64,000 bases of DNA from positions 186,001-250,000 of the forward strand of contig NZ_SOAN01000004.1 of assembly GCF_004364585.1 (NCBI RefSeq), read 5' to 3'. The notes beneath the pieces were generated by a model. The model did no database searches and was not told where the DNA came from. It saw nothing but the letters and a program-made list of their open reading frames with translations. Below, one piece after another: positions 1-64,000 of the stretch. The position numbers and the translations under genes were made by a program. How positions within the stretch are numbered: position 1 is the stretch's first letter; every line of letters begins with the position of its first letter. This DNA comes from Nesterenkonia aurantiaca. GTDB lineage: Bacteria; Actinomycetota; Actinomycetes; Actinomycetales; Micrococcaceae.

Positions 1-229
1 CCTTGCCGCACAGCGCCACGACGGCGCCGCCTTCCAGGGCGGACTCCATGATGCGGTTCTTGTTCACGTAGTGGGCGAAACGCTCGTGATCACCGGGCTC
101 GGAGAGCTGCTCCTGGTGAACGCGTTCGATGGTGGCGGCTCCGCCTGGGGCCGGTGCGGCGGCCGGATCAGCAGTATGCATGCCGAACCGGGCGGAGGCG
201 GGCTGGAGTCCGTTGTCGTTGACCATCAT
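1..229 (-). CDS. DUF3039 domain protein, N-terminal part (cut by window edge)
   Basis: Reading the minus strand from the ATG at 229 gives an open frame of 76 codons running off the window edge. After a Pro/Ala-rich N-terminus it reads HERFAHYV, then NKNRIMESAL, then VVALCGK. This is the conserved start of the small actinobacterial DUF3039 family, whose C-terminal Cys pairs (not in view) suggest a zinc-binding protein of unknown function. Two adjacent ATGs (229 and 226) could start it. A TAGACT -10 box lies 7 nt before 229, so the transcript is probably leaderless. The family call is from memory of the motif; the function is unknown. Confidence 0.75.
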   Translation of the reverse strand, partial: MMVNDNGLQPASARFGMHTADPAAAPAPGGAATIERVHQEQLSEPGDHERFAHYVNKNRIMESALEGGAVVALCGK

Positions 230-236
230 GGAGCCT

Positions 237-242
237 AGTCTA
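237..242 (-). promoter_or_regulatory. -10 box of the DUF3039 gene (leaderless)
   Basis: TAGACT on the minus strand ends 7 nt before the ATG at 229, which places transcription start at or next to the start codon. No convincing -35 or Shine-Dalgarno sequence is visible. Confidence 0.45.
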
Positions 243-291
243 GCGAGCCTGGGCCGACACATCATCCCCGCGCGACGCCAGTAGGCCCCGC

Positions 292-1872
292 TCAGTACTG
301 GCTCACCGCTTGGAACAGCTCCGGCTGGCTGCGCTCATAGACCCGCGCGCCGAGACGCACCCCGATCCAGACCAGCGCCAGCCCCTTGAGCACCGCGCCG
401 ATCCCCAGCAGCCACCCCCACAGGGAGGCGTCGCTGAGAAGCCAGACGATGACCAAGATCACCTCGGGCAGCATCAGGATCAGGGTCGCGACCAGCATGC
501 CAAGTTGGACGATCATCAGGCGTCCGGTGGAGCCGGAGGGCTGGCTCAGCGGCCCGTCCCCGGGCCTGGGGACGGGATAGGTGAAGCGTGCGGAGACCAG
601 ACAGGAGAATCCGGCGGTGCTCAGCAGCAGGCCCAGGCTCACGCCCACCAGCGCGAGCGTGGTGACCGGTTCGGTGAACATCAGGGCCGGAATCAGGGAG
701 GCGAGCACCGTGGCCGGCAGCCCGAAGCTCAGCAGCCCGATCAGCCGACCCGCCCGGTCCGCCGTGCCGGAGACGCCGCTGGTGATGTGCAGCGCGAACG
801 CCGAATGGTCATAGGAGATGTCGGCGGAGATCGCGAAACCGAGCATCCAGCCCACGACCGGACCCAGTGCGAGCAGGATCCACGGCTGGCCGAGCTGGGA
901 GTACATGACGATGGCCAGCACCACGAAGGCCGGAATCACCACCAGGGTGCCGCCGTAGCGACTGTCCTTGAGCCAGTAGGTGCTGGCGCGTGCCGCCACC
1001 GCACCCCAGGGCGTGGCGGGGAAACGGGCGAAGAGCCCGAGTCCCTTCGCGTCCTTGGGCCCCGCCGAGCCGTGCACGGCCGGACGTTCGGTGATCTTCA
1101 ACAGCGCGGCCCGGATGACGAGGACCGCGAGGCCCACCGTGGCAGCCAGGATCCCCACTCGCAGCGCGAAGGCGCCCCAGTGACCTGCCGCCGCGTCGGC
1201 AGGCAGGGCTGCTCCTGCCCCCAGTGGGGTCAGTGTGAGGAAGTCCACCACGCTCGGCACCGCGTCGCTGAGCGAGCTGAACGCGCTCTGCAGCCCGACC
1301 ATGATCGGGTAGATCATCACCATCAGGCTCAGGGCGAGGATCGCCAGGAAGTCTCGGGAGCGTCGACCGCTGAGCCAGGCGCTGATCGAGGTGGTCACCG
1401 CCTGAGAGACCAGGCTGAAGGTGATCAGCAGCAACGGCAGCGTGAGCAGCGCCGTCGCCGTGGCCGCAGGATCCCAGCGCCAGTGCAGCACCTGCCCGAT
1501 CAGCCAGACCAGCGTGAGCACCGCCCCGATAGAGACCAACCCGGTCAGCGCGAGACCCAGGATCAGGCCGCGGCGGGGGATGCCGTAGGTGATGAACTGC
1601 CGCGGGTTCATCGCCGCGTCCGCCCCCGAGATGAACACCGGAATGATCAGCCAGAGCAGGAAGACCGCCGAACCCATCAGCACGCTGGAGGTGCGGATGA
1701 ACTGGGAATCGATGACCTCGGCGCCGCCCGCCATGACCTGCGCTGAGAACACCATCCCCACGATGCCCAGACCATAGAGTCCGGCGAAGACCGTGCCGAG
1801 GATGTGCCAGCCTGACTGGTTGAAGGCGTTGAAGGTCAGGTCCTTCTTGAGCCGGATCAGAGTTGCAACCAT
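292..1872 (-). CDS. ABC exporter permease subunit (about 12 membrane helices)
   Basis: A 526-residue, very hydrophobic protein with roughly a dozen predicted membrane helices and short polar loops. It lacks a nucleotide-binding domain. Its start overlaps the end of the upstream ATP-binding gene by 16 bp, so the two are almost certainly translated together as one ABC exporter. Membership of the ABC-2-like permease group is inferred from size, helix pattern and the partner gene. The substrate cannot be read from the sequence. The polar stretch around residues 265-290 is likely a cytoplasmic loop between two halves. Confidence 0.7.
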   Translation of the reverse strand: MVATLIRLKKDLTFNAFNQSGWHILGTVFAGLYGLGIVGMVFSAQVMAGGAEVIDSQFIRTSSVLMGSAVFLLWLIIPVFISGADAAMNPRQFITYGIPRRGLILGLALTGLVSIGAVLTLVWLIGQVLHWRWDPAATATALLTLPLLLITFSLVSQAVTTSISAWLSGRRSRDFLAILALSLMVMIYPIMVGLQSAFSSLSDAVPSVVDFLTLTPLGAGAALPADAAAGHWGAFALRVGILAATVGLAVLVIRAALLKITERPAVHGSAGPKDAKGLGLFARFPATPWGAVAARASTYWLKDSRYGGTLVVIPAFVVLAIVMYSQLGQPWILLALGPVVGWMLGFAISADISYDHSAFALHITSGVSGTADRAGRLIGLLSFGLPATVLASLIPALMFTEPVTTLALVGVSLGLLLSTAGFSCLVSARFTYPVPRPGDGPLSQPSGSTGRLMIVQLGMLVATLILMLPEVILVIVWLLSDASLWGWLLGIGAVLKGLALVWIGVRLGARVYERSQPELFQAVSQY

Positions 1873-2672
1873 GCGAGCTCCTGATCGCCAGCTTCAAGTC
1901 CGACCAGATCCACGAAGCGTGACTCCAGATCCGATCCGCCGCGGACCTCGTCCAAAGTGCCGGAGGCCAGCAGCCGGCCCTCGGCGATGATCCCGACGTG
2001 GGAGCACATTCGCTGGACCAGATCCATCACATGGCTGGAGAGGATCACCGTGCCGCCGGAGGCGACGTAGGACTCCAGCAGGCCACGGATGGTGCGCGCG
2101 GACACCGGGTCCACGGCTTCGAAAGGCTCATCGAGCACCAGAAGCTCCGGGGCGTGGACCATTGCGGAGGCCAGCGCGATCTTCTTGGTCATCCCGGCGG
2201 AGTAGTCCTGGACCAGCTTCCCCCGGGCATCTTCGAGACCGAGCACCCGAAGCAGGTCCTCGGTCCGGGAGGCCACGGTGTCGCGGTCCATGCCGCGCAG
2301 CAGACCCGCGTAGGTCACCAGCTGTGCTCCGGTGAGCTTGTTGAAGAGCATGACGCCGTCGGCGAGCACGCCCATGGTCTGTTTGGCCTCGCGGGGCTGG
2401 GCCCAGACATCAATGCCTCCGACTTCGGCGGTGCCGGCGTCGGGACGCATCAGACCGGTGGCCATGGACAGCGTGGTGGTCTTGCCCGCCCCGTTGGGTC
2501 CGACGAAGCCATAGAAGGAGCCGCGCGGCACATCGAGGTCGAGGTGGTCCACCGCGGGGGTCTGCCCGAATCTCTTGGCCAGACCGCGCAGCCGCAGCGC
2601 CGGGACCCTCAGGTCAGGCGGGGTCGGGGCAGGAGGAGTCAGGGCAGCAGGGCTCTCACTGGCTGGTTGCAT
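1857..2672 (-). CDS. ABC transporter ATP-binding protein
   Basis: A 271-residue ATPase with every ABC hallmark: Walker A GPNGAGKTT at residues 58-66, signature YSAGM at 158-162, Walker B LLVLDE at 177-182 and the H-loop histidine at 214. The first 25 residues are a Pro/Ala-rich extension. It partners with the permease that overlaps its 3' end. The ATG at 2672 has no clear ribosome binding site but a TAGGCT box lies 6 nt upstream, which supports this start as leaderless. It is most similar in style to ABC-2 export ATPases. The cargo is unknown. Confidence 0.85.
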   Translation of the reverse strand: MQPASESPAALTPPAPTPPDLRVPALRLRGLAKRFGQTPAVDHLDLDVPRGSFYGFVGPNGAGKTTTLSMATGLMRPDAGTAEVGGIDVWAQPREAKQTMGVLADGVMLFNKLTGAQLVTYAGLLRGMDRDTVASRTEDLLRVLGLEDARGKLVQDYSAGMTKKIALASAMVHAPELLVLDEPFEAVDPVSARTIRGLLESYVASGGTVILSSHVMDLVQRMCSHVGIIAEGRLLASGTLDEVRGGSDLESRFVDLVGLEAGDQELAWLQL

Positions 2673-2678
2673 GCCTCG

Positions 2679-2684
2679 AGCCTA
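2679..2684 (-). promoter_or_regulatory. -10 box of the ABC exporter operon (leaderless)
   Basis: TAGGCT on the minus strand lies 6 nt before the ATG at 2672. The position fits a leaderless transcript covering both exporter genes. Confidence 0.45.
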
Positions 2685-2761
2685 CCGACCCCAGGTCAGC
2701 TCCACCTCAGCCCTGAGAAGGACATGGCGTGAGGCATCCGGGCTGCGCCGGATGCAGGGCT

Positions 2762-3751
2762 CTAGAAGAGCGCTCGCGCCAGCTGCTTGCGCGAGGCGGA
2801 GACCCGGGGATCGGTGTCGCCCGTGATGGAGTACAGCTCGACCAGGTGGGCGCGCGCGGTCTCCCGATCGTCACCGAAGTGGGTCTGGATGAATCGGACC
2901 AGTCGTGAGAAGCCGTCCTCCACATGGCCGCCCAGCACGTCGAGGTCGGCGACGGCGATCTGTGCGTCGATGTCGTCGGGGTTCTCCGCCGCTGCCTGCC
3001 GGGCTGCGGCGAGATCGGCTCCGGTGGTGCGCTGCAGCAGCTTCACCTGGGCCAGGCCGATCTTGGCGTCCTCGTCGTCGGGCTTCTCCTTGATGGCCTG
3101 CTGGTAGGCCGTCGCGGCCGCGGCGTAGTCGCTGTTCTCCAGGGCGTCGAGCGCCGCCTGGTGCAAGGGCGGCAGCTCAGGCTCAGCGGGAGGCTCCTGG
3201 CCCTCCACGACTCGGGTGGACTGTGCCGGCAGCTTCTGCGTCATCCCGTTCTGCGTCGCCATCTGCACCATCTGCGTCACGAGCTGGGCGAGCTGATCGG
3301 CGGGCACCGAGGCGTCGAACTCCCCGACCGGACGTCCGCCGATGAAGGCGGTGGCCACCGGGACCTGATCGGCGCTCTGGGCCAGCTCTGGGTGCGCCGC
3401 GGAGTCGATCTCCGCCAGCAGGAGGCGACCCTGCTGGGCGTCGACGAGATCCTCCAGGGTGGTCTTCATCGTCGCTGATGCAGCGTCGGCACCGTGGATG
3501 AGCACGATCACCGGGGCCTGCCCGGAGAGCTCCACCACTTGCTGAAGCTGCTGCGGCTGCACCTGGATCGCCCAGCTGTTGGGCGCTGCTGACGGGCCTG
3601 CCGTGGCCTGGGCCTGAGCGGTCGGACTCTGGCCCGCTGGTCCAGCGGGTGTGGGCGCAGCGGGTGCGCCCTGGGAGGCGAGACCGGAGAGGTCCACCGC
3701 TCCCCTGGCGTCGACCCGTCGGGACTGGGGCTCCTGGGCGGAATCTGTCAC
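2762..3751 (-). CDS. Thioredoxin-fold plus TPR protein (YbbN/CnoX-like)
   Basis: A 329-residue soluble protein. Residues 1-58 are a low-complexity Ala/Pro/Gln tail. Residues about 60-170 have a thioredoxin-like pattern, including VIVLIHG and VPVATAFIGGRPVGEF. The normal CxxC active site is replaced by a cysteine-free stretch near residues 86-96, so it cannot act as a dithiol oxidoreductase. The C-terminal half has TPR-type helices, for example DYAAAATAYQQAIKEKPDDEDA. This is the layout of YbbN/CnoX holdase co-chaperones. That role is known for the family and inferred here. It is transcribed in the same direction as the exporter genes, 89 bp upstream of them. Confidence 0.75.
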   Translation of the reverse strand: MTDSAQEPQSRRVDARGAVDLSGLASQGAPAAPTPAGPAGQSPTAQAQATAGPSAAPNSWAIQVQPQQLQQVVELSGQAPVIVLIHGADAASATMKTTLEDLVDAQQGRLLLAEIDSAAHPELAQSADQVPVATAFIGGRPVGEFDASVPADQLAQLVTQMVQMATQNGMTQKLPAQSTRVVEGQEPPAEPELPPLHQAALDALENSDYAAAATAYQQAIKEKPDDEDAKIGLAQVKLLQRTTGADLAAARQAAAENPDDIDAQIAVADLDVLGGHVEDGFSRLVRFIQTHFGDDRETARAHLVELYSITGDTDPRVSASRKQLARALF

Positions 3752-3817
3752 TGCAGCGCTCCTTGCACGTCGGCGTCGATCAGGCTGGTCCGGCGGACCG
3801 ATCTCCAGATGCGGAGA

Positions 3818-5962
3818 TCAGTCCAGTACGTTGACCTCGTTCACAATATCGTGGACTCCGAGCACGTCGACCCGCTCGCCCTCCTCGGCCGGGATGTGCA
3901 GGATCATCGACTCACGGTTGACGATGTCCACGTCCTCGGTGGTGGAGTCGGTCCCCGCCAGCTCGGCGGTGACTCCGCTGAGATTGATCGAGGCATCTTC
4001 CTCCGGGCGCAGCTGCGTGGTGGAGTCGAAGCTTCCCACGGCGATGACCGAACCATCCGGCAGCCGCAGCGCGGTGCTTCCCTCGCCGATGAAAGGCCGG
4101 GTGTAGGAGATGCTGAGGTCCTCGGCGCTCTCGTTGAGCTCTTCCTGGTACGCCTGCAGGTCCTCGATATAGGCGTTCTCCTCCACGCTCATGCCGAAGT
4201 AGTACTCGCGGTTGTTCATGAACACGGCGACGCGCTCCATGGCATGGTTCGCGGCGAACCGGGCCACCTCGTCATCGGGGTCCACCGGCTCCACGCCGCC
4301 GTCTTCGGCGGAGATGGCCGGGAACGCTGTGCCCGGGACCATCAGCACTGCCTGGGTGAGCGCATAGTTCTCTCGGGGCGATTCCTGTTCGATGACAAGC
4401 ACCTGTGGGATCTCAGCCTCGGCCTCCTGGGTGATGACCACGGCCTGGCGGGGAAACTCGGTGCTGGAGGTCACGGCGGCGCTGAGGATCTCGGTGCCGA
4501 TCGCGTCGGGGGTGACCTGCTCGTCCATCTCATGGTTGCGGTAGGTCAGCTCCCGGACCTGTGCGGCGTTCCCGGACACGCGGGGGGCGAGCATCTCGGC
4601 GTCGAACTCGGCGTCCGCGGCGGCCGCCTGCTCCGCGATGTCCTCCACGATCCCCTGCAGCTGGGACTCCAGGAGCACCGAGTATCCGGCGTCCTCGCCG
4701 TCCTCGGCCTCCACCTCTTCGGCTTCGACCTCTTCGGTCTGCGCAGAGTCGTCCTCGGCGGGGTCCTCTGCGGGGTTCTCCGCGTCGGCCACCAGCACTG
4801 CCGGGCTCAGGGCCAGCGCGAACGCCGCGGCGGTCGCCACCGAGCGGCTGCGCCAGGTGCGGCCCTCTTCAGTGCCGTCCTCGGTGCTGTTCTCGGTCCC
4901 GTTCTCGGGCTCCTCGGCCTCAGCCGTCTCGGCGTCCACCGGGGCGATGATGCCGGTGGCCTCGGGATCCTCTGGGGTTCCGGCCTCCCGAGCGTCCGCT
5001 CCGGCCGCAGTCGGGTCTTCCTCGCGGAGCGCGTCGGGATCGTAGGTGCTCTCGGTGGCGGAGATCGAGCCAAGGGTTCCGGTCAGCTCTTCCTCGGCAG
5101 GATCGACATGCTGCGGATCGTCACGATCGGGGCGCTTGGGGTGTCCTTCGGTCTGATTCATCTCGTCCTCGGTGGTGGCGGTGACGACGGCGGTGTCCGT
5201 AGCACTCGCGCCGGCGGCGGAGGTCTCCGTGGCACTCACGGCGGTGGCGGAGGCACCGGGCGCGCCGACGGGGGTGGCAGAGGCACCGGGCGCGCCGACG
5301 GGGGTGGCAGAGGCACCGGGCGCGCCGACGGGGGTGGTGGAATCGCGGCGTCGGGCGGCCAGTGCTCGATAGAGCAGGAAGATGCCCACCAGGATCACCA
5401 GTGCGCCGAGCACGATCAGCGTCGTGCCGAGCAGGCTCTCCTCCTCCTCCTCCGGAAGCTCGACCGTGACCGCGCTGGGCGCGGGCTCCTCGCCGTCGCG
5501 GAAGATCAGCAGGCTCCACTCGCCGGTGTCATCGGGGGCGCTCCAGCGGTAGCGCAGATCACCCTGGGTGGTCTCCGTGGCGGCCCAGAGATCAGAGCCG
5601 CTCGGATCCGGCACCGTGGTCTCACCCTCGGTGAACTCCGTCTCGATGGTGGCAGGAGCGTCCTCTTCACCCTGACGCACCGCGCCGATGGTCACATGGG
5701 CCGCGTCACCCACCCAGGCTTCGATGTCCTGGGTGCGCGCCAGGGCGATGGTGTACTCGCCCTCGGCATTGATGGTGAACTCTTCGCGCTCGGCCTCCGG
5801 GTCGATCAGGTCGTCGCTGATCACGGTCAGCGGGGCGTCCTGAACCTCCTCGCTCTGCGCGGTGGGGACCTCATCGGAGGCCCAGACGGTGAGCAGCCCC
5901 ACCCCGATGCCTGCCATGAGCAGACCCAGGATGAAAGCGATGATGGAAGCGGGGAAACGCAC
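3818..5962 (-). CDS. Large acidic membrane protein of unknown function
   Basis: I do not recognise this 714-residue protein. Three hydrophobic segments stand out: residues 6-28 (signal anchor), 178-202 (followed by RALAARRR) and 374-393. By charge bias, residues 30-175 and 395-714 would be outside and the low-complexity region 205-370 inside. The linker carries three tandem TPVGAPGASA units and long runs of Glu/Asp. The outer C-terminal domain of about 320 residues looks folded. An internal Met at residue 268 begins a stretch that reads like the start of a separate protein, so this may be a fusion of two membrane proteins. It is divergent from the AI-2E family gene. Confidence 0.55.
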   Translation of the reverse strand: MRFPASIIAFILGLLMAGIGVGLLTVWASDEVPTAQSEEVQDAPLTVISDDLIDPEAEREEFTINAEGEYTIALARTQDIEAWVGDAAHVTIGAVRQGEEDAPATIETEFTEGETTVPDPSGSDLWAATETTQGDLRYRWSAPDDTGEWSLLIFRDGEEPAPSAVTVELPEEEEESLLGTTLIVLGALVILVGIFLLYRALAARRRDSTTPVGAPGASATPVGAPGASATPVGAPGASATAVSATETSAAGASATDTAVVTATTEDEMNQTEGHPKRPDRDDPQHVDPAEEELTGTLGSISATESTYDPDALREEDPTAAGADAREAGTPEDPEATGIIAPVDAETAEAEEPENGTENSTEDGTEEGRTWRSRSVATAAAFALALSPAVLVADAENPAEDPAEDDSAQTEEVEAEEVEAEDGEDAGYSVLLESQLQGIVEDIAEQAAAADAEFDAEMLAPRVSGNAAQVRELTYRNHEMDEQVTPDAIGTEILSAAVTSSTEFPRQAVVITQEAEAEIPQVLVIEQESPRENYALTQAVLMVPGTAFPAISAEDGGVEPVDPDDEVARFAANHAMERVAVFMNNREYYFGMSVEENAYIEDLQAYQEELNESAEDLSISYTRPFIGEGSTALRLPDGSVIAVGSFDSTTQLRPEEDASINLSGVTAELAGTDSTTEDVDIVNRESMILHIPAEEGERVDVLGVHDIVNEVNVLD
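5251..5340. repeat. Three tandem 30-bp repeats inside the large membrane protein gene
   Basis: Three head-to-tail copies of a 30-bp unit at 5251-5280, 5281-5310 and 5311-5340. The first two are identical and the last differs near its end. Each unit encodes ten residues (TPVGAPGASA) in the minus-strand protein, keeping the frame. Copy number is likely variable between strains. Confidence 0.9.
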
Positions 5963-6096
5963 GGGTGAGAGGTCCTTGATCGAGGGAGACGAGGGTTCAA
6001 CCCCCTAGGATACCGAACGTAACAATAAGATCACAGTCTGAGCGTCGGCTGGAAGGTTTCCCGCCGAGGGATGGTGTCCGGCGACGGGGGCGTGGC

Positions 6097-6102
6097 TAAG
6101 CT
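6097..6102 (+). promoter_or_regulatory. -10 box of the AI-2E family permease gene (leaderless)
   Basis: TAAGCT ends 6 nt before the GTG at 6109, so the mRNA probably begins at the start codon. Confidence 0.45.
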
Positions 6103-6108
6103 GACCCC

Positions 6109-7398
6109 GTGACAGAGTCCGAGCCGAATCCTCATCAGCGGGAGTCCCAGGTCCCGCCGGGCAGCGACGAGCAGACTGGCCCCGCTGCTCCGCGCCGTCG
6201 ACGCTTCGCCCGCGTCCCCGCTGGACGAGGTCTGCGGGCCGTGCAGAACAGCGTCCGGACGATGCGTTCGGCCCGCGCGGCCAGGTCCTCGGGAACCCCG
6301 CCCGAATTCGATGAGTACGGTCTGCCTCCGGTCTCCGCCGGGGACCCGCAGACGGCCGCAACCTCCACCTCACGCCCGATCTACACCGGATTCATGCTCG
6401 CCCTCGGCGTCGGCCTGGCGCTGATGGTGTTCTTCGTGGCTCAGGCCAATACGCAGCTGCTGGTGTGGATCACCGCCTCGCTGTTCATCGCCATTGGCCT
6501 TGATCCGGTGGTGCGCAGCCTGGAACGGGCCTGTCTGCCGCGGCCCGCGGGCGTGGCGGTCACGATCACCGGGTTCCTCGCCGTCGTCGCCACCTTCATC
6601 GCGGCCCTGGCCCCGATGGTCACCGAGCAGACCGCCACCTTCGTGCGTTCACTGCCGGTGCTGGTCGAGAACATCTCCAGCTCGCAGTGGTTCCAGAGCA
6701 TCGAAGATGAGTTCCAGATCCAGCAGATCATCGACACCGAGGTCAACCGGTTCATCTCTGACCCGATGAACATCACCAATGCTCTCGGCGGGCTGTTCGG
6801 CGTCGGGACCGCGATCCTGACCACCGGTCTGGGCACACTGGTGGTGTTCGTCCTTGCGATCTATTTCCTGGCCTCCTTGCCGGTGATGACCGCCTGGGCC
6901 TATCGGTTGGCGCCGCGGTCCAAGCGCGACCGGGTCCAGCACCTCGGGGACCGGATCCTGGACGGGGTCGGCCACTACGTGATCGGCCAGGCCGGGGTGG
7001 CGCTGCTCAACGGGATCGTCGCGTTCATCGCGATCAGCATCGCCGGTGTGCCGTTCGGCGTGCTCTTCGCGGTGGTCGCCGGGGTGCTGGCCTTCATCCC
7101 CCTGGTCGGCCCGGTCACCGGCGGCACCCTGGTCACACTGGTCGCGCTCACGGTGGACTGGCAGACCGCGGCGACGTTCGCCGGCATCTATTTCGTGTAC
7201 CTGCAGGTGGAGGCGTACTTCGTCTCCCCGCGCATCATGGCGCGTGCCGTGCGGATCCCCGCCGCCGTCGTCGTGATCTCGGTGATCGCCGGCGGCACGC
7301 TGCTCGGCGTGCTCGGCGCCCTGATGGCCATCCCGACCGCGGCCGCCGTGATGCTGCTGACCCGAGAGGTGCTCATCCGCCGGCAGGACGCGCGCTAG
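6109..7398 (+). CDS. AI-2E family transporter (PerM-like permease)
   Basis: A 429-residue protein with a hydrophilic, Arg/Pro-rich N-terminus of about 90 residues followed by the 7-8 helix core typical of the AI-2E/PerM family. Features seen include an early helix pair from about residue 92, an amphipathic region with many Gln/Ile/Phe, and a C-terminal GxxxGG-type helix set ending in [10 protein letters not shown]. The family includes the AI-2 exporter TqsA and a Na+/H+ antiporter, so the substrate cannot be named. The GTG start is chosen because a -10 box lies 6 nt upstream and there is no ribosome binding site. Confidence 0.8.
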
Positions 7399-7428
7399 CC
7401 CGCGTCGGGCTTCCTGGCAGGCCTGGCG

Positions 7429-7740
7429 TCAGCCGATCCGCCAGCAGTGACTGTGCCAGTGGCGCCGCTCGGCGGCGGCGTGTTCATCGCCGAAGATCGA
7501 ATCCGCACGCCAGGCCACTACGTGGGCGGTGCCGGCGGGCACCGGGAGCTGGCATCCCGGGCAGGTGTAGCTCTTCTGCGCAGCGGAGGCGGAGATATGG
7601 CGCACGTGGTACTCCCCGTCCCGGCGGCGCACCGTCCCCGTGGAGAATGCTCCGTGACCGAAGACCCCGGTGGACAGCGGCCGGTGCTCGCGCTGCCATT
7701 TCGACGCGCGCCTTCCGGGTCCCTTCGCAGACTTGGCCAT
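7429..7740 (-). CDS. Small zinc-ribbon-like conserved protein
   Basis: A basic protein of 103 residues from the ATG at 7740. A second ATG at 7749 would add three residues, and the frame stays open further upstream without a good start. The N-terminus ([11 protein letters not shown]) is Lys/Arg rich. The C-terminal half contains YTCPGC and a late HWHSHCW motif, so a CxxC...HxC zinc site is plausible. Homologues in actinobacteria are often labelled ATP/GTP-binding protein without support, and no P-loop is present here. Function unknown. It is convergent with the AI-2E family gene and divergent from nucS. Confidence 0.6.
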
Positions 7741-7830
7741 GGGTCCCATTGTTCCAGGTGATCGGGACTCCTCCCGCACCACCGCGACCGCTCCTTGCGC
7801 TGCACGTGCGGCCGGAGTGCGATGACCGGG

Positions 7831-7836
7831 TAGGAT
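7831..7836 (+). promoter_or_regulatory. -10 box of nucS (leaderless)
   Basis: TAGGAT lies 8 nt before the GTG at 7845. It decides the start: the frame is open upstream to 7647, but that part overlaps the neighbouring gene on the other strand and has no signals. Confidence 0.5.
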
Positions 7837-7844
7837 CAGGCACC

Positions 7845-8537
7845 GTGCGATTGGTAATTGCGACCTGCTCAGTGTCATATTCCGGACGGCTCAACGCCCA
7901 CCTGGCCCAGGCCACGCGCCTGCTCATGGTCAAGGCCGACGGCGGCGTGCTCATCCATTCCGACGGCGGCTCCTATAAGCCGCTGAACTGGATGTCCCCG
8001 CCGGCCACGATGCGGGTCACCGAGCCCGACGCGCAGCAGCGCGAAGCCGGGATCACCGAGGTCTGGACGGTCTCGGCGACCAAGAGCGATGACACGCTGC
8101 GCATCCTGATCAGCGAGGTCCACGAGGACGTCTCCCACGACCTCGGCGTGGACCCAGGTCTGGTCAAGGACGGCGTGGAGTCCGACCTGCAGAGGCTGCT
8201 CGCCGAGCAGATCGAGCTCCTGGGCGCCGGGCACCGACTGATCCGCCGGGAGCATCCGACGCCGATCGGCCCGGTGGACCTGCTCGCCCGCGGGCCGCAG
8301 GGCAGTGTGGCCGTGGAGCTCAAGCGTCGCGGTGACATCGACGGCGTCGAGCAGCTCACCCGCTACCTGGAGCTGCTCAACCGCGATCCGCTGCTGGCTC
8401 CGGTGCAGGGGGTCTTCGCCGCCCAGCAGATCAAGCCGCAGGCTCGCACACTGGCCGAGGATCGCGGCATCCGCTGCCTGGTGCTGGACTACGACGCGAT
8501 GCGCGGGGTCGACGACGCCGATTCGCGACTCTTCTAG
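7845..8537 (+). CDS. nucS: NucS/EndoMS mismatch-specific endonuclease
   Basis: A 230-residue protein starting [16 protein letters not shown], the signature N-terminus of NucS. The C-terminal nuclease domain has the PD-(D/E)xK residues Asp145 (in GPVDLL), Glu158 and Lys160 (in VELK), followed by YLELLNRD. In actinobacteria NucS replaces MutSL: it cuts both strands at G-T, G-G and T-T mismatches. The last residues (DSRLF) resemble the C-terminal sliding-clamp-binding motif known for this family. Length matches the mycobacterial protein (about 223). The gene ends 3 bp from a convergent reductase gene. Confidence 0.95.
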
Positions 8538-8540
8538 CCG

Positions 8541-9206
8541 CTAACCGGCGCGTTTTCCGTCGCCGCTTTCGGTGCCGCTCTCGGTGCCGCTTTCGGTGCC
8601 GCTTCCGCTGCCGCTCTCGAGCGGGCTTCCGGCGACGCCTGCGGCGCGAAACGTCGCGAGCGTGACCCCTCCGGGCAGCGACTCGAGACCTGCGGGGTGG
8701 AAGGTGTGTGCCATGGCCTCTGCTCTGAACAGCGGGATGCCGGCGCCGAGCACCAGCGGGTTGATCTTCAGCTGAACCTCGTCGATCTCGCCGAGGAGCT
8801 GCCCCGCGAGCTCAGCTCCCCCGCAGAGCCAGATGTCCCTGCCGGGTTCGGCCTTGAGCTCGCGCACCTGGGAGGCCAGATCCCCGTGGATCACCTCGAC
8901 GCCCGGCGCCTGCGCCGGCGCGCGATGCGCTGCCAGGATCTGACGAAGGTGCGGATACGCACCACCGACCAGCCCGGCATCCACCGCGGGCTGATAGGTG
9001 CGTCGGCCCATCAGGACCGTGTCGAAGCGGCGAGGCTCCGCCGTGACACCCAGAGCCTCCCGTGCGTGCACCGGGCAGGTCTCGGGATAGAGCTCGAAGA
9101 GCGCCTCCAAGGTTTGTGGATCCAGCGGGAAGCTGGAGAAGTCCCCCGCCGGGTCCGCGATGAAGCCGTCGATGCTGGTGGCGATGTAGTAGACGAGCTC
9201 ACGCAT
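8541..9206 (-). CDS. RibD/dihydrofolate-reductase-fold protein
   Basis: A 221-residue protein with the RibD C-terminal/DHFR fold: ELVYYIATSIDGFIADP at the start, MGRRTYQPAV in the middle, IWLCGGAELAGQLL and a late VQLKINPLVLGAGIPLF. These are the conserved NADPH-binding and core strands of the DHFR-like superfamily. Such stand-alone proteins have mostly unknown substrates. The last 30 residues are a Ser/Gly/Thr/Glu repeat tail (three SGTE units) not seen in the core family. The ATG at 9206 fits the usual start. Confidence 0.85.
   Translation of the reverse strand: MRELVYYIATSIDGFIADPAGDFSSFPLDPQTLEALFELYPETCPVHAREALGVTAEPRRFDTVLMGRRTYQPAVDAGLVGGAYPHLRQILAAHRAPAQAPGVEVIHGDLASQVRELKAEPGRDIWLCGGAELAGQLLGEIDEVQLKINPLVLGAGIPLFRAEAMAHTFHPAGLESLPGGVTLATFRAAGVAGSPLESGSGSGTESGTESGTESGDGKRAG
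8559..8612. repeat. Short tandem repeats encoding an SGTE tail
   Basis: Imperfect 12-bp units (pattern gccgctttcggt) repeat head to tail and encode Ser-Gly-Thr-Glu in the minus-strand reductase gene. A slippage-prone, probably unstructured tail. Confidence 0.7.
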
Positions 9207-9322
9207 GACATGCTCCCGAGGCTGCGGACGTTCTAGGCGGTGTGACAGGGGTGGTTCGGGCCAATCTATCGCAGCCCGATCGGCTCAGGCCCGGCGTGGA
9301 CGCTGGACCCGCGGCCCACAGA

Positions 9323-9366
9323 CAGGCGGGCCCCCGGTCTCCGTGAGGAGTCCGGGGGCCCGCCTG
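9323..9366 (-). terminator. Strong hairpin at the end of the ATP synthase operon
   Basis: Perfect 15-bp inverted repeat (9323-9337 with 9352-9366, arms CAGGCGGGCCCCCGG) with a 14-nt loop, about 30 bp past the atpC stop. There is no U-tract, so termination strength is uncertain. Confidence 0.7.
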
Positions 9367-9397
9367 GTGATGCGGTTGGATCAGTCGGTGGGAAGAC

Positions 9398-9664
9398 TCA
9401 GCTCTCGTCGAGCTCGGCCTTGTCCGCCACGATGGTCACCTGATCGGAGTCCACGGAGAAGAATCCTCCACTGACCCGAGCCCGCACCGGAGCGCCCTCG
9501 ACGGGGTTGATGACCAGGTCACCTTCGGCCAGCAGCGAGAGCACCGGGGTGTGACCCGGCAGGATGCCGATGTCACCCTCCACGGTGCGCCCGCGCACCG
9601 ACTTCGCGGCACCGGACCAGACGGCGTGGTCGCTGGCGACCACCTGGACGTCGAGTTCGGCCAT
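9398..9664 (-). CDS. atpC: ATP synthase F1 epsilon subunit, short form
   Basis: An 88-residue protein with the epsilon beta-sandwich domain: LDVQVVASDHAVWSG, GDIGILPGHTPVLSLL and VRARVSGGFFSVDSDQVTIVADKAE. It stops at AELDES, so the C-terminal helical hairpin of longer epsilon subunits (E. coli about 139 residues, M. tuberculosis about 121) is missing. That domain inhibits ATP hydrolysis in other species, so regulation must differ here. Starts 2 bp after atpD and is the last gene of the operon. Confidence 0.95.
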   Translation of the reverse strand: MAELDVQVVASDHAVWSGAAKSVRGRTVEGDIGILPGHTPVLSLLAEGDLVINPVEGAPVRARVSGGFFSVDSDQVTIVADKAELDES

Positions 9665-9666
9665 GC

Positions 9667-11157
<1,491 letters not shown>

Positions 11158-11196
11158 TCAAAACGTCTGTTGTTGGCCTGCGGGAGTACCCGTGGG

Positions 11197-12090
11197 CTAG
11201 CTCGCGGCCAGAGCGTCGGCACCCGCGATGAGCTCGCTGAGCTCCTGGGTGATCTCGGCCTGGCGAGCGTTGTTGCGCAACAGGGTGTACTTCTTGATGA
11301 GGTCGTCCGCATTGTCGGCAGCGGACTTCATCGCCCGCTGGCGAGCTGCGAGCTCCGATGCCGAGGCCTCCAGCATCGCCGCGAAGATCTTGGACTCGAT
11401 GTACCGCGGGAGCAGCGCATCGAGGACCTCTTCGGCGGCGGGCTCGAAGTCGTACAGCGGGGTGGGCTCGTGCTTGGCGTCCGCATCCTGCTCCACGAAG
11501 GCCAGCGGCAACAGACGTCGCACCACCGGCTCCTGCTTCACCATGGACTGGAACTCGGTGTAGACGAGGTACAGCTCGTCCACGCCACCCTCCTCGGTGG
11601 GCTGCAGGAAGCGATCGACCAGTGTGCGGCCGATCTCCTGAGCACGGTCCACCTCGGGGGCGTCGGTGTTTCCGGTCCATACCTGGTCATACTCCCGCTC
11701 ACGGAAGTCGTAGAACGCCTGCGCCTTGCGTCCATAGAGGTAGGGGCGGATCTCCTTGCCGTCCTCCCGAAGGCGCTTGGTCAGGGCTTCGCCCCGCTTG
11801 AGCACATTCGTGGAGTAGGCGCCGGCGAGTCCGCGGTCGCTGGTGAGGATCAGCACTGCCGCGCGGGTGGGGTTCTCCACCTTTGTGGTCAGCACATGAT
11901 CGATGTCGTTCTGCGAGGCCACGGCGGAGACCGCACGTGTGATGGCATCTGCGTATGGCGAGGCTGCCCGCGCACGGCTGCGTGCTTTGCCGATGCGAGA
12001 CGTCGCGATCAGCTCCATCGCCTTGAAGATCTTCTTCATCGACGAGGTCGATGCGATCTTCTGGCGGTAGACGCGAATCTGGGCTCCCAT
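11197..12090 (-). CDS. atpG: ATP synthase F1 gamma subunit
   Basis: A 297-residue rotor-shaft protein with the diagnostic N-terminal helix ([20 protein letters not shown], then [10 protein letters not shown]) and the matching C-terminal helix including [25 protein letters not shown]. These two helices form the coiled coil inside the alpha3beta3 ring. The middle section has [15 protein letters not shown]. It lies 57 bp after atpA. Confidence 0.97.
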
Positions 12091-12147
12091 GCTTGTCCTT
12101 CCCTGATGTCGTCCAGCAAGTGATTCTGCTCAGCGGGGGTGAAAACC

Positions 12148-13776
12148 TCAGCTGCGGGCGGGAATCTCTTCCTGGCTGATCTCGTCGGCGGACATCGCGT
12201 CGGTCTGCTCGTTGCCCACGATGGACGAAGCACCCTCGGCGTGGAATTCCTTCTTGAACGCGACCATGGCGTCCTTGAGCGCGCTGACGGTGTCGTCCTC
12301 CAGCTTGCCGGAGGCGGCGATGTTGGTCAGCACGTTGGTCTTGCGACGCAGGTAGTCCAGCCAGTCCGTCTCGAAGCGCTTGATGTCAGCGGTCTCGACA
12401 TCGTCCAGGTGACCCTGGGCGCCGGTCCAGATCGATGCGACCTGGTCCTCGATCGGGTACGGCGTGTACTGCGCCTGCTTGAGCAGCTCGGTCTGTCGCT
12501 CGCCGCGCACCAGCTGCTGGCGGGTGGCGGGGTCCAGGTCCGAGGCGAACATCGCGAAGGCCTGCATGTCGCGGTACTGCGCCAGGTCCAGCTTCAGCGT
12601 GCCCGAGACCTTCTTCATGGCCTTGAGCTGCGCGGCACCACCGACGCGGGACACCGAGATGCCCACGTCGACTGCCGGACGCTGGTTGGCGTTGAACAGG
12701 TCCGACTGCAGGAAGATCTGACCGTCGGTGATCGAGATGACGTTGGTCGGGATGTAGGCCGAGACGTCGTTGGCCTTGGTCTCCACCAGCGGCAGTCCGG
12801 TCATCGAACCGGCGCCGAGCTCGTCGGAGAGCTTGGCACAACGCTCGAGCAGACGGGAGTGCAGGTAGAACACGTCGCCGGGGTAGGCTTCGCGGCCCGG
12901 TGGGCGACGCAGCAGCAACGAGACCGCGCGGTAGGCCTCAGCCTGCTTGGAGAGGTCATCAAAGACGATCAGCACGTGCTTGCCGCCGTACATCCAGTGC
13001 TGGCCGATGGCCGAGCCGGCGAACGGCGCCAGGTACTTATAACCGGCGGGGTCTGAGGCCGGGGACGCCACGATGGTGGTGTACTCCAGCGCGCCGCGCT
13101 CCTCCAGGGTCTGCCGCACGGCAGCGATGGTGGAGGCCTTCTGGCCCACAGCGACGTAGACACAGCGGACCTGCTTGGCGACATCGCCGGATTCCCAGTT
13201 CGCCTTCTGGTTCAGGATGGCGTCGATGGCGATCGCGGTCTTGCCGGTCTGGCGGTCACCGATGATCAGCTGACGCTGGCCGCGGCCGATCGGGATCATG
13301 GCGTCGATGGCCTTGATGCCGGTCTGCAGCGGCTCGTGCACGGATTTGCGCTGCACCACCGAGGGAGCCTGAAGCTCCATCGGACGGCGACCCTCCGGGG
13401 TGATGTCGCCCTTGTCGTCGATGGGCGTGCCCAGCGGGTCGACCACGCGACCCAGGAACTCGTCACCGACCGGGACCGAGAGGACCTCGCCGGTGCGGGT
13501 GACCTCCTGGCCCTCCTCGATGCCGGAGAACTCGCCGAGGATCACGACGCCGATCTCTCGGGTGTCGAGGTTCTGGGCCAGGCCCAGAGTGCCGTCTTCG
13601 AAGCGAAGAAGTTCGTTTGCCATGGTCGAGGGAAGTCCCTCGACACGAGCGATGCCGTCAGCCGCGGAGATCACGCGTCCGACCTCGACGCGCTCTGCGC
13701 TGCCGGGATCGTAGGATGCGGCGAAATCGTTCAAGGCGTTGCGGACGTCGTCGGCGTTGATGGTCAAGTCGGCCAT
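12148..13776 (-). CDS. atpA: ATP synthase F1 alpha subunit
   Basis: A 542-residue protein with P-loop [13 protein letters not shown], the conserved [11 protein letters not shown], and the [40 protein letters not shown] block (quoted in part by motif positions near residues 270-310). It binds nucleotide without catalysing and pairs with beta. The tail after about residue 510 is Glu/Ser rich and slightly longer than in E. coli. It lies 89 bp after atpH. Confidence 0.97.
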
Positions 13777-13865
13777 CTGCAGTCCCTGCTCTCCTCAGTC
13801 ATGGCCGCAGTCTGCGGCCGGGTGGTTCAAAGATTCACGTATGTGTTGAGCCAGTCTGAAGAAGA

Positions 13866-14674
13866 CTAGCTGGCCAGTCTCCGGTTCAGGTCATTGAGCT
13901 TGGTGGCCACCGTTGAGTCGACCACCTCATCTCCGACCTGGACACGGATGCCGCCGACCACGGCCGGGTCGAGCACGACGTCGAGCTTGAGCTCTCGACC
14001 GAAGTAACGGTCCAGGCTTGCCCCGAGCCGCTGCATATAGCTGGGGTCCAGCTCCTTGGCGACGGTGACCAGTGCGATCCAGCGCTGCTGGCGTGCTGCG
14101 ATCTGCTCGGTGAAGCGCTCGACGAGCTGCGAGGGACGAAGCCCGCGCGGCGCCGTCACGGCGCGATCGATGAGCAGCCGCGCCTCGGCGCTGGCTCCCG
14201 GTGAGAGCTGCGCACCGAGCTTCTGCTTGGCTTCGCCGGTTGCCTGGGCGTCGGTCAGCGCACGCTGCACCTGGTGCGAGGAGGCCACGGTCCGCCGGAA
14301 GTCCAGCAGCGCGGTCTCCAGCTTCTCGAGTCCTGCCAGGCCCTCACGCTCGGCCTGCACCACCACCACTACGACGGCGAGGACCTCGACGGCATCGCCG
14401 AGATCGCGCTCCTTGCTCCAGCGTCGTGAGACCAGGGCATCGAGGACTTCCGTCGTCGTGGCCTTGACCTTCGCGCCGAAGAGGCTGCGCGCCATCGCCA
14501 CCCGATCCTGCGGATCACGGGAGGGGTCGGTGAGGCTGCGGCGCAGCCCTGCCGAGGAATCGAGGACATCCAGTACAGCGAAGAGCTCGCGGGCGACCTC
14601 GAGGTCGGCCTGCGCCAATGACGGCGCGAGCTCCTGCTGCACGGCTGCCAGGGATTCGGTGGTCACCGCTGCCA

Positions 14675-14675
<1 letters not shown>
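13866..14675 (-). CDS. atpH: ATP synthase F1 delta subunit
   Basis: A 269-residue delta subunit, longer than the 177-residue E. coli protein, as is usual in actinobacteria. The C-terminal part has the family motif PAVVGGIRVQVGDEVVDSTVATKLNDL. Delta sits on top of F1 and joins it to the b-subunit stalk. Its ATG shares one base with the atpF stop codon (TAATG), so the two are translationally coupled. Confidence 0.93.
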
Positions 14676-15259
<584 letters not shown>

Positions 15260-15325
15260 TCAGTAGTCTGACGATCTCAGAGGGCCCGGAGCTCCGGTGC
15301 CCGTCCCAGAAGAATCGAACCAGCG

Positions 15326-15529
15326 TCAGAGCACGAAGGCGAAGACGATGGCAAGGATGAAGACCGCCTCCGCCAGCGCGAAGCCGAGGATGGCGATGGG
15401 CTGCAGCACGCGCTGCGCCTCGGGCTGGCGGGCCACACCGTTGAGGTAGGCCGAGAAGATCATGCCGATGGCCAGTGCAGCGCCGAAGCCTGCGAGACCC
15501 ATACCGACCATGTTCAGAGTGCCGTCCAT
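15326..15529 (-). CDS. atpE: ATP synthase Fo c subunit (proton-carrying ring)
   Basis: A 67-residue helical hairpin. Helix 1 is Gly/Ala rich ([15 protein letters not shown]), the polar loop is NGVARQPEA, and helix 2 holds the ion-binding carboxylate, the Glu in [13 protein letters not shown]. The extra Gln/Ser/Thr ligands of Na+-binding rings are absent, so it is most likely proton-driven. It is the binding target class of diarylquinolines in mycobacteria. Confidence 0.97.
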
Positions 15530-15664
15530 ATGTGTTGCTCACTTTCTGTACGAGTCCGGCGTGCGTACCACGCGGACGGTTCAATGTCAGGCTCACCGGC
15601 GTCTGCCGGTCCGCCGCTGCGACTCGGTGTCCGTCTCAGGTCATCCGAACCGCATAGAGGAAAA

Positions 15665-16474
15665 TCAGTGGGCGTCAGCCTCGATGGAGCCCTGGATGTA
15701 GATCGCTGTCAGCAGGGCGAAGACGAAGGCCTGCAGGACCATCATGATGAGCTCCAGGAAGTACAGCGGGATGGAGCCCACCAGGATCAGCGCGCCGAGG
15801 CCGTAGCCGTCCAGACCGCCCTGCTGGGCGACGAGGAACTCGACGCCGGAGCCGGCGAGCATCACGATGATGTGACCGGCGAGCATCACGGCCATCAGAC
15901 GCAGCGAGTGCGTGAGCGGACGGATGATGAAGTTCGAGAGGAACTCCAGGACCACCAGCAGCGGCAGCAGCCACTTCGGCACGCCCGAGGGCACCGTCAT
16001 GAGCTTGATGAATTTCGGCCCGTGGGTCCTGAAGCCCAGCACGATCCAGGCGATCCAGATGATTCCGGCCAGCGCGTAGGCGGGGCCGGCGTGGGAGAAG
16101 GTCGGCAGCTGCAGGCCCGGGATGGCGCCGAAGATGTTGTTGACCAGCACGAAGAAGAACACCGCGAAGAGCAGCGGGATCCACTGCCGGAAGTGCTTCT
16201 CACCGAGGATGTCGCGCCCCAGGGTGTGCCGGACGAATCCATAGCCGGACTCCGCGATGAACTGGGTGCGGGATGGAACCAGGGACTGCTTCCGGATCGC
16301 CCACATGAAGAACCAGGAGATGACGATGACCGAGAGGATGACCATCAGCATGTTCTTGCCGAAGCCAGTCCCCCACTCCGCCATCCAGGGAAAGATCTCC
16401 GGAAGGTGCGTCTCAGAAATCGTGGGCGGCTGGAATCCACCTTCATTGGTGGCCATGGGCGCAAGCGAATGCAA
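15665..16474 (-). CDS. atpB: ATP synthase Fo a subunit
   Basis: A 269-residue membrane protein that forms the proton half-channels. The essential arginine is in THSLRLMAVMLAGH. The frame begins at a TTG at 16474 preceded 6 nt upstream by AGAGGA, a good ribosome binding site. The first ATG (16456) has none, so I keep the TTG. First gene of the ATP synthase operon. No atpI-like gene fits in the 271 bp before it. Confidence 0.93.
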   Translation of the reverse strand: MHSLAPMATNEGGFQPPTISETHLPEIFPWMAEWGTGFGKNMLMVILSVIVISWFFMWAIRKQSLVPSRTQFIAESGYGFVRHTLGRDILGEKHFRQWIPLLFAVFFFVLVNNIFGAIPGLQLPTFSHAGPAYALAGIIWIAWIVLGFRTHGPKFIKLMTVPSGVPKWLLPLLVVLEFLSNFIIRPLTHSLRLMAVMLAGHIIVMLAGSGVEFLVAQQGGLDGYGLGALILVGSIPLYFLELIMMVLQAFVFALLTAIYIQGSIEADAH

Positions 16475-16617
16475 CGCTGGTCCTCTCTGCGGTGTCCGTC
16501 AGTGGGTTACTACCCCGGGCATCGGAAGCCGGATCAACTCCGTCTCGCCTTGTATGTGGTCCGCCGGTCTACGAGAAAGACTTCCGAAGACGGTCCACGG
16601 GCAACTCCCCCACGCAG

Positions 16618-16631
16618 GTGTGAGAACACAC
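16618..16631. repeat. Small inverted repeat in the atp leader
   Basis: GTGTG-AGAA-CACAC, a perfect 5-bp inverted repeat with a 4-nt spacer, lies about 25-40 nt downstream of the proposed atp promoter -10 box. It may be an operator or a small stem in the leader mRNA. Confidence 0.3.
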
Positions 16632-16656
16632 GGAACTAGTGTGGGAAGTCACCGAA

Positions 16657-16662
16657 AGCTTA
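16657..16662 (-). promoter_or_regulatory. Candidate extended -10 promoter of the atp operon
   Basis: TGGTAAGCT on the minus strand gives an extended -10 (TGn plus TAAGCT) just after the hairpin that follows the wecA-like gene. It would give a leader of about 175 nt before atpB. Confidence 0.35.
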
Positions 16663-16676
16663 CCAGAACAACGACC

Positions 16677-16691
16677 CCCGGCACTGCCGGG
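16677..16691 (-). terminator. Hairpin after the wecA-like gene
   Basis: CCCGGCA-C-TGCCGGG, a 7-bp perfect stem 55 bp past the stop, followed on the minus strand by GTCGTTGTT. A weak terminator candidate separating this gene from the atp operon. Confidence 0.4.
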
Positions 16692-16745
16692 CAACACTGG
16701 CGCGGGGCAGTCCCACCCCACTCACGGCCAGGTCCAGGGGCTGGC

Positions 16746-17894
16746 TCAGCCGCCCAGCCGGTGCCGCAGTGCCCGTTGGGCGGCGGCACGGTTGACTCGC
16801 AGCGCACGACGCCGAAGCCAGGGCCCCAGCGTGAGCACCACCGCGGCGCCCAGGCTCAGCAGCATGCCCGAGGTGACCAGCCACCAGGGCAGGAAGTTGA
16901 AGGACACAGCCCCGAAGGCGAACAGCGCCGACCAGAGGTAGAGCAGCAGCACCGCCTGCGGGTGGGAGTAGCCGCCGTCGACCAGCTTGTGGTGCAGGTG
17001 CCCGCGATCCGGGGTGAACGGCGAGGACCCGCGCGCGGTGCGCCGGACCACCGCCATCGCCAGGTCCAGCAGGGGAAGCAGGGTCACCGCCAGCGGCAGC
17101 AGGATCGGCATGTACGCCGGGATGTTACGGAATCTGAAGCCCTCGGCGAGCTGGCCGACGTCGGCGGTCACCGCGAGGGCCCCGGCAGCCATGACCAGTC
17201 CCAGCAGCATCGCCCCGGTGTCGCCCATGATGATCTTGGAGGGGTAGAAGTTGTGCGGCAGGAACCCCAGGCAGGAGCCCACCAGCACCGCCATCAGCAG
17301 GGTCACCAGGTTCGAGGCGTCGAAGGCGTTGATGGAGAGCGTCAACAGGTAGCTGTAGATGAAGAAGGCGGCGCCGCCGAGCGCGGCGACCCCGGCGGCC
17401 AACCCGTCGAGGCCGTCGATGAAGTTGAAGGCGTTGATGGTGAGCACCACCACGAAGACGGTCAGCAGCGACTGGACCAGCGGACCACCCACCCCGAGCC
17501 AGCCCACCGGCATGACCTCGAGCTGGATCCCATGGAGCACCAGGATGACGGCAGCCCCGACCTGTCCGCCGAGCTTGAGCATCCACGGGATGTCCCAGGT
17601 GTCGTCGGCCATGCCGACCAGCAGGATCACCACCATCGCCGCGAACACGCCGCGCACCGGGGTCAGATCGGCGAAGATCCCGCTGAGGTAGGGAATCGTG
17701 GAGGCCGCGGCGAGGCCGACGACCATCCCGAGGAACATCGCCACCCCGCCCCAGCGCGGCTTGATCTGGCTGTGCACATCGCGTTCCCGGATGGGGGTGT
17801 AGATGCCCAGCTTCAGCGCGATGCTTCGCACCGCGGGGGTGAGCAGATAGGTCACCACCATCGAGACGGCGAGGACTGCCAGGAAATAGATCAT
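16746..17894 (-). CDS. wecA: Polyprenyl-phosphate GlcNAc-1-phosphate transferase family (WecA/MraY type)
   Basis: A 382-residue integral membrane enzyme with about eleven helices. Diagnostic motifs are the Asp pair in MADDTWDIPW, NAFNFIDGLDGLAAG, and GDTGAMLLGLV, followed by a His-rich DRGHLHHKLV loop. The family moves a sugar-1-phosphate from a UDP-sugar to polyprenyl phosphate, the first step of arabinogalactan or teichoic acid linker assembly. Position next to the atp operon matches rfe (Rv1302). Starts with a 4-bp overlap with the Sua5 gene. Confidence 0.88.
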   Translation of the reverse strand: MIYFLAVLAVSMVVTYLLTPAVRSIALKLGIYTPIRERDVHSQIKPRWGGVAMFLGMVVGLAAASTIPYLSGIFADLTPVRGVFAAMVVILLVGMADDTWDIPWMLKLGGQVGAAVILVLHGIQLEVMPVGWLGVGGPLVQSLLTVFVVVLTINAFNFIDGLDGLAAGVAALGGAAFFIYSYLLTLSINAFDASNLVTLLMAVLVGSCLGFLPHNFYPSKIIMGDTGAMLLGLVMAAGALAVTADVGQLAEGFRFRNIPAYMPILLPLAVTLLPLLDLAMAVVRRTARGSSPFTPDRGHLHHKLVDGGYSHPQAVLLLYLWSALFAFGAVSFNFLPWWLVTSGMLLSLGAAVVLTLGPWLRRRALRVNRAAAQRALRHRLGG

Positions 17895-18634
17895 GAGTGC
17901 GTGTCGGGCGCCTCTGCCTCAGGCGGGGCTTCAGAGGCCTCTGCCTCAGCCGGAGCTTCGGAGGCCTCTGCCTCAGACGGGGCTTCGGGCGCCAGGCTGG
18001 CGACCACGGCCTGCAGCTCGGCGAGCGGCAGCGCCCCGGGGCGCACCACGCGCAGCGGGGTCACGGTGGCGTCGATGATGGTCGAGGCCTCGGAGGAGCC
18101 GCGGTCGCCGTCGTCGAGGTAGACCGAGACGGATTCCGCGAGCATCTGCTGGGCCTGCGCGACGGTGGTCGCGGCGGGCATGCCGGTGCGGTTGGCCGAG
18201 GAGACGGCCAGCGGTCCGGTCGCGCCGAGCAGGTCCAGGGCGAGATCATCGGCGGGCATGCGCAGCGCCACGGTGCCGCGGGTCTCCCCCAGGTCCCAGC
18301 GCAGCGAGGGCTGGGCATGCAGGATCAGCGTCATCGGACCCGGCCAGAAGGCCTGCGCCAGGGCCCGGGCCTCCTCGGGAACATCGATGGCCAGGGCGTC
18401 CATGATCTCGGGGCGCCCGATCAGCACCGGCGGCGGCATGGCGCGGCTGCGTCCCTTGGCGGCCAGCAGCACCGCGACGGCCTGCGGCGAAAACGCGTCG
18501 GCGCCGATCCCGTAGACCGTGTCGGTGGGCAGGACCACCGTTTCGCCGCGGGAGAGCGCGTCCTGCGCCGCAGAGATGCCCTCGGCGCGGGAGGCGGGGT
18601 CGGTGCAGTCGACTGTCTGGCTCACGCGCGCCAT
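17891..18634 (-). CDS. L-threonylcarbamoyladenylate synthase (Sua5/YciO/YrdC)
   Basis: A 247-residue protein with the family motifs LPTDTVYGIGADAF, PPPVLIGR and SSANRTGMPA. It makes threonylcarbamoyl-AMP from threonine, bicarbonate and ATP for the t6A37 modification of tRNAs. The final 35 residues are an Ala/Glu/Pro repeat (EAEASEAP units) unlike the core enzyme. It overlaps the 3' end of prmC by 13 bp and the wecA-like gene by 4 bp, so all are one operon. Confidence 0.92.
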   Translation of the reverse strand: MARVSQTVDCTDPASRAEGISAAQDALSRGETVVLPTDTVYGIGADAFSPQAVAVLLAAKGRSRAMPPPVLIGRPEIMDALAIDVPEEARALAQAFWPGPMTLILHAQPSLRWDLGETRGTVALRMPADDLALDLLGATGPLAVSSANRTGMPAATTVAQAQQMLAESVSVYLDDGDRGSSEASTIIDATVTPLRVVRPGALPLAELQAVVASLAPEAPSEAEASEAPAEAEASEAPPEAEAPDTHS

Positions 18635-19656
18635 TCTTCCACGCCGAGAGCTGGATCTTGCTCAGCCACGGGGCCTGCGTCAGCGGCAGCGCCGGTGACC
18701 GCGCTGGTGGCGCGGTCTCGTCCGGTGAGGTCTTGGTGGGTGCTGACCTGTGTCAGTGACTCGTCGGCGCGGCAGTGCTCGGCGAGCACCGAAGCCTGGG
18801 ACTCGGCGTGTTCCAGGATGAACCAGCCGCCCGGCACCAGCAGCCGTTTGGCGGCGGCGATCACCGCATGGGGCATGGTGAGTCCGTCGGCTCCCCCGCC
18901 GTAGAGCGCCAGCTCCGGATCATGGACCCGCACCTCCTCCTCGCGCGGCACCATCCCGGCCGGGATATAGGGCGGGTTGGAGACGACGAGGTCGAAGCTG
19001 GACTCCCACTCTTCGGGCACCTCGCGCAGGTCCCGCTGGTGCAGGGCCACGCCGAGCGGGACGAGGTTCAGCTCGGCCCAGGCCACCGCCTGGGCCGAGA
19101 GTTCCACGGCGTGGACCTCGGCGGAGGGATGCTCGGCGGCGATGGCGGCGGCCAGGGCACCGGATCCGGTGCCGAGGTCGATCACCCGGGGCCGCCAGGA
19201 GGCGGGACGCTGGGCGGCCATGAGTGCGAGCTGATCCAAGGCCACCTGGGCGACCTGTTCGGTCTCGGGGCGCGGGATGAAGACTCCGGGGCCCACGCGC
19301 AGCTCGAGGTGCCGGAACGGGGCCAGTCCGGTGAGGTGCTGCAGCGGCACCCGATCGGCGCGCTCGGCGACCAGGTCGGTGAGCTTCTCGGCCTGCTCGG
19401 CGGTGACCGCGCTGCCCGCCACGGCCATGGCGGCGAGACGACCGCGCGGGACGCCGAGCACGTGGGCCGCAAGGATCTCAGCATCGACCCGAGGGCTGGG
19501 CACGCCTGCGGCGCCGAGCCGGGCTGCGGCCTGGTCCAGCAGCTGGTCCGCTGGCTGATTGGCCGGCTGATTCGCCGGCTGCTCAGCTGCCTGATTCGCC
19601 GAGGGCTCAGCTGCCTGGTGTGCAGGCTCGGCTGGGGCGGGATGGTGTGCGGGCAT
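18622..19656 (-). CDS. prmC: Release factor glutamine methyltransferase
   Basis: A 344-residue SAM enzyme that methylates the Gln of the GGQ motif in RF1 and RF2. SAM-binding motif DLGTGSG is at residues 160-166 and the catalytic NPPY at 227-230. The N-terminal helical domain starts near residue 38. Before it lies a repeat-rich tail of Ala, Gln, Asn and Pro (QPANQPANQPADQ). No better start lies inside, so the extra tail may be real. The gene starts 5 bp after prfA, whose product is its substrate. Confidence 0.93.
   Translation of the reverse strand: MPAHHPAPAEPAHQAAEPSANQAAEQPANQPANQPADQLLDQAAARLGAAGVPSPRVDAEILAAHVLGVPRGRLAAMAVAGSAVTAEQAEKLTDLVAERADRVPLQHLTGLAPFRHLELRVGPGVFIPRPETEQVAQVALDQLALMAAQRPASWRPRVIDLGTGSGALAAAIAAEHPSAEVHAVELSAQAVAWAELNLVPLGVALHQRDLREVPEEWESSFDLVVSNPPYIPAGMVPREEEVRVHDPELALYGGGADGLTMPHAVIAAAKRLLVPGGWFILEHAESQASVLAEHCRADESLTQVSTHQDLTGRDRATSAVTGAAADAGPVAEQDPALGVEEWRA
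19545..19620. repeat. Degenerate short repeats in the prmC 5' end
   Basis: Imperfect 12-bp units (ctggctgattgg-like) encode AEQPANQPANQPADQ at the N-terminus of PrmC. Likely an expandable, unstructured tail. Confidence 0.6.
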
Positions 19657-19661
19657 CGGGC

Positions 19662-20768
19662 TCAGGCCTGGTTGTCGTTGAGCGCCGCGAGGCGCTCCTG
19701 CTCGTCGAGCTCGACGCAGGACTGGATCACGGCCTCCAGGTCTCCGTTGATCACGGTGTCGAGGTTGTAGGCCTTGTACCCGCTGCGGTGATCCACGATC
19801 CGGTTCTCCGGGTAGTTGTAGGTGCGGATGCGCTCGGAGCGGTCCATGGTGCGGACCTGGGACTTGCGCACCTGGGCGTTGTCGGCGTCGATCTGTTCCT
19901 GCTGGTGGGCCAGGATCCGGGAGCGCAGCACCCGCATCGCGGCCTCCTTGTTCTGCAGCTGGGACTTCTCGTTCTGCATCGCCACCACGATCCCGGTGGG
20001 CAGGTGGGTGATGCGTACCGCGGAGTCGGTGGTGTTCACGCTCTGCCCGCCGGGCCCGGAGGAGCGGTAGACGTCGATCTTGAGGTCGTTCTGGCTCAGC
20101 TCCAGCTCCTCGGGCTCATCGACCTCGGGCAGGACCAGCACTCCGGCCGCCGAGGTGTGGATCCGGCCCTGGGACTCGGTTTCGGGCACCCGCTGGACCC
20201 GGTGCACCCCGCCTTCGAACTTCAGGTGGGCGTAGACGCCCTGGGCAGGGTCATTGGTGGAGGACTTGATCGCCATCTGTACATCCTTATAGCCCCCCAG
20301 ATCTGAGGGGGTCGAGGAGATGATCTCGGTCTTCCAGCCCCGAGCCTCGGAGTAGCGGGTGTACATGCGCAGCAGGTCCCCGGCGAAGAGCGCCGCCTCA
20401 TCGCCGCCGGCACCACCCTTGATCTCGATGATCACGTTGCGCACATCGTTCTCATCGCGTGGGATGAGCATGCGCAGCAGCTTCGCGGCGGCCTCCTCGC
20501 GCGCAGCCGTGAGCGCGGGGATCTCGGCGGCGAACTCGGAGTCCTCTTCGGCGAGCTCCTGCGTGGTCACCAGGTCCTCGCTGAGCTGTTTCCACGTCTT
20601 GTGCGCCTCGGCCACACCGTTGAGCTGCGCGTAGCGGCGCCCCAGCCGACGCGCCAGGGACTGATCGGCGTGGACCTGTGGATCGGCGAGCTGCTCCTGG
20701 AGCTCCGCGTGCTCGGCGAGCAGCGTCGATACGGAGTCGAACATCCGGGCGTTGATCTCTTCGTCCAT
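19662..20768 (-). CDS. prfA: Peptide chain release factor 1
   Basis: A 368-residue RF1 with GGQ in [19 protein letters not shown] and the stop-codon-reading region [19 protein letters not shown], where the tripeptide motif reads PET rather than the PAT or PVT usual in RF1. It ends translation at UAA and UAG. I start at the ATG at 20768 (MDEEINARM) because GAGAGA lies upstream. The frame stays open to 20822 but the extra 18 residues are unlike the family. Followed 5 bp later by prmC. Confidence 0.95.
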
Positions 20769-20837
20769 GACTGGATTCTCTCTCGTTTCCTGGGCTGGCG
20801 CGCGAACGCAGCGCGGGCGCACCGGGCTGTTACAGGC

Positions 20838-20872
20838 GAAGCCCGGGGAGAGCGGCGCTCTCCCCGGGCTTC
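20838..20872 (-). terminator. Strong hairpin after rho
   Basis: Perfect 16-bp stem (20838-20853 with 20857-20872) with a 3-nt loop, 14 bp past the rho stop. There is no U-tract. It separates rho from prfA, in the place where some actinobacteria carry rpmE. Confidence 0.7.
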
Positions 20873-20886
20873 AGCTGTTGCTGCGG

Positions 20887-23268
20887 CTAGTTGCCTTTGT
20901 CTCCGAGCGTGGTCTTCGATGCAAGCATCAGGAACTCGGCGTTGGACTGGGTCGCCTTGAGCTTGTTGATCAGCAGCTCGAGACCCTGCTCCTGCTCGAG
21001 TCCGGAGAGCACGCGACGCAGCTTCCACATGATCTTGACCTCCTCCGTCGAGAGGAGGTTCTCCTCACGACGGGTGGAGGACTCGTTCACGTTCACGGCG
21101 GGGAAGATCCGCTTGTCCGCCAGTCGGCGGGACAGGCGCAGCTCCATGTTGCCGGTGCCCTTGAACTCCTCGAAGATGACCTCGTCCATCTTGGAGCCGG
21201 TCTCCACCAGCGCGGTGGCGAGGATGGTCAGCGAACCACCGTTCTCGATGTTGCGCGCCGCGCCGAAGAAGCGCTTCGGCGGGTAGAGCGCATTGGCATC
21301 GACGCCGCCGGAGAGGATCCGGCCTGAAGCCGGGGCCGCGGTGTTGTAGGCACGGCCCAGTCGGGTCATGGAGTCCAGCAGCACGACGACGTCCTTGCCC
21401 AGCTCCACGAGACGCTTCGCGCGTTCGATGGCCAGCTCGGCCACGGTGGTGTGGTCCTCGGCCGGGCGGTCGAAGGTCGAGGCGATGACCTCGCCGTCGA
21501 CCGTGCGCTGCATGTCGGTGACTTCCTCGGGGCGCTCGTCGACCAGGACCATCATGAGGTGAACCTCAGGGTTGTTGATCTTGATCGCCTTCGCCAGGGC
21601 CTGCAGGATGATCGTCTTGCCGGCCTTGGGCGGGGAGACGATCAGGCCGCGCTGACCCTTGCCGATCGGGGCGATCAGGTCGATCACGCGAGGTGCGATG
21701 TCCTTGGCGTCACCCTCCAGGCGCAGACGATCCTGCGGGTACAGCGGGACCAGCTTGCTGAACTCCACCCGGTCGGTGTTGGCCTCGGAGGGCCGGCCGT
21801 TGACGGCGTCGAGCTTCACCAGCGCGTTGAACTTCGCCCGCTTCTGCGGGTTCTCACCTTCGCGAGGAGCGCGGATGTGGCCGTGAACGGCGTCGCCCTT
21901 GCGCAGGTTGTGCCGCTTGACCTGGGCCAGGGACACGTAGACGTCGTTGGGTCCGGAGAGGTAGCCCGAGGTCCGCACGAAGGCGTAGTTGTCGAGCACG
22001 TCCAGGATGCCTGCCACCGGCACCAGGACGTCGTCCTCGGTGACCTCGGTGTCATCGACCTCGGGATCGCGGCCGCGACGGCGGTTGTTGCGATCACCCC
22101 GGTCATTGCGGTCAGTGCGATCGCCCCGGTCATTGCGGTCGTTGCGATTGCGGCTGCGCCGGTTGCGGCGCTCCTCGTCGCGTCCACCCTCGTTGCGGTT
22201 GCTCTCGCGCCCGCCGTCGTTGCGATCGTTGCGGCTGTTCTCGTTGCGGCTGCTGTCGCGCCCACCGTCGTTGCGATCGTTGCGACTGCTGTCGCGCCCA
22301 CCGTCGTTTCGGTCGTTGCGGCTGCTGTCGCGCCCACCGTCGTTGCGGTCGTTGCGGCTGCTCTCGCGGCCGCCGTCGTTGCGGCTGCTGTCGCGCCCGC
22401 CGTCGTTGCGGCTGTTCTCGTTGCGGTTGCTCTCGCGGCCTCCGCGGCCACCGTCACGGCCGCTGTTGTCTCGATTGCGCCTTCCGCGGCCTTCGCCGTC
22501 GTTGCGCTGGCCGTTCTCCTGGCTCTGGTCCTGAGTCTGCTCGTTGGAGCCTGACTGGGAGTTCGACGGCTGCGCATCCGCCTGCTGGGCCTCGGCCTGC
22601 GCGGTGTTCTGCTGCTGGCCGCCGTTGTCCTCGCGATTGCGGTTGCGCCGGTTGCGGTTGCGTCCGCGGGGCTGGGAATCGCCGTCCTCGGCGCTGCTGC
22701 TCTCGCCAGCCTGCTGATCGTTGTTCTGCTGATCACTGTTCTGCTGATCACGGTTCTGCTGTCCACTGCGGCGATCGTTGCCGCCGCCTTCGGTGGGCGC
22801 GTTCTCGCGTGAATTCTCCCCGCGCGAGGTGCCGCTGCTCTGGGCGTTCTCGGCGACCTCGGTGCTGGAGCCGTTCTGCTCTGCGACGGACTCGCTCGCC
22901 TTGGGCTCGGCTTTGGGCTCGGCCTTGGACCGGCGGCGGTTCGGGCGCTTCGCGGCGGGCTCCTCGGAGCCGGCGCCCTGCTGGTCGCTGCCGCCCTTGG
23001 CGGCGTCGTTCTGGCGACCTTCGGCGGCCGCCTTGTCCTGCTGCTTGTCCCGCTCGGCGACGGCGCCACCACGCTGGTGCGAGGAGATGGCCTCCACCAG
23101 GGCAGATTTGCGCATCCGCGAGCTTCCGGTGATGCCCAGCTGGGAGGCAAGCGCCTGCAGCTGAGCGAGCTTCAGACCGGCCAGCCCGGAGCTCTTGGGC
23201 TCAGGTGCAGCGGACTCGGCCTTCTCAGGGCTCTGAGTCGCAGTGGTCTCAGCGGTGGTTTCTGTCAC
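20887..23268 (-). CDS. rho: Transcription termination factor Rho, with large disordered insert
   Basis: A 793-residue Rho. The N-terminus ([19 protein letters not shown]) is the helical Rho-N domain. Residues about 75-400 are a charged, low-complexity region with RNDGGRDSS-type repeats. The C-terminal core has the RNA-binding [12 protein letters not shown], Walker [21 protein letters not shown], Walker [16 protein letters not shown], and the Q/R-loop region. Rho is a hexameric RNA helicase that ends transcription. Long inserts are usual in actinobacterial Rho and add RNA binding. This one is extreme in Arg, Asn and Asp content. A 308-bp leader without genes precedes it. Confidence 0.96.
22070..22460. 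repeat. Degenerate tandem repeats in the Rho insert
   Basis: Repeated blocks around gttgcg(a/g)(c/t)tg and cgcccaccgtc on the plus strand encode alternating RNDGGRDSS and RNDRNDGGR units on the minus strand. The repeat length is about 30-39 bp with several near-identical copies between 22220 and 22400. Confidence 0.85.
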
Positions 23269-23576
23269 GAAGGTTCCTTCCCCCTCGTCAGGCAGGCCCG
23301 GCGGATGCGCCGTCCTGCGGTGTCTTCAACGGAGCGTCAGAAGTCCGTTGGCTTATTACTGTTTCTTCGCGCATCCAGCATCAGGGAGATTTCTTGCACG
23401 GTCCGCGTCCCCGGCGGGGAGTGGGATCATCGCAGGTCGCTGCCGGATCGCTCTGTCGAGGAATCGGCACCGTCCAGCGCTCAGGAAAAAAGCGCGGCTT
23501 GCGCGAAGGAACATCATGGTGATCTCTTAGAGGCCGATTCGACCGGCCCGGCAGAGCGAGCGTGCGCAGCACGCCG
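23269..23576 (-). other. 308-bp gene-free leader upstream of rho
   Basis: No credible gene on either strand. A short GCGC stem followed by six T on the minus strand (23485-23503) may be a weak terminator for thrB. The rest is likely the rho promoter and untranslated leader. Rho genes elsewhere control themselves through their leaders, which would fit the length, but I cannot point to a specific element. Confidence 0.4.
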
Positions 23577-24710
23577 TCAACGCTGATGTGCCTCCACTGT
23601 AACACCAGAGCCGGCGATCGGCAGGATTGAGGGGGTGAACACGTGACCCTGCGCGTCGGGACCGCCGAGCGCGGAGATACGCTGCGCCGCGGCGCTGGCC
23701 TGGGCGTCGGAATCGGCAAGCACCAGCACTGAGGGTCCTGCGCCGGAGATCACGGCGGCGAACCCGGCGGCCCGGAGCCCGTCCACCAGGGCCATGGATC
23801 CGGGGAAGGCGGGACGGCGCTGCTGCTGGTGCAACGCGTCTTCGGTGGCGTCGAGCAGCAGCTCCGGTGCGCTGGTCAGGGCGTGGACCAGCAGCGCGGC
23901 ACGCGCAGAGTTCTGCGCGGCGGCGGAGTGATCGATCTGCGCCGGGAGCAGATCGCGCGCCACCTGGGTGGACTGCTCGAAGTTCGGCACGGCCACGACG
24001 GTGCGCAGCCGCGGGTGCGGAAGCAGCGGTGCGGTGCGGAACGCCCCGTCGCCGGTGTCGAGGGTGGATCTGCGCACCTCTGACCCGGAGGACAGCGCGT
24101 TCGGGGCGTCCTGCCAGGAGATCGCCACTCCCCCGCGCAGCGCCGGTACGTAGTTGTCCGGGTGGCCCTCGATCCGGGAACCGATCTGCAGCTTCTCGTC
24201 CTCGCTCAAGCCCTCTGGCAGCAACGTGTCCGCGGTCATCACCGCGGAGGCGACCGCGGCGGCTGAGGAGCCGAGTCCGCGGCTGTGCGGAATGTTGTTG
24301 ACCGCGCGGACCTCAAGGTCCGGGAGGCTGAAGCCTTTGGCGTTGAGGATCTTCTCGACCAGGGTGACCACCAGATGGGAGGCGTCACGGGGCAGCGTCT
24401 CGGAGCCCTCGCCCTCCACGGTGATCTGCACCTGGGCCTGCGCACCGCGCCGCGGGGCGGCATGGACGGTGATCTCATCGAAGAGTCCCAGGGCCAGGCC
24501 CATGCTGTCGTAGCCCGGGCCGAGATTCGCCGACGTGGCGGGCACCCTGAGGTGGAAGGACATCGGCGCGCTCAGCGGCTCGCGCAGCTGAGGCGACTCG
24601 TGATTCCCAGCCGCGTTCCCCGCCGACGGCGGAGTGGCCGCCGAAGGGGCCAGGGCCTCCTCCGGGGCGAGGCCCTGACCGAGTTTATGCATGCTGGACT
24701 GCCCGCTCAC
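23577..24710 (-). CDS. thrB: Homoserine kinase
   Basis: A GHMP kinase with N-terminal LRVPATSANLGPGYDSMG, the ATP loop HSRGLGSSAAAVASA and a C-terminal VISGAGPSVLVLA. It phosphorylates L-homoserine for threonine synthesis. The frame from the GTG at 24710 gives 377 residues, but the first 49 are low complexity. The ATG at 24563 (MSFHLRVP) would give the usual start just before the first strand, and I cannot decide from the ribosome binding sites. It lies 5 bp after thrC. Confidence 0.92.
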   Translation of the reverse strand: MSGQSSMHKLGQGLAPEEALAPSAATPPSAGNAAGNHESPQLREPLSAPMSFHLRVPATSANLGPGYDSMGLALGLFDEITVHAAPRRGAQAQVQITVEGEGSETLPRDASHLVVTLVEKILNAKGFSLPDLEVRAVNNIPHSRGLGSSAAAVASAVMTADTLLPEGLSEDEKLQIGSRIEGHPDNYVPALRGGVAISWQDAPNALSSGSEVRRSTLDTGDGAFRTAPLLPHPRLRTVVAVPNFEQSTQVARDLLPAQIDHSAAAQNSARAALLVHALTSAPELLLDATEDALHQQQRRPAFPGSMALVDGLRAAGFAAVISGAGPSVLVLADSDAQASAAAQRISALGGPDAQGHVFTPSILPIAGSGVTVEAHQR

Positions 24711-24715
24711 GAGGA

Positions 24716-25825
24716 TCAGAGCCCCAGCTGCCGGGCCACGGTCTCGACGTCCTGCGGGACCATGGTCGGGGTGACGTCGGAGCCGTCGGCGTTCTTCAGC
24801 GCCCAGTCGGGGTCCTTCAGACCGTGACCGGTCACCGTGATGACGATCGTCTTATCCGCAGGGACCTCGCCGGCAGAGTGCTTCTTGATCAGTCCGGCGA
24901 CGCCGGCGGCCGAGGCGGGTTCCACGAAGACGCCCTCCTTCGCGGAAAGCCAGCGGTGCGCGGTGAGGATCTCCTGATCGGTCACCGACTCGATGACTCC
25001 CGCGGACTGGTCGCGAGCAGCCTCCGCCTTCTCCCAGGAGGCCGGATTGCCGATCCGGATGGCCGTCGCGACCGTCTCCGGCTCGGTCACCGGGTGACCC
25101 ATGACGATGGGCGCTGCGCCCTCTGCCTGGAAGCCCCACATGATCGGGGTGTGGCTGGACACCGGGGCGAGCTCCGCGCCGTCGGCACCCTCGTAGGGGT
25201 TGGTCCAGGGCCGGGAATACTCCTGGTAACCCTTCCAGTACGCGGTGATGTTCCCGGCGTTGCCCACCGGGAGCAGGTGGTAGTCCGGCGCGTCGCCGAG
25301 TGCGTCCACGACCTCGAAGGCGCCGGTCTTCTGGCCTTCGATGCGTGCCGGATTCACCGAGTTCACCAGGAACACCGGGTAGTTCTCGGAGAGCTTGCGA
25401 GCGATGTCGAGGCAGCCGTCGAAGTTGCCGTCCACCTGAATCAGCTCGGCCCCGTGGGCGACCGCCTGGGAGAGCTTGCCCATCGCGATCTTCCCCGCCG
25501 GCACCAACACCGCACAGGTCAGTCCGGCCTGGGTCGCGTAGGCCGCGGCGGAGGCGGAGGTGTTGCCGGTGGAGGCGCAGACCACGGCCTTGGCGCCTTC
25601 GGCCACCGCGGCGGTGATCGCCATCGTCATGCCGCGGTCTTTGAAGGATCCGGTGGGGTTCATCCCCTCGACCTTCAGGTAGACCGTGCCGGAGACCAGC
25701 TCGGAGAGCGCCGGGGCGTAGACCAGCGGGGTGCCGCCCTCTCCCAGGGTGATGACCTCGGTGGTCTGCTCCACGGGGAGTCGGTCTGCGTATTCACGGA
25801 TGACTCCGCGCCATTGGTGCGCCAC
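24716..25825 (-). CDS. thrC: Threonine synthase
   Basis: A 369-residue PLP enzyme, short actinobacterial type. The PLP lysine is in [13 protein letters not shown] and the phosphate-binding glycines in [13 protein letters not shown]. It turns O-phosphohomoserine into threonine. The start [17 protein letters not shown] matches the family. It lies between hom and thrB in the usual order hom-thrC-thrB. Confidence 0.95.
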
Positions 25826-25885
25826 GGTGGGTGCTCCTTCATCGTCAAGCGGGTGGGATCTGCTCGGGCGGGGATGGGCCCAGGG

Positions 25886-27238
25886 CTACTGCTCGACCTC
25901 AACGCGCAGCACCGAGTTCACTGACTTGACCACGTCCAGGGCCCGCAGTGTGGACACGGTGTCGGAGAGGTCCTTCTCCTTGGCCAGGTGGGTCACGATC
26001 TGCACGACGGCGCCGCGCTCCCGGGCCGCCTCGGTGTCCACCTCGCCGTCGCTGGAGACGCTGCCGGGCTGTCGCATCGACTCGATGGAGACGTGATGAT
26101 CGGCCAGCACGCGGGCGACCTCGGCGATGACACCCTCACGATCAGCGACTTCCATATCAATGTAGTACTGGGTGTGGGCCTCATCCACCGGGAGCGCGCG
26201 GACGGACTGGGAGTCGCTGCTGGTGTCGGTGGTCCCGGGGTGCTCCGGGCCGCTGTGCAGCCGGCGCGCCACGGAGACCACATCGCCCATGATGGCCGAG
26301 GAGGTCGGCAGCCCGCCGGCGCCCTGGCCGTAGAACATGAGCTCTCCAGCATTCTCGGCGACCACGAAGACCGCGTTGAAGGCGCCGCGGACACTGGCCA
26401 GCGGGTGGGTGCGGGGCAGCAGGGTGGGGTGGACGCGCAGGATGGCGCCGTCATCGTTCTTCTCCACGATCGCCAGCAGCTTGATCACGTACCCGGAGGC
26501 TGCCGCGGCCTCGATGTCCTCGGCAGTGACCGAGGAGATGCCCTCGCAGTAGACGTCATGGATGTCGAAGGGCGCGTGGAACGCCAGCGCACCGAGGATC
26601 GCTGCCTTGGCGGCGGCGTCGTGGCCCTCGACGTCGGCGGTCGGGTCGGCCTCGGCATACCCGAGCCGCTGAGCCTCGAGCAGCGCGTCGTAGAACGCGG
26701 CGCCGGTGGAGTCCATCTGGTCCAGGATGTAGTTGGTGGTGCCGTTGACGATGCCCATCACCTTGGTGATCCGGTCACCGGAGAGCGACTCCTGGATCGG
26801 GCGCAGGATCGGGATGGCACCGCCGACCGCGGCTTCGAAGCGCAGCAGCGCCCCGGACTCGGCGGCGGCCTGGCTGAGCTTGCCGCCCTGGACCGCGAGC
26901 AGCGCCTTGTTCCCGGTCACCACGGCGGTGCCGGCGCGCAGGGCGCGCTCCACCAGGGTGCCGGCGGGCTCGATCCCGCCCATCAGTTCGATGATCAGGT
27001 CGGCCTCGTCCACCAGCGCCTCGGCGTCGGTGGTCAGCAGCTCGCCGGGGATCTTCCAGTCACGCGGGGCCTCGACGTCGCGCACGGCGACGCCGATCAG
27101 CTTGACCGGGGCCCCCACGCGCGAAGAGATCAGCGCCCGGCCCTCGACCAGAGTGCGTGCGACCTGGGCGCCGACGTTGCCGGCGCCGAGCAGGCCGATC
27201 TTCAGCGGCTCGGCGGTGCTCTTTGCTGCGGACATCAT
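25886..27238 (-). CDS. hom: Homoserine dehydrogenase with ACT domain
   Basis: A 450-residue enzyme with the Rossmann loop GLLGAGNVGAQV, VVTGNKALLA, GIVNGTTNYIL, and the catalytic region YAEADPTADVEGHDAAAKAAIL. Residues about 355-450 form an ACT domain (YYIDMEVADREGVIAEVARVLA), which mediates threonine feedback in this class. It makes homoserine from aspartate semialdehyde. Two neighbouring ATGs exist (27238, 27235). The second has better spacing from GAGG. Confidence 0.95.
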   Translation of the reverse strand: MMSAAKSTAEPLKIGLLGAGNVGAQVARTLVEGRALISSRVGAPVKLIGVAVRDVEAPRDWKIPGELLTTDAEALVDEADLIIELMGGIEPAGTLVERALRAGTAVVTGNKALLAVQGGKLSQAAAESGALLRFEAAVGGAIPILRPIQESLSGDRITKVMGIVNGTTNYILDQMDSTGAAFYDALLEAQRLGYAEADPTADVEGHDAAAKAAILGALAFHAPFDIHDVYCEGISSVTAEDIEAAAASGYVIKLLAIVEKNDDGAILRVHPTLLPRTHPLASVRGAFNAVFVVAENAGELMFYGQGAGGLPTSSAIMGDVVSVARRLHSGPEHPGTTDTSSDSQSVRALPVDEAHTQYYIDMEVADREGVIAEVARVLADHHVSIESMRQPGSVSSDGEVDTEAARERGAVVQIVTHLAKEKDLSDTVSTLRALDVVKSVNSVLRVEVEQ

Positions 27239-27291
27239 GACCTCAATCCCTTGTGCCTGTTCGGTTTCCGGCGCTGCGCGCGCGCTGTGTG

Positions 27292-28803
27292 TCAGCCTGC
27301 GGCAAAGCCGGTGTCGCGCCCGAGCATCTCCTGCTCGGTCTCTCGGCGGATGAGCACCTGGGAGGCGCCGTCTGCGACGGCGACCACCGCGGGTCGAGTC
27401 AGGTAGTTGTAGTTGCTCGACAGCGAGTGGCAGTACGCGCCGGTGGCGGGAACGGCAAGGAGATCATCCCGGGCCGTCGCCGTCGGCAAGTATACGTTTC
27501 GCACGACGATGTCGCCGGACTCGCAGTGTTTGCCCACGATGCGAGACAGCGCATGGTCTCCGGTCACCCGGCGTGAGGCCAGCACCGCAGAATAGTCCGC
27601 GTCGTAGAGGACGCCGCGGGCGTTGTCGCTCATGCCGCCGTCCACGGCCACGTAGCGCCTGGAGGTGGTGCTGCCGTCGGGCGCGTCGACCTGGACGTCC
27701 TTCTGCACGCCGACCCGGTACAGCGTGACCCCGGCAGGTCCGACGATCGCTCGGCCGGGCTCGATCGAGATCCGCGGCACGCGCAGCGCGTGCTCCGCGC
27801 AGGCCTGCTTGACCGTGGCGGCCAGCGCGGCCGCGATGGATTCGGGGTGCCGCGGGGTGTCGGCCTCGGTGTAGGCGATCCCGTGGCCGCCGCCGAGGTC
27901 GAGCTCTGGCAGCTCCACGCCGTAGGCCGAATGCAGACTGGCCAGGAAGGTGATGAGCTTCTGCGCCGCCAGCTCGAAACCGGCGGGTTCGAAGATCTGC
28001 GAGCCGATATGGGCGTGCAGGCCGCGCAGCTCGACGCCGGGGAGCTGGAGGGCGCGCGAGGCCGCGGTCCAGGCCGGTGACCCGAGGTAGGGGTTGGCTG
28101 GTGTCGAGGGGGTGCCGTCTGCGTCCGTGCTGGGCGCACCGGCGCTCGGGGTCAGCGAGAGGCCGAACTTCTGATCCTCGTGCGCGGTGGCGATGTATTC
28201 GTGGGTGGAGGCGTGCACGCCGGGAGTCAGCCGCAGCATGACCGGGGCGCGGGTGCCGGCTGCCACGGCGAGCCTGGAGATCCGTTCCAGCTCATCCAGG
28301 GAATCGGCGATGATCCGCCCGATCCCGGCGTCCAGGGCGCGCTGGATCTCGGCGTCGGACTTGTTGTTCCCGTGCAGGCCTATCTTCTCCGGCGGGACCC
28401 CGCCGGCCAGGGCGAGGGCGAGCTCGCCGCCGGAGGCAGTGTCCACGCAGAGGCCCTCCTGCACGGCCCAGCCAGCCACATGGGTGCTCAGGAAGGCCTT
28501 GCCGGCGTAGAACACATCCACCTCAGCCTCTGGGGCGAAGGCGGCACTGAAAGCCTCGCGGAAGCTGCGGGCTCGGGCGCGGAAGTCCGCCTCGGAGAGC
28601 ACATAGAGCGGAGTGCCGTGCTGGGCGGCGAGGGTCTCCACGTCGACTCCGCCGATGACCAGGCGGCCCTCGGCGTCGCGGTGCGCGTCGGCCGGAAGCA
28701 GCGCGGCCTCGAGGTCATCGGTGTCCCGGCGGGCGGTCAGCCACGACGGAGCCAGCGGGTGCGCGCGCGGGGCGGAGCCATGCTGCGCAGACCCGTCCTG
28801 CAC
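27292..28803 (-). CDS. lysA: Diaminopimelate decarboxylase
   Basis: A 503-residue PLP enzyme of the alanine-racemase-like fold. The PLP lysine is in FYAGKAFLS. Other hallmarks are HIGSQI, DLGGGHGIAY, EPGRAIVGPAG and the substrate cysteine in HCESGDI. It makes L-lysine from meso-DAP. The GTG at 28803 has GGAGG 5 nt upstream. The core is slightly expanded by a Ser/Thr/Asp loop near residues 225-245. Lies 84 bp after argS. Confidence 0.95.
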   Translation of the reverse strand: MQDGSAQHGSAPRAHPLAPSWLTARRDTDDLEAALLPADAHRDAEGRLVIGGVDVETLAAQHGTPLYVLSEADFRARARSFREAFSAAFAPEAEVDVFYAGKAFLSTHVAGWAVQEGLCVDTASGGELALALAGGVPPEKIGLHGNNKSDAEIQRALDAGIGRIIADSLDELERISRLAVAAGTRAPVMLRLTPGVHASTHEYIATAHEDQKFGLSLTPSAGAPSTDADGTPSTPANPYLGSPAWTAASRALQLPGVELRGLHAHIGSQIFEPAGFELAAQKLITFLASLHSAYGVELPELDLGGGHGIAYTEADTPRHPESIAAALAATVKQACAEHALRVPRISIEPGRAIVGPAGVTLYRVGVQKDVQVDAPDGSTTSRRYVAVDGGMSDNARGVLYDADYSAVLASRRVTGDHALSRIVGKHCESGDIVVRNVYLPTATARDDLLAVPATGAYCHSLSSNYNYLTRPAVVAVADGASQVLIRRETEQEMLGRDTGFAAG

Positions 28804-28887
28804 GGAGGCCTCCAGGGTGGGGCTCTCCGCGGTGGAGTTCTCCGAGGAGGGGCGGGACGTGGGTGAGCCGGGAGTCGTGATGAGGGT

Positions 28888-30543
28888 TCACATCCTTTCG
28901 GGTGCGGTGACGCCGAGCAGCGCCAGTCCGTTGCGCAACACCTGGGCGGTGGCGTCGTTGAGCCAGAGCCGGGTGCGGTTGAGGTCGGTGACCGGGTCCT
29001 GGACGCCGTCGGGGCTGACGCTGGGCGCCATCCGACAGACGGCGTACCAGCCGTGGTAGGCGCTGGCCAGGGATTCCAGGTAGCGCGCCACCCGGTGAGG
29101 TTCGCGCAGCTCGGCGGCCGAGGAGACCACGGAGGTGAAGCGCCCCAGCTGGGAGAGCAGCTCCTCCTCGGTCTCATGGGTCAGCAGGCTTGCGTCGAAG
29201 CCCTCGCGGTCGACCCCGGCGGCCTCGGCGTTGCGGGCGGCGTTGCGGGACCGGGCGTGGGCGTACTGGACGTAGAAGACCGGGTTGTCATTGGTCCGCG
29301 ACTGCAGCAGCTCCGGGTCCACGTCGATCGGTGAATTGGCAGGGAACCGGGCCAGGGTATAGCGCAGCGCATCGGTGCCGAGCCATTCGATGAGGTCGGT
29401 GAGCGCGATGATGTTGCCGGCCCGCTTGGAGAGCTTCGCTCCGCGGATGGACATCAGCTGCCCGATGAGCACCTCGATGTTGCGCTGCGGATCGTCCCCG
29501 GCGCAGGCGGCGATGGCCTTGAGCCGGGAGACGTAGCCGTGGTGGTCCGCGCCGAGCAGGTAGATCTTCTCGGTGAAGCCGCGCTCGCGCTTGGAGAGGT
29601 AGTAGGCGGCGTCGGCGGCGAAGTAGGTGGGCTCGCCGTCGGCCTTGAACAGCACCCGGTCCTTGTCGTCGCCGAAGTCGGTGGTGCGCAGCCAGACGGC
29701 GCCGTCGCGGTCCTCGATGTGGCCCTGCTCGCGCAGGGTCTCCACGGCGGCGGCAACCTTGCCCTCGGCGTGCAGCGCCTGCTCGGAGTAGAACACGTCG
29801 AAGTGCACGCCGAAAGCGGTCAGCGTGTCCTTGATCTGGCCCATCTGCGCCTGGTAGCCCAGTTCGCGCACGATCGGCAGCGCCTCCTCGCGGGGCATGT
29901 CCTTGACGTCCGGGCGGGCGGCCAGGATCTCCTCGGCCAGCTCGATGACGTAGTCGCCGGGGTAACCGCCCTCGGGGACGTCTTCGCCGTGGATCCGGGA
30001 GAGCACCGAATGGCCGAAGACGTTCATCTGGTTGCCGGCGTCGTTGACGTAGTACTCGTTGGCGACCGTGGCGCCGGAGGCGCGCAGCAGCCTGCCGATC
30101 GCGTCACCGAGGGCGGCCCACCGGGTGTGTCCGATGTGCAGCGGCCCGGTCGGATTCGCGGAGACGAACTCGACGTTGACGCTGCGCCCAGCAAGCGCGG
30201 TGTTGTGCCCGAAGGTGTCTCCGGCTTCGACGATGGTGCGGGCCAGCTCGCCGGCCGCGGCGGAGTCCACGGTGATGTTGATGAACCCTGGGCCGGCGAT
30301 CTCGATGCGCTCCACGCCGGGGGCCTGCTGAAGCCGGGCGCCGAGAACCTCGGCGAAGGCACGCGGGGGCATCCCGGCCTTCTTGGCCAGCTGCAGGGCG
30401 ATGGTGGTGGCCCAGTCGCCGTGCTCGCGATTCTTGGGGCGCTCGATGACGACGTTCTCGGGGAGATCGACGGTGAGCTCACCGGCTTCGACAGCTTCGG
30501 CGAGCGCGCTCTTGACAACGGTGGAGAGTTCTTCGGGAGTCAC
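28888..30543 (-). CDS. argS: Arginyl-tRNA synthetase
   Basis: A 551-residue class I synthetase with HIGH in PTGPLHIGHTRWAALGD and a KMSKS-like loop GAKLSKRAGN. The C-terminal anticodon-binding helices include LESLASAYHGWYAVCRM. It charges tRNA-Arg. The GTG at 30543 (read as Met, MTPEELSTVV) is 6 nt after a TAGACT -10 box, so the mRNA is probably leaderless. First gene of the argS-lysA-hom-thrCB series. Confidence 0.96.
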   Translation of the reverse strand: MTPEELSTVVKSALAEAVEAGELTVDLPENVVIERPKNREHGDWATTIALQLAKKAGMPPRAFAEVLGARLQQAPGVERIEIAGPGFINITVDSAAAGELARTIVEAGDTFGHNTALAGRSVNVEFVSANPTGPLHIGHTRWAALGDAIGRLLRASGATVANEYYVNDAGNQMNVFGHSVLSRIHGEDVPEGGYPGDYVIELAEEILAARPDVKDMPREEALPIVRELGYQAQMGQIKDTLTAFGVHFDVFYSEQALHAEGKVAAAVETLREQGHIEDRDGAVWLRTTDFGDDKDRVLFKADGEPTYFAADAAYYLSKRERGFTEKIYLLGADHHGYVSRLKAIAACAGDDPQRNIEVLIGQLMSIRGAKLSKRAGNIIALTDLIEWLGTDALRYTLARFPANSPIDVDPELLQSRTNDNPVFYVQYAHARSRNAARNAEAAGVDREGFDASLLTHETEEELLSQLGRFTSVVSSAAELREPHRVARYLESLASAYHGWYAVCRMAPSVSPDGVQDPVTDLNRTRLWLNDATAQVLRNGLALLGVTAPERM

Positions 30544-30549
30544 CGGAAC

Positions 30550-30555
30550 AGTCTA
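30550..30555 (-). promoter_or_regulatory. -10 box of argS (leaderless)
   Basis: TAGACT on the minus strand ends 6 nt before the GTG start at 30543. Confidence 0.5.
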
Positions 30556-30619
30556 CGGGGTTCGCCCCGGGAGCCGGGTCTCGACTTGGATGCGCCTTGA
30601 GGCCGATCGCTGGGCCGGA

Positions 30620-31420
30620 TCAGCCCAGCAGTCCGAGCACGCCGGTGACGCTGAGATAGACGCCGAGTCCGGCAAGGGTCAGGCCGCTGCCCATCTCAAG
30701 CCGACCGGTGACGACCGGGTTGGAGAGCCAGGTGTTCGCCGCGTCGACGAGCAGGACGACGCCGATCAGGTAGAGCCACATGCTGGCGGCCACCGTGCCG
30801 CCGAGCACGCCGATCGCGAAGGCCGGGGATGCGCCGACCGGCGTGAACTGCGGGAACAGTGCCAGGAAGAACAGGCCGACCTTCGGGTTGGTCATGCAGC
30901 TGGCCAGCCCGATCAGGAAGGTGCCGCGGAAACTGGTGATGGTGCGGCGCGGCCGCCGCCCCGCGGACCGTTGTGGATCGGCCCCCGATCCGCGAGCGCC
31001 CTCGCCCTGCGCCGGATCAGCTCCGTGCGCACCTGCCGGAGCCGCGGCCGCAGCAGGCGGCTGGGGATCATAGGGACCACCGACCAGCGCGGGAACCCCA
31101 ACCTCGGCGCGGGTCAGCCGGTGGGCCCTCAAGGTGATCCGCGCGCTGCGCACCGCGCGGGCGCCGAGGAAGATCACGTAGAGCCCGCCGATCAGGCTGA
31201 GCAGCTCATATGCCACCGGTGAGGCTTGGAACAGGGCCGCCAGGCCGGTGGCGGCCAGTGCCGCCCAGATCAGCGCCGCCACGGAGGAGCCCGTCGCGGC
31301 GCCGAGGCCGGCCCGGCGCGAGAGCAGCGCATTGCGCAGAGACAGCATCGTGTCCTGTCCCGGGGTGATGGCCAGGACGGCGGAGACGGCGAGCAGACCG
31401 AGGTAGCTGGAAAGTGTCAC
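30620..31420 (-). CDS. LysE/RhtB family exporter
   Basis: A 266-residue membrane protein with the family start SYLGLLAVSAVLAITPGQDTM, and C-terminal helices around FLIGLASCMTNPKVGLFFLALFP. Such proteins export amino acids. The GTG at 31420 is chosen because AGGA lies 7 nt upstream; the frame stays open further but has no signals. A 47-residue Ala/Pro/Gly/Arg loop (about residues 108-155) sits between helices 3 and 4, larger than usual. It is divergent from a LysR gene, a common exporter-regulator pairing. Confidence 0.85.
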   Translation of the reverse strand: MTLSSYLGLLAVSAVLAITPGQDTMLSLRNALLSRRAGLGAATGSSVAALIWAALAATGLAALFQASPVAYELLSLIGGLYVIFLGARAVRSARITLRAHRLTRAEVGVPALVGGPYDPQPPAAAAAPAGAHGADPAQGEGARGSGADPQRSAGRRPRRTITSFRGTFLIGLASCMTNPKVGLFFLALFPQFTPVGASPAFAIGVLGGTVAASMWLYLIGVVLLVDAANTWLSNPVVTGRLEMGSGLTLAGLGVYLSVTGVLGLLG

Positions 31421-31509
31421 AACACCATCCTGGAACACCGCATCGATCAGAACAAGCAGATAAAAGCATAGGACTGTTCGGCATCGACGAATCGTTAGAT
31501 ACTGGTGCC
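31421..31509. promoter_or_regulatory. Divergent promoter region of the LysE and LysR genes
   Basis: 89 bp between the two start codons. A TAGATA/GATACT -10 (31496-31503) precedes the LysR ATG by 6-8 nt, and a minus-strand TATGCT (31465-31470) may serve the exporter. The odd palindrome ACGA-A-TCGT at 31487-31495 is a possible LysR operator. Confidence 0.35.
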
Positions 31510-32427
31510 ATGTTGAATCCACACAGGCTGCGCGTGCTGCAATCGGTGATCGCCACCGGCTCGATCCAGGGCGCCGCGCGCAGCCTGCACTACTCCCCCG
31601 CCACGGTGAGTCAACATATGAGCATCCTCGCGCAGGAGACCGGGCTGAAGCTCTTCGAGCGCAGCGGTAGAGGACTGATGCCGACCTCCTCAGCCCTGGC
31701 CCTGGCGCAGGGGAGCACCGCCGTGCTGCAGGCGTTCGATGAGCTGGACCGCCTGGTGGAGGGTCTGCGCCGGGGGCGGTCCAGCCACCTGACACTGGCC
31801 AGCTTCACCTCCGCCGCGAAGGAATGGCTCCCTCAGGTGGTGGCCACCCTGCGCGCCAGGGACCCGGAGCTGACCGTGCAGATCAGTCTCAACGAGCCCT
31901 ACGCGGAGAAGACCGGGCACCCGGTGGACATCGACATCCGCAATGAATCCCCGCTGGAGCCCGAAGAGCACTTCAAGGGCTACCTGCGTCACCTGTTGCG
32001 GCACGAGGACTTCGCCGTCGTCCTGCCTGCGGGCCACCCGCTGGCGGACTCGGAGACCGTGGAGGTCCACGAGCTCAGTGATCAGATGTGGGTGGACCAT
32101 GACATCAAGGACAGCCCCAACGGGCGGATGATCCGCACCGCCGCTCAGGCTGCAGGGTTCGTGCCCCAGTTCGCCGCCAGGCTGGATGACCACAATGCCG
32201 CCCTCTCCCTCGTGGCCGCCGGACTGGGGATCACTGTGCTCCCCCATCTCGCGCTGCGCGATCTTCCGCGCGGAACCGTGGTGCGGGCACTGCGCAATCC
32301 CACTGTGCAGCGCCGGATCGTGGCTCACGTGAGACAGGACCGCGCAGGTGAGGAGCTGGTCGCCGCAGCGCTGCAGGTGCTGCGCGAGGAATCGGAGAAA
32401 TCACTCGGCGCAGGACCCTTGACCTGA
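31510..32427 (+). CDS. LysR-family transcriptional regulator (ArgP-like position)
   Basis: A 305-residue LTTR. Residues 1-60 hold the winged helix (RLRVLQSVIATGSIQGAARSL, then YSPATVSQHMSILAQETGLKLFERSG). The rest is a two-lobed effector domain. The ATG at 31510 gives the canonical start. By its divergent placement it probably controls the LysE-type exporter with an amino acid as signal; that is inference. Plus-strand transcription sets it apart from the minus-strand housekeeping block. Confidence 0.9.
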   Translation: MLNPHRLRVLQSVIATGSIQGAARSLHYSPATVSQHMSILAQETGLKLFERSGRGLMPTSSALALAQGSTAVLQAFDELDRLVEGLRRGRSSHLTLASFTSAAKEWLPQVVATLRARDPELTVQISLNEPYAEKTGHPVDIDIRNESPLEPEEHFKGYLRHLLRHEDFAVVLPAGHPLADSETVEVHELSDQMWVDHDIKDSPNGRMIRTAAQAAGFVPQFAARLDDHNAALSLVAAGLGITVLPHLALRDLPRGTVVRALRNPTVQRRIVAHVRQDRAGEELVAAALQVLREESEKSLGAGPLT

Positions 32428-32441
32428 GCATCGGCCAGTCC

Positions 32442-32447
32442 TAATCT
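32442..32447 (+). promoter_or_regulatory. -10 box of the ArsR-SRPBCC-VOC operon
   Basis: TAATCT ends 8 nt before the ATG at 32456, implying a leaderless mRNA. The operator palindrome lies just after it. Confidence 0.5.
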
Positions 32448-32449
32448 AC

Positions 32450-32461
32450 AACCAAATGGTT
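32450..32461. promoter_or_regulatory. Operator palindrome AACCA-AA-TGGTT
   Basis: A perfect 5-bp inverted repeat with 2-nt spacer sits over the transcription start and the first codon of the ArsR-type gene. Repressors of this class commonly bind such a site in their own promoter, and AACCA/TGGTT arms are typical for ArsR partners of SRPBCC proteins. Binding is inferred. Confidence 0.55.
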
Positions 32462-32830
32462 ATGCGTTCTGAGTCTTCAACGCCCCCCGGCGACGCCCAG
32501 GTGGACCGGATCTTCCGGGCCCTGGCAGACGCCACTCGCAGGGACATCGTCCGTCGCACCCTCGGCGAGGAGGCATCCGTCTCCGCGCTGGCCGCGCTCT
32601 ACGAGATGTCCTTCGCTGCCGTGCAGAAGCACATCAGCGTCCTGGAAAGCGCAGATCTGGTGACCAAGCGCCAGCAGGGGCGCGAACGCCTGGTCCGCGG
32701 CAACCCCCACACCATCCGTGAAGCCCAGGCACTGCTCGATGACTATGCGCTCATCTGGCAGGGCCGGATCTCCCGCCTCGACGCCGTGCTGGCGGAGACA
32801 CCCACCGAAGACAGCAGCAAGAAGCACTGA
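32456..32830 (+). CDS. ArsR-family winged-helix repressor
   Basis: A 124-residue regulator with the ArsR fold: DRIFRALADATRRDIVRRTL, recognition region YEMSFAAVQKHISVLESADLV, then the wing TKRQQGRERLVRGNP. No metal-binding cysteines, so it belongs to the non-metal branch that travels with SRPBCC proteins. The start is the ATG at 32456, 8 nt after a -10 box. A second ATG at 32462 is possible. First gene of a three-gene operon. Confidence 0.9.
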   Translation: MVMRSESSTPPGDAQVDRIFRALADATRRDIVRRTLGEEASVSALAALYEMSFAAVQKHISVLESADLVTKRQQGRERLVRGNPHTIREAQALLDDYALIWQGRISRLDAVLAETPTEDSSKKH

Positions 32831-32847
32831 CAGCAGAAAGGCTCGTC

Positions 32848-33834
32848 ATGCCTATCACCTCGATCACCAAGGACACCGATGCGTTGACCATGACCGTGGT
32901 CGCAGACTTCCCCGTGCCGGTCCAGCGACTCTGGGACGCGCACGCCGACCCCCGCCAGCTCGAGAGGTTCTGGGGACCTGCCGAGTGGCCGGCCACCTTC
33001 ACCCGCCACGACTTCCACGCCGGGGGGCGTTCGCACTACTGGATGACCGGGCCCGACGGCACCCGGGCCGCCGGCTGCTGGGAGTACCTCGCAATGGATC
33101 CCGGGCGCTCCTTCGAGGTCACCGACGGCTTCGCCGATGAGTTCGGCACCCCGGATCCTGAGATGCCGGTGATGCGCCTGAGACTGGTCTTCGAGGAGAC
33201 CCCCCAGGGCTCCAGGCTCACCTCGAAGACCTGGTTCAACTCCGCTGCGGATTATCAGCAGCTGCTCGAGATGGGCATGGAGGAGGGCCTGACCTCGGCC
33301 ATGGGGCAGATGGACGCGGTCCTTCAGGACCTGACCTCCTACGCCGCCGGCAGCGGCGTCCATACCCAGGTGCTCACCGACACCAAGGTGCGCATCAGCC
33401 GGGTCATCCGCGGCACCCCGGCGCAGGTCCGGCAGGCACACCGCGATCCCGATCTGCTGCGCCGCTGGCTGCTCGGACCCGACGGCTGGCGGATGTCGGA
33501 CTGCCAGGTCGCGACCAAGGTGGGAGACAGATACCGTTTCGCCTGGGAGAAGGAGGAGGACGGCTCCGACGGATTCGCGCTCTACGGTGAGCTCCTCGAG
33601 CTGGATGAGCCCTACCGCGAGGTCACCACCGAATCCATGGAGGGCGTCCCCGGGGAACCCAACGTCAATGAACAGACGCTGACGCCGATCGAGGGCGGCA
33701 CGCTGCTCACTCTGATCGTCACCTATCCCAGCGTGGAGGTCCGGGACATGGTGCTCGGGACCGGCATGACCGACGGGATGGAGACCAGCTATGCACGCCT
33801 GGAGGAGGTGCTTCGGGCCTCCGCTCGGGCCTGA
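32848..33834 (+). CDS. Two-domain SRPBCC (AHSA1-like) protein
   Basis: A 328-residue protein with two START/Bet-v1-like domains in tandem. The first (about 1-165) has FPVPVQRLWDAHADPRQLERFWGP and the second (about 175-325) has IRGTPAQVRQAHRDPDLLRRWLLGPDG. Each shows the conserved W/L-rich region that lines a hydrophobic cavity. AHSA1-like proteins have varied, often unknown ligands. GAAAGG stands 10 nt before the ATG. Single-domain forms are commoner; the duplication may be a local fusion. Confidence 0.88.
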   Translation: MPITSITKDTDALTMTVVADFPVPVQRLWDAHADPRQLERFWGPAEWPATFTRHDFHAGGRSHYWMTGPDGTRAAGCWEYLAMDPGRSFEVTDGFADEFGTPDPEMPVMRLRLVFEETPQGSRLTSKTWFNSAADYQQLLEMGMEEGLTSAMGQMDAVLQDLTSYAAGSGVHTQVLTDTKVRISRVIRGTPAQVRQAHRDPDLLRRWLLGPDGWRMSDCQVATKVGDRYRFAWEKEEDGSDGFALYGELLELDEPYREVTTESMEGVPGEPNVNEQTLTPIEGGTLLTLIVTYPSVEVRDMVLGTGMTDGMETSYARLEEVLRASARA

Positions 33835-33881
33835 CCCGCAGTCCACACAGAGCATCCCCGAGAAGGAAGGCCCCCCGATCC

Positions 33882-34277
33882 ATGCCGTCACCGTTCACCA
33901 TCACCCTGCCGATCGCCGACCGAGGCCGCTCTCACCGGTTCTACCGGGAGGGTCTAGGTCTCGACCCTGTGGGGCAGGTGGCACAGGACGGCCTGCCCGA
34001 ACCGCTGCAGTTTCGGCTGTTCGGGGAGGCCTACCTCTGCCTGGTCCCCACGGAGGGACTCGGCTGGGTCCTCGGTGACCGCGAGCTCTCCCCCGCCGGG
34101 CTCAGCGAATGCCTGCTGGGAATGGCGCTCACCGACGCCGAGCAGGTCAGCGCGATGACCGACCGCCTCCTGGCAGCCGGGGGCACGCTGCTGACCGCGC
34201 CCACCCAGCAGCCCTGGGGCTTCGAATCGATCGTGGCGGACCCGGATGGTCACGCCTGGCAGCTCTACGTGGGCTGA
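33882..34277 (+). CDS. VOC superfamily (glyoxalase/dioxygenase-like) protein
   Basis: A 131-residue protein with the paired beta-alpha-beta-beta-beta modules of the VOC fold: FTITLPIADRGRSHRFYREGLGL at the start and VADPDGHAWQLYVG at the end. The family includes glyoxalase I, dioxygenases and resistance proteins that trap drugs. Metal ligands cannot be assigned with confidence. Third gene of the ArsR operon, 47 bp after the SRPBCC gene. Confidence 0.88.
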   Translation: MPSPFTITLPIADRGRSHRFYREGLGLDPVGQVAQDGLPEPLQFRLFGEAYLCLVPTEGLGWVLGDRELSPAGLSECLLGMALTDAEQVSAMTDRLLAAGGTLLTAPTQQPWGFESIVADPDGHAWQLYVG

Positions 34278-34286
34278 GCTCGGAGA

Positions 34287-34397
34287 TCAGTCCGCACCCC
34301 GCTGCCTATCGTCAGGGTCCCTCTTCTCTTCATCCTCACGGAAGCCGGCCGCGATGGCGATACCGATCACCAGACCAAGACCAACGCCGACACCCAT
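34287..34397 (-). CDS. Possible 36-residue Gly-rich membrane peptide
   Basis: A short frame starting MGVGVGLGLVIGIAIAAG and ending in the charged tail FREDEEKRDPDDRQ. One glycine-zipper-like helix plus a hydrophilic tail is a typical layout for small membrane proteins. It begins 29 bp after the end of the voltage-sensor-like gene on the same strand. There is no well-placed ribosome binding site, so it may be chance. Confidence 0.35.
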   Translation of the reverse strand: MGVGVGLGLVIGIAIAAGFREDEEKRDPDDRQRGAD

Positions 34398-34426
34398 GTT
34401 CTGGCACGACCGGCCTGCTCCTCGGC

Positions 34427-35251
34427 CTATCGACCCAGGGTCTGCTCAGGATCTGACGACGCGCCATCGCGGTCTGCGCCCTCCAGGTCCGCGTATTCTG
34501 CGCCGTCACTATCACCCTCGTCGCCTGCTGCGCCGTCGTCCTCCGCCTCGCCGCGGGGCTGACGCACCAGCAGGTAGGTCGCACCGAAGAGCAGGAGCCC
34601 GGCGCCGATGGCGGTGGGGATGGCCCACTCCTCGCCGACCAGGTCATCCAAGAACGACCGTGCCGGGGACTCGGGGTCCACGAGTGCCACCACGACGAAC
34701 GCGGTCACCACGAATGTAGCCAGGATCGTGCCCAGGCGCCGCCACCACCGCGACGCTCCGACGTTCTGCAGCGAGTGACCCGCCTTGGCCACCTGTTTGG
34801 CGCGCAGCACCCGCAGCGCACCGACGCTGCGCAGCAGCCGAAGCAGCTGCATCGGGCCGATGCTGAAGACCACACCGACGATGACGAGCACGCTCAGGCC
34901 CACGAGCCACCAGTTGCGGAGCAGCCAGTCGATCTTCTTGGGCGAGACCAGGAACAGCACGATGGTCTCGAAGATCAGGACCACGCTGGTGACCCAGAGC
35001 CCCACGTGCCCGATCATCTCGAAAGGCTCGTCCAGCAGCGTCAGGAAGACAGCGGGCACCGAGATCACGGCGGCGATGAGCACCGGCCAGGCCAGCCGGT
35101 CTTCCCACCGCTCCTCCAGCTCGCGGGCTCGTTCCTCGGATGCTCTGCCGCTGGCGGTCTCGGCAAGCTCGCCGGCTGCGGCCGAGGTACGCCGCCGCTT
35201 GGATCTAGGTCCGCGCTCGTCTTCTTCGGCGGGAGGGGATGCGGAAGTCAT
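34427..35251 (-). CDS. Voltage-sensor-like six-helix membrane protein without K+ filter
   Basis: A 274-residue protein with about six helices: 55-72, 82-102, 115-132, an S4-like helix at 134-157, 175-191 and 211-229. The fourth carries Arg138, 141, 147, 150 and Lys152, 156 at roughly three-residue steps (QLLRLLRSVGALRVLRAKQ), and helix 2 has Glu95. This matches a voltage-gated ion channel subunit. The loop between the last two helices is only about 19 residues and has no TVGYG-type filter. It is therefore either a degenerate channel or a voltage-sensor protein. Both ends are acidic or charged and disordered. Confidence 0.6.
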   Translation of the reverse strand: MTSASPPAEEDERGPRSKRRRTSAAAGELAETASGRASEERARELEERWEDRLAWPVLIAAVISVPAVFLTLLDEPFEMIGHVGLWVTSVVLIFETIVLFLVSPKKIDWLLRNWWLVGLSVLVIVGVVFSIGPMQLLRLLRSVGALRVLRAKQVAKAGHSLQNVGASRWWRRLGTILATFVVTAFVVVALVDPESPARSFLDDLVGEEWAIPTAIGAGLLLFGATYLLVRQPRGEAEDDGAAGDEGDSDGAEYADLEGADRDGASSDPEQTLGR

Positions 35252-35257
35252 CGTTCC

Positions 35258-35263
35258 AGACTA
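35258..35263 (-). promoter_or_regulatory. -10 box of the voltage-sensor-like gene (leaderless)
   Basis: TAGTCT on the minus strand ends 6 nt before the ATG at 35251 and overlaps the stop region of the HD gene, so this gene likely has its own promoter. Confidence 0.45.
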
Positions 35264-35755
35264 GAGGGGTTCTGAATCTCGCGAGGGAAGCTTCGGTCCG
35301 CCGAGGTGCGCCACGGCGTTGGCGTACTTCGCGGTCAGCCGCTCCTGGGTCGCCGAGTCCAGTGCGGCGAGACGCTCCGCAGAGGTGTTGTCCTGGATGT
35401 CGGCATGCTTGACCACCAGTGACACCTCGCTGAGCAGGACCCGGGCGTAGTAGTCCTCGGGGGCCTCCGCTTCTCGTCGGGTCAGGTGGTCCACGGGCTC
35501 GCTGACGGTGGGACCGAAGGCGGCCCGCAGGTCGGTCAGCGTCACCTCGGTGTCCTCGACGACATCATGCAGCAGCGCGACGGTGCTGTACGGGGGTCCA
35601 TAGCCATTGGCGCGCACGATCCCGGCCACGCGCCGAGGATGGTCGATGTAGGGATTGCCTGCCTTGTCCACCTGACCGCGGTGGGCTAGCTGGGCGATCA
35701 GGTCTGCGGCGGCGTCTTCCGCTGGTCCCGGTGCAGAGGAGTTCTCAATGCTCAT
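35261..35755 (-). CDS. HD-domain phosphohydrolase (SpoT/MESH1-like)
   Basis: A 164-residue HD hydrolase: AHRGQVDKAGNPYIDHPRRVA, then ALLHDVVEDTEVTL, and a late VVKHADIQDN. These match the hydrolase half of RelA/SpoT proteins and small MESH1-like (p)ppGpp hydrolases. No synthetase domain is present, so a small alarmone hydrolase or another nucleotide phosphohydrolase is possible. The frame is open upstream through the tRNA gene; the ATG at 35755 is the sensible start. Confidence 0.82.
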   Translation of the reverse strand: MSIENSSAPGPAEDAAADLIAQLAHRGQVDKAGNPYIDHPRRVAGIVRANGYGPPYSTVALLHDVVEDTEVTLTDLRAAFGPTVSEPVDHLTRREAEAPEDYYARVLLSEVSLVVKHADIQDNTSAERLAALDSATQERLTAKYANAVAHLGGPKLPSRDSEPL

Positions 35756-35921
35756 AGCAATCGGTGTCCGATCTGTTGGGAGACTGGGGTTCAGAGCAGG
35801 ATCGGCGGGTGGCAGCAGCGGCGTCCCGCCCGCTTTCCTCCTGACCGTCCTGAGACTCTCATGACCCTCTGACATGCCGGCCGCATGGCCGAGGTGACGG
35901 CAGCACCGATCCGCAGGCACG
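35756..35921. other. Gene-free spacer between the HD gene and the tRNA-Arg terminator
   Basis: About 166 bp with no credible gene. No operator or repeat stands out. Confidence 0.5.
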
Positions 35922-35961
35922 AAAAAGGTCCGCATCCTTGTTGTGACAAGAATGCGGACCT
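35922..35961 (-). terminator. Rho-independent terminator of tRNA-Arg
   Basis: Stem AGGTCCGCAT paired with ATGCGGACCT around a loop, followed on the minus strand by TTTTT. A textbook intrinsic terminator 12 nt past the tRNA. Confidence 0.85.
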
Positions 35962-35973
35962 GATTTCTCTCTG

Positions 35974-36046
35974 TGCCCCCGGCGGGAATCGAACCCACGA
36001 CTTTTGGTACCGGAAACCAACGCTCTATCCCCTGAGCTACGGAGGC
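35974..36046 (-). tRNA. tRNA-Arg, anticodon CCG
   Basis: 73 nt forming a full cloverleaf on the minus strand. The acceptor stem GCCTCCG pairs with CGGGGGC (one G-U), the anticodon stem TTGGT pairs with ACCAA around the loop TTCCGGT, and the T arm reads GTGGG-TTCGATT-CCCGC. CCA is not encoded. The anticodon CCG reads CGG. In M. tuberculosis a tRNA-Arg sits next to argS; here about 5.4 kb separates them. Confidence 0.97.
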
Positions 36047-36098
36047 CCGCCAGCTGTGCAATTCGAAGACCTGAGTTCCTCGAGCAACTGACCGATTT

Positions 36099-36104
36099 AG
36101 ATTA
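36099..36104 (-). promoter_or_regulatory. Candidate -10 box of tRNA-Arg
   Basis: TAATCT on the minus strand, 52 nt before the mature tRNA 5' end. The -35 is not clear. Confidence 0.35.
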
Positions 36105-36125
36105 CCAGCATCCCACCGGTTCCAC

Positions 36126-36446
36126 CTAGCCGGTCACCGAGGTGGTGTAGCTCCAGAGCTCTGCGGACATGCCCACGGGCTTCTTCGGCGCCTCACCGGC
36201 GGGCGCCTCGCCACCGCTGTGCGACCTCTGGAAGTCCTGGGAGGTGCGCCAGTTCTCGAAGGCCTCCTCGCTGGCCCACCGGGTGATGACCAGCCAGGTG
36301 TGGCGGTCATCGGTGGGCTTGAGCAGCTCAAACCCTTCGAAGCCTTCGGTGCCTTCCATGGAGTCGCGGCGCGCGGCGAACCGCTTGCCGAGCTCGTCGC
36401 CGGAGTCGGCAGGGACGGTGATGGCGTTGATCTTGATGATGCTCAT
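36126..36446 (-). CDS. Antibiotic biosynthesis monooxygenase-fold protein (IsdG/MhuD-like)
   Basis: A 106-residue dimeric alpha-beta barrel protein: MSIIKINAITVPADSGDELGKRF, then GFEGFELLKPTDDRHTWLVITRWASEEAFENWRTS. This is the ABM fold shared by IsdG-type haem degraders. The Asn/Trp/His haem-degradation set is only partly visible (W and H present), so haem oxygenase is likely but unproven. CAGGA lies before the ATG at 36446. The frame continues upstream to 36530 without signals. Lies 46 bp after the gamma-glutamyltransferase-like gene. Confidence 0.78.
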   Translation of the reverse strand: MSIIKINAITVPADSGDELGKRFAARRDSMEGTEGFEGFELLKPTDDRHTWLVITRWASEEAFENWRTSQDFQRSHSGGEAPAGEAPKKPVGMSAELWSYTTSVTG

Positions 36447-36492
36447 GGGGTCATCCTGCCAAAGTCCGCGGCATCCGCACCAGGGGCCCGCG

Positions 36493-38283
36493 TCATCGTC
36501 CCGCCGCGTAACCCTGGGCGCCGCGCGCATTGGCGGCGGCGCGCAGCCGCCCGGTCTCAGGGTCCCGCGTGACGCAGGAGAGCCGGCCCAGCGCCCAGTC
36601 TCCGGCCGTGGTCACCTGGTGTCCCCGTCGGCGCAGCCCCTCGATGAGCTCGGCACCGAGCCGGTCCTCCACCACGGCCCCGCCGGGCTCCCAGGCGCGC
36701 GGCCAGAAGGAGCCGGGCATCGACGTCGTATGCAGGGTGGGTGCGTCGATGGCCTGCTGGGCGGTGTGTCCGCCGATGAGCATGCGCAGCAGCATCGGCA
36801 GCTGCCACTGATCCTGCTGGTCCCCACCGGGGGTGCCCAGGGCGATCAGCGGGGCGCCGCCCTTGAGCACGAGCGTGGGCGTGAGCGTGGTGCGCGGACG
36901 CCTGCCCGGTTCCAGCCGTGAGGCGGAGCGTTCATCGAGCCAGGTCATCTGCAGCCGGGTGCCCAGGCAGAAGCCGAGCCCCTCGATCACCGGCGAGGAC
37001 TGGAGCCATCCCCCGGAGGGGGTCGCCGAGACGATGTTGCCCCAGCGGTCCACCACGTCCAGATGGCAGGTATCACCCTTGGTCTCCCCGGACTTGGACA
37101 CCGTCGGCTCGCCGGCTCCGGCGCCCGTGGCCGCATCGGACACGTGCACCAGCGCCGGCAGCACCTGCTCCTGCCCGGGAACCTCTCCCGGGCGGAACTC
37201 AGCAGAGGCGTGCTCGCTGATCAATTCGCGGCGCTGGGCCGCGTAGGCATTTGAGAGCAGATGCTTCAGGTTCACCGGGACATCTCCGTAGTAGGTGTCA
37301 CGGTCGGCCAGGGCCAGCTTCTGCGCCTCCAGGATCAGGTGGGCGCCGGTCTCGGTGCCGGGATCCAGCTGCTCGTCCGGGTAGCCCTCGAGGATCTTCA
37401 GCGCCTGAAGCAGCGCGGGACCCTGGCCCCAGGGGCCGGACTTCGCGATGGTGTATCCGCGGAATTCGATGGACACCGGGTCTTCGTAGCCAGCGCTGTG
37501 CGAGGCGAAGTCCTCGGCGGTGATCACCCCGGCGTAATCGCCGCCGTCGGAGTGCCGGTGCGGGGTCTTGACGAACTCCGCCGCCGCCTGGGCGACCCGT
37601 CCGGTCTTCCACTCCCCCCGTGCCGCCTCGATCTGCGCGACACGTCCCGAGGCGCCCTCACCGGCGGCGATGAGTTCGCGCAGAACCAGCGCGTATTCGG
37701 GGTTGCGGATGATCTGTCCCGGCTCGGGGACCTTTCCCTCGGGCATCCACAGGGCGGCCGAGGTCGGCCAGTGCTCCTGGAAGAGCTCGGCGACGGCGCG
37801 GATCGCCCGCACCGCGCCGGGCAGGATCGGATGGCCGTGCTCCGCGTAGCCGATGGCGAAGTCGAGCACCTCGGCGAGATCCCAGGTCCCGTGATCGCGC
37901 AGCAGCACCAGCCAGGCGTCGACGGCGGCCGGGACGGCGGCCGCGAGCGCACCGGCGCCGGGGACGTTCTCGAGTCCGAGCGCCCGGTAGTGCTGGATCA
38001 GGGCTCCGGCGGGCGCCGGACCCTGGCCCATGAGCACCTGCGGGTTCGAAGGGGCCCCGGCGGTGGCGAAGATCCCGACCATGTCACCGCCTGGACCGTT
38101 GAGGTGCGGCTCCACCACGTGCAGCACGAAGGCACCGGCCACCGCCGCGTCGAAGGCGTTGCCGCCCCGTTCCAACACCGCCTGCGAGGAGGCGGTGGCG
38201 AGCCAGTGCGTGGAGGCGGTCATTCCGAAGTGGCCCTCCAGCGTGGGCCGGGTGGTGAAGGTCTCGGCGTGGGTGAACGTCAT
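36493..38283 (-). CDS. Gamma-glutamyltransferase family protein
   Basis: A 596-residue Ntn-hydrolase of the GGT/cephalosporin acylase group. It has AVLERGGNAFDAAVAGAF, HLNGPGGDMVGIFA, and the autocleavage nucleophile Thr405 in KGDTCHLDVVDRWGNIVSATPS, splitting large and small subunits. No signal peptide is visible, so it would act in the cytoplasm, unlike secreted GGTs. The ATG at 38283 has AGGAG 5 nt upstream and is preferred over the GTG at 38289, which lies inside that site. Confidence 0.9.
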   Translation of the reverse strand: MTFTHAETFTTRPTLEGHFGMTASTHWLATASSQAVLERGGNAFDAAVAGAFVLHVVEPHLNGPGGDMVGIFATAGAPSNPQVLMGQGPAPAGALIQHYRALGLENVPGAGALAAAVPAAVDAWLVLLRDHGTWDLAEVLDFAIGYAEHGHPILPGAVRAIRAVAELFQEHWPTSAALWMPEGKVPEPGQIIRNPEYALVLRELIAAGEGASGRVAQIEAARGEWKTGRVAQAAAEFVKTPHRHSDGGDYAGVITAEDFASHSAGYEDPVSIEFRGYTIAKSGPWGQGPALLQALKILEGYPDEQLDPGTETGAHLILEAQKLALADRDTYYGDVPVNLKHLLSNAYAAQRRELISEHASAEFRPGEVPGQEQVLPALVHVSDAATGAGAGEPTVSKSGETKGDTCHLDVVDRWGNIVSATPSGGWLQSSPVIEGLGFCLGTRLQMTWLDERSASRLEPGRRPRTTLTPTLVLKGGAPLIALGTPGGDQQDQWQLPMLLRMLIGGHTAQQAIDAPTLHTTSMPGSFWPRAWEPGGAVVEDRLGAELIEGLRRRGHQVTTAGDWALGRLSCVTRDPETGRLRAAANARGAQGYAAGR

Positions 38284-38374
38284 GGGCACTCCTGAGGCGT
38301 CGGTGCGAGGATCGAGCAGACATCCATCCGTCGCTTTAGTTGCTTATGCAAACCAGACTACGGGATGGGCGCAC

Positions 38375-39955
38375 TCAGAAGAGCGCCGGCTGACTCGGCG
38401 CCGCGGCGGCGGTGGTCAGCGCCCCCTGGTTGGGCACCATCTGGTTGGACGCCGTCTCGCCGGGCACCGGGGAGTCCGGGTCCTTCCGCTCCCGCCACAT
38501 CAGGTCTGCGGGCTTGTCGAAGCCATGGCGACGCCGGGCGGTGCGCGCGGAGTCGGCCAGCCAGTGCCGGTATTCCTTCGACGCGTAGGAGCCGCCGCCG
38601 TAGATCCGGCGATACTTCGCCACCAGGGCGGGATACTCGCGGGCCAGCCACGCCATGAACCACTCGCGGGCGCCGGGGCGAAGGTGCAGCGCACCGGTGG
38701 TCACATAGCTGGCGCCGGCCTCGGCAAGTGCGGCATGCAGGGTGTCGATGCGCTCTTCGCCGTCGGTGAGCCAGGGCAGGATGGGCATGGCGAGCACGGA
38801 GCAGTCCAGCCCGGCGTCGGTGATGGAGCGGATCAGGTTCAATCGCGCCCGCGGGTCAGGCGTTCCCGGCTCCACCTTCTGCTGCAGCTCCGGGTCCATG
38901 ACCGCCAGGGAGACTGCGACAGAGACCGACACCTGCTTGGCCGCCTCCTGGAGCAGCGGGAGGTCTCGCTTGAGCAGCGGCCCCTTGGTCAGGATGGAGA
39001 ACGGCGTCCCGGAATCGGCGAGCGCCCGGATGATTCCGGGCATCAGCTGGTAGCGGCCCTCGGCGCGCTGATACGGATCGGTATTCGTCCCCAGCGCCAC
39101 GTGCTCGCGCTTCCACGAGGGCCGATTCACCTCGGCGCGGAGCACCTCGGCGACGTTGGTCTTCACGATGATCTGGGTGTCGAAGTCACGGCCAGCGTCA
39201 AGGTCGAGGTACTCGTGGGTCTTGCGCGCGAAGCAGTTGTGACTGATCACCCCGTTGGCGATGAAGTCACCGGTGCTGGTCGTGATGTCGATCAGAGCCT
39301 CAGTTCGGCCCAGCGCTTCGATGTGGGTGATGCTCAGAGCGTCGCGGGTTTCCACCAGACTTCCCAACAGCGTCGCCTCGACCGCAGTCGCCTCCGGCTC
39401 TGTATACAGCTCGGGAGACATGCCAAGGCCGAACCCCATGAGTCGGTTGTTCACCGTCAGAGAGGGGCGTTGCGAGCCACCCTCCGGCCGAGCCACGTAC
39501 TTCCACCCACGCTCTGTCAGGAACCGATGATCCCCGCTGGCCACGATCTCCGTCCCATCACGGAGCGTGACGCGGAAAGCAGGCTTCTCCGTCCCCCATT
39601 TCGCAGACACGTCCGAGCGGACGAATCGGCGGTACTTGCCGTCGAACTTGGTGCCGACGACGGTGTCGCCCACCAGGACGTCGCGCAGCGGCTTCTGACG
39701 ACCGTCCGCCATGAGGATCAGAGTCTCCGGGCTCAGGCAGTAGACGCACTGGTGGAGACACCCCCGGGTGGGGTTCACGGTCCAGGAGAATGGCATGTTC
39801 GATTGGCCCGGGACCTTGTTGAGCGCGGTCTTCGCCGCCACCTCGTGAAAGGTCACTCCTTCGAACTCCGGGGTGCGCACCGAGCGCATGAGCCCCTTGA
39901 GCGGGATGAGAGCCGTGCCCTCACTCTCCTGCACTGCCTGTCCCTGCCACCTCAT
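38375..39955 (-). CDS. Rv2578c-type radical SAM protein, interrupted by an intein
   Basis: A 526-residue precursor. Host residues 1-72 and 241-526 form a radical SAM enzyme of the Rv2578c family. The Fe4S4 motif CxxxCxxC is Cys66, Cys70 and, after splicing, Cys241. Residues 73-240 are an intein; the spliced enzyme would be 358 residues, close to the family's usual size. Downstream motifs include VALGTNTDPYQRAEGRYQLM and SILTKGPLLKRDL. The M. tuberculosis relative was once named splB by similarity to spore photoproduct lyase, and its reaction is not known to me. An SOS-box-like palindrome sits just upstream, so DNA-damage control is likely. Confidence 0.93.
   Translation of the reverse strand: MRWQGQAVQESEGTALIPLKGLMRSVRTPEFEGVTFHEVAAKTALNKVPGQSNMPFSWTVNPTRGCLHQCVYCLSPETLILMADGRQKPLRDVLVGDTVVGTKFDGKYRRFVRSDVSAKWGTEKPAFRVTLRDGTEIVASGDHRFLTERGWKYVARPEGGSQRPSLTVNNRLMGFGLGMSPELYTEPEATAVEATLLGSLVETRDALSITHIEALGRTEALIDITTSTGDFIANGVISHNCFARKTHEYLDLDAGRDFDTQIIVKTNVAEVLRAEVNRPSWKREHVALGTNTDPYQRAEGRYQLMPGIIRALADSGTPFSILTKGPLLKRDLPLLQEAAKQVSVSVAVSLAVMDPELQQKVEPGTPDPRARLNLIRSITDAGLDCSVLAMPILPWLTDGEERIDTLHAALAEAGASYVTTGALHLRPGAREWFMAWLAREYPALVAKYRRIYGGGSYASKEYRHWLADSARTARRRHGFDKPADLMWRERKDPDSPVPGETASNQMVPNQGALTTAAAAPSQPALF
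39236..39739 (-). other. Intein (168 residues, no homing endonuclease domain seen)
   Basis: Encodes precursor residues Cys73 to Asn240. Block A is CLSPETLILMADG, with DVLVGDTVVG after it. Block B is around EIVASGDHRFLT (the conserved His is in GDH). Block F is LIDITTSTGDFIANG and block G is ISHN followed by Cys241, so the splice residues Cys1, the penultimate His, the final Asn and the +1 Cys are all present. At 168 residues there is no room for a LAGLIDADG nuclease, so it is a mini-intein. Splicing restores the radical SAM CxxxCxxC motif. Confidence 0.93.
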
Positions 39956-39962
39956 GAAGCTA

Positions 39963-39980
39963 TTCGAACATAGTTTCGAA
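39963..39980. promoter_or_regulatory. LexA/SOS-box-like palindrome before the radical SAM gene
   Basis: TTCGAACATAGTTTCGAA contains TCGAAC-N4-TTTCGA, one base from the actinobacterial LexA consensus TCGAAC-N4-GTTCGA. The inverted repeat (7-bp arms ATTCGAA and TTCGAAT) ends 7 nt before the ATG and covers a possible -10 (TATGTT on the minus strand). Confidence 0.7.
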
Positions 39981-39992
39981 TGGGTGTCGAGA

Positions 39993-41075
39993 TCAGCTCA
40001 CCAGCAGCAGCACCGAAACCAGCCCGGTCCCCACCGCCAGCACGGTGCCGCCGGCGCCGAGAAGCAGCGCCGGGCCACCCTCACGCAGCAGTCGTCGCAG
40101 GTCCACCGAGGCCCCGACGCCGACCATTGCGGTGGTCAGAAGCATCGTGGTCACGTCCGCCGCGAAGTCAAGGGTGGGTGCGGGCAGGTCGGTCACCGAG
40201 CGCAGCAGCATCATCGCGAGGAAGCCGAGCACGAAGAGCGGGATCAGCGGCGGCCGCCGCCCCCCGCCCTGATGGTCGGCGGTGATGCGACGACGACGCC
40301 CGGCCAGGCTGATCCCGGCCACCACCGGCGCCAGCAGCACCACCCGGGCCAGCTTCACCAGGGTCGCGGTGGCCAGCGCCGCGGCACCGACCACTCCCCC
40401 GGCGGCGACCACCTGCCCCACCTCGTGGATGCTGGCGCCGATCCAGACACCGAGCTGTTCCTCACCGAGGCCCAGCAGAGCTCCCAGCGCGGGCAGGGCG
40501 AGCAGCGCCAGGGTGCCGTAGAGGGTGACCACGGCAACCGCGGCCGCGGCCGCGGACTGCACCGGGGCGCCGTCGTCGTCCTTGCCGTCACCGCGGTCGA
40601 TCGCCGCTGCGGCAGCGGCAACCGCCGAGGCGCCGCAGATCGCCGTTCCGGTGGCCAGCAGTGTGGTCATTCCCCGCGGGGCACCCAGCAGCCGCCCCAG
40701 ACCGAGCATGCCGAAGAAGGTCACCCCGACGGCGAGTACCACGACGGCGAGCACCTGCCAGCCCAGGCCGAGCAGGTCTCCCAGGGCAAGCTGGAGTCCG
40801 AGCAGCACGATGCCCGCGCGGAGCAGCGTCTTGGCCGCCCAGCCGAGGCCTCGCTCCGCCCAGGCCGGTACCCAGCCCAGGCTGCGCAGCGCGATCCCGG
40901 CCAGCACGGCGATCAGCAGTCCGGAGACCACCGGGATCAGCTCGGCGATCAGCCGATGTGCGGCGATCGCGATGATCAGCGCCAGCGCGATCCCGGGAAG
41001 GATCAGCGCGGTCTCGCGCCAGACACGCGCGAGCCTCGAGGTCAGGGCGGTGGTCAGGGCGGAGAGGGGAGGCAC
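39993..41075 (-). CDS. YeiH/UPF0324 family putative sulfate exporter
   Basis: A 360-residue membrane protein with about ten helices. Family motifs seen are LLRAGIVLLGLQLALGDLLGLG, TAICGASAVAAAAAAI, and ASIHEVGQVVAAGG. YeiH-type proteins are called putative sulfate exporters by homology only. The GTG at 41075 is chosen because a TATGCT -10 box lies 6 nt before it. The frame is open further but overlaps the divergent tgt promoter and has no signals. Confidence 0.85.
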   Translation of the reverse strand: MPPLSALTTALTSRLARVWRETALILPGIALALIIAIAAHRLIAELIPVVSGLLIAVLAGIALRSLGWVPAWAERGLGWAAKTLLRAGIVLLGLQLALGDLLGLGWQVLAVVVLAVGVTFFGMLGLGRLLGAPRGMTTLLATGTAICGASAVAAAAAAIDRGDGKDDDGAPVQSAAAAAVAVVTLYGTLALLALPALGALLGLGEEQLGVWIGASIHEVGQVVAAGGVVGAAALATATLVKLARVVLLAPVVAGISLAGRRRRITADHQGGGRRPPLIPLFVLGFLAMMLLRSVTDLPAPTLDFAADVTTMLLTTAMVGVGASVDLRRLLREGGPALLLGAGGTVLAVGTGLVSVLLLVS

Positions 41076-41081
41076 CGGATA

Positions 41082-41087
41082 AGCATA
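41082..41087 (-). promoter_or_regulatory. -10 box of the YeiH-type gene (leaderless)
   Basis: TATGCT on the minus strand ends 6 nt before the GTG at 41075, back to back with the tgt promoter. Confidence 0.45.
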
Positions 41088-41098
41088 GGACCCTGGCC

Positions 41099-42442
<1,344 letters not shown>

Positions 42443-42668
42443 GCCGGCGGACCCCGAGTCAGACTTGGCACCCTGCCGGACAGGTCAGCTCCCTGGCCTG
42501 ACTGAGAGCTGAGGACGAGTCACTCATCCCTGCTCAGCGCGTCATGCGACCCTCGGCCTGAAGTTGCGCAATCGAACCACTTGAGGTGCACTGAGTCACA
42601 GCTCTTTGGCCTGCAGAACCTTTCGGCCAACGCCTCAGCACCGTCAGGATCGATCTAGGCAGGACCAT
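42443..42668. other. 226-bp spacer between tgt and the acyltransferase gene
   Basis: No gene is supported. It includes short imperfect inverted segments (GGTCAGctcc...GGCCTGAC) that could terminate tgt but are too weak to call. Confidence 0.45.
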
Positions 42669-44753
42669 TTGCGCCAACCCCCACCCGCGAGCGGTCACGC
42701 TCCACCCCTTGACCGCCACGCCTCCTGGGCGGCCCCGGAACGCCGTTATCGACCCGAGATCCACGGTCTGCGCGGCTTCGCGATCCTCGGAGTCGTGCTC
42801 TTCCACCTCTTCGGCGCGGGCAGAGTCTCCGGCGGCATCGACATCTTCTTGGCGATCTCCGGGTTCCTCTTCACCGCCATGCTGTTGCGCGAAGCAGTCG
42901 AGAGCGGCGGCACGATCCGCGTGGGCAGGTACCTGGCACGGCTCGCGAGACGGCTGCTTCCGGCGGCGGCGCTGGTCATCCTGGTCACCACACTGGCCGG
43001 GCTGCTCCTGTTCCCAGAGACCCGGCATGCTCAGCTTCTATCCGAGGCCCGGGCCTCCCTGCTCTACTTCGAGAACCTCGAGCTGATCCGCTCGCAGCTG
43101 AGCTACGGGGCCGCCGGTCCAGAGACGAGCCCTTTCCAGCACTTCTGGTCGCTCTCCGTGCAGGGCCAGTTCTACCTTCTCTGGCCCCTGGTGGCGCTGA
43201 CAGCAGTGCTCCTGGCCAAACGGGCTGGACGCAGCCCGATCCTGGTCATGGGGGTGATGACCGGCCTCATCGTCGTGGTCTCGTTCGGCTACGCCGTCTA
43301 CATGGGCGGGGTCAGTCAGGACGAGGCGTATCTGATGACGCGGACCCGCTTCTGGGAACTCGGCTTCGGTGGGCTGCTGGCGCTGCTGGGCTCCACACTG
43401 ACGCTGCCGCGCCGCTGGCGCCGACCGGCCGGCTGGGCCGGCGTCGCCCTCATCATCACCACCGGATTCCTGCTCGACGGTGCGGCGCTGTTCCCCGGCC
43501 CGTGGGCGTTGTGGCCACTGCTGGGCATGGCACTTGTCCTGGCCGCCGCCGGTCCCGGGGGTGGTGCGAAGGACCCCGTCGCGACGGCGACCCGAGTGCT
43601 CTCGGCGCACCTCTTCACCTGGGTCGGCGATCGCGCCTACGCCCTCTACCTCTGGCATTGGCCGCTGTTGATCTTCTACCTCGAGATCAGGGAGCGCCCT
43701 GGACTGGGGGTCGGTGGTGCGATGATCGTCCTGGCCGCGTCTCTGGTGCTGGCGGTGCTGACCCACCGGTGGGTGGAGCGCCCGGTGACCCGCGTCTCCG
43801 CCCGCATCTCCCTGCGAGTGCCCCTGGCGATGGCGGCGACGGTGCTGCTGATCGGCGGCTCCGCGAGCAGCTACGCCATCCACCAGATCGATCTCCAGCG
43901 CAGCGGGGCCCCGTCCCTGGCGGAGCTTGATCATCAGGACTATCCGGGGGCACTGGCCACGCTGGCCGACACCGATGCCCCGAAGAACGTGGACTTCGTC
44001 CCCGATCTGCAGACCCTGGCGCAGAGCCGGCCGGACTACTACGACTGGGGATGCCGACAGGAGATCGGTGACGGGCCGGGCCGCGGCGAGGTTCTGGTGT
44101 GCGTAGACCCGGACAGACCCGCTGACCCGGACCTGACCGTGATGATCACCGGAGGCTCACACGCGGGGCAGTGGCACCACGCCTGGAGGATGCTGGCGGC
44201 GCAGAACAACTGGGAGCTGCTGATCGCCGATAAGTCGGCCTGCATCTTCACGGAGGCCTCGGACCCCGAGAATAACCAGTGCCACGAATGGAACCTCAAC
44301 CTGCTCGACGTGGTCTCCGAGCGCGAACCGGACCTGGTGTTCACCGCCGGCACCCGGGTGCCCAACGACGGCAGCCCGGAGAACATCCAGCCAGGGGCCC
44401 CGCAGAAGTGGCAGCAGATCATGGACCGCGGCTCCGAGGTGCTGCTGATGCGCGGGACCCCGCGGCGCGAGGACTCGGTGGCTGACTGTCTCGCCCAGGA
44501 CGGGGACGCCGAGGCCTGCGGGATGGACCCGATCAGCTACCGGGACACCAACCCGCTCACCACACCCGACCTGCCCGAGGGCTTGTTCACCGTGGACATG
44601 ACCGAGCACCTGTGTTTCGAGCAGATCTGCCCGGCGGTGATCGGCAATATCGCGGTGTACTACGACCAGAGTCACCTTTCGAACCACTACGTGGAATCCA
44701 TGGCGCCGTTGCTGGAGGCGAAGCTCCGCGAGGCGATGCCACACCTGTTCTGA
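42669..44753 (+). CDS. OafA-like acyltransferase with SGNH domain
   Basis: A roughly 694-residue protein. The N-terminal 350 residues form a ten-helix acyltransferase-3 domain (PEIHGLRGFAILGVVLFHLF; later YALYLWHWPLLIFYLE). The C-terminal 300 residues are an outward SGNH domain with MITGGSHAGQW (Ser) and YYDQSHLSNHYV (Asp/His). Such fusions O-acetylate cell-wall or surface glycans such as peptidoglycan. Two TTG starts compete (42606, 42669). I favour 42669, which has AGGA 4 nt upstream, though the spacing is short. Confidence 0.88.
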   Translation: MRQPPPASGHAPPLDRHASWAAPERRYRPEIHGLRGFAILGVVLFHLFGAGRVSGGIDIFLAISGFLFTAMLLREAVESGGTIRVGRYLARLARRLLPAAALVILVTTLAGLLLFPETRHAQLLSEARASLLYFENLELIRSQLSYGAAGPETSPFQHFWSLSVQGQFYLLWPLVALTAVLLAKRAGRSPILVMGVMTGLIVVVSFGYAVYMGGVSQDEAYLMTRTRFWELGFGGLLALLGSTLTLPRRWRRPAGWAGVALIITTGFLLDGAALFPGPWALWPLLGMALVLAAAGPGGGAKDPVATATRVLSAHLFTWVGDRAYALYLWHWPLLIFYLEIRERPGLGVGGAMIVLAASLVLAVLTHRWVERPVTRVSARISLRVPLAMAATVLLIGGSASSYAIHQIDLQRSGAPSLAELDHQDYPGALATLADTDAPKNVDFVPDLQTLAQSRPDYYDWGCRQEIGDGPGRGEVLVCVDPDRPADPDLTVMITGGSHAGQWHHAWRMLAAQNNWELLIADKSACIFTEASDPENNQCHEWNLNLLDVVSEREPDLVFTAGTRVPNDGSPENIQPGAPQKWQQIMDRGSEVLLMRGTPRREDSVADCLAQDGDAEACGMDPISYRDTNPLTTPDLPEGLFTVDMTEHLCFEQICPAVIGNIAVYYDQSHLSNHYVESMAPLLEAKLREAMPHLF

Positions 44754-44820
44754 GCTGGCCGGGTTCTGTTCTGAGCGGGCTCGGTTCTGCTCAGAGCCGG
44801 CCCAGTCGAGGCTGGCCGGG

Positions 44821-45366
44821 TCAGAGCTGAGCCAGCAGCTCCCGCCAGACCGCCTTCCAGCGTTCGACCTCCTCGGGAGAGCCCAGCTTGGTGTGACCGA
44901 CCCCCACCGAGGACTTCGTCAGAGACTTCTGCGAGATCGTCACCGCGACCCGGGAGCCGTCGACCAGCCCGGCGCGCCAGTATCGCCAGCGCTCCGTCGC
45001 TGAGGTGCCGGGTTCGCCCTGGACCGTGACGCCGCCGAAGGAGTCACGTCCGTGGACCAGGCCGATCCAGGCCTGCAGCGCGGCATCCATGTCTCCTGGA
45101 TAGGTCTTGGAGACCGAGGCCTGGAACTCACCGGCCCGGGACTCCCCCGGCCGGCGCAGCGCATGGTGCTGTTCGTAGGCGACCGCCACGCTCTGGGCCC
45201 ACCAGCCACGATTCTCCACGTCCTCGGGCATATGGTCATAGACGATCCCGGCGATCTCGCGGTGCGGCAGGGCCGCAGCTCCGGCGTCGTCGAGGGCGGT
45301 GACCCACTGCGCCCAAGCGCGTCGGGTGGTGCGTTCGATGGCTGCGGTGCTGTGACTCCTGACCAT
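44821..45366 (-). CDS. Conserved protein with DUF4287-like region
   Basis: A 181-residue protein whose function I do not know. The C-terminal stretch SVGVGHTKLGSPEEVERWKAVWRELL resembles the tail of small actinobacterial proteins with a DUF4287 or SRPBCC-related label, but I cannot confirm it. The N-terminal half has Trp/His-rich segments (ENRGWWAQSVAVAYEQHHALR). No signal peptide or membrane helix. A TAGGCT box lies 7 nt before the ATG, supporting this start. It is convergent with the acyltransferase gene. Confidence 0.6.
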   Translation of the reverse strand: MVRSHSTAAIERTTRRAWAQWVTALDDAGAAALPHREIAGIVYDHMPEDVENRGWWAQSVAVAYEQHHALRRPGESRAGEFQASVSKTYPGDMDAALQAWIGLVHGRDSFGGVTVQGEPGTSATERWRYWRAGLVDGSRVAVTISQKSLTKSSVGVGHTKLGSPEEVERWKAVWRELLAQL

Positions 45367-45373
45367 GGAATCG

Positions 45374-45379
45374 AGCCTA
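45374..45379 (-). promoter_or_regulatory. -10 box of the 181-residue protein gene (leaderless)
   Basis: TAGGCT on the minus strand ends 7 nt before the ATG at 45366. Confidence 0.4.
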
Positions 45380-45456
45380 CGCCGCTGGTGCGGGCCTGCC
45401 AGCCCCTGGCCGCCGTGGAACCTCCCCCGGCGGCTCAGGCGCCTCGACCTCAGGCC

Positions 45457-45687
45457 TCAGCCGGCGTCGATCGCGTTGACCGGCATATGAGGGAAGTACT
45501 CCCAGAGCTCGCGGAGTCTGCGGAACTGCAGGTCTTCATCGAGGCCTGCAAGCACGGTGACCACCGCAGGCCGCGCTCCCGACGCGGTGGCGGCTTGGAC
45601 GAGATCCCTGGGGACGGTGGGTTGAGCAGTGAGCGTGAATGCGGTCTTGACAGCTTCGACGACTTCTACTCGGGTGACAGCGTGCAT
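45457..45687 (-). CDS. Small DUF2795-like protein
   Basis: A 76-residue acidic-to-neutral protein starting MHAVTRVEVVEAVKTAF. The middle (VPRDLVQAATASGARPAVVTVLAGL) resembles the DUF2795 helical repeat, and the end reads LRELWEYFPHMPV. The ATG at 45687 has GGAAGGA 5 nt upstream, so I prefer it to the ATG at 45714 in the same frame. It lies 54 bp after prfC on the same strand and may be co-transcribed. No known role. Confidence 0.6.
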   Translation of the reverse strand: MHAVTRVEVVEAVKTAFTLTAQPTVPRDLVQAATASGARPAVVTVLAGLDEDLQFRRLRELWEYFPHMPVNAIDAG

Positions 45688-45741
45688 GGTGTTCCTTCCA
45701 AGAGGGTTCTGCATGGGGTGCCCGCAGCCCTCGGCGATCGG

Positions 45742-47352
45742 TCACATCCGTGCGGAGACCGATGCGTTGATGCTTCCCGGAGGATCCGGGAGCAGGTTTG
45801 GATGGTCGCGCTGAACGGTGCGCAACCTCCACGGGTCTCTGAACAACGCCACAGGAGTGCCGTCGCTGCGGTAGAGGACTTCGCAGTCCTGGCGACCGTT
45901 GAGGATCTCGGCGGCCGCGGCGTCGATGTCGCGGGCGACCGAATAGTCCAGCGCGTCGAAGGACACCGAGGCGCCGAAGTCGGATTCCATCCGGGCCGAG
46001 ACGACCTCGAACTGCATCGGGCCCACGGCGCCCAGCACCGGGCGCTGCTGGCCGCGGCGCTCGGAGTAGAACACCTGGATGACGCCCTCGCGGTCCAGCT
46101 GCTCGACGCCCTTGCGGAACTGCTTGTGCTTGGAAGCGTCCCCGGTCTTGCCCACCCGGAAGTGCTCCGGGGCGAAGGGCTTGAACGGCGGGAACATCAC
46201 GGACTGACCGGCGAAGAGCGTGTCCCCGGGACGCAGCGTGGAGGCGTTGACCAGGCCGACGACGTCGCCGGGCCAGGCGGTGTCCACGGTGGTGCGGTCG
46301 CGGCCGAAGACCTGCTGGGAGTACTTGGTCGGGAAGGGCTTCCCGGACTGGGCGTGGGTGGCGACCATGCCGCGTTCGAAGACCCCGGAGCAGATGCGCA
46401 TGAACGCGATCCGGTCGCGGTGAGCCTTGTCCATGCCGGTCTGCACCTTGAAGACATAGCCGCTGAAGTCAGAGGTCAGCTCGTGGGGGGCACCTTCGGC
46501 GTCCGGGCGGGCCTGCGGCGGTGGTCCCTGCTCCATGATGAACTGCAGCAGCTCTTCGACGCCGATGTTCTGCACGGCGGAGGCGAAGAACAGCGGGGTG
46601 GCCTCCTGGGCGAGGAAGGCCTCGCGGTCGTAGAACGCGTCGTCGAGCTCCAGCAGCGAGGACTCCTCCACCGCGGTCTGGAACTCGACCGGGTACTCGG
46701 CCTCGGCGATCTCGGCGGAGAGCTTCTCGGCGAGGACCTTCTTCGCACCGCCGGGGGCGCGGGTGTAGCGGTTCATGGTCATCTCATCGGGGTGCAGCAG
46801 CCCGAGCATGTGCCCGGAGTCGCCCACGGGCCAGTTGCGCGGCATCGAGCGCATCCCGGTGCGGGTGAGGATCTCATCGACCAGCTCCAGGGCGTCCTGG
46901 CCCGGGCGGTCCCATTTGTTGATCACGGTGATCACCGGCAGACCGCGAGCCTTGCAGACCTCGAAGAGCTTCATGGTCTGGGCTTCCATGCCCTTGGCCG
47001 CGTCGATGAGCATGATCACCGCGTCCACGGCCGCCAGCACGCGGAAGGTGTCCTCGGAGAAGTCGGCGTGCCCGGGGGTGTCCACCAGGTTCACGATCGC
47101 GTCCCCGACGGTGAACTGCAGCACCGCGGAGCTCACCGAGATACCCCGGGCCTTCTCCATCTCCATCCAGTCCGAGACGGTGCCGCGGCGACCGGCTTTG
47201 CCATGGATCGCGCCCGCCTCGGTGATGGCATTGGAGTGAAGCAGCAGGGCCTCACTCAATGTGGACTTGCCCGCATCGGGATGCGAGATCACCGCGATGG
47301 TGCGGCGAGACAAGGCCTCCTCCAGGATCTGCTTGGTATCTGCTTCCTTCAC
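45742..47352 (-). CDS. prfC: Peptide chain release factor 3
   Basis: A 536-residue translational GTPase that removes RF1 and RF2 from the ribosome. G1 is SHPDAGKST, G2 lies near EKARGISV, G3 is DTPGHADF and G4 NKWDRPG. The C-terminal part has LGAVGPMQFEV, typical of RF3. The frame runs upstream to 47661, but the GTG at 47352 (read as Met, MKEADTKQILEEA) has a TAGAGT -10 box 7 nt upstream and gives the normal family length. Confidence 0.94.
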   Translation of the reverse strand: MKEADTKQILEEALSRRTIAVISHPDAGKSTLSEALLLHSNAITEAGAIHGKAGRRGTVSDWMEMEKARGISVSSAVLQFTVGDAIVNLVDTPGHADFSEDTFRVLAAVDAVIMLIDAAKGMEAQTMKLFEVCKARGLPVITVINKWDRPGQDALELVDEILTRTGMRSMPRNWPVGDSGHMLGLLHPDEMTMNRYTRAPGGAKKVLAEKLSAEIAEAEYPVEFQTAVEESSLLELDDAFYDREAFLAQEATPLFFASAVQNIGVEELLQFIMEQGPPPQARPDAEGAPHELTSDFSGYVFKVQTGMDKAHRDRIAFMRICSGVFERGMVATHAQSGKPFPTKYSQQVFGRDRTTVDTAWPGDVVGLVNASTLRPGDTLFAGQSVMFPPFKPFAPEHFRVGKTGDASKHKQFRKGVEQLDREGVIQVFYSERRGQQRPVLGAVGPMQFEVVSARMESDFGASVSFDALDYSVARDIDAAAAEILNGRQDCEVLYRSDGTPVALFRDPWRLRTVQRDHPNLLPDPPGSINASVSARM

Positions 47353-47359
47353 GCCTCTG

Positions 47360-47365
47360 ACTCTA
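47360..47365 (-). promoter_or_regulatory. -10 box of prfC (leaderless)
   Basis: TAGAGT on the minus strand ends 7 nt before the GTG at 47352. It overrules the longer open frame. Confidence 0.45.
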
Positions 47366-47431
47366 CGCTTCCGCGGGTAGAGAGTTGAATTCCGGGCAGG
47401 CCGTGAGTGCACCGTCACAGCCCGGCGGCAA

Positions 47432-47507
47432 TTTGTCGCATCGCTATGCCATGTCCCATCGCTATGGACGGAAATAGCGGTGGGACATGGCATAGCGATG
47501 CGACAGA
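47432..47507. repeat. Long intergenic palindrome with 34-nt arms
   Basis: Left arm 47432-47465 and right arm 47474-47507 pair almost perfectly around an 8-nt loop (ggacggaa). Only G-T wobbles interrupt the pairing. Each arm contains CGCTAT twice, flanking GCCATGTCCCA. No U-tract on either strand and no gene inside. It lies between prfC and the hydrolase gene. It could be a mobile repeat, a processed hairpin or a terminator. Confidence 0.85.
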
Positions 47508-47590
47508 TCGAGGCTGGCGAGCCGATCCGAGCGCATGGCTGGAGCGCGGTCATCGAGATGGAACGAAGCAGCTGACCGGAACTGGGACTG

Positions 47591-48487
47591 CTAGGCGAAC
47601 GCCGCCTTGACCGATTCCGCGATCTTTTCGTACACCGGCTCCACGACCTCGCGCCCGGCACCGCCCATGTTGAACGCGTGGCCCACCCCGTGGAGATCGA
47701 GATGGTCGATCAAGGCGTCCTCCGCGCGCAGCCGCTGCGCGTATCTGGCGGCCTCGTCGCGAAGGACGTCGTGCTCTGCTGAGATCACGAGTGCCGGTGC
47801 AATGCCCGCCAGTGGCGCGGTGTCCTTGACCCCGGCCGGGGACGCGAGCCGATCGGCTCGCAGCCTGACATCGGGGCAGTAGGCGGAGTTGAACACCGGT
47901 CCCATCCGCACCAGAAACTTCTCTTGGCCCGGTGACCATTTCCGCGCTGCCGGGATGCTGAGGTCCAGAGCCGGGTACATCAAGACCTGCAACAAGACCT
48001 CCGGGCGTCCTCCCTCTTCGAAGGCCAGCCGGGCCGCCGCCGCGGCCAGGGCGCCGCCCGCAGACTGACCTCCGAGGGCGAGCTTGCTTCCGTCCCAGGG
48101 CCGTTCCGGTGAGGCCACCCAGGTGGCGACGTCGTACACCTGTTCCACCGGGCCGGGGAACCGCGACTGTGGCGCGGGGATGTAGTCGAGGTTGATCACC
48201 GTGACGCCTGCGTGGAAGGCCATGAAACGGCACAGGGCGTCATCCTGCTCGGGGTGGCGAATCACGAAGCCGCCGCCGTGCAGGTTCAGGTAGACCCCGC
48301 GCCCGGCTGCGCCGGACGGTGGGGAGTATTGGATCGCGCGCAGCGTCCCATGCCTGGTGGGGACGGCGATCTCCTCGGTGGTGGCGGGGAGATCGGCGAA
48401 GGCGACCTCTGGTGGCAGCCGTGAACCGCGGGGAGCTCGCTGCAGCAACTTGGCCACGCCGTCGGCGAGCCATCCTGGTAACACCAT
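47591..48487 (-). CDS. Alpha/beta hydrolase, hormone-sensitive-lipase type
   Basis: A 298-residue esterase/lipase. The oxyanion motif HGGG is at residues 70-73 and the nucleophile Ser142 is in GGQSAGG. The acid is Asp in SAEHDVLRDE, and His is in GVGHAFN. This is the HSL branch, hydrolysing short acyl esters. The ATG at 48487 has AAAGGAG about 9 nt upstream, though the frame begins earlier (48574). Divergent from the GNAT gene by 43 bp. Confidence 0.9.
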   Translation of the reverse strand: MVLPGWLADGVAKLLQRAPRGSRLPPEVAFADLPATTEEIAVPTRHGTLRAIQYSPPSGAAGRGVYLNLHGGGFVIRHPEQDDALCRFMAFHAGVTVINLDYIPAPQSRFPGPVEQVYDVATWVASPERPWDGSKLALGGQSAGGALAAAAARLAFEEGGRPEVLLQVLMYPALDLSIPAARKWSPGQEKFLVRMGPVFNSAYCPDVRLRADRLASPAGVKDTAPLAGIAPALVISAEHDVLRDEAARYAQRLRAEDALIDHLDLHGVGHAFNMGGAGREVVEPVYEKIAESVKAAFA

Positions 48488-48517
48488 GTGCAGTCTCTCC
48501 TTTGACAGGTCTCCGCC

Positions 48518-48523
48518 TATTCT
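48518..48523 (+). promoter_or_regulatory. -10 box of the GNAT gene (leaderless)
   Basis: TATTCT ends 7 nt before the ATG at 48531. Confidence 0.45.
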
Positions 48524-48530
48524 TGCCCTT

Positions 48531-49034
48531 ATGCCCGTCCCTCCGCACACCGCCCGGCTCAGGTTCCGGGTCATGACCGACGCTGACCTCGATGGTATGG
48601 CCGCGCTGCTCGGCGACCCCGTGGTGATGCACTACTACGCCGCGCCGAAATCACGGGCGGAGGCTGCACAGTGGATCGAGCGGAACAAGCGCCGCTGCGC
48701 GGAGCACGGTTACGGCCTCTGGATCATCGAGACGCTCGACGGTGAGTTCCTCGGCGATTGTGGGCTGACCTGGCAGTCCGTGAACGGGACGCCCAAGCTC
48801 GAGGTCGGTTTCCGGGTGCGGGAGCAGCGGCAGAACCGTGGCTACGCTACCGAGGCCGCGATCGCCTGCCTGGAGTTCGCCCGCGAGCACACCGAGGAGA
48901 CCGACCTGGTGGCGATCCTGCACCCGGAGAATCGCGCCTCGGAGCGAGTCGCCCAGAAGCTCGGCATGCACCGGGTGGCGGACGACCTCGCCGGGCCCAT
49001 TCCTGTGCGCGCCGTGTACAGCATGCATCTATGA
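48531..49034 (+). CDS. GNAT N-acetyltransferase (RimJ/RimL-like)
   Basis: A 167-residue acetyltransferase: TARLRFRVMTDADLDGMAALL, then GDCGLTWQSVNGTPKLEVGF, acetyl-CoA loop REQRQNRGYATEAA and HPENRASERVAQKLGM. This matches the RimJ/RimL group that acetylates N-terminal amines or small amines. The frame is open 174 bp upstream but the -10 box and family start support the ATG at 48531. Substrate unknown. Confidence 0.88.
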   Translation: MPVPPHTARLRFRVMTDADLDGMAALLGDPVVMHYYAAPKSRAEAAQWIERNKRRCAEHGYGLWIIETLDGEFLGDCGLTWQSVNGTPKLEVGFRVREQRQNRGYATEAAIACLEFAREHTEETDLVAILHPENRASERVAQKLGMHRVADDLAGPIPVRAVYSMHL

Positions 49035-49107
49035 ACGGGTAGCCGAGAGCGGCGCGGATGTCCTCCCCGAGCGCGTCGGGGCAGCGCTGGCCAAGTCAGG
49101 TGCTTGC

Positions 49108-49113
49108 TAGTCT
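49108..49113 (+). promoter_or_regulatory. -10 box of the SGNH lipoprotein gene (leaderless)
   Basis: TAGTCT ends 6 nt before the ATG at 49120. Confidence 0.45.
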
Positions 49114-49119
49114 GAGCTC

Positions 49120-50250
49120 ATGCCAAGTCCTCGTTCTGCCCTCGTGGGCGCTGCCCTGTTGTTCTCGCTCACGGCCTGTGCCACCGGGGCACCGGAGGAA
49201 GACAACTTCCCCACCCTCAAGTTCAACGAGTCCTTGACCGCCGATGTCACGGCGGCGCAGCTGGAGGAATGGACGGTGCAGGACCAGCTGCCCGTGGCGC
49301 CGGCCCATGGCGGCGCCTTCGAGACGATGACCAACGCCCTGCGTGCCGCCGATCCGGCGCCGGATGTGGTCATCTTCGGCGACTCCATGACTCAGCAGGG
49401 CCTCGATCCCACCGAACTGGGACATCTGCTCTCTGACGCGACCGGCGACGAGGTCTCCGTGTTCAACGGTGCGAGCAGCCGGGCTCGTTGGGGCATGAAC
49501 CTGCTGCTCGCTCAATACGTGGTCAGTCTCGAGGATCCCCCCTCGGTGGCGCTGATGGGCATCTCGACCCGGGCGGCCGAGCGGGACGATTTCTACACCA
49601 CAGAGGGCGCGAAGTCGCCGTTCTCATCGATGGTGGAGGGATGCGACCGGCCCCACAGCGACTCCTGGGGCGACGCCGACGTCGCGAGGTGCGAGCGCGA
49701 TCACGCTGACCCGTTGTTCCGGTTCCGCGCCGGCGGGGACCAGATCGCGCGGGCCCAGGACGGTGAGTCCGCGCAGACCAGCCTGCGGATCAAAGAGGGA
49801 AGCCGGCTTCGATCCGACGGCTTCATGATCCACCCTGGCGTCAGCGCCGCAGAGGCCCAGGAGATCAGCGATACCCGGATGGAGAGAGGTTTCCCTGGGT
49901 TCCCAACGGTGCATGATGAAGCGGTCGCCGACTTCGGACGCGCCACGGAGCTGCTGCGCAGTCATGGCGTGACGGTCCTCGCCTTCGAGATTCCGTACAC
50001 CCCGGTCCACCAGGCGAATCTGGAGGAGGCAGGACGAGACTATGACGCCCGCCGGCAGGATGCTGCCCAGGCCCTGACCGCCCCGCACGACGTTCAGCTG
50101 ATCCCCGTGGATGAGTTCGGCGACTGGTGGGGGGACGGCGACAGCCGGGACGCCATACATCTCGCACCTCAGGGCGCGACCAAGTTCGCGCGCCAGCTCA
50201 CTGAGACCCCGGGGTTCCTCGAAGAGGTTGAAGCGGGACTGGCTGACTGA
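49120..50250 (+). CDS. Secreted SGNH-hydrolase lipoprotein
   Basis: A 376-residue protein with a lipoprotein signal (LLFSLTAC, lipid-bearing Cys20). The mature part has GDS at residues 87-89 (VVIFGDSMTQQ) and the late catalytic Asp344 and His347 (DAIHLAP). The SGNH fold is that of esterases and O-acetylated glycan deacetylases, so it may act on the same surface glycans as the acyltransferase 6 kb upstream; that is inference. The gene is 85 bp after the GNAT gene. Confidence 0.82.
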   Translation: MPSPRSALVGAALLFSLTACATGAPEEDNFPTLKFNESLTADVTAAQLEEWTVQDQLPVAPAHGGAFETMTNALRAADPAPDVVIFGDSMTQQGLDPTELGHLLSDATGDEVSVFNGASSRARWGMNLLLAQYVVSLEDPPSVALMGISTRAAERDDFYTTEGAKSPFSSMVEGCDRPHSDSWGDADVARCERDHADPLFRFRAGGDQIARAQDGESAQTSLRIKEGSRLRSDGFMIHPGVSAAEAQEISDTRMERGFPGFPTVHDEAVADFGRATELLRSHGVTVLAFEIPYTPVHQANLEEAGRDYDARRQDAAQALTAPHDVQLIPVDEFGDWWGDGDSRDAIHLAPQGATKFARQLTETPGFLEEVEAGLAD

Positions 50251-50272
50251 AGGATCAGTGCGCAGGGCGGAC

Positions 50273-50485
50273 CTAGCTGAGCGGCTCTGGAGACTCTCCA
50301 GGCGCGGCTGAGGCTCGCTGTGTGCGCTCCGCCGTCCAGCGCGAGAGCAGCACCGTCACGACCATCGCGATCCCGATGACTACCGCCCAGCGGAGAAGCA
50401 TCGGCACATCGGTGGAGAGATCCATCGCGATATTCACCGCAAGGGCCACGGCCGCGCTGCAGGCGACCACCACGTATTGACGCAT
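50273..50485 (-). CDS. Small two-helix membrane protein
   Basis: A 70-residue protein with two hydrophobic helices (VVVACSAAVALAVNIAM and MLLRWAVVIGIAMVVTVLL) and a charged tail (RWTAERTQRASAA). Looks like a real small membrane protein with unknown role. The ATG at 50485 is chosen because it begins just before the first helix. Convergent with the SGNH lipoprotein gene, ending 22 bp from it. Confidence 0.55.
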   Translation of the reverse strand: MRQYVVVACSAAVALAVNIAMDLSTDVPMLLRWAVVIGIAMVVTVLLSRWTAERTQRASAAPGESPEPLS

Positions 50486-50590
50486 GAGCGCAATCGTTCC
50501 AGCCCCTGGCGGCGCTGTCGAGAGCCGAGACGAACCTGTCAGCAGACAACGAGGCCCCTTCAGGTTGACGTGACCATATGAGCTGCACCA

Positions 50591-50609
50591 TAGTGTCACT
50601 GTCACCTTA
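50591..50609. promoter_or_regulatory. Candidate NrtR operator in the nad operon promoter
   Basis: TAGTGTCACTGTCACCTTA with the perfect odd palindrome AGTG-T-CACT (50592-50600) lies about 14-32 nt before the nrtR ATG. NrtR repressors usually bind such inverted sites in their own promoter. I cannot confirm the consensus from memory. Confidence 0.35.
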
Positions 50610-50622
50610 AGGAGGCCGCACC

Positions 50623-51330
50623 ATGGCCGCGCCGTCGAACCTGCAGACCGAGCTCGCCGTGAGCACTGTGGTCTTCGCGCTGCGCCCGCACCCGGAGACC
50701 GGGGAGCTCACGCTCTGGCTGCCGTTGGTGCGCCGTATTCGTGAACCTTTCCTCGGCCAGTGGGCGCTCCCCGGCGGCCCCCTGGAACCCGAGCAGGACC
50801 TGGTCAGCTCGGCCCGGGCCACCCTGCTGGAGACCACCGGGCTGGCCCCACGGCACCTGGAACAGCTCTACGCCTTTGGCAATGTCGACCGCTCCCCCGC
50901 CAGCACCCGGGTGGTCTCCAACGTCTACTGGGCCCTGGTGCGCCAGGACGAGGACACCGACGCCGTGGAGGGCGAGAACCTGGAATGGTTCCCCGCCGAT
51001 GACATCGCCGAGGAGGCCGGGGTGCTGGCCTTCGACCACGGCGTGATCCTGGCCTACGCGCTGGACCGGCTGCGCGCGAAGGTCGCCTACTCCCCCATCG
51101 CCCACGCCTTCCTGCCCGAGAAGTTCCCGCTCGCCGAGCTGCGCCGGGTCTATGAGGCGATCCTGAACCGGGCGCTGGATCCGTCAAACTTCCGCCGCCA
51201 GATCCTCGCGCAGGACACCGTGGAAGACACCGGCGAGCGCATGACCGGCACCGCGCACCGCCCGCCGCGGCTCTACCGTTCCAACCCCCACCGCACCCGC
51301 TACACCCTCACCATCCAGGAGACACCATGA
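50623..51330 (+). CDS. nrtR: NrtR, Nudix-related repressor of NAD synthesis
   Basis: A 235-residue protein: a Nudix domain (TVVFALRPHPETGELTLWLP; LPGGPLEPEQ) joined to a winged helix C-terminus (KFPLAELRRVYEAILNRALD, then NFRRQIL). The Nudix helix reads RATLLETTG instead of REUxEExG, so catalytic Glu residues are lost, as in NrtR regulators that bind ADP-ribose instead of cleaving it. AAGGAGG lies 7 nt before the ATG. It overlaps nadA by 4 bp (ATGA), matching its role as the local NAD repressor. Confidence 0.88.
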   Translation: MAAPSNLQTELAVSTVVFALRPHPETGELTLWLPLVRRIREPFLGQWALPGGPLEPEQDLVSSARATLLETTGLAPRHLEQLYAFGNVDRSPASTRVVSNVYWALVRQDEDTDAVEGENLEWFPADDIAEEAGVLAFDHGVILAYALDRLRAKVAYSPIAHAFLPEKFPLAELRRVYEAILNRALDPSNFRRQILAQDTVEDTGERMTGTAHRPPRLYRSNPHRTRYTLTIQETP

Positions 51331-52604
51331 CCGCCTCGGTCCATGACCTGATCAGCCTGACCCCGAAGGACAGCTGCAACACCAAGCTGGCCGCCGGGCC
51401 CTGGGACTTCGACAACGTGCCGGGCTATGGGCCCGGCTCCTCACAGGCCGACCGGCTCCCGGACCCGGTCTCGCGTCCCGGGCAGCTGCCCGAGCGCTAC
51501 CAGCTGATGCCGGAGCCCGAGCTGCATGAGCGGATCCTCGCCGCGAAGGCGACGCTGGGTGAGGAGCTGGTCATCCTGGGCCACTTCTACCAGCGCGACG
51601 AGGTGGTCCAGCACGCCGATTTCGTCGGGGACTCCTTCCAGCTGGCCAATGCCGCGCTCAGCAAGCCCGAGGCCAAGACCATCGTCTTCTGCGGGGTCCA
51701 CTTCATGGCGGAGACCGCCGACATCCTCTCCGCCCCTGAGCAGACGGTGATCCTGCCCAACCTCGCCGCCGGCTGCTCGATGGCCGACATGGCCGATGAG
51801 TCCTCGGTGGAGACCGCCTGGGAGGAGATCTGCGAGACCTATGGTGTGGACCCGGAGAACACCACACCCGACGCCGCCGGCAAGGTCCCGATCATCCCGG
51901 TGACCTATATGAACTCCTCCGCCGCGCTGAAGGCCTTCTGCGGCCGCCACGGCGGGATCGTCTGCACCTCCTCCAACGCCGCGACCGTCCTGGAATGGGC
52001 CTTCGAGCGCGCACACCGAGTGCTGTTCTTCCCGGACCAGCACCTGGGCCGCAACACCGCCAAGGCCATGGGGGTGCCGCTGGAGCAGATGCCGCTGTGG
52101 AACCCGCGCAAGGCCCTCGGCGGGAACACCGCGGAGCAGCTGCGCGAGGCCAAGGTGCTGCTCTGGCACGGCTTCTGCTCGGTGCACCGGCGGTTCACCG
52201 TGGACCAGATCACCGCGGCCCGCGCCGCGGACCCGAAGGTGAAGATCATCGTGCACCCTGAGTGCCCGATGGAGGTGGTCGACGCCGCCGACGCGGCAGG
52301 CTCCACCGACGCGATCCAGAAGTTCATCGCCGCCTCCGCTCCCGGGGACACCATCGGGATCGGCACCGAGATCAACATGGTCAACCGGCTCGCCGCACAG
52401 TTCCCGGACCGGACCATCTTCTGCCTGGACCCGGTGATCTGCCCCTGCTCCACCATGTACCGGATCCACCCCGGCTACCTGGCCTGGGTGCTGGAGGAAC
52501 TGGTCGCCGGACGGGTGAACAATCAGATCAGCGTCGAGCCCGAGGTCTCCGTGCCCGCGAAGATCGCGCTGGACCGGATGCTCGCCGCGAAGCCGAAAGC
52601 CTGA
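51327..52604 (+). CDS. nadA: Quinolinate synthase
   Basis: A 425-residue Fe4S4 enzyme that condenses iminoaspartate with DHAP to quinolinate. Conserved segments are GHFYQRDEVVQHADFVGDS, CGVHFMAETADIL, the cluster Cys in AAGCSMADM, HPECPMEVV and a C-terminal PVICPCSTMYRIHPGYL. It needs iminoaspartate made by NadB or an aspartate dehydrogenase, and neither gene is here. The start overlaps nrtR. A cysteine desulfurase in the operon could supply its cluster. Confidence 0.95.
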   Translation: MTASVHDLISLTPKDSCNTKLAAGPWDFDNVPGYGPGSSQADRLPDPVSRPGQLPERYQLMPEPELHERILAAKATLGEELVILGHFYQRDEVVQHADFVGDSFQLANAALSKPEAKTIVFCGVHFMAETADILSAPEQTVILPNLAAGCSMADMADESSVETAWEEICETYGVDPENTTPDAAGKVPIIPVTYMNSSAALKAFCGRHGGIVCTSSNAATVLEWAFERAHRVLFFPDQHLGRNTAKAMGVPLEQMPLWNPRKALGGNTAEQLREAKVLLWHGFCSVHRRFTVDQITAARAADPKVKIIVHPECPMEVVDAADAAGSTDAIQKFIAASAPGDTIGIGTEINMVNRLAAQFPDRTIFCLDPVICPCSTMYRIHPGYLAWVLEELVAGRVNNQISVEPEVSVPAKIALDRMLAAKPKA

Positions 52605-52613
52605 AAGGACCCA

Positions 52614-53501
52614 GTGGACACCCAGCTCTCCACCCGCGAGATCGACGCGGTCATCACCCTGGCCCTGGCCGAAGACCTTCCGTTCGGGGACCTCACCAGC
52701 ACCGCATTCGTCCCCGCCGACGCCACCGCGCGCGCCGAACTGGTGGCGCGGGAGCCCGGCATCCTGGCGGGCGGCGAGGTCTTCGCCCGCACCTTCGCCG
52801 CGCTGGATCCCGCCGTCCTCGTGCGTCTTCAGAACGACGACGGCGCACGGTTCGGCCCTGGGGATGTCCTGGCCACCGTGCAGGGCCCGGCACGGGCGAT
52901 CTTCGGCGCCGAGCGGGTCGCGTTGAACCTGATCCAGCGTCTCTCCGGGGTGGCCACGCTGACGAGTCAGTATGTGGCGGCCGTCGCCGGCACCGGTGTG
53001 CGGGTCACCGATACCCGCAAGACCACGCCGGGGCTGCGCGCGCTGGAGCGCCACGCGGTGCGCTGCGGGGGCGGGCACAACCACCGATTCTCACTCTCCG
53101 ACGCGGTGATGGCCAAGGACAACCACCTGGCCGTGCTGGGCGACTCCCCCGAGGCGCTGACCGAAGCGATCCTCACCGCCCGCGAGCGCCTGCCGCACAC
53201 CACCCACATCGAAGTCGAGGTGGATCGGATCGAACAGATCGCCCCGGTGCTCGCCGGCGGGGCCGACACCATCATGTTGGACAACTTCACCCTTGCAGAC
53301 CTGCACCGCGGAGTGGCGCAGATCAACGGCGCCGCTCTGGTGGAGGCCTCCGGCGGGGTGACGCTGGAGAGCATCGCTGCGATCGCCGGCACCGGAGTGG
53401 ACCTGATCAGCGTAGGGGCGCTCACCCAGGGCGCCCGTGCCCTGGACCTCGGGCTGGACATGGACGGTCTGATCGTAGGCGGGCCGGGAACCTCGGGCTG
53501 A
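52614..53501 (+). CDS. nadC: Nicotinate-nucleotide pyrophosphorylase (carboxylating)
   Basis: A 295-residue QAPRTase that turns quinolinate and PRPP into NaMN. Motifs: EDLPFGDLTSTAF, ARAIFGAERVALNLIQRLSGVAT, TRKTTPGLRALERHAVRCGGGHNHR and KDNHLAVLG. The GTG start has GAAAGGA 4-5 nt upstream. It follows nadA by 9 bp, exactly where nadB stands in many actinobacteria. Its stop overlaps the next gene by one base. Confidence 0.95.
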   Translation: MDTQLSTREIDAVITLALAEDLPFGDLTSTAFVPADATARAELVAREPGILAGGEVFARTFAALDPAVLVRLQNDDGARFGPGDVLATVQGPARAIFGAERVALNLIQRLSGVATLTSQYVAAVAGTGVRVTDTRKTTPGLRALERHAVRCGGGHNHRFSLSDAVMAKDNHLAVLGDSPEALTEAILTARERLPHTTHIEVEVDRIEQIAPVLAGGADTIMLDNFTLADLHRGVAQINGAALVEASGGVTLESIAAIAGTGVDLISVGALTQGARALDLGLDMDGLIVGGPGTSG

Positions 53502-54598
53502 TGCTCTACCTCGACGAGTCCGCCGCCTCGCCGGTCAAACGCGAGGTGCTGGAGGCCATGTGGCCGCACCTGACCGGTTATGCAAACCCCTCCAGCGTCC
53601 ACGAACCAGGGGCCGCCGCGTCCCGAGCGCTGGAGGCCGCGCGCGCCGAGGTCGCCGGGCACCTGAACGCGCGACCGGCCGAGATCATCTTCACCTCCGG
53701 CGGTACCGAATCCGACAATGCGGCTATCAAGGGCATCGCGCTCGCCGACCCCCGGGGACGCCATGTGCTGGTCTCCGCGCTGGAGCATCCGGCCGTCAGC
53801 GAGTCTGCCGCCTGGCTGGGCCGGTTGGGCTATGAGGTGGAGACAGTTCCGGTGGACGCCGACGGCGTGGTCAGCCCCGCCGCGCTGGCCGCGAGGCTGC
53901 GCCCCGAGACGACGCTGGTCTCGGTTCATTACGCGAACAACGAGGTCGGCACAGTCCAAGACGTCGCCGCACTGTCGGCCCTCTGCGCCGAACACCGAGT
54001 TCCCTTCCACACCGATGCGGTCCAGGCCGCCGGGACCCTGTCCCTGGACGTGCAAGCTCTCGGGGTCAGTGCGATGAGCCTGGCCGGGCACAAGCTCGGC
54101 ACACCTAAGGGCACCGGCGTGCTCTACCTGCGCCGTCGGACGCCGTTCGAACCGCTGATCCACGGCGGCGGTCAGCAGCGGGACCTGCGTTCGGGCACCG
54201 AGAACGTGGCCGGAGCGGTTGGGATGGCGACGGCGCTGCGACTGGCCGCAGAGACTGACGTGGCGGAGATCGCGCGACGTCGCGATGGGTTCATCGACGA
54301 GGTCCTCGCCCGGGTGCCCGGCGCGCAGCTGACCGGGCATCGCACCCGGCGGCTGGCCGGACACGCGTCCTTCGTGCTGCCCGGGCGCAGCGGAGAGTCG
54401 GTGCTGCTCGACCTGGAGCGGCAGGGAATCTTCTGCTCCTCCGGCTCGGCCTGCGCCGCGGGCTCCAGTGAGCCGAGCCCCGCTTTGAAGGCCATGGGGT
54501 ACTCGGAGGAGATCGCCCAGACGGCCGTGCGGTTCAGCTTCGGGGACTCCGTGACCGCCGAGGACCTGGCCCGCGCCGCAGCGGCGCTGCCGGGCTGA
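53501..54598 (+). CDS. Cysteine desulfurase (NifS/IscS-like, NAD operon)
   Basis: A 365-residue PLP enzyme: LDESAASPVKREVLEAMW, FTSGGTESDNAAIKG, the PLP lysine in SLAGHKLGTPKGTG and the catalytic cysteine in FCSSGSACAAGSSE. It removes sulfur from cysteine. In NAD operons this type (NadS) probably supplies sulfur for the NadA iron-sulfur cluster. The ATG at 53501 overlaps the nadC stop (TGATG), so translation is coupled. A much longer open frame upstream lies inside nadA/nadC and is not real. Confidence 0.93.
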   Translation: MLYLDESAASPVKREVLEAMWPHLTGYANPSSVHEPGAAASRALEAARAEVAGHLNARPAEIIFTSGGTESDNAAIKGIALADPRGRHVLVSALEHPAVSESAAWLGRLGYEVETVPVDADGVVSPAALAARLRPETTLVSVHYANNEVGTVQDVAALSALCAEHRVPFHTDAVQAAGTLSLDVQALGVSAMSLAGHKLGTPKGTGVLYLRRRTPFEPLIHGGGQQRDLRSGTENVAGAVGMATALRLAAETDVAEIARRRDGFIDEVLARVPGAQLTGHRTRRLAGHASFVLPGRSGESVLLDLERQGIFCSSGSACAAGSSEPSPALKAMGYSEEIAQTAVRFSFGDSVTAEDLARAAAALPG

Positions 54599-54704
54599 AG
54601 AGCCCCCCACGCAGGCGTAAGGTGATCAAGGGCCGACCTGCTGTCTCCACCGGCGGGCCTGCCAGATGTTTCCACCACTGACACTTTGATCTCCAGGAGT
54701 CACC

Positions 54705-55742
54705 ATGTACGTTCCCGCAGAAGACCGTTACGAGAACGCGGAGTACCGCCGCGTGGGCCGCTCCGGGCTGGTGCTGCCGCCTCTCTCTCTGGGGCTCTGG
54801 CACAACTTCGGTGACGACTTCGCCCTGGAGAACCAGCGCGAGATCATCCACCTGGCCTTCGACCATGGGATCACCCACTTCGATCTGGCCAACAACTACG
54901 GGCCTCCCCCAGGCTCGGCGGAGATCAACTTCGGACGGATCCTGCGCGAGGACTTCGCCGGGCTGCGCGATGAGCTGGTCATCTCCACCAAGGCCGGCTG
55001 GACCATGTGGCCCGGCCCCTATGGTGGCCCCTCCGGCAGCCGCAAGCACCTGCTGACCAGCCTGGACCAGTCACTGAGCCGCATGGGACTGGATTACGTG
55101 GACATCTTCTACTCCCACCGCCCCGACGCCGACACTCCCCTCGAGGAGACCATGTCCGCCCTGGACGCGGCGGTCCGTTCCGGCAAGGCGCTCTACGCCG
55201 GGATCTCCTCCTACTCGGCGGAAGACACCATCAAGGCGGCCGCGATCTTGAAGGACCTCGGAACCCCGCTGCTGATCCACCAGCCCTCCTACTCGATGCT
55301 CAACCGCTGGATCGAGACCGAAGGCCTGCTCGACGCCGTCGAAGAGGTCGGGGCCGGGGTCATCGGCTTCAGTGCACTGGCCCAGGGCATGCTGACCGAT
55401 AAGTATCTCGACGGGGTGCCCTCGGACTCCCGCGCAGCGACCAAGGGCTCGTTCCGCGATGACTTCCTGACCGAAGAGAACCTCGGACACATCCGCTCGC
55501 TCAACGAGATCGCTTCGAACCGCGGCCAGAGCCTGGCGCAGATGGCGCTGGCCTGGGCGCTGCGCGATGACCGCGTGAGCTCCCTGGTGATCGGCGCCAG
55601 CCGGCCCGAGCAGCTCAAGTCCAACCTGGCCGCGTTGGAGAAGCGCTCGTTCAGCACCGAAGAGCTGAAGGCGATCGATGAGCACGCCGTCGACGGCGGC
55701 ATCGACATCTGGGGCTCGGCTCGGAAGAGCACGAAGGGCTGA
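54705..55742 (+). CDS. Aldo/keto reductase (YghZ/GprA-like)
   Basis: A 345-residue AKR with the catalytic set: Asp in THFDLANNYGPPPGSAE (Tyr follows), Lys in ISTKAGWTMWPGPYGG, and His in IFYSHRPD. The PYGGPSGSRKHLL insert is typical of the L-glyceraldehyde-3-phosphate reductase subgroup. NADPH binding lies in VIGASRPEQLKSNL. The family detoxifies methylglyoxal and L-G3P. Its ATG at 54705 has AGGAG 7 nt upstream. No operon partners. It ends near a terminator hairpin. Confidence 0.92.
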   Translation: MYVPAEDRYENAEYRRVGRSGLVLPPLSLGLWHNFGDDFALENQREIIHLAFDHGITHFDLANNYGPPPGSAEINFGRILREDFAGLRDELVISTKAGWTMWPGPYGGPSGSRKHLLTSLDQSLSRMGLDYVDIFYSHRPDADTPLEETMSALDAAVRSGKALYAGISSYSAEDTIKAAAILKDLGTPLLIHQPSYSMLNRWIETEGLLDAVEEVGAGVIGFSALAQGMLTDKYLDGVPSDSRAATKGSFRDDFLTEENLGHIRSLNEIASNRGQSLAQMALAWALRDDRVSSLVIGASRPEQLKSNLAALEKRSFSTEELKAIDEHAVDGGIDIWGSARKSTKG

Positions 55743-55757
55743 TCGATCCGCAGGCAC

Positions 55758-55807
55758 GAGTCTGGTGGGTGGGGTGCAGATGCGTCCGCGTCCCACCCGC
55801 CAGACTC
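55758..55807 (+). terminator. 16-bp hairpin after the aldo/keto reductase gene
   Basis: Arms 55758-55773 and 55792-55807 (GAGTCTGG...GGGTGGG) pair with one G-T wobble around an 18-nt loop, starting 15 bp past the stop. No U-tract. The remaining 127 bp before tRNA-Pro holds only a possible -10. Confidence 0.6.
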
Positions 55808-55892
55808 TGCCGTTGCAGGTCACGCACCTGTTCTCGGACTCGATGCAGCACCGGGCGCTGAGCCCGATGCGCGCTTGAGCCGGATCATGCGG

Positions 55893-55898
55893 TAGACT
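55893..55898 (+). promoter_or_regulatory. Candidate -10 box of tRNA-Pro
   Basis: TAGACT lies 36 nt before the tRNA 5' end. TTGAGC upstream (55875-55880) is too close (12 bp) to be a normal -35. Confidence 0.35.
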
Positions 55899-55934
55899 TT
55901 CCTGGTGCTTCCGGCGAGTTTGCAGGAAGAATTT

Positions 55935-56011
55935 CGGGCTATAGCGCAGCTTGGTAGCGCGTCCGTCTGGGGGACGGAAGGTCGTGGGTTCAAATCCCGC
56001 TAGCCCGACCA
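55935..56011 (+). tRNA. tRNA-Pro, anticodon GGG
   Basis: A 77-nt gene with CCA encoded (56009-56011). Acceptor CGGGCTA pairs with TAGCCCG, the anticodon stem TCCGT with ACGGA around CTGGGGG, and the T arm reads GTGGG-TTCAAAT-CCCGC. The anticodon GGG reads CCC and CCU. It is followed at once by an intrinsic terminator, so it is a single-gene transcript. Confidence 0.97.
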
Positions 56012-56014
56012 CAT

Positions 56015-56061
56015 AAAGGGAAAGCCTCAAACCATCAGATGGTTTGAGGCTTTCCCTTTTT
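56015..56061 (+). terminator. Rho-independent terminator of tRNA-Pro
   Basis: A perfect stem of about 19-22 bp (GGGAAAGCCTCAAACC paired with GGTTTGAGGCTTTCCC) is followed by TTTTT. The A-rich left foot would also serve the opposite direction, so it may also stop transcription of the solute-binding gene. Confidence 0.88.
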
Positions 56062-56106
56062 CACGCCCTCCCAGCTACGGGAGGCTAACGCCGCGACCGT
56101 TCAGGG

Positions 56107-57759
56107 TCACTGCGCCCGCTCATAGGCCTCATTCGCCAGGTCCACGAGCTGCTGCATGTTCAGGTTCTCCAGCTCGGCGAGATAGGCGTCCCAGTCCTCG
56201 AAGGACCGCTGACCCAGGATGAACTGGGAGGAGGCGGTCTGCACATGGTCCGTCAGCGTGGTCTGCAGCAGGCCAGCCTGCTCCAGCTCGAGATCGGTGA
56301 ACGGATAGGGCGGGGTCACCGGGAGCTCCTCCTTGTCATGCATCTTCTCCTGCCACTCGACCACATGCGGGCGGAAGGTCGAGTGCACCAGCTCGGTGGT
56401 GGAACCCACCGCGTGGAGGAACGGCTGGTTGGAGAAGCCGTAGTCCCGCACCAGGTGCTCCTCGGCCTCGGGGTTCAGGCTGTTGAGGTCGATGTTCGAG
56501 TCCAGCTCGCGTTCACCATCGGCGTTGAGCGTGTAGGTCTCGCCCTCCACGCCCCAGGTGGCGTACTCCAGGCCCTCGTCCGAGTAGTACAGCCAGTCGA
56601 TGAACTGCAGCTTGGCAAGGAAGTCATCGTCCTCCGCGATGGAGGAGGAGATGGCGAGCCCGCTGTCGAAGCGTGCTCCGCTGTGAACGAAGTCCCCGTC
56701 CTCGCCGCCGGGGATCGGGATGAGCCGCGCCTCGGCACCCTCGGTGCCGAGCTCATCGAATCCGCGGGTGTAGATCTGGGTGGACTCGTCATTGCCCGCG
56801 ATGGCCAGCGAGCTCCCGGAGGAGAACTTCTGCTCGGCCATGCGATCATCCTGCGTCAGGGTCTCTGAGTCCATCAGGCCCTCCTCGAGGAGGCCGGCGA
56901 AGAACTCCAGGAGCTCGCGGTACTCATCGGAGGCTCCGGCGTAGATGAACTCTTCGGCCTCATGGTCGAAGTAGATGCCATCGCCGTAGCCCCAGCCGGC
57001 CACGGTGTTGAAGTTCGCCGAGGCGAAGTTCAGCGTGCTCTGCAGCTCCCAGCGATCCGAGTACGGGACCGAATCCGGGTACTCCTCCTTGACCTCGCGC
57101 AGCTGGTCCGCGAACTCTTCCCAGGTCTCGGGCTCCTCGAATCCCATCTCATCCCAGATGTCACCTCGGACCACCAGCGAGAAGTGCTGGAAGGGATCCT
57201 CCAGCAGACCAGGCAGGATGTAGGCGTTTCCGTCCTCCTGGTAGAGCGCCTCATAGTCCTCACGAAGATCCCAGGCGTCGAGCTTCTCGGTGAAGTTGGG
57301 CATGTGATCCAGATAATCGCTCACCGGCAGCAGCGCCCCGCCAGAGATGTAGGGCACCTCCTGACCGGGATAGGTCACCGGGACGAAATCGGGCATGTCT
57401 CCGGCACCGATCACCAGGGATCTCCGCTGTTCGAAGTCGCTCAGCGGCGCATCCACGATCGAGAGCGATACATTGTGGTTCTCCTCGAGGTGTTCGAAGA
57501 ACATCCACTCGTCGTCCAACCCATGGTCGGGGTTGTTGCGGTAGAGCACCGAGAGCTCCAGGGGCTCGGTGGCCACGAAGCTGTCCCCAGCCCCGAAGTC
57601 AGCCATGGCCGCCAGGTCACGCTCGCCGGCATCTACGCCCGCGTCACCGGCGGCGTCGCCCCCGCCACAGCTGGTGGCCAGCAGCGAGCCGGCCGCAATG
57701 AGCCCCACCACACCGGTCCGGGACCTGCGGTTTCGATTTTTAGCTGTCATAGTCTGCAC
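56107..57759 (-). CDS. Extracellular solute-binding lipoprotein, orphan (LplA-like)
   Basis: A 550-residue type-1-like solute-binding protein. The lipoprotein signal (VVGLIAAGSLLATSCGGG, with the lipobox Cys near residue 31) is followed by a Glu/Asp-rich binding protein with PVTYPGQEVPYISGGALLPVSDY and many Trp/Tyr residues, typical of the large oligosaccharide-binding group. No permease or ATPase gene adjoins it, so it is an orphan in this window. Starts are GTG 57759 (GAGGG 7 nt upstream) or ATG 57750. A CRP-like site lies over its promoter. Confidence 0.85.
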   Translation of the reverse strand: MQTMTAKNRNRRSRTGVVGLIAAGSLLATSCGGGDAAGDAGVDAGERDLAAMADFGAGDSFVATEPLELSVLYRNNPDHGLDDEWMFFEHLEENHNVSLSIVDAPLSDFEQRRSLVIGAGDMPDFVPVTYPGQEVPYISGGALLPVSDYLDHMPNFTEKLDAWDLREDYEALYQEDGNAYILPGLLEDPFQHFSLVVRGDIWDEMGFEEPETWEEFADQLREVKEEYPDSVPYSDRWELQSTLNFASANFNTVAGWGYGDGIYFDHEAEEFIYAGASDEYRELLEFFAGLLEEGLMDSETLTQDDRMAEQKFSSGSSLAIAGNDESTQIYTRGFDELGTEGAEARLIPIPGGEDGDFVHSGARFDSGLAISSSIAEDDDFLAKLQFIDWLYYSDEGLEYATWGVEGETYTLNADGERELDSNIDLNSLNPEAEEHLVRDYGFSNQPFLHAVGSTTELVHSTFRPHVVEWQEKMHDKEELPVTPPYPFTDLELEQAGLLQTTLTDHVQTASSQFILGQRSFEDWDAYLAELENLNMQQLVDLANEAYERAQ

Positions 57760-57797
57760 GCCTTTTCCCTCATACAGCTCATCTGATTTTGTATCTT

Positions 57798-57813
57798 GGT
57801 GATACAGATCACA
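57798..57813. promoter_or_regulatory. CRP/GlxR-like site upstream of the solute-binding gene
   Basis: On the minus strand TGTGATCTGTATCACC matches TGTGA-N6-TCACA except the last base. The inverted repeat GTGAT-N4-ATCAC (57799-57812) lies just downstream of the -10 box, where a bound protein would repress transcription. Confidence 0.55.
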
Positions 57814-57816
57814 CTC

Positions 57817-57822
57817 AGTATA
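57817..57822 (-). promoter_or_regulatory. Candidate -10 box of the solute-binding gene
   Basis: TATACT on the minus strand, with TTGAAA as a possible -35 at a longish 19-bp spacing. The CRP-like site overlaps the expected start of transcription. Confidence 0.45.
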
Positions 57823-58027
57823 GGGTCACACCATGCAACTATTTCAAGGACCATCCTCACACCGGCGATTCTCGCCGGTTCCTCGAGCCGGCCAGATCTC
57901 CAGATCCACGGGCCTTGCCGTGCCCTGCTCGCGCTCCTATTCTGAGTCCACCCGGAGATCTGGGCGCCTGGCGCAGGTGTGAGCCACCGCTGGCACGTTT
58001 TGCTTCACACCCTCATAGGGAGCCGCC

Positions 58028-59032
58028 ATGTCGCAGAGTCAGATCGCTATCAGCGCGGAGGGCGTGGAGCGCCGGTTCGGGGACCTGCGCGCGGTAGACG
58101 GCGTCAGCCTCGAGGTCAAGGCCAGTGAGATCTACGGGTTCCTGGGGCCGAACGGGGCGGGGAAGTCCACGCTGACCCGGATCTTGTGCACCCTGCTCAC
58201 CCCCTCGGCCGGTCGAGCCACCGTGGCCGGCTACGACGTCGCGTCCCAGCCCGGCGAGGTGCGGCTCCGCGCCGGGGTGGCCCTGCAGGAGGCTGCGCTG
58301 GACGATAAGCAGACCGGCGCGGAGATGCTCGCGCTGCAGGGCCGGTTCTATGGGCTCACGGCCAAGGCCACCAAGGCTCGGGTGGATCAGCTCACCAAAC
58401 TCGTCGACATCGGCTCCGCACTCGATCGCCGGATCGGCACCTACTCCGGGGGCATGAAGCGGCGGCTGGATCTCGCGCTCGCCCTGGTCCATGACCCGCA
58501 GGTCCTGTTCCTGGACGAACCCACCACCGGCCTGGACCCGGTGAGCCGGGCGAAGGTGTGGCAGGAGGTGCGCAGACTCAACCAGGAGCTGGGAATGACC
58601 GTCTTCCTCACCACCCAGTACCTGGAAGAGGCCGACGAGCTGGCGGACCGGGTGGGGATCATCAACAAGGGCAAGCTGGTCGCCGAAGGAACCCCGGCCC
58701 AGCTCAAACGCACCATCGGCACCGATGTCGTGATCGTCACCGTCACCGGGGACGCGACCGACGCCGGGCGGGCCCTGGAGTCGCTGGAGCTTGTGGAACG
58801 CGTCGAGGTCAACGGGCCGACGCTGACCCTGAGCGTCATCGACGGCCCCTCGGCGATCAGCCCGATCGCCGTCGCGCTGGCCCAGGTCCCTGACACGCAG
58901 GTCATGGAGCTGTCCCTGCGTCGACCCTCGCTCGATGATGTCTTCCTCTCCGTGACCGGGGAGCACATCACCGACCCCAGCGCGTTCATGGCCAGCGCCT
59001 CGGCGGCACAGAATCTCCAGGAGCCCCAGTGA
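58028..59032 (+). CDS. DrrA-type ABC exporter ATP-binding protein
   Basis: A 334-residue ATPase: Walker A GPNGAGKST, the DrrA-like LTPSAGRATVAGYDV, signature YSGGMKRRLDLA and Walker B VLFLDEPTTGLDP with TTQYLEEAD after it. The C-terminal 100 residues with LRRPSLDDVFLSVTG are the hallmark of the daunorubicin-resistance (DrrA) subgroup, which exports drugs or lipids with an ABC-2 permease. It overlaps its permease gene by 4 bp. The ATG at 58028 follows GGGAGC. Confidence 0.92.
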   Translation: MSQSQIAISAEGVERRFGDLRAVDGVSLEVKASEIYGFLGPNGAGKSTLTRILCTLLTPSAGRATVAGYDVASQPGEVRLRAGVALQEAALDDKQTGAEMLALQGRFYGLTAKATKARVDQLTKLVDIGSALDRRIGTYSGGMKRRLDLALALVHDPQVLFLDEPTTGLDPVSRAKVWQEVRRLNQELGMTVFLTTQYLEEADELADRVGIINKGKLVAEGTPAQLKRTIGTDVVIVTVTGDATDAGRALESLELVERVEVNGPTLTLSVIDGPSAISPIAVALAQVPDTQVMELSLRRPSLDDVFLSVTGEHITDPSAFMASASAAQNLQEPQ

Positions 59033-59844
59033 ACTCGTCCACCAGCACGATCACGCCCCCAGCCACCCGGATCGAACCCAAGAGCGCCGGGTTTCTGCGC
59101 GACCTCAGCTCCGTCTCCTACAGGGCGCTGCGCGCCATCCCCCGAGATCCCGCCGCGGTGATCCCTGCGCTGATCATCCCGCTGTTCTTCTTCGTGGTGA
59201 ACATCGGCGCCCTGGAACCCGTGGCAGAAGGCATCGGCGTGGCCGACTTCCGAGCGTTCCAGCTTCCGGTGGCCATCGTCTTCGCCGTCACCGGCGTCTC
59301 CCGGGCGAGCGACCTGGTGACCGATATCAGCAGCGGCTACTTCGACCGGTTGCTGCTGACACCGATGAGCCGCACCGCCCTGCTGCTGGGCCTGATGGTC
59401 GCGGATCTGGTGCTGGTGATGGCCCTGTGTGTGCCGGTGCTGATCCTGGGCTTCTTCGTCGGGGTGGAGTTCGCCACGGGAGTCTCCGGCGTCCTCGCCT
59501 TCGTGCTCATCGGAGGGCTCTGGGGCCTGGCGTTCACCGGGTTCCCCTATGCCATCGCGCTGCGCACCGGAAGCCCGGCCGCGGTGAACTCCTCCTTCCT
59601 GCTGTTCTTTCCCTTCGCCTTCCTGACCACCTCCTTCCTGCCCCAGGAGGCACTGACCGGCTGGCTCGCGGCCATCGCGGACTACAACCCGATCACCTAT
59701 CTGCTGGCAACGCTGCGTTCGCTGATCTCCGAGGGCTGGGTCTGGGCGGACCTGTGGCCAGGGCTGCTGGCGATCCTCATTGTGGGCTCGGTGAGCTTCA
59801 CGCTGGCCTTCGGGGCGCTGCGCGGCCGAGTCTCGCGCGGATGA
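59029..59844 (+). CDS. ABC-2 type permease (DrrB-like)
   Basis: A 271-residue membrane protein with six helices and the ABC-2 domain: PRDPAAVIPALIIPLFFFVVNIGAL early, then VTGVSRASDLVTDISSGYFDRLLLTPMSRTALLLG. The last helices contain FPFAFLTTSFLPQEALTGWL. It is the partner of the DrrA-like ATPase, from a GTG that overlaps the ATPase stop (GTGA). The pair exports an unknown hydrophobic substrate or drug. Confidence 0.9.
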   Translation: MNSSTSTITPPATRIEPKSAGFLRDLSSVSYRALRAIPRDPAAVIPALIIPLFFFVVNIGALEPVAEGIGVADFRAFQLPVAIVFAVTGVSRASDLVTDISSGYFDRLLLTPMSRTALLLGLMVADLVLVMALCVPVLILGFFVGVEFATGVSGVLAFVLIGGLWGLAFTGFPYAIALRTGSPAAVNSSFLLFFPFAFLTTSFLPQEALTGWLAAIADYNPITYLLATLRSLISEGWVWADLWPGLLAILIVGSVSFTLAFGALRGRVSRG

Positions 59845-59878
59845 GGCGCACGCCGCTCCTCCGGTGACACGCTCAGGT

Positions 59879-59884
59879 TAGGCT
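59879..59884 (+). promoter_or_regulatory. -10 box of the thioesterase gene (leaderless)
   Basis: TAGGCT ends 7 nt before the ATG at 59892. Confidence 0.45.
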
Positions 59885-59891
59885 GGCGGGC

Positions 59892-60383
59892 ATGATCGCG
59901 CCTGCTCTAGATGACACCGGCCCGCGGCTGCGCACCCAGGTGCCGCTGCGCTGGGGCGATATGGACGCCTATGGCCACATCAACAATGTCGAGGTGCTGC
60001 GGCTCCTCGAAGAGGCGCGCATCCGAGCTTTCGGAGCACCGGCGCATACCGGCAGCCCCGTTGGGGAACCATTGGCGCCGCTGTTCAACGAGCTCCCCCG
60101 CGAGGCTCAGGCGCTCGTCGTCGAACACCGGGTGCGCTACCTGGCCAGCCTGGAGTATCGAGATGTCCCCGCGCGGATCGATGTCTGGGTGACCCAGCTC
60201 AAGGGTGCGGGGCTGACCCTGGCCTATGAGATCCGCGACGGGGTGGACGGCAGCCGGTGCGTGATCGCCGAGACCCAACTGGCCTTCTTCGACACCGGCA
60301 CAAAGACGCTGCTGCGACTGACGGCTCAGCAGCGGGAACAGGCCTCGGCGCACCGCGCAGCATCGCCGTTCCGCGCGACCTGA
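59892..60383 (+). CDS. Acyl-CoA thioesterase, hot-dog fold (4HBT type)
   Basis: A 163-residue protein with the 4HBT pattern: PLRWGDMDAYGHINNVEVLRLLEEARI, where the Asp in DMDAYGH is the catalytic residue of this class, and EHRVRYLASLEYRDVPARIDVWV. It hydrolyses an acyl-CoA, chain length unknown. Independently transcribed by its leaderless promoter. The C-terminus is Arg-rich but short. Confidence 0.9.
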   Translation: MIAPALDDTGPRLRTQVPLRWGDMDAYGHINNVEVLRLLEEARIRAFGAPAHTGSPVGEPLAPLFNELPREAQALVVEHRVRYLASLEYRDVPARIDVWVTQLKGAGLTLAYEIRDGVDGSRCVIAETQLAFFDTGTKTLLRLTAQQREQASAHRAASPFRAT

Positions 60384-60486
60384 GCCAGCGCCCGGCCTTT
60401 GTCGCGTCCCGGGCCTGCTGCGCCGGTTGCCGAACCGTGACCCGAGGACTACCACGGAAATCCCAGATCAGACGATGATGCGTGGA

Positions 60487-60492
60487 TACGAT
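60487..60492 (+). promoter_or_regulatory. -10 box of the serine hydrolase gene (leaderless)
   Basis: TACGAT ends 7 nt before the ATG at 60500, which decides the start in favour of the ATG over the GTG at 60482. Confidence 0.45.
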
Positions 60493-60499
60493 CAGCCCC

Positions 60500-61891
60500 A
60501 TGCTTCCCCGCGAACACCTTCCCCATCGTGGACAGGGAGGCAGGCCCACTCGGCGCCGCCTCGGGCACCGAGCCCTGGGGCTTGTCACTGCCACGCTCCT
60601 GATGACCGCCTGCAGCCCTGCCGTCTTCCACCCCGCCCCGGCGCAGGAGGCAGCCGCCGAGCCGGCGCTCGCCGAGCAGGCCGAACAGGCTGAACCGACC
60701 GAGCAGGCCGAGCAGGACGGGGAGGACGCGGCGCCGCTGCCGGCGCTCGCCGCGGAGGTGAAGAGCGCCAGGGAGTCCCAGCGGACAGCGGCGGCCGAGG
60801 GCGCGTCTGCCCTGGAGGCGGCGCACCAGCAGCACCAGGAGGAGCTTGCCGCCGAAGAGGCGCGGCTTGCGGCGGAACAAGCCGAGGCCGAGGCGGAGAT
60901 CGAGCGGCAGCGCCTGGAGGATCAGGCGGCACAGGAGGCGGCTCGGGATCAGGACGGCTGGACCGAAGAGCGTGAGGACGACGCCGAGGCTGAGGCGCCG
61001 ACGGAACAGGACACCCCCGCCGAGCCCGCTCCGGAGGGCTCTGCCGAAGAAGGCGCCGGCGAGGAAGATGCTGGTGCAGAAGACGCCGGGGCAGAGGACA
61101 TCCTTGAAGAGGATGGGATTGAAGAGGATCCCGCTCCGAGCGCTCCCTCCCCCGAAGAACCATCCCCTGATGAGTCCGAGCCGGTCAGACCCGAGGCTCC
61201 GGCCGATGCCCCCAGCTTCACCGGTGATCTCGACGACTACCTGGAGGAGCTCGCCGCCCACTACCCTGGCGACATCTCGATCAGCGTGGCAGAGCTGGGC
61301 GGCCAGGGCCGCACCGGTTCCACCGCAGGCGGAGAATCCCGGGTCAGCGCCAGCACCTACAAGGTCTTCGTCGCGTACGGGATCCTTGATCGAGTCGAAT
61401 CCGGGGAGCTGGACTGGGCGGACCCGATCGACGGCGGTCGCGATCGCGCCACCTGCTTCGCCGATATGCTCTCGGTCAGCGACAACCCCTGCGCCGATGA
61501 CTTCCGCGAGGAGCTCGGCTGGGAAGGACTGCGTGACATCGCCGCGGAGACCGGCGGCCCGGCCACGGACTTCATCCCGGCCTATGCGCGCACCTCCGCC
61601 AACGACCTCACCGCGTTCATGACCCGGTTGGAGTCCGGTGCGCTGGAGATCAGCGAAGCAAGCCGATCACGCCTGCTGGGCGCGCTGGAGTCCAACATCT
61701 TCCGCGAGGGCATCGGCGCCGGAAGCGCCGGAACGGTGCTGAACAAGGTGGGCTTCATCGACGGCTACCTCAACGACACCGCGATCGTGCGGCACCCACA
61801 GGGCAGCTACGTGCTCTCCATCATGTCCGAGGGATCGGACTGGACCGCGATCAGCAGCATCACCAGCGACGTCGAGGCCGCCCTGTACTGA
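60500..61891 (+). CDS. Lipoprotein with long acidic stalk and beta-lactamase-like serine hydrolase domain
   Basis: A 463-residue protein. The lipoprotein signal ends at LMTAC (Cys38). A Glu/Ala/Gln-rich, partly coiled-coil stalk follows (about 40-240), very acidic. Residues about 245-463 fold like a class A beta-lactamase: Ser285-Thr-Tyr-Lys288 (SxxK) in SASTYKVFVAYG, Ser327-Asp-Asn (SDN) and Lys416-Val-Gly in place of KTG. The domain may be a penicillin-binding or esterase-type relative. The valine in KVG makes classical lactamase activity uncertain. Confidence 0.75.
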   Translation: MLPREHLPHRGQGGRPTRRRLGHRALGLVTATLLMTACSPAVFHPAPAQEAAAEPALAEQAEQAEPTEQAEQDGEDAAPLPALAAEVKSARESQRTAAAEGASALEAAHQQHQEELAAEEARLAAEQAEAEAEIERQRLEDQAAQEAARDQDGWTEEREDDAEAEAPTEQDTPAEPAPEGSAEEGAGEEDAGAEDAGAEDILEEDGIEEDPAPSAPSPEEPSPDESEPVRPEAPADAPSFTGDLDDYLEELAAHYPGDISISVAELGGQGRTGSTAGGESRVSASTYKVFVAYGILDRVESGELDWADPIDGGRDRATCFADMLSVSDNPCADDFREELGWEGLRDIAAETGGPATDFIPAYARTSANDLTAFMTRLESGALEISEASRSRLLGALESNIFREGIGAGSAGTVLNKVGFIDGYLNDTAIVRHPQGSYVLSIMSEGSDWTAISSITSDVEAALY

Positions 61892-61932
61892 GCGATCCAG
61901 TATCGGGCGACCTCGTCCAAAGTCCGGTGCTC

Positions 61933-61953
61933 CCCGCAGGCTAGGCCTGCGGG
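61933..61953. terminator. Hairpin between convergent serine hydrolase and der genes
   Basis: CCCGCAGGC-TAG-GCCTGCGGG, a perfect 9-bp stem with a 3-nt loop, 11 bp after the der stop on the minus side and 42 bp after the serine hydrolase stop on the plus side. It could serve both strands. No U-tract. Confidence 0.6.
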
Positions 61954-61963
61954 ACGCCGCGGC

Positions 61964-63505
61964 CTACTTGCGCTTGCGCTTCTCGCGCACGCGCATGGAG
62001 ACCTCGATCGGTGAGCCGGTGAAGTCGAAGGTCTCACGCAGCCGGCGGGTGATGTAGCGCCGGTATCCCGGGTCCAGGAAGCCGGTGGTGAAGAGCACGA
62101 AGCGCGGGGGCTTTGTGGAGGGCTGGGTGGCGAAGAGGATCCGGGGCTGCTTGCCGCCGCGGACCGGGTGCGGATGGGCCGCGACCAGTTCGCCGAGGAA
62201 GGCGTTGAGCCGTCCGGTGGAGATGCGTCGGCCCCAGCTGGTCAGCGCGGTGTCCAGCGCCGGTGCGAGCTTGTCCTTGTGCCAGCCGGTCAGTGCGGAC
62301 ACGTTGACCCGCGGGGCCCAGGCGATGTGCGCCAGGTCTCGGGTGACTTCACGTTCGAGGTAGTAGCGGCGCTCCTCGTCCATCAGGTCCCATTTGTTGT
62401 AGGCCACCACCAGGGCGCGACCGGAGTCCACGGCCATCTGGATGATCCGCACATCCTGCTCGGAGACCGGCTCCTCCACCGAGAGCAGCACCACGGCGAC
62501 CTCGGCCTTGTCCAGGGCGCGCTGGGTGCGCAGCATCGCGTAGTACTCGGAGCCTGAGGCCATGTGCTGACGACGCCGGATGCCGGCGGTGTCCACGAAG
62601 CGCCAGGTCTCTCCGCCGAGCTCGATGAACTCATCCACCGGGTCCATGGTGGTGCCGGCCACGGAGTCCACGACCACGCGCTCGGAGCCTGCCAGCTTGT
62701 TCAACAGCGAGGACTTGCCCACATTGGGCCGCCCCACCAGCGCCACGCGGCGCGGACCGCCGGTGGGGATCATCCCGCCATGCTCGGCGAACTCCGGGAG
62801 CGCCTTCACGGCGGCGTCGAGCAGGTCACCGGTGCCGGTGCCGTGCAGCGCCGAGACCGGATAGGGCTCGCCGAGTCCGAGGTTCCAGAGCGCGTAGACC
62901 TCGCTCATGTGCGAGGGCGCGTCGACCTTGTTGGCCACCAGCAGCACCGGCTTCTTCTTGCGCCGCAGCATCCGCACCACGGCTTCGTCCACGGCGGTAG
63001 CCCCGACGAGTCCGTCGACCACGAAGATCACGGCGTCGGCCTCGTCCACGGCCATCTCGGCCTGTTCTGCGACTCGCTTGTGCATCCCGCGGGCGTCCTG
63101 CTCCCAGCCGCCGGTGTCGACCAGGGTGAAGTCCTTGCCGTTCCACTCCGCGTCATAGGAGACCCGGTCGCGGGTCACGCCGGGCACGTCTTCGACCACG
63201 GCCTCCTTGGAGCGGGTGATCCGGTTGACCAGCGTGGACTTGCCCACGTTGGGGCGCCCGATCACGGCCAGGGCCGGCGGGGCCGCGACATAGGGCTCGT
63301 AGTCCTCGTCGTCCTCGTCATAGTCCAGGAGGGCGGCGTCTTCCTCGGCCAGCTCATAGTCGGAGAGTCCGGCGCGCAGCGCGGCGGCGCGCGCCTCGGC
63401 CTCCTCCTCGGTGATGGAGGCCAGTCGTTCGGCCAACCGGTCGTCCTCGACGGCCGGAATGTATTCCGGGGACTCGGAGGGGTTGTTCTCAGCGTGATTC
63501 GCCAC
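61964..63505 (-). CDS. der: Ribosome biogenesis GTPase Der (EngA)
   Basis: A 513-residue protein with two GTPase domains and a KH-like C-terminal domain. Domain 1 has [10 protein letters not shown] and DTGGWEQD, domain 2 [18 protein letters not shown] and NKWDLMDEE. It works in 50S subunit assembly. The first 70 residues are a very acidic tail ([10 protein letters not shown]), common in actinobacterial Der. The start overlaps the end of cmk by 17 bp, so the two are co-translated. The C-terminus is basic (VREKRKRK). Confidence 0.96.
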
Positions 63506-64000
63506 GGGATGCTCCTGCAGATGGGATCGAGAGTGGTTCGTCGGAGGCCTGTTCCACGCGCTGGATCAGCGCGTCGATGGTCTCCTGAAAGGTCAGGTCC
63601 GAGGAGTCCAGCACGGCGACGCCGTCGGCTGCCTCGGTGAAGTTCGACGCGGTGGAGTCGCGGGCGTCGCGGGCGATCACCTGGCGGTGCAGCGCCTCGG
63701 CGGTCTCAGTGCCGCCCAGCTGCAGGCCACGGCGGCGCAGCCGGGCCTCCGCGGAGGCGGTGAGCAGCACGCGCACCTGCGCGTCAGGGGCCACCACAGT
63801 GGTGATGTCGCGACCCTCGGCCACGATGAAGCCGGAGTCGTCGATGATCCGGCGCTGAGCGGCGATCAGCAGCGCACGGGCCGGGCGGTTGGTCGCGATC
63901 TCAGAGACCCGCTCGGAGATCCGGGTCTCGCGGATCGCCGCGGTGACATCGCTCTGCCCGACGGTGATGGTCTGGTGATCGGGGTCGGTGGAGATGGTCA
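63489..64000 (-). CDS. cmk: Cytidylate kinase, C-terminal part (cut by window edge)
   Basis: The frame is open from the window edge to a stop at 63489 and includes [21 protein letters not shown] followed by [16 protein letters not shown] and [11 protein letters not shown]-like [15 protein letters not shown]. These are the LID and nucleotide-binding regions of bacterial CMP kinase, which makes CDP and dCDP. The N-terminal P-loop is outside the window. In actinobacteria cmk stands before der, as here, with overlapping genes. Confidence 0.93.

Follow-up and report, generated by a model that had tools for sequence, protein, structure and literature searches.

Among the described systems closest to the locus analysed here is the intein of the radical SAM enzyme MoaA of P. 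abyssi, in which, according to passages in two reviews describing Callahan 2011 (PMC3922620, PMC10663303), a disulfide between an N-extein cysteine (Cys-3 in one of the two) and the first intein residue (Cys1) blocks splicing and reduction releases it. The spacing of these cysteines (-3/1), taken with the CxxxCxxC rule, suggests that the MoaA intein starts at the third motif cysteine. Zinc is reported, in the title of one paper, to inhibit splicing of mycobacterial DnaB reversibly. The PRP8 inteins of fungi occupy one allelic site in empty, full-length and mini forms, with several mini-inteins, and the parts of that study drawn on here state that neither intermediate-length alleles nor any retaining endonuclease remnants were seen (PMC1508164). 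Intein-bearing radical SAM proteins of the Rv2578c family are known to curators as a class, as the NCBIfam model NF038136 shows, which agrees with the sequence-only reading of this DNA. A search of titles and abstract openings in the open literature, with subscription journals mostly outside its scope, found no paper that deals with the present intein.

The stretch of DNA analysed here (the window) comprises 64,000 nucleotides from Nesterenkonia aurantiaca. It contains an intein-bearing gene of this class with the following features.

38375..39955, minus strand: precursor gene, intein-containing Rv2578c-family radical SAM protein, 526 aa (open reading frame and family models)
39740..39955, minus strand: N-extein, residues 1-72, with Cys66 and Cys70 (sequence)
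39758-39760, minus strand: codon of Cys66, N-extein
39746-39748, minus strand: codon of Cys70, N-extein, position -3 to the splice junction
39236..39739, minus strand: predicted mini-intein, residues 73-240, 168 aa, class 1 with Cys1 (sequence, family models and fold)
39737..39739, minus strand: Cys73, which is Cys1 of the intein and, in the precursor, the third position of CxxxCxxC
39527..39538, minus strand: block B, S-G-D-H, residues 140-143, with Ser in place of the usual Thr
39362..39406, minus strand, bounds approximate: site of the LAGLIDADG endonuclease in full-length alleles; the window intein is 180 codons shorter than its relative L002
39236..39289, minus strand: blocks F and G, from Asp223 to His239-Asn240
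39233..39235, minus strand: Cys241, the +1 nucleophile and, as predicted, the third cysteine of the cluster motif once the enzyme is spliced
38375..39235, minus strand: C-extein, 286 aa plus stop codon, which completes the radical SAM domain and includes the tail

The 526-residue protein scored 753.8 bits against NF038136 (curated cut-off 700), whose host and intein are the same as its own, and 514 bits against the extein family model NF038135 (cut-off 430). The NF038136 profile has 574 positions, 257 more than the 317 of NF038135, which implies a consensus intein exceeding the window copy with its 168 residues. The intein_Nterm model TIGR01445 matched precursor residues 73-147. The only cysteines of the precursor are residues 66, 70, 73, 241 and 385, of which the intein holds one (73), and when the exteins were joined in silico the junction read CLHQCVYC, then FARKTHEYL. 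Both marks of the radical SAM superfamily were found, the CxxxCxxC motif after joining and a Radical_SAM domain (PF04055, 44.4 bits, cut-off 29.5), and the product is predicted to be a radical SAM enzyme that binds a [4Fe-4S] cluster and cleaves SAM. A sequence search for solved relatives of the C-extein gave no match at E 0.1; by fold, the precursor weakly matched spore photoproduct lyase (4fhc, E 1.4e-6, 17% identity). The loop after Cys241 was weakly modelled in the precursor, for which the shallow alignment (45 rows, all intein-bearing) may be the sole cause.

The insert is most likely (probability about 0.9) a class 1 cis-splicing mini-intein produced by in-frame internal deletion of a homing LAGLIDADG intein. 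The class 1 residues are all present: C1, H71, D151 and H167-N168 of the intein, followed by Cys241 at +1. All 122 distinct intein rows compared share C1, the His of block B, the Asp of block F and the terminal His-Asn. The sequence-only reading had placed a mini-intein at the third Fe-S cysteine, at 39236..39739, and was correct to the base; the Cys1, the His-Asn end, the +1 Cys and the CxxxCxxC of the unspliced precursor (Cys66, Cys70, Cys73) that it listed are all there, and its view that the 168 residues hold no endonuclease is in keeping with the lack of any LAGLIDADG match at E 0.01. Block B departs from the TXXH pattern, with Ser where Thr is usual; S140, D142 and H143 are invariant in a 47-row alignment (A2), and the change is conservative, as the Thr is highly conserved and not strictly defining. 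A His is commonly found in block F of inteins; block F of the window intein has none. The general Pfam Intein_splicing model (PF14890) gave the intein alone 32.2 bits, below its gathering score of 35.8. A search of the organism's own genome with PF14890 found no intein and missed even the one in the window, which makes this model a poor probe for inteins of the type, and the same search with TIGR01445 found no intein besides the window one.

The predicted fold of the insert is HINT, with lowest model confidence at intein residues 116-120, in the region of the endonuclease site, and the best fold matches, which were tied, were DnaB inteins, gp41-1, BIL2 and Mtu RecA. The DnaB inteins (Npu, Ssp), which also gave the top PDB match by sequence (4o1r), differ from the window intein in host and insertion site. 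Bacterial intein-like (BIL) and hedgehog domains share the fold and were among the matches, as would be expected if the insert were a domain of that type, cleaving rather than splicing; this reading is highly improbable, given the His-Asn end and Cys+1 in 128 of 128 intein rows, the homologous extein on both sides and the existence of precise empty sites.

At least 473 relatives of the intein were found in a scan of GTDB genomes, and the 80 most like a mini-intein were retained, from genera that include Nesterenkonia, Microbacterium, Cryobacterium, Promicromonospora, Agromyces, Blastococcus and Plantactinospora, among others. The sequence-only reading had proposed aligning the insert with other Rv2578c-family inteins, and in all 80 (the best 80 of at least 473) the motif, the site and the junction residues were the same: the third cysteine of CxxxCxxC opens the insert, and Cys-3, Cys1, His-Asn and Cys+1 are all present. 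The residue at -1 is Tyr in 79 rows, the remaining one having Phe. Forty-eight further rows, chosen by a pattern that includes Cys-3, had these four features in every case, with Tyr (47) or His (1) at -1. Six inteins are common to both sets, so the 128 rows represent 122 distinct inteins. One locus (L011) was left out because it is the same gene as L001, and L108 and an intein lying across two contigs (L102 and L103) were left unclassified. When 396 genomes from the phylum were sampled, they yielded at least 33 further intein genes (L040-L065, L068-L074), plus one split across two contigs.

A comparison of hosts covered 126 intein rows, with L074 and L180 omitted for their short C-exteins. For nine hosts (L059-L065, L164 and L179) the PA0069-type protein L164, which belongs to this group, was nearer by score than the window protein, and the same cysteine is occupied in them; the three that were tested exceeded the cut-off of NF033668 (PA0069 family) and fell below that of NF038136. 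Two sister families, Rv2578c and PA0069, therefore carry one intein at the same cysteine. Two of the nine, L164 and L179, are on MAG contigs labelled Delta- and Betaproteobacteria, which may be mis-binned.

The full-length alleles encode 341-355 residues and contain two LAGLIDADG motifs (GYLxGMIRGDG and GFLAGIFDAEG). The Asp of the first motif is present in 61 of 61 full-length rows, and the second motif reads DAE in 60 of the 61. The L002 intein (348 aa) exceeds the cut-off of PF14528 (LAGLIDADG_3), and the window intein does not. Between these extremes lie alleles of 318, 312, 300, 288, 228, 199, 188, 185, 181 and 176 residues, each resting on one assembly, which keep different pieces of the endonuclease region; the acidic motif residues are partly altered in the 288-, 300- and 312-residue alleles. 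Four of the intermediates have the following positions.

L184:2053-3006: intein of 318 aa, open frame, part of the LAGLIDADG region kept
L157:2675-3358: intein of 228 aa, open frame, part of the LAGLIDADG region kept
L135:4001-4597: intein of 199 aa, open frame, part of the LAGLIDADG region kept
L126:4001-4543: intein of 181 aa, open frame, part of the LAGLIDADG region kept

By size the 128 rows comprise 63 mini (<240 aa), four partial and 61 full-length inteins, a split that is biased because 80 of the rows are those that most resemble a mini-intein out of at least 473. In a quick tree of the splicing domains of 122 inteins, in which 57 of 118 inner branches were open, the mini label (<240 aa) required 31 changes, at least six of them forced by starred branches; a careful tree of 48 inteins, whose bootstrap had not settled, required six changes, four of them forced. 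The differing deletion points and the existence of intermediates indicate that the endonuclease was lost repeatedly and that the window copy is a deleted form. The trees are unrooted, and the direction from full-length to mini is suggested by the homologous endonuclease that the full-length alleles share. A single origin of all mini-inteins was rejected by the intein trees and the differing endonuclease remnants. The L001-type and L012/L014-type deletions, which may be one event or two, each leave an intein that lacks 180 codons relative to a relative of nearly full length, and the extein and intein trees disagree on their placement.

Fifty-eight related genomes were compared, and in the analysis as a whole 56 empty loci were read. 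Among the 30 Nesterenkonia genomes, 15 had the intein, 14 had an empty site (counting L039 of G016, in which the frame is broken) and one, 82% complete, gave no match. Among the 80 records retained of at least 473, the nearest, from Nesterenkonia sp. E16_10, shares 89% identity with the window across the intein. On an extein tree of 35 rows, the intein and empty states required eight changes, four of them forced, and base-exact empty sites were found in four near pairs. L017, with an intein of 164 residues, and the empty L036 are 96% identical in N-extein DNA and 90% identical over 300 bases of the C-extein.

In the seven of nine pairs with computable rates (intein dS was saturated in the other two), dN/dS was 0.135-0.397 for the intein and 0.024-0.057 for the extein, indicating that the intein is constrained, but much more weakly than its host. 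Splicing is therefore probably maintained by selection. The Ser in block B could suggest instead that the intein is splicing-dead, so that the gene would be a pseudogene or encode a bifunctional unspliced protein, but the junction and catalytic positions are retained, intein and extein are both under purifying selection, and all 80 GTDB loci (the best 80 of at least 473) have a frame that stays open through the intein and its two junctions, which makes a splicing-dead intein very improbable.

A functional mini-intein would behave as follows. The target of the ancestral endonuclease would have been the codons of the most conserved stretch in Rv2578c- and PA0069-type radical SAM genes. The HINT fold would form once the precursor is translated, and Cys73 would attack the Tyr72-Cys73 bond in an N-S shift; the N-extein would then pass to Cys241, Asn240 would cyclise and the Tyr72-Cys241 bond would be made, leaving Cys241 as the putative third [4Fe-4S] ligand. 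The normal cluster loop is probably out of reach for the unspliced precursor, and splicing would therefore be needed for activity. Inheritance of an intein that has no endonuclease would be mostly passive, and it would persist because its imprecise removal would ruin the cluster motif.

P. abyssi MoaA, as far as the cited descriptions go, and the window protein share an intein in a radical SAM enzyme with Cys-3 and Cys1, presumably the same pair of motif cysteines. The MoaA protein is archaeal, belongs to another enzyme family and has a reported redox block, whereas the window intein is known from its sequence. The pair that forms the MoaA trap corresponds here to Cys70 and Cys73, and by this analogy, which the sequence-only reading did not draw when it raised a redox- or cluster-dependent switch, redox-switch chemistry is plausible. 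Cys-3 and Cys1 lie three residues from each other, which probably makes splicing responsive to oxidation or to thiophilic metals. Such sensitivity is more likely a by-product of the site than evolved control. As an evolved switch, a Cys70-Cys73 disulfide, or iron or zinc held by Cys66, Cys70 and Cys73, would block the first splicing step, and the oxygen-labile enzyme would be released only in a reducing cytosol. Conservation of Cys-3, Cys1 and Cys+1 was rejected as evidence for this and carries no weight, being forced by the enzyme and by splicing chemistry. The gene manages without the intein in 14 of 30 Nesterenkonia genomes (one with a broken frame), L036 is intein-free beside its close intein-bearing relative L017, and the portion consulted of a study of an orthologous Streptomyces gene suggests that its inactivation by a prophage carries no significant fitness cost (PMC12924846). 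An evolved switch is thus unlikely. It is quite doubtful, too, that different inteins have repeatedly colonised the third radical SAM cysteine (in archaeal MoaA and in actinobacterial Rv2578c and PA0069) with the ligand at -3 acting as a redox or iron sensor, and that endonuclease-free alleles have been kept because the gate protects an oxygen-labile enzyme.

A phage or plasmid origin of the window intein was rejected after searches of viral, phage and plasmid sequences. Two scans of viral contigs found no relative of the intein. Seven annotated phage records matched the precursor, six of them on the side of the C-extein alone (two carry a radical SAM annotation, one is annotated as hypothetical and three have no annotation). 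The terminase large subunit of Oceanotoga phage vB_OteS-UFV02 (OR420712.1, 42589-43212, minus strand) matched precursor residues 52-278 at 28% identity (E 2e-8); this match spans the intein and possibly reflects a distant intein in the terminase. The intein was present in none of the 20 plasmid matches listed of 37; four of these 20 aligned with the two exteins in separate segments, and the match began at residue 241 in the other 16. Streptomyces phage Samy has a serine integrase for which the Rv2578c-family gene is likewise a target, according to the part of the report consulted (PMC12924846). A defence role was rejected, as PADLOC gave no match.

A 647-codon open reading frame (38030-39973, plus strand) lies antisense across the whole radical SAM gene and is probably a mere effect of high G+C content. 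The flanking regions (36126-38289, minus strand, and 39993-44753) encode an antibiotic biosynthesis monooxygenase-like protein, a gamma-glutamyltransferase-like protein, a YeiH-type (Cons_hypoth698) protein, the tRNA-guanine transglycosylase Tgt and an acyltransferase with an SGNH domain; none of the genes in these flanks indicates the role of the radical SAM enzyme. The start of an HD-domain reading frame (35261-36061, minus strand) overlaps a tRNA-Arg gene (35973-36046, minus strand), and its real start is therefore probably downstream.

Both the PRP8 inteins, as described in the consulted parts of that study, and the Rv2578c intein occur in empty, full-length and mini forms at one site, but the Rv2578c family also has several intermediates, whereas none are reported there, making these a useful addition to the PRP8 picture. 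With empty, full-length, decaying and mini forms in one allelic series, this family can show the stepwise trimming of a homing intein. The locus also offers a bacterial counterpart of the MoaA redox trap: here one motif contains two predicted cluster ligands together with the intein's catalytic cysteine, and a sensor role of such inteins is therefore directly testable.
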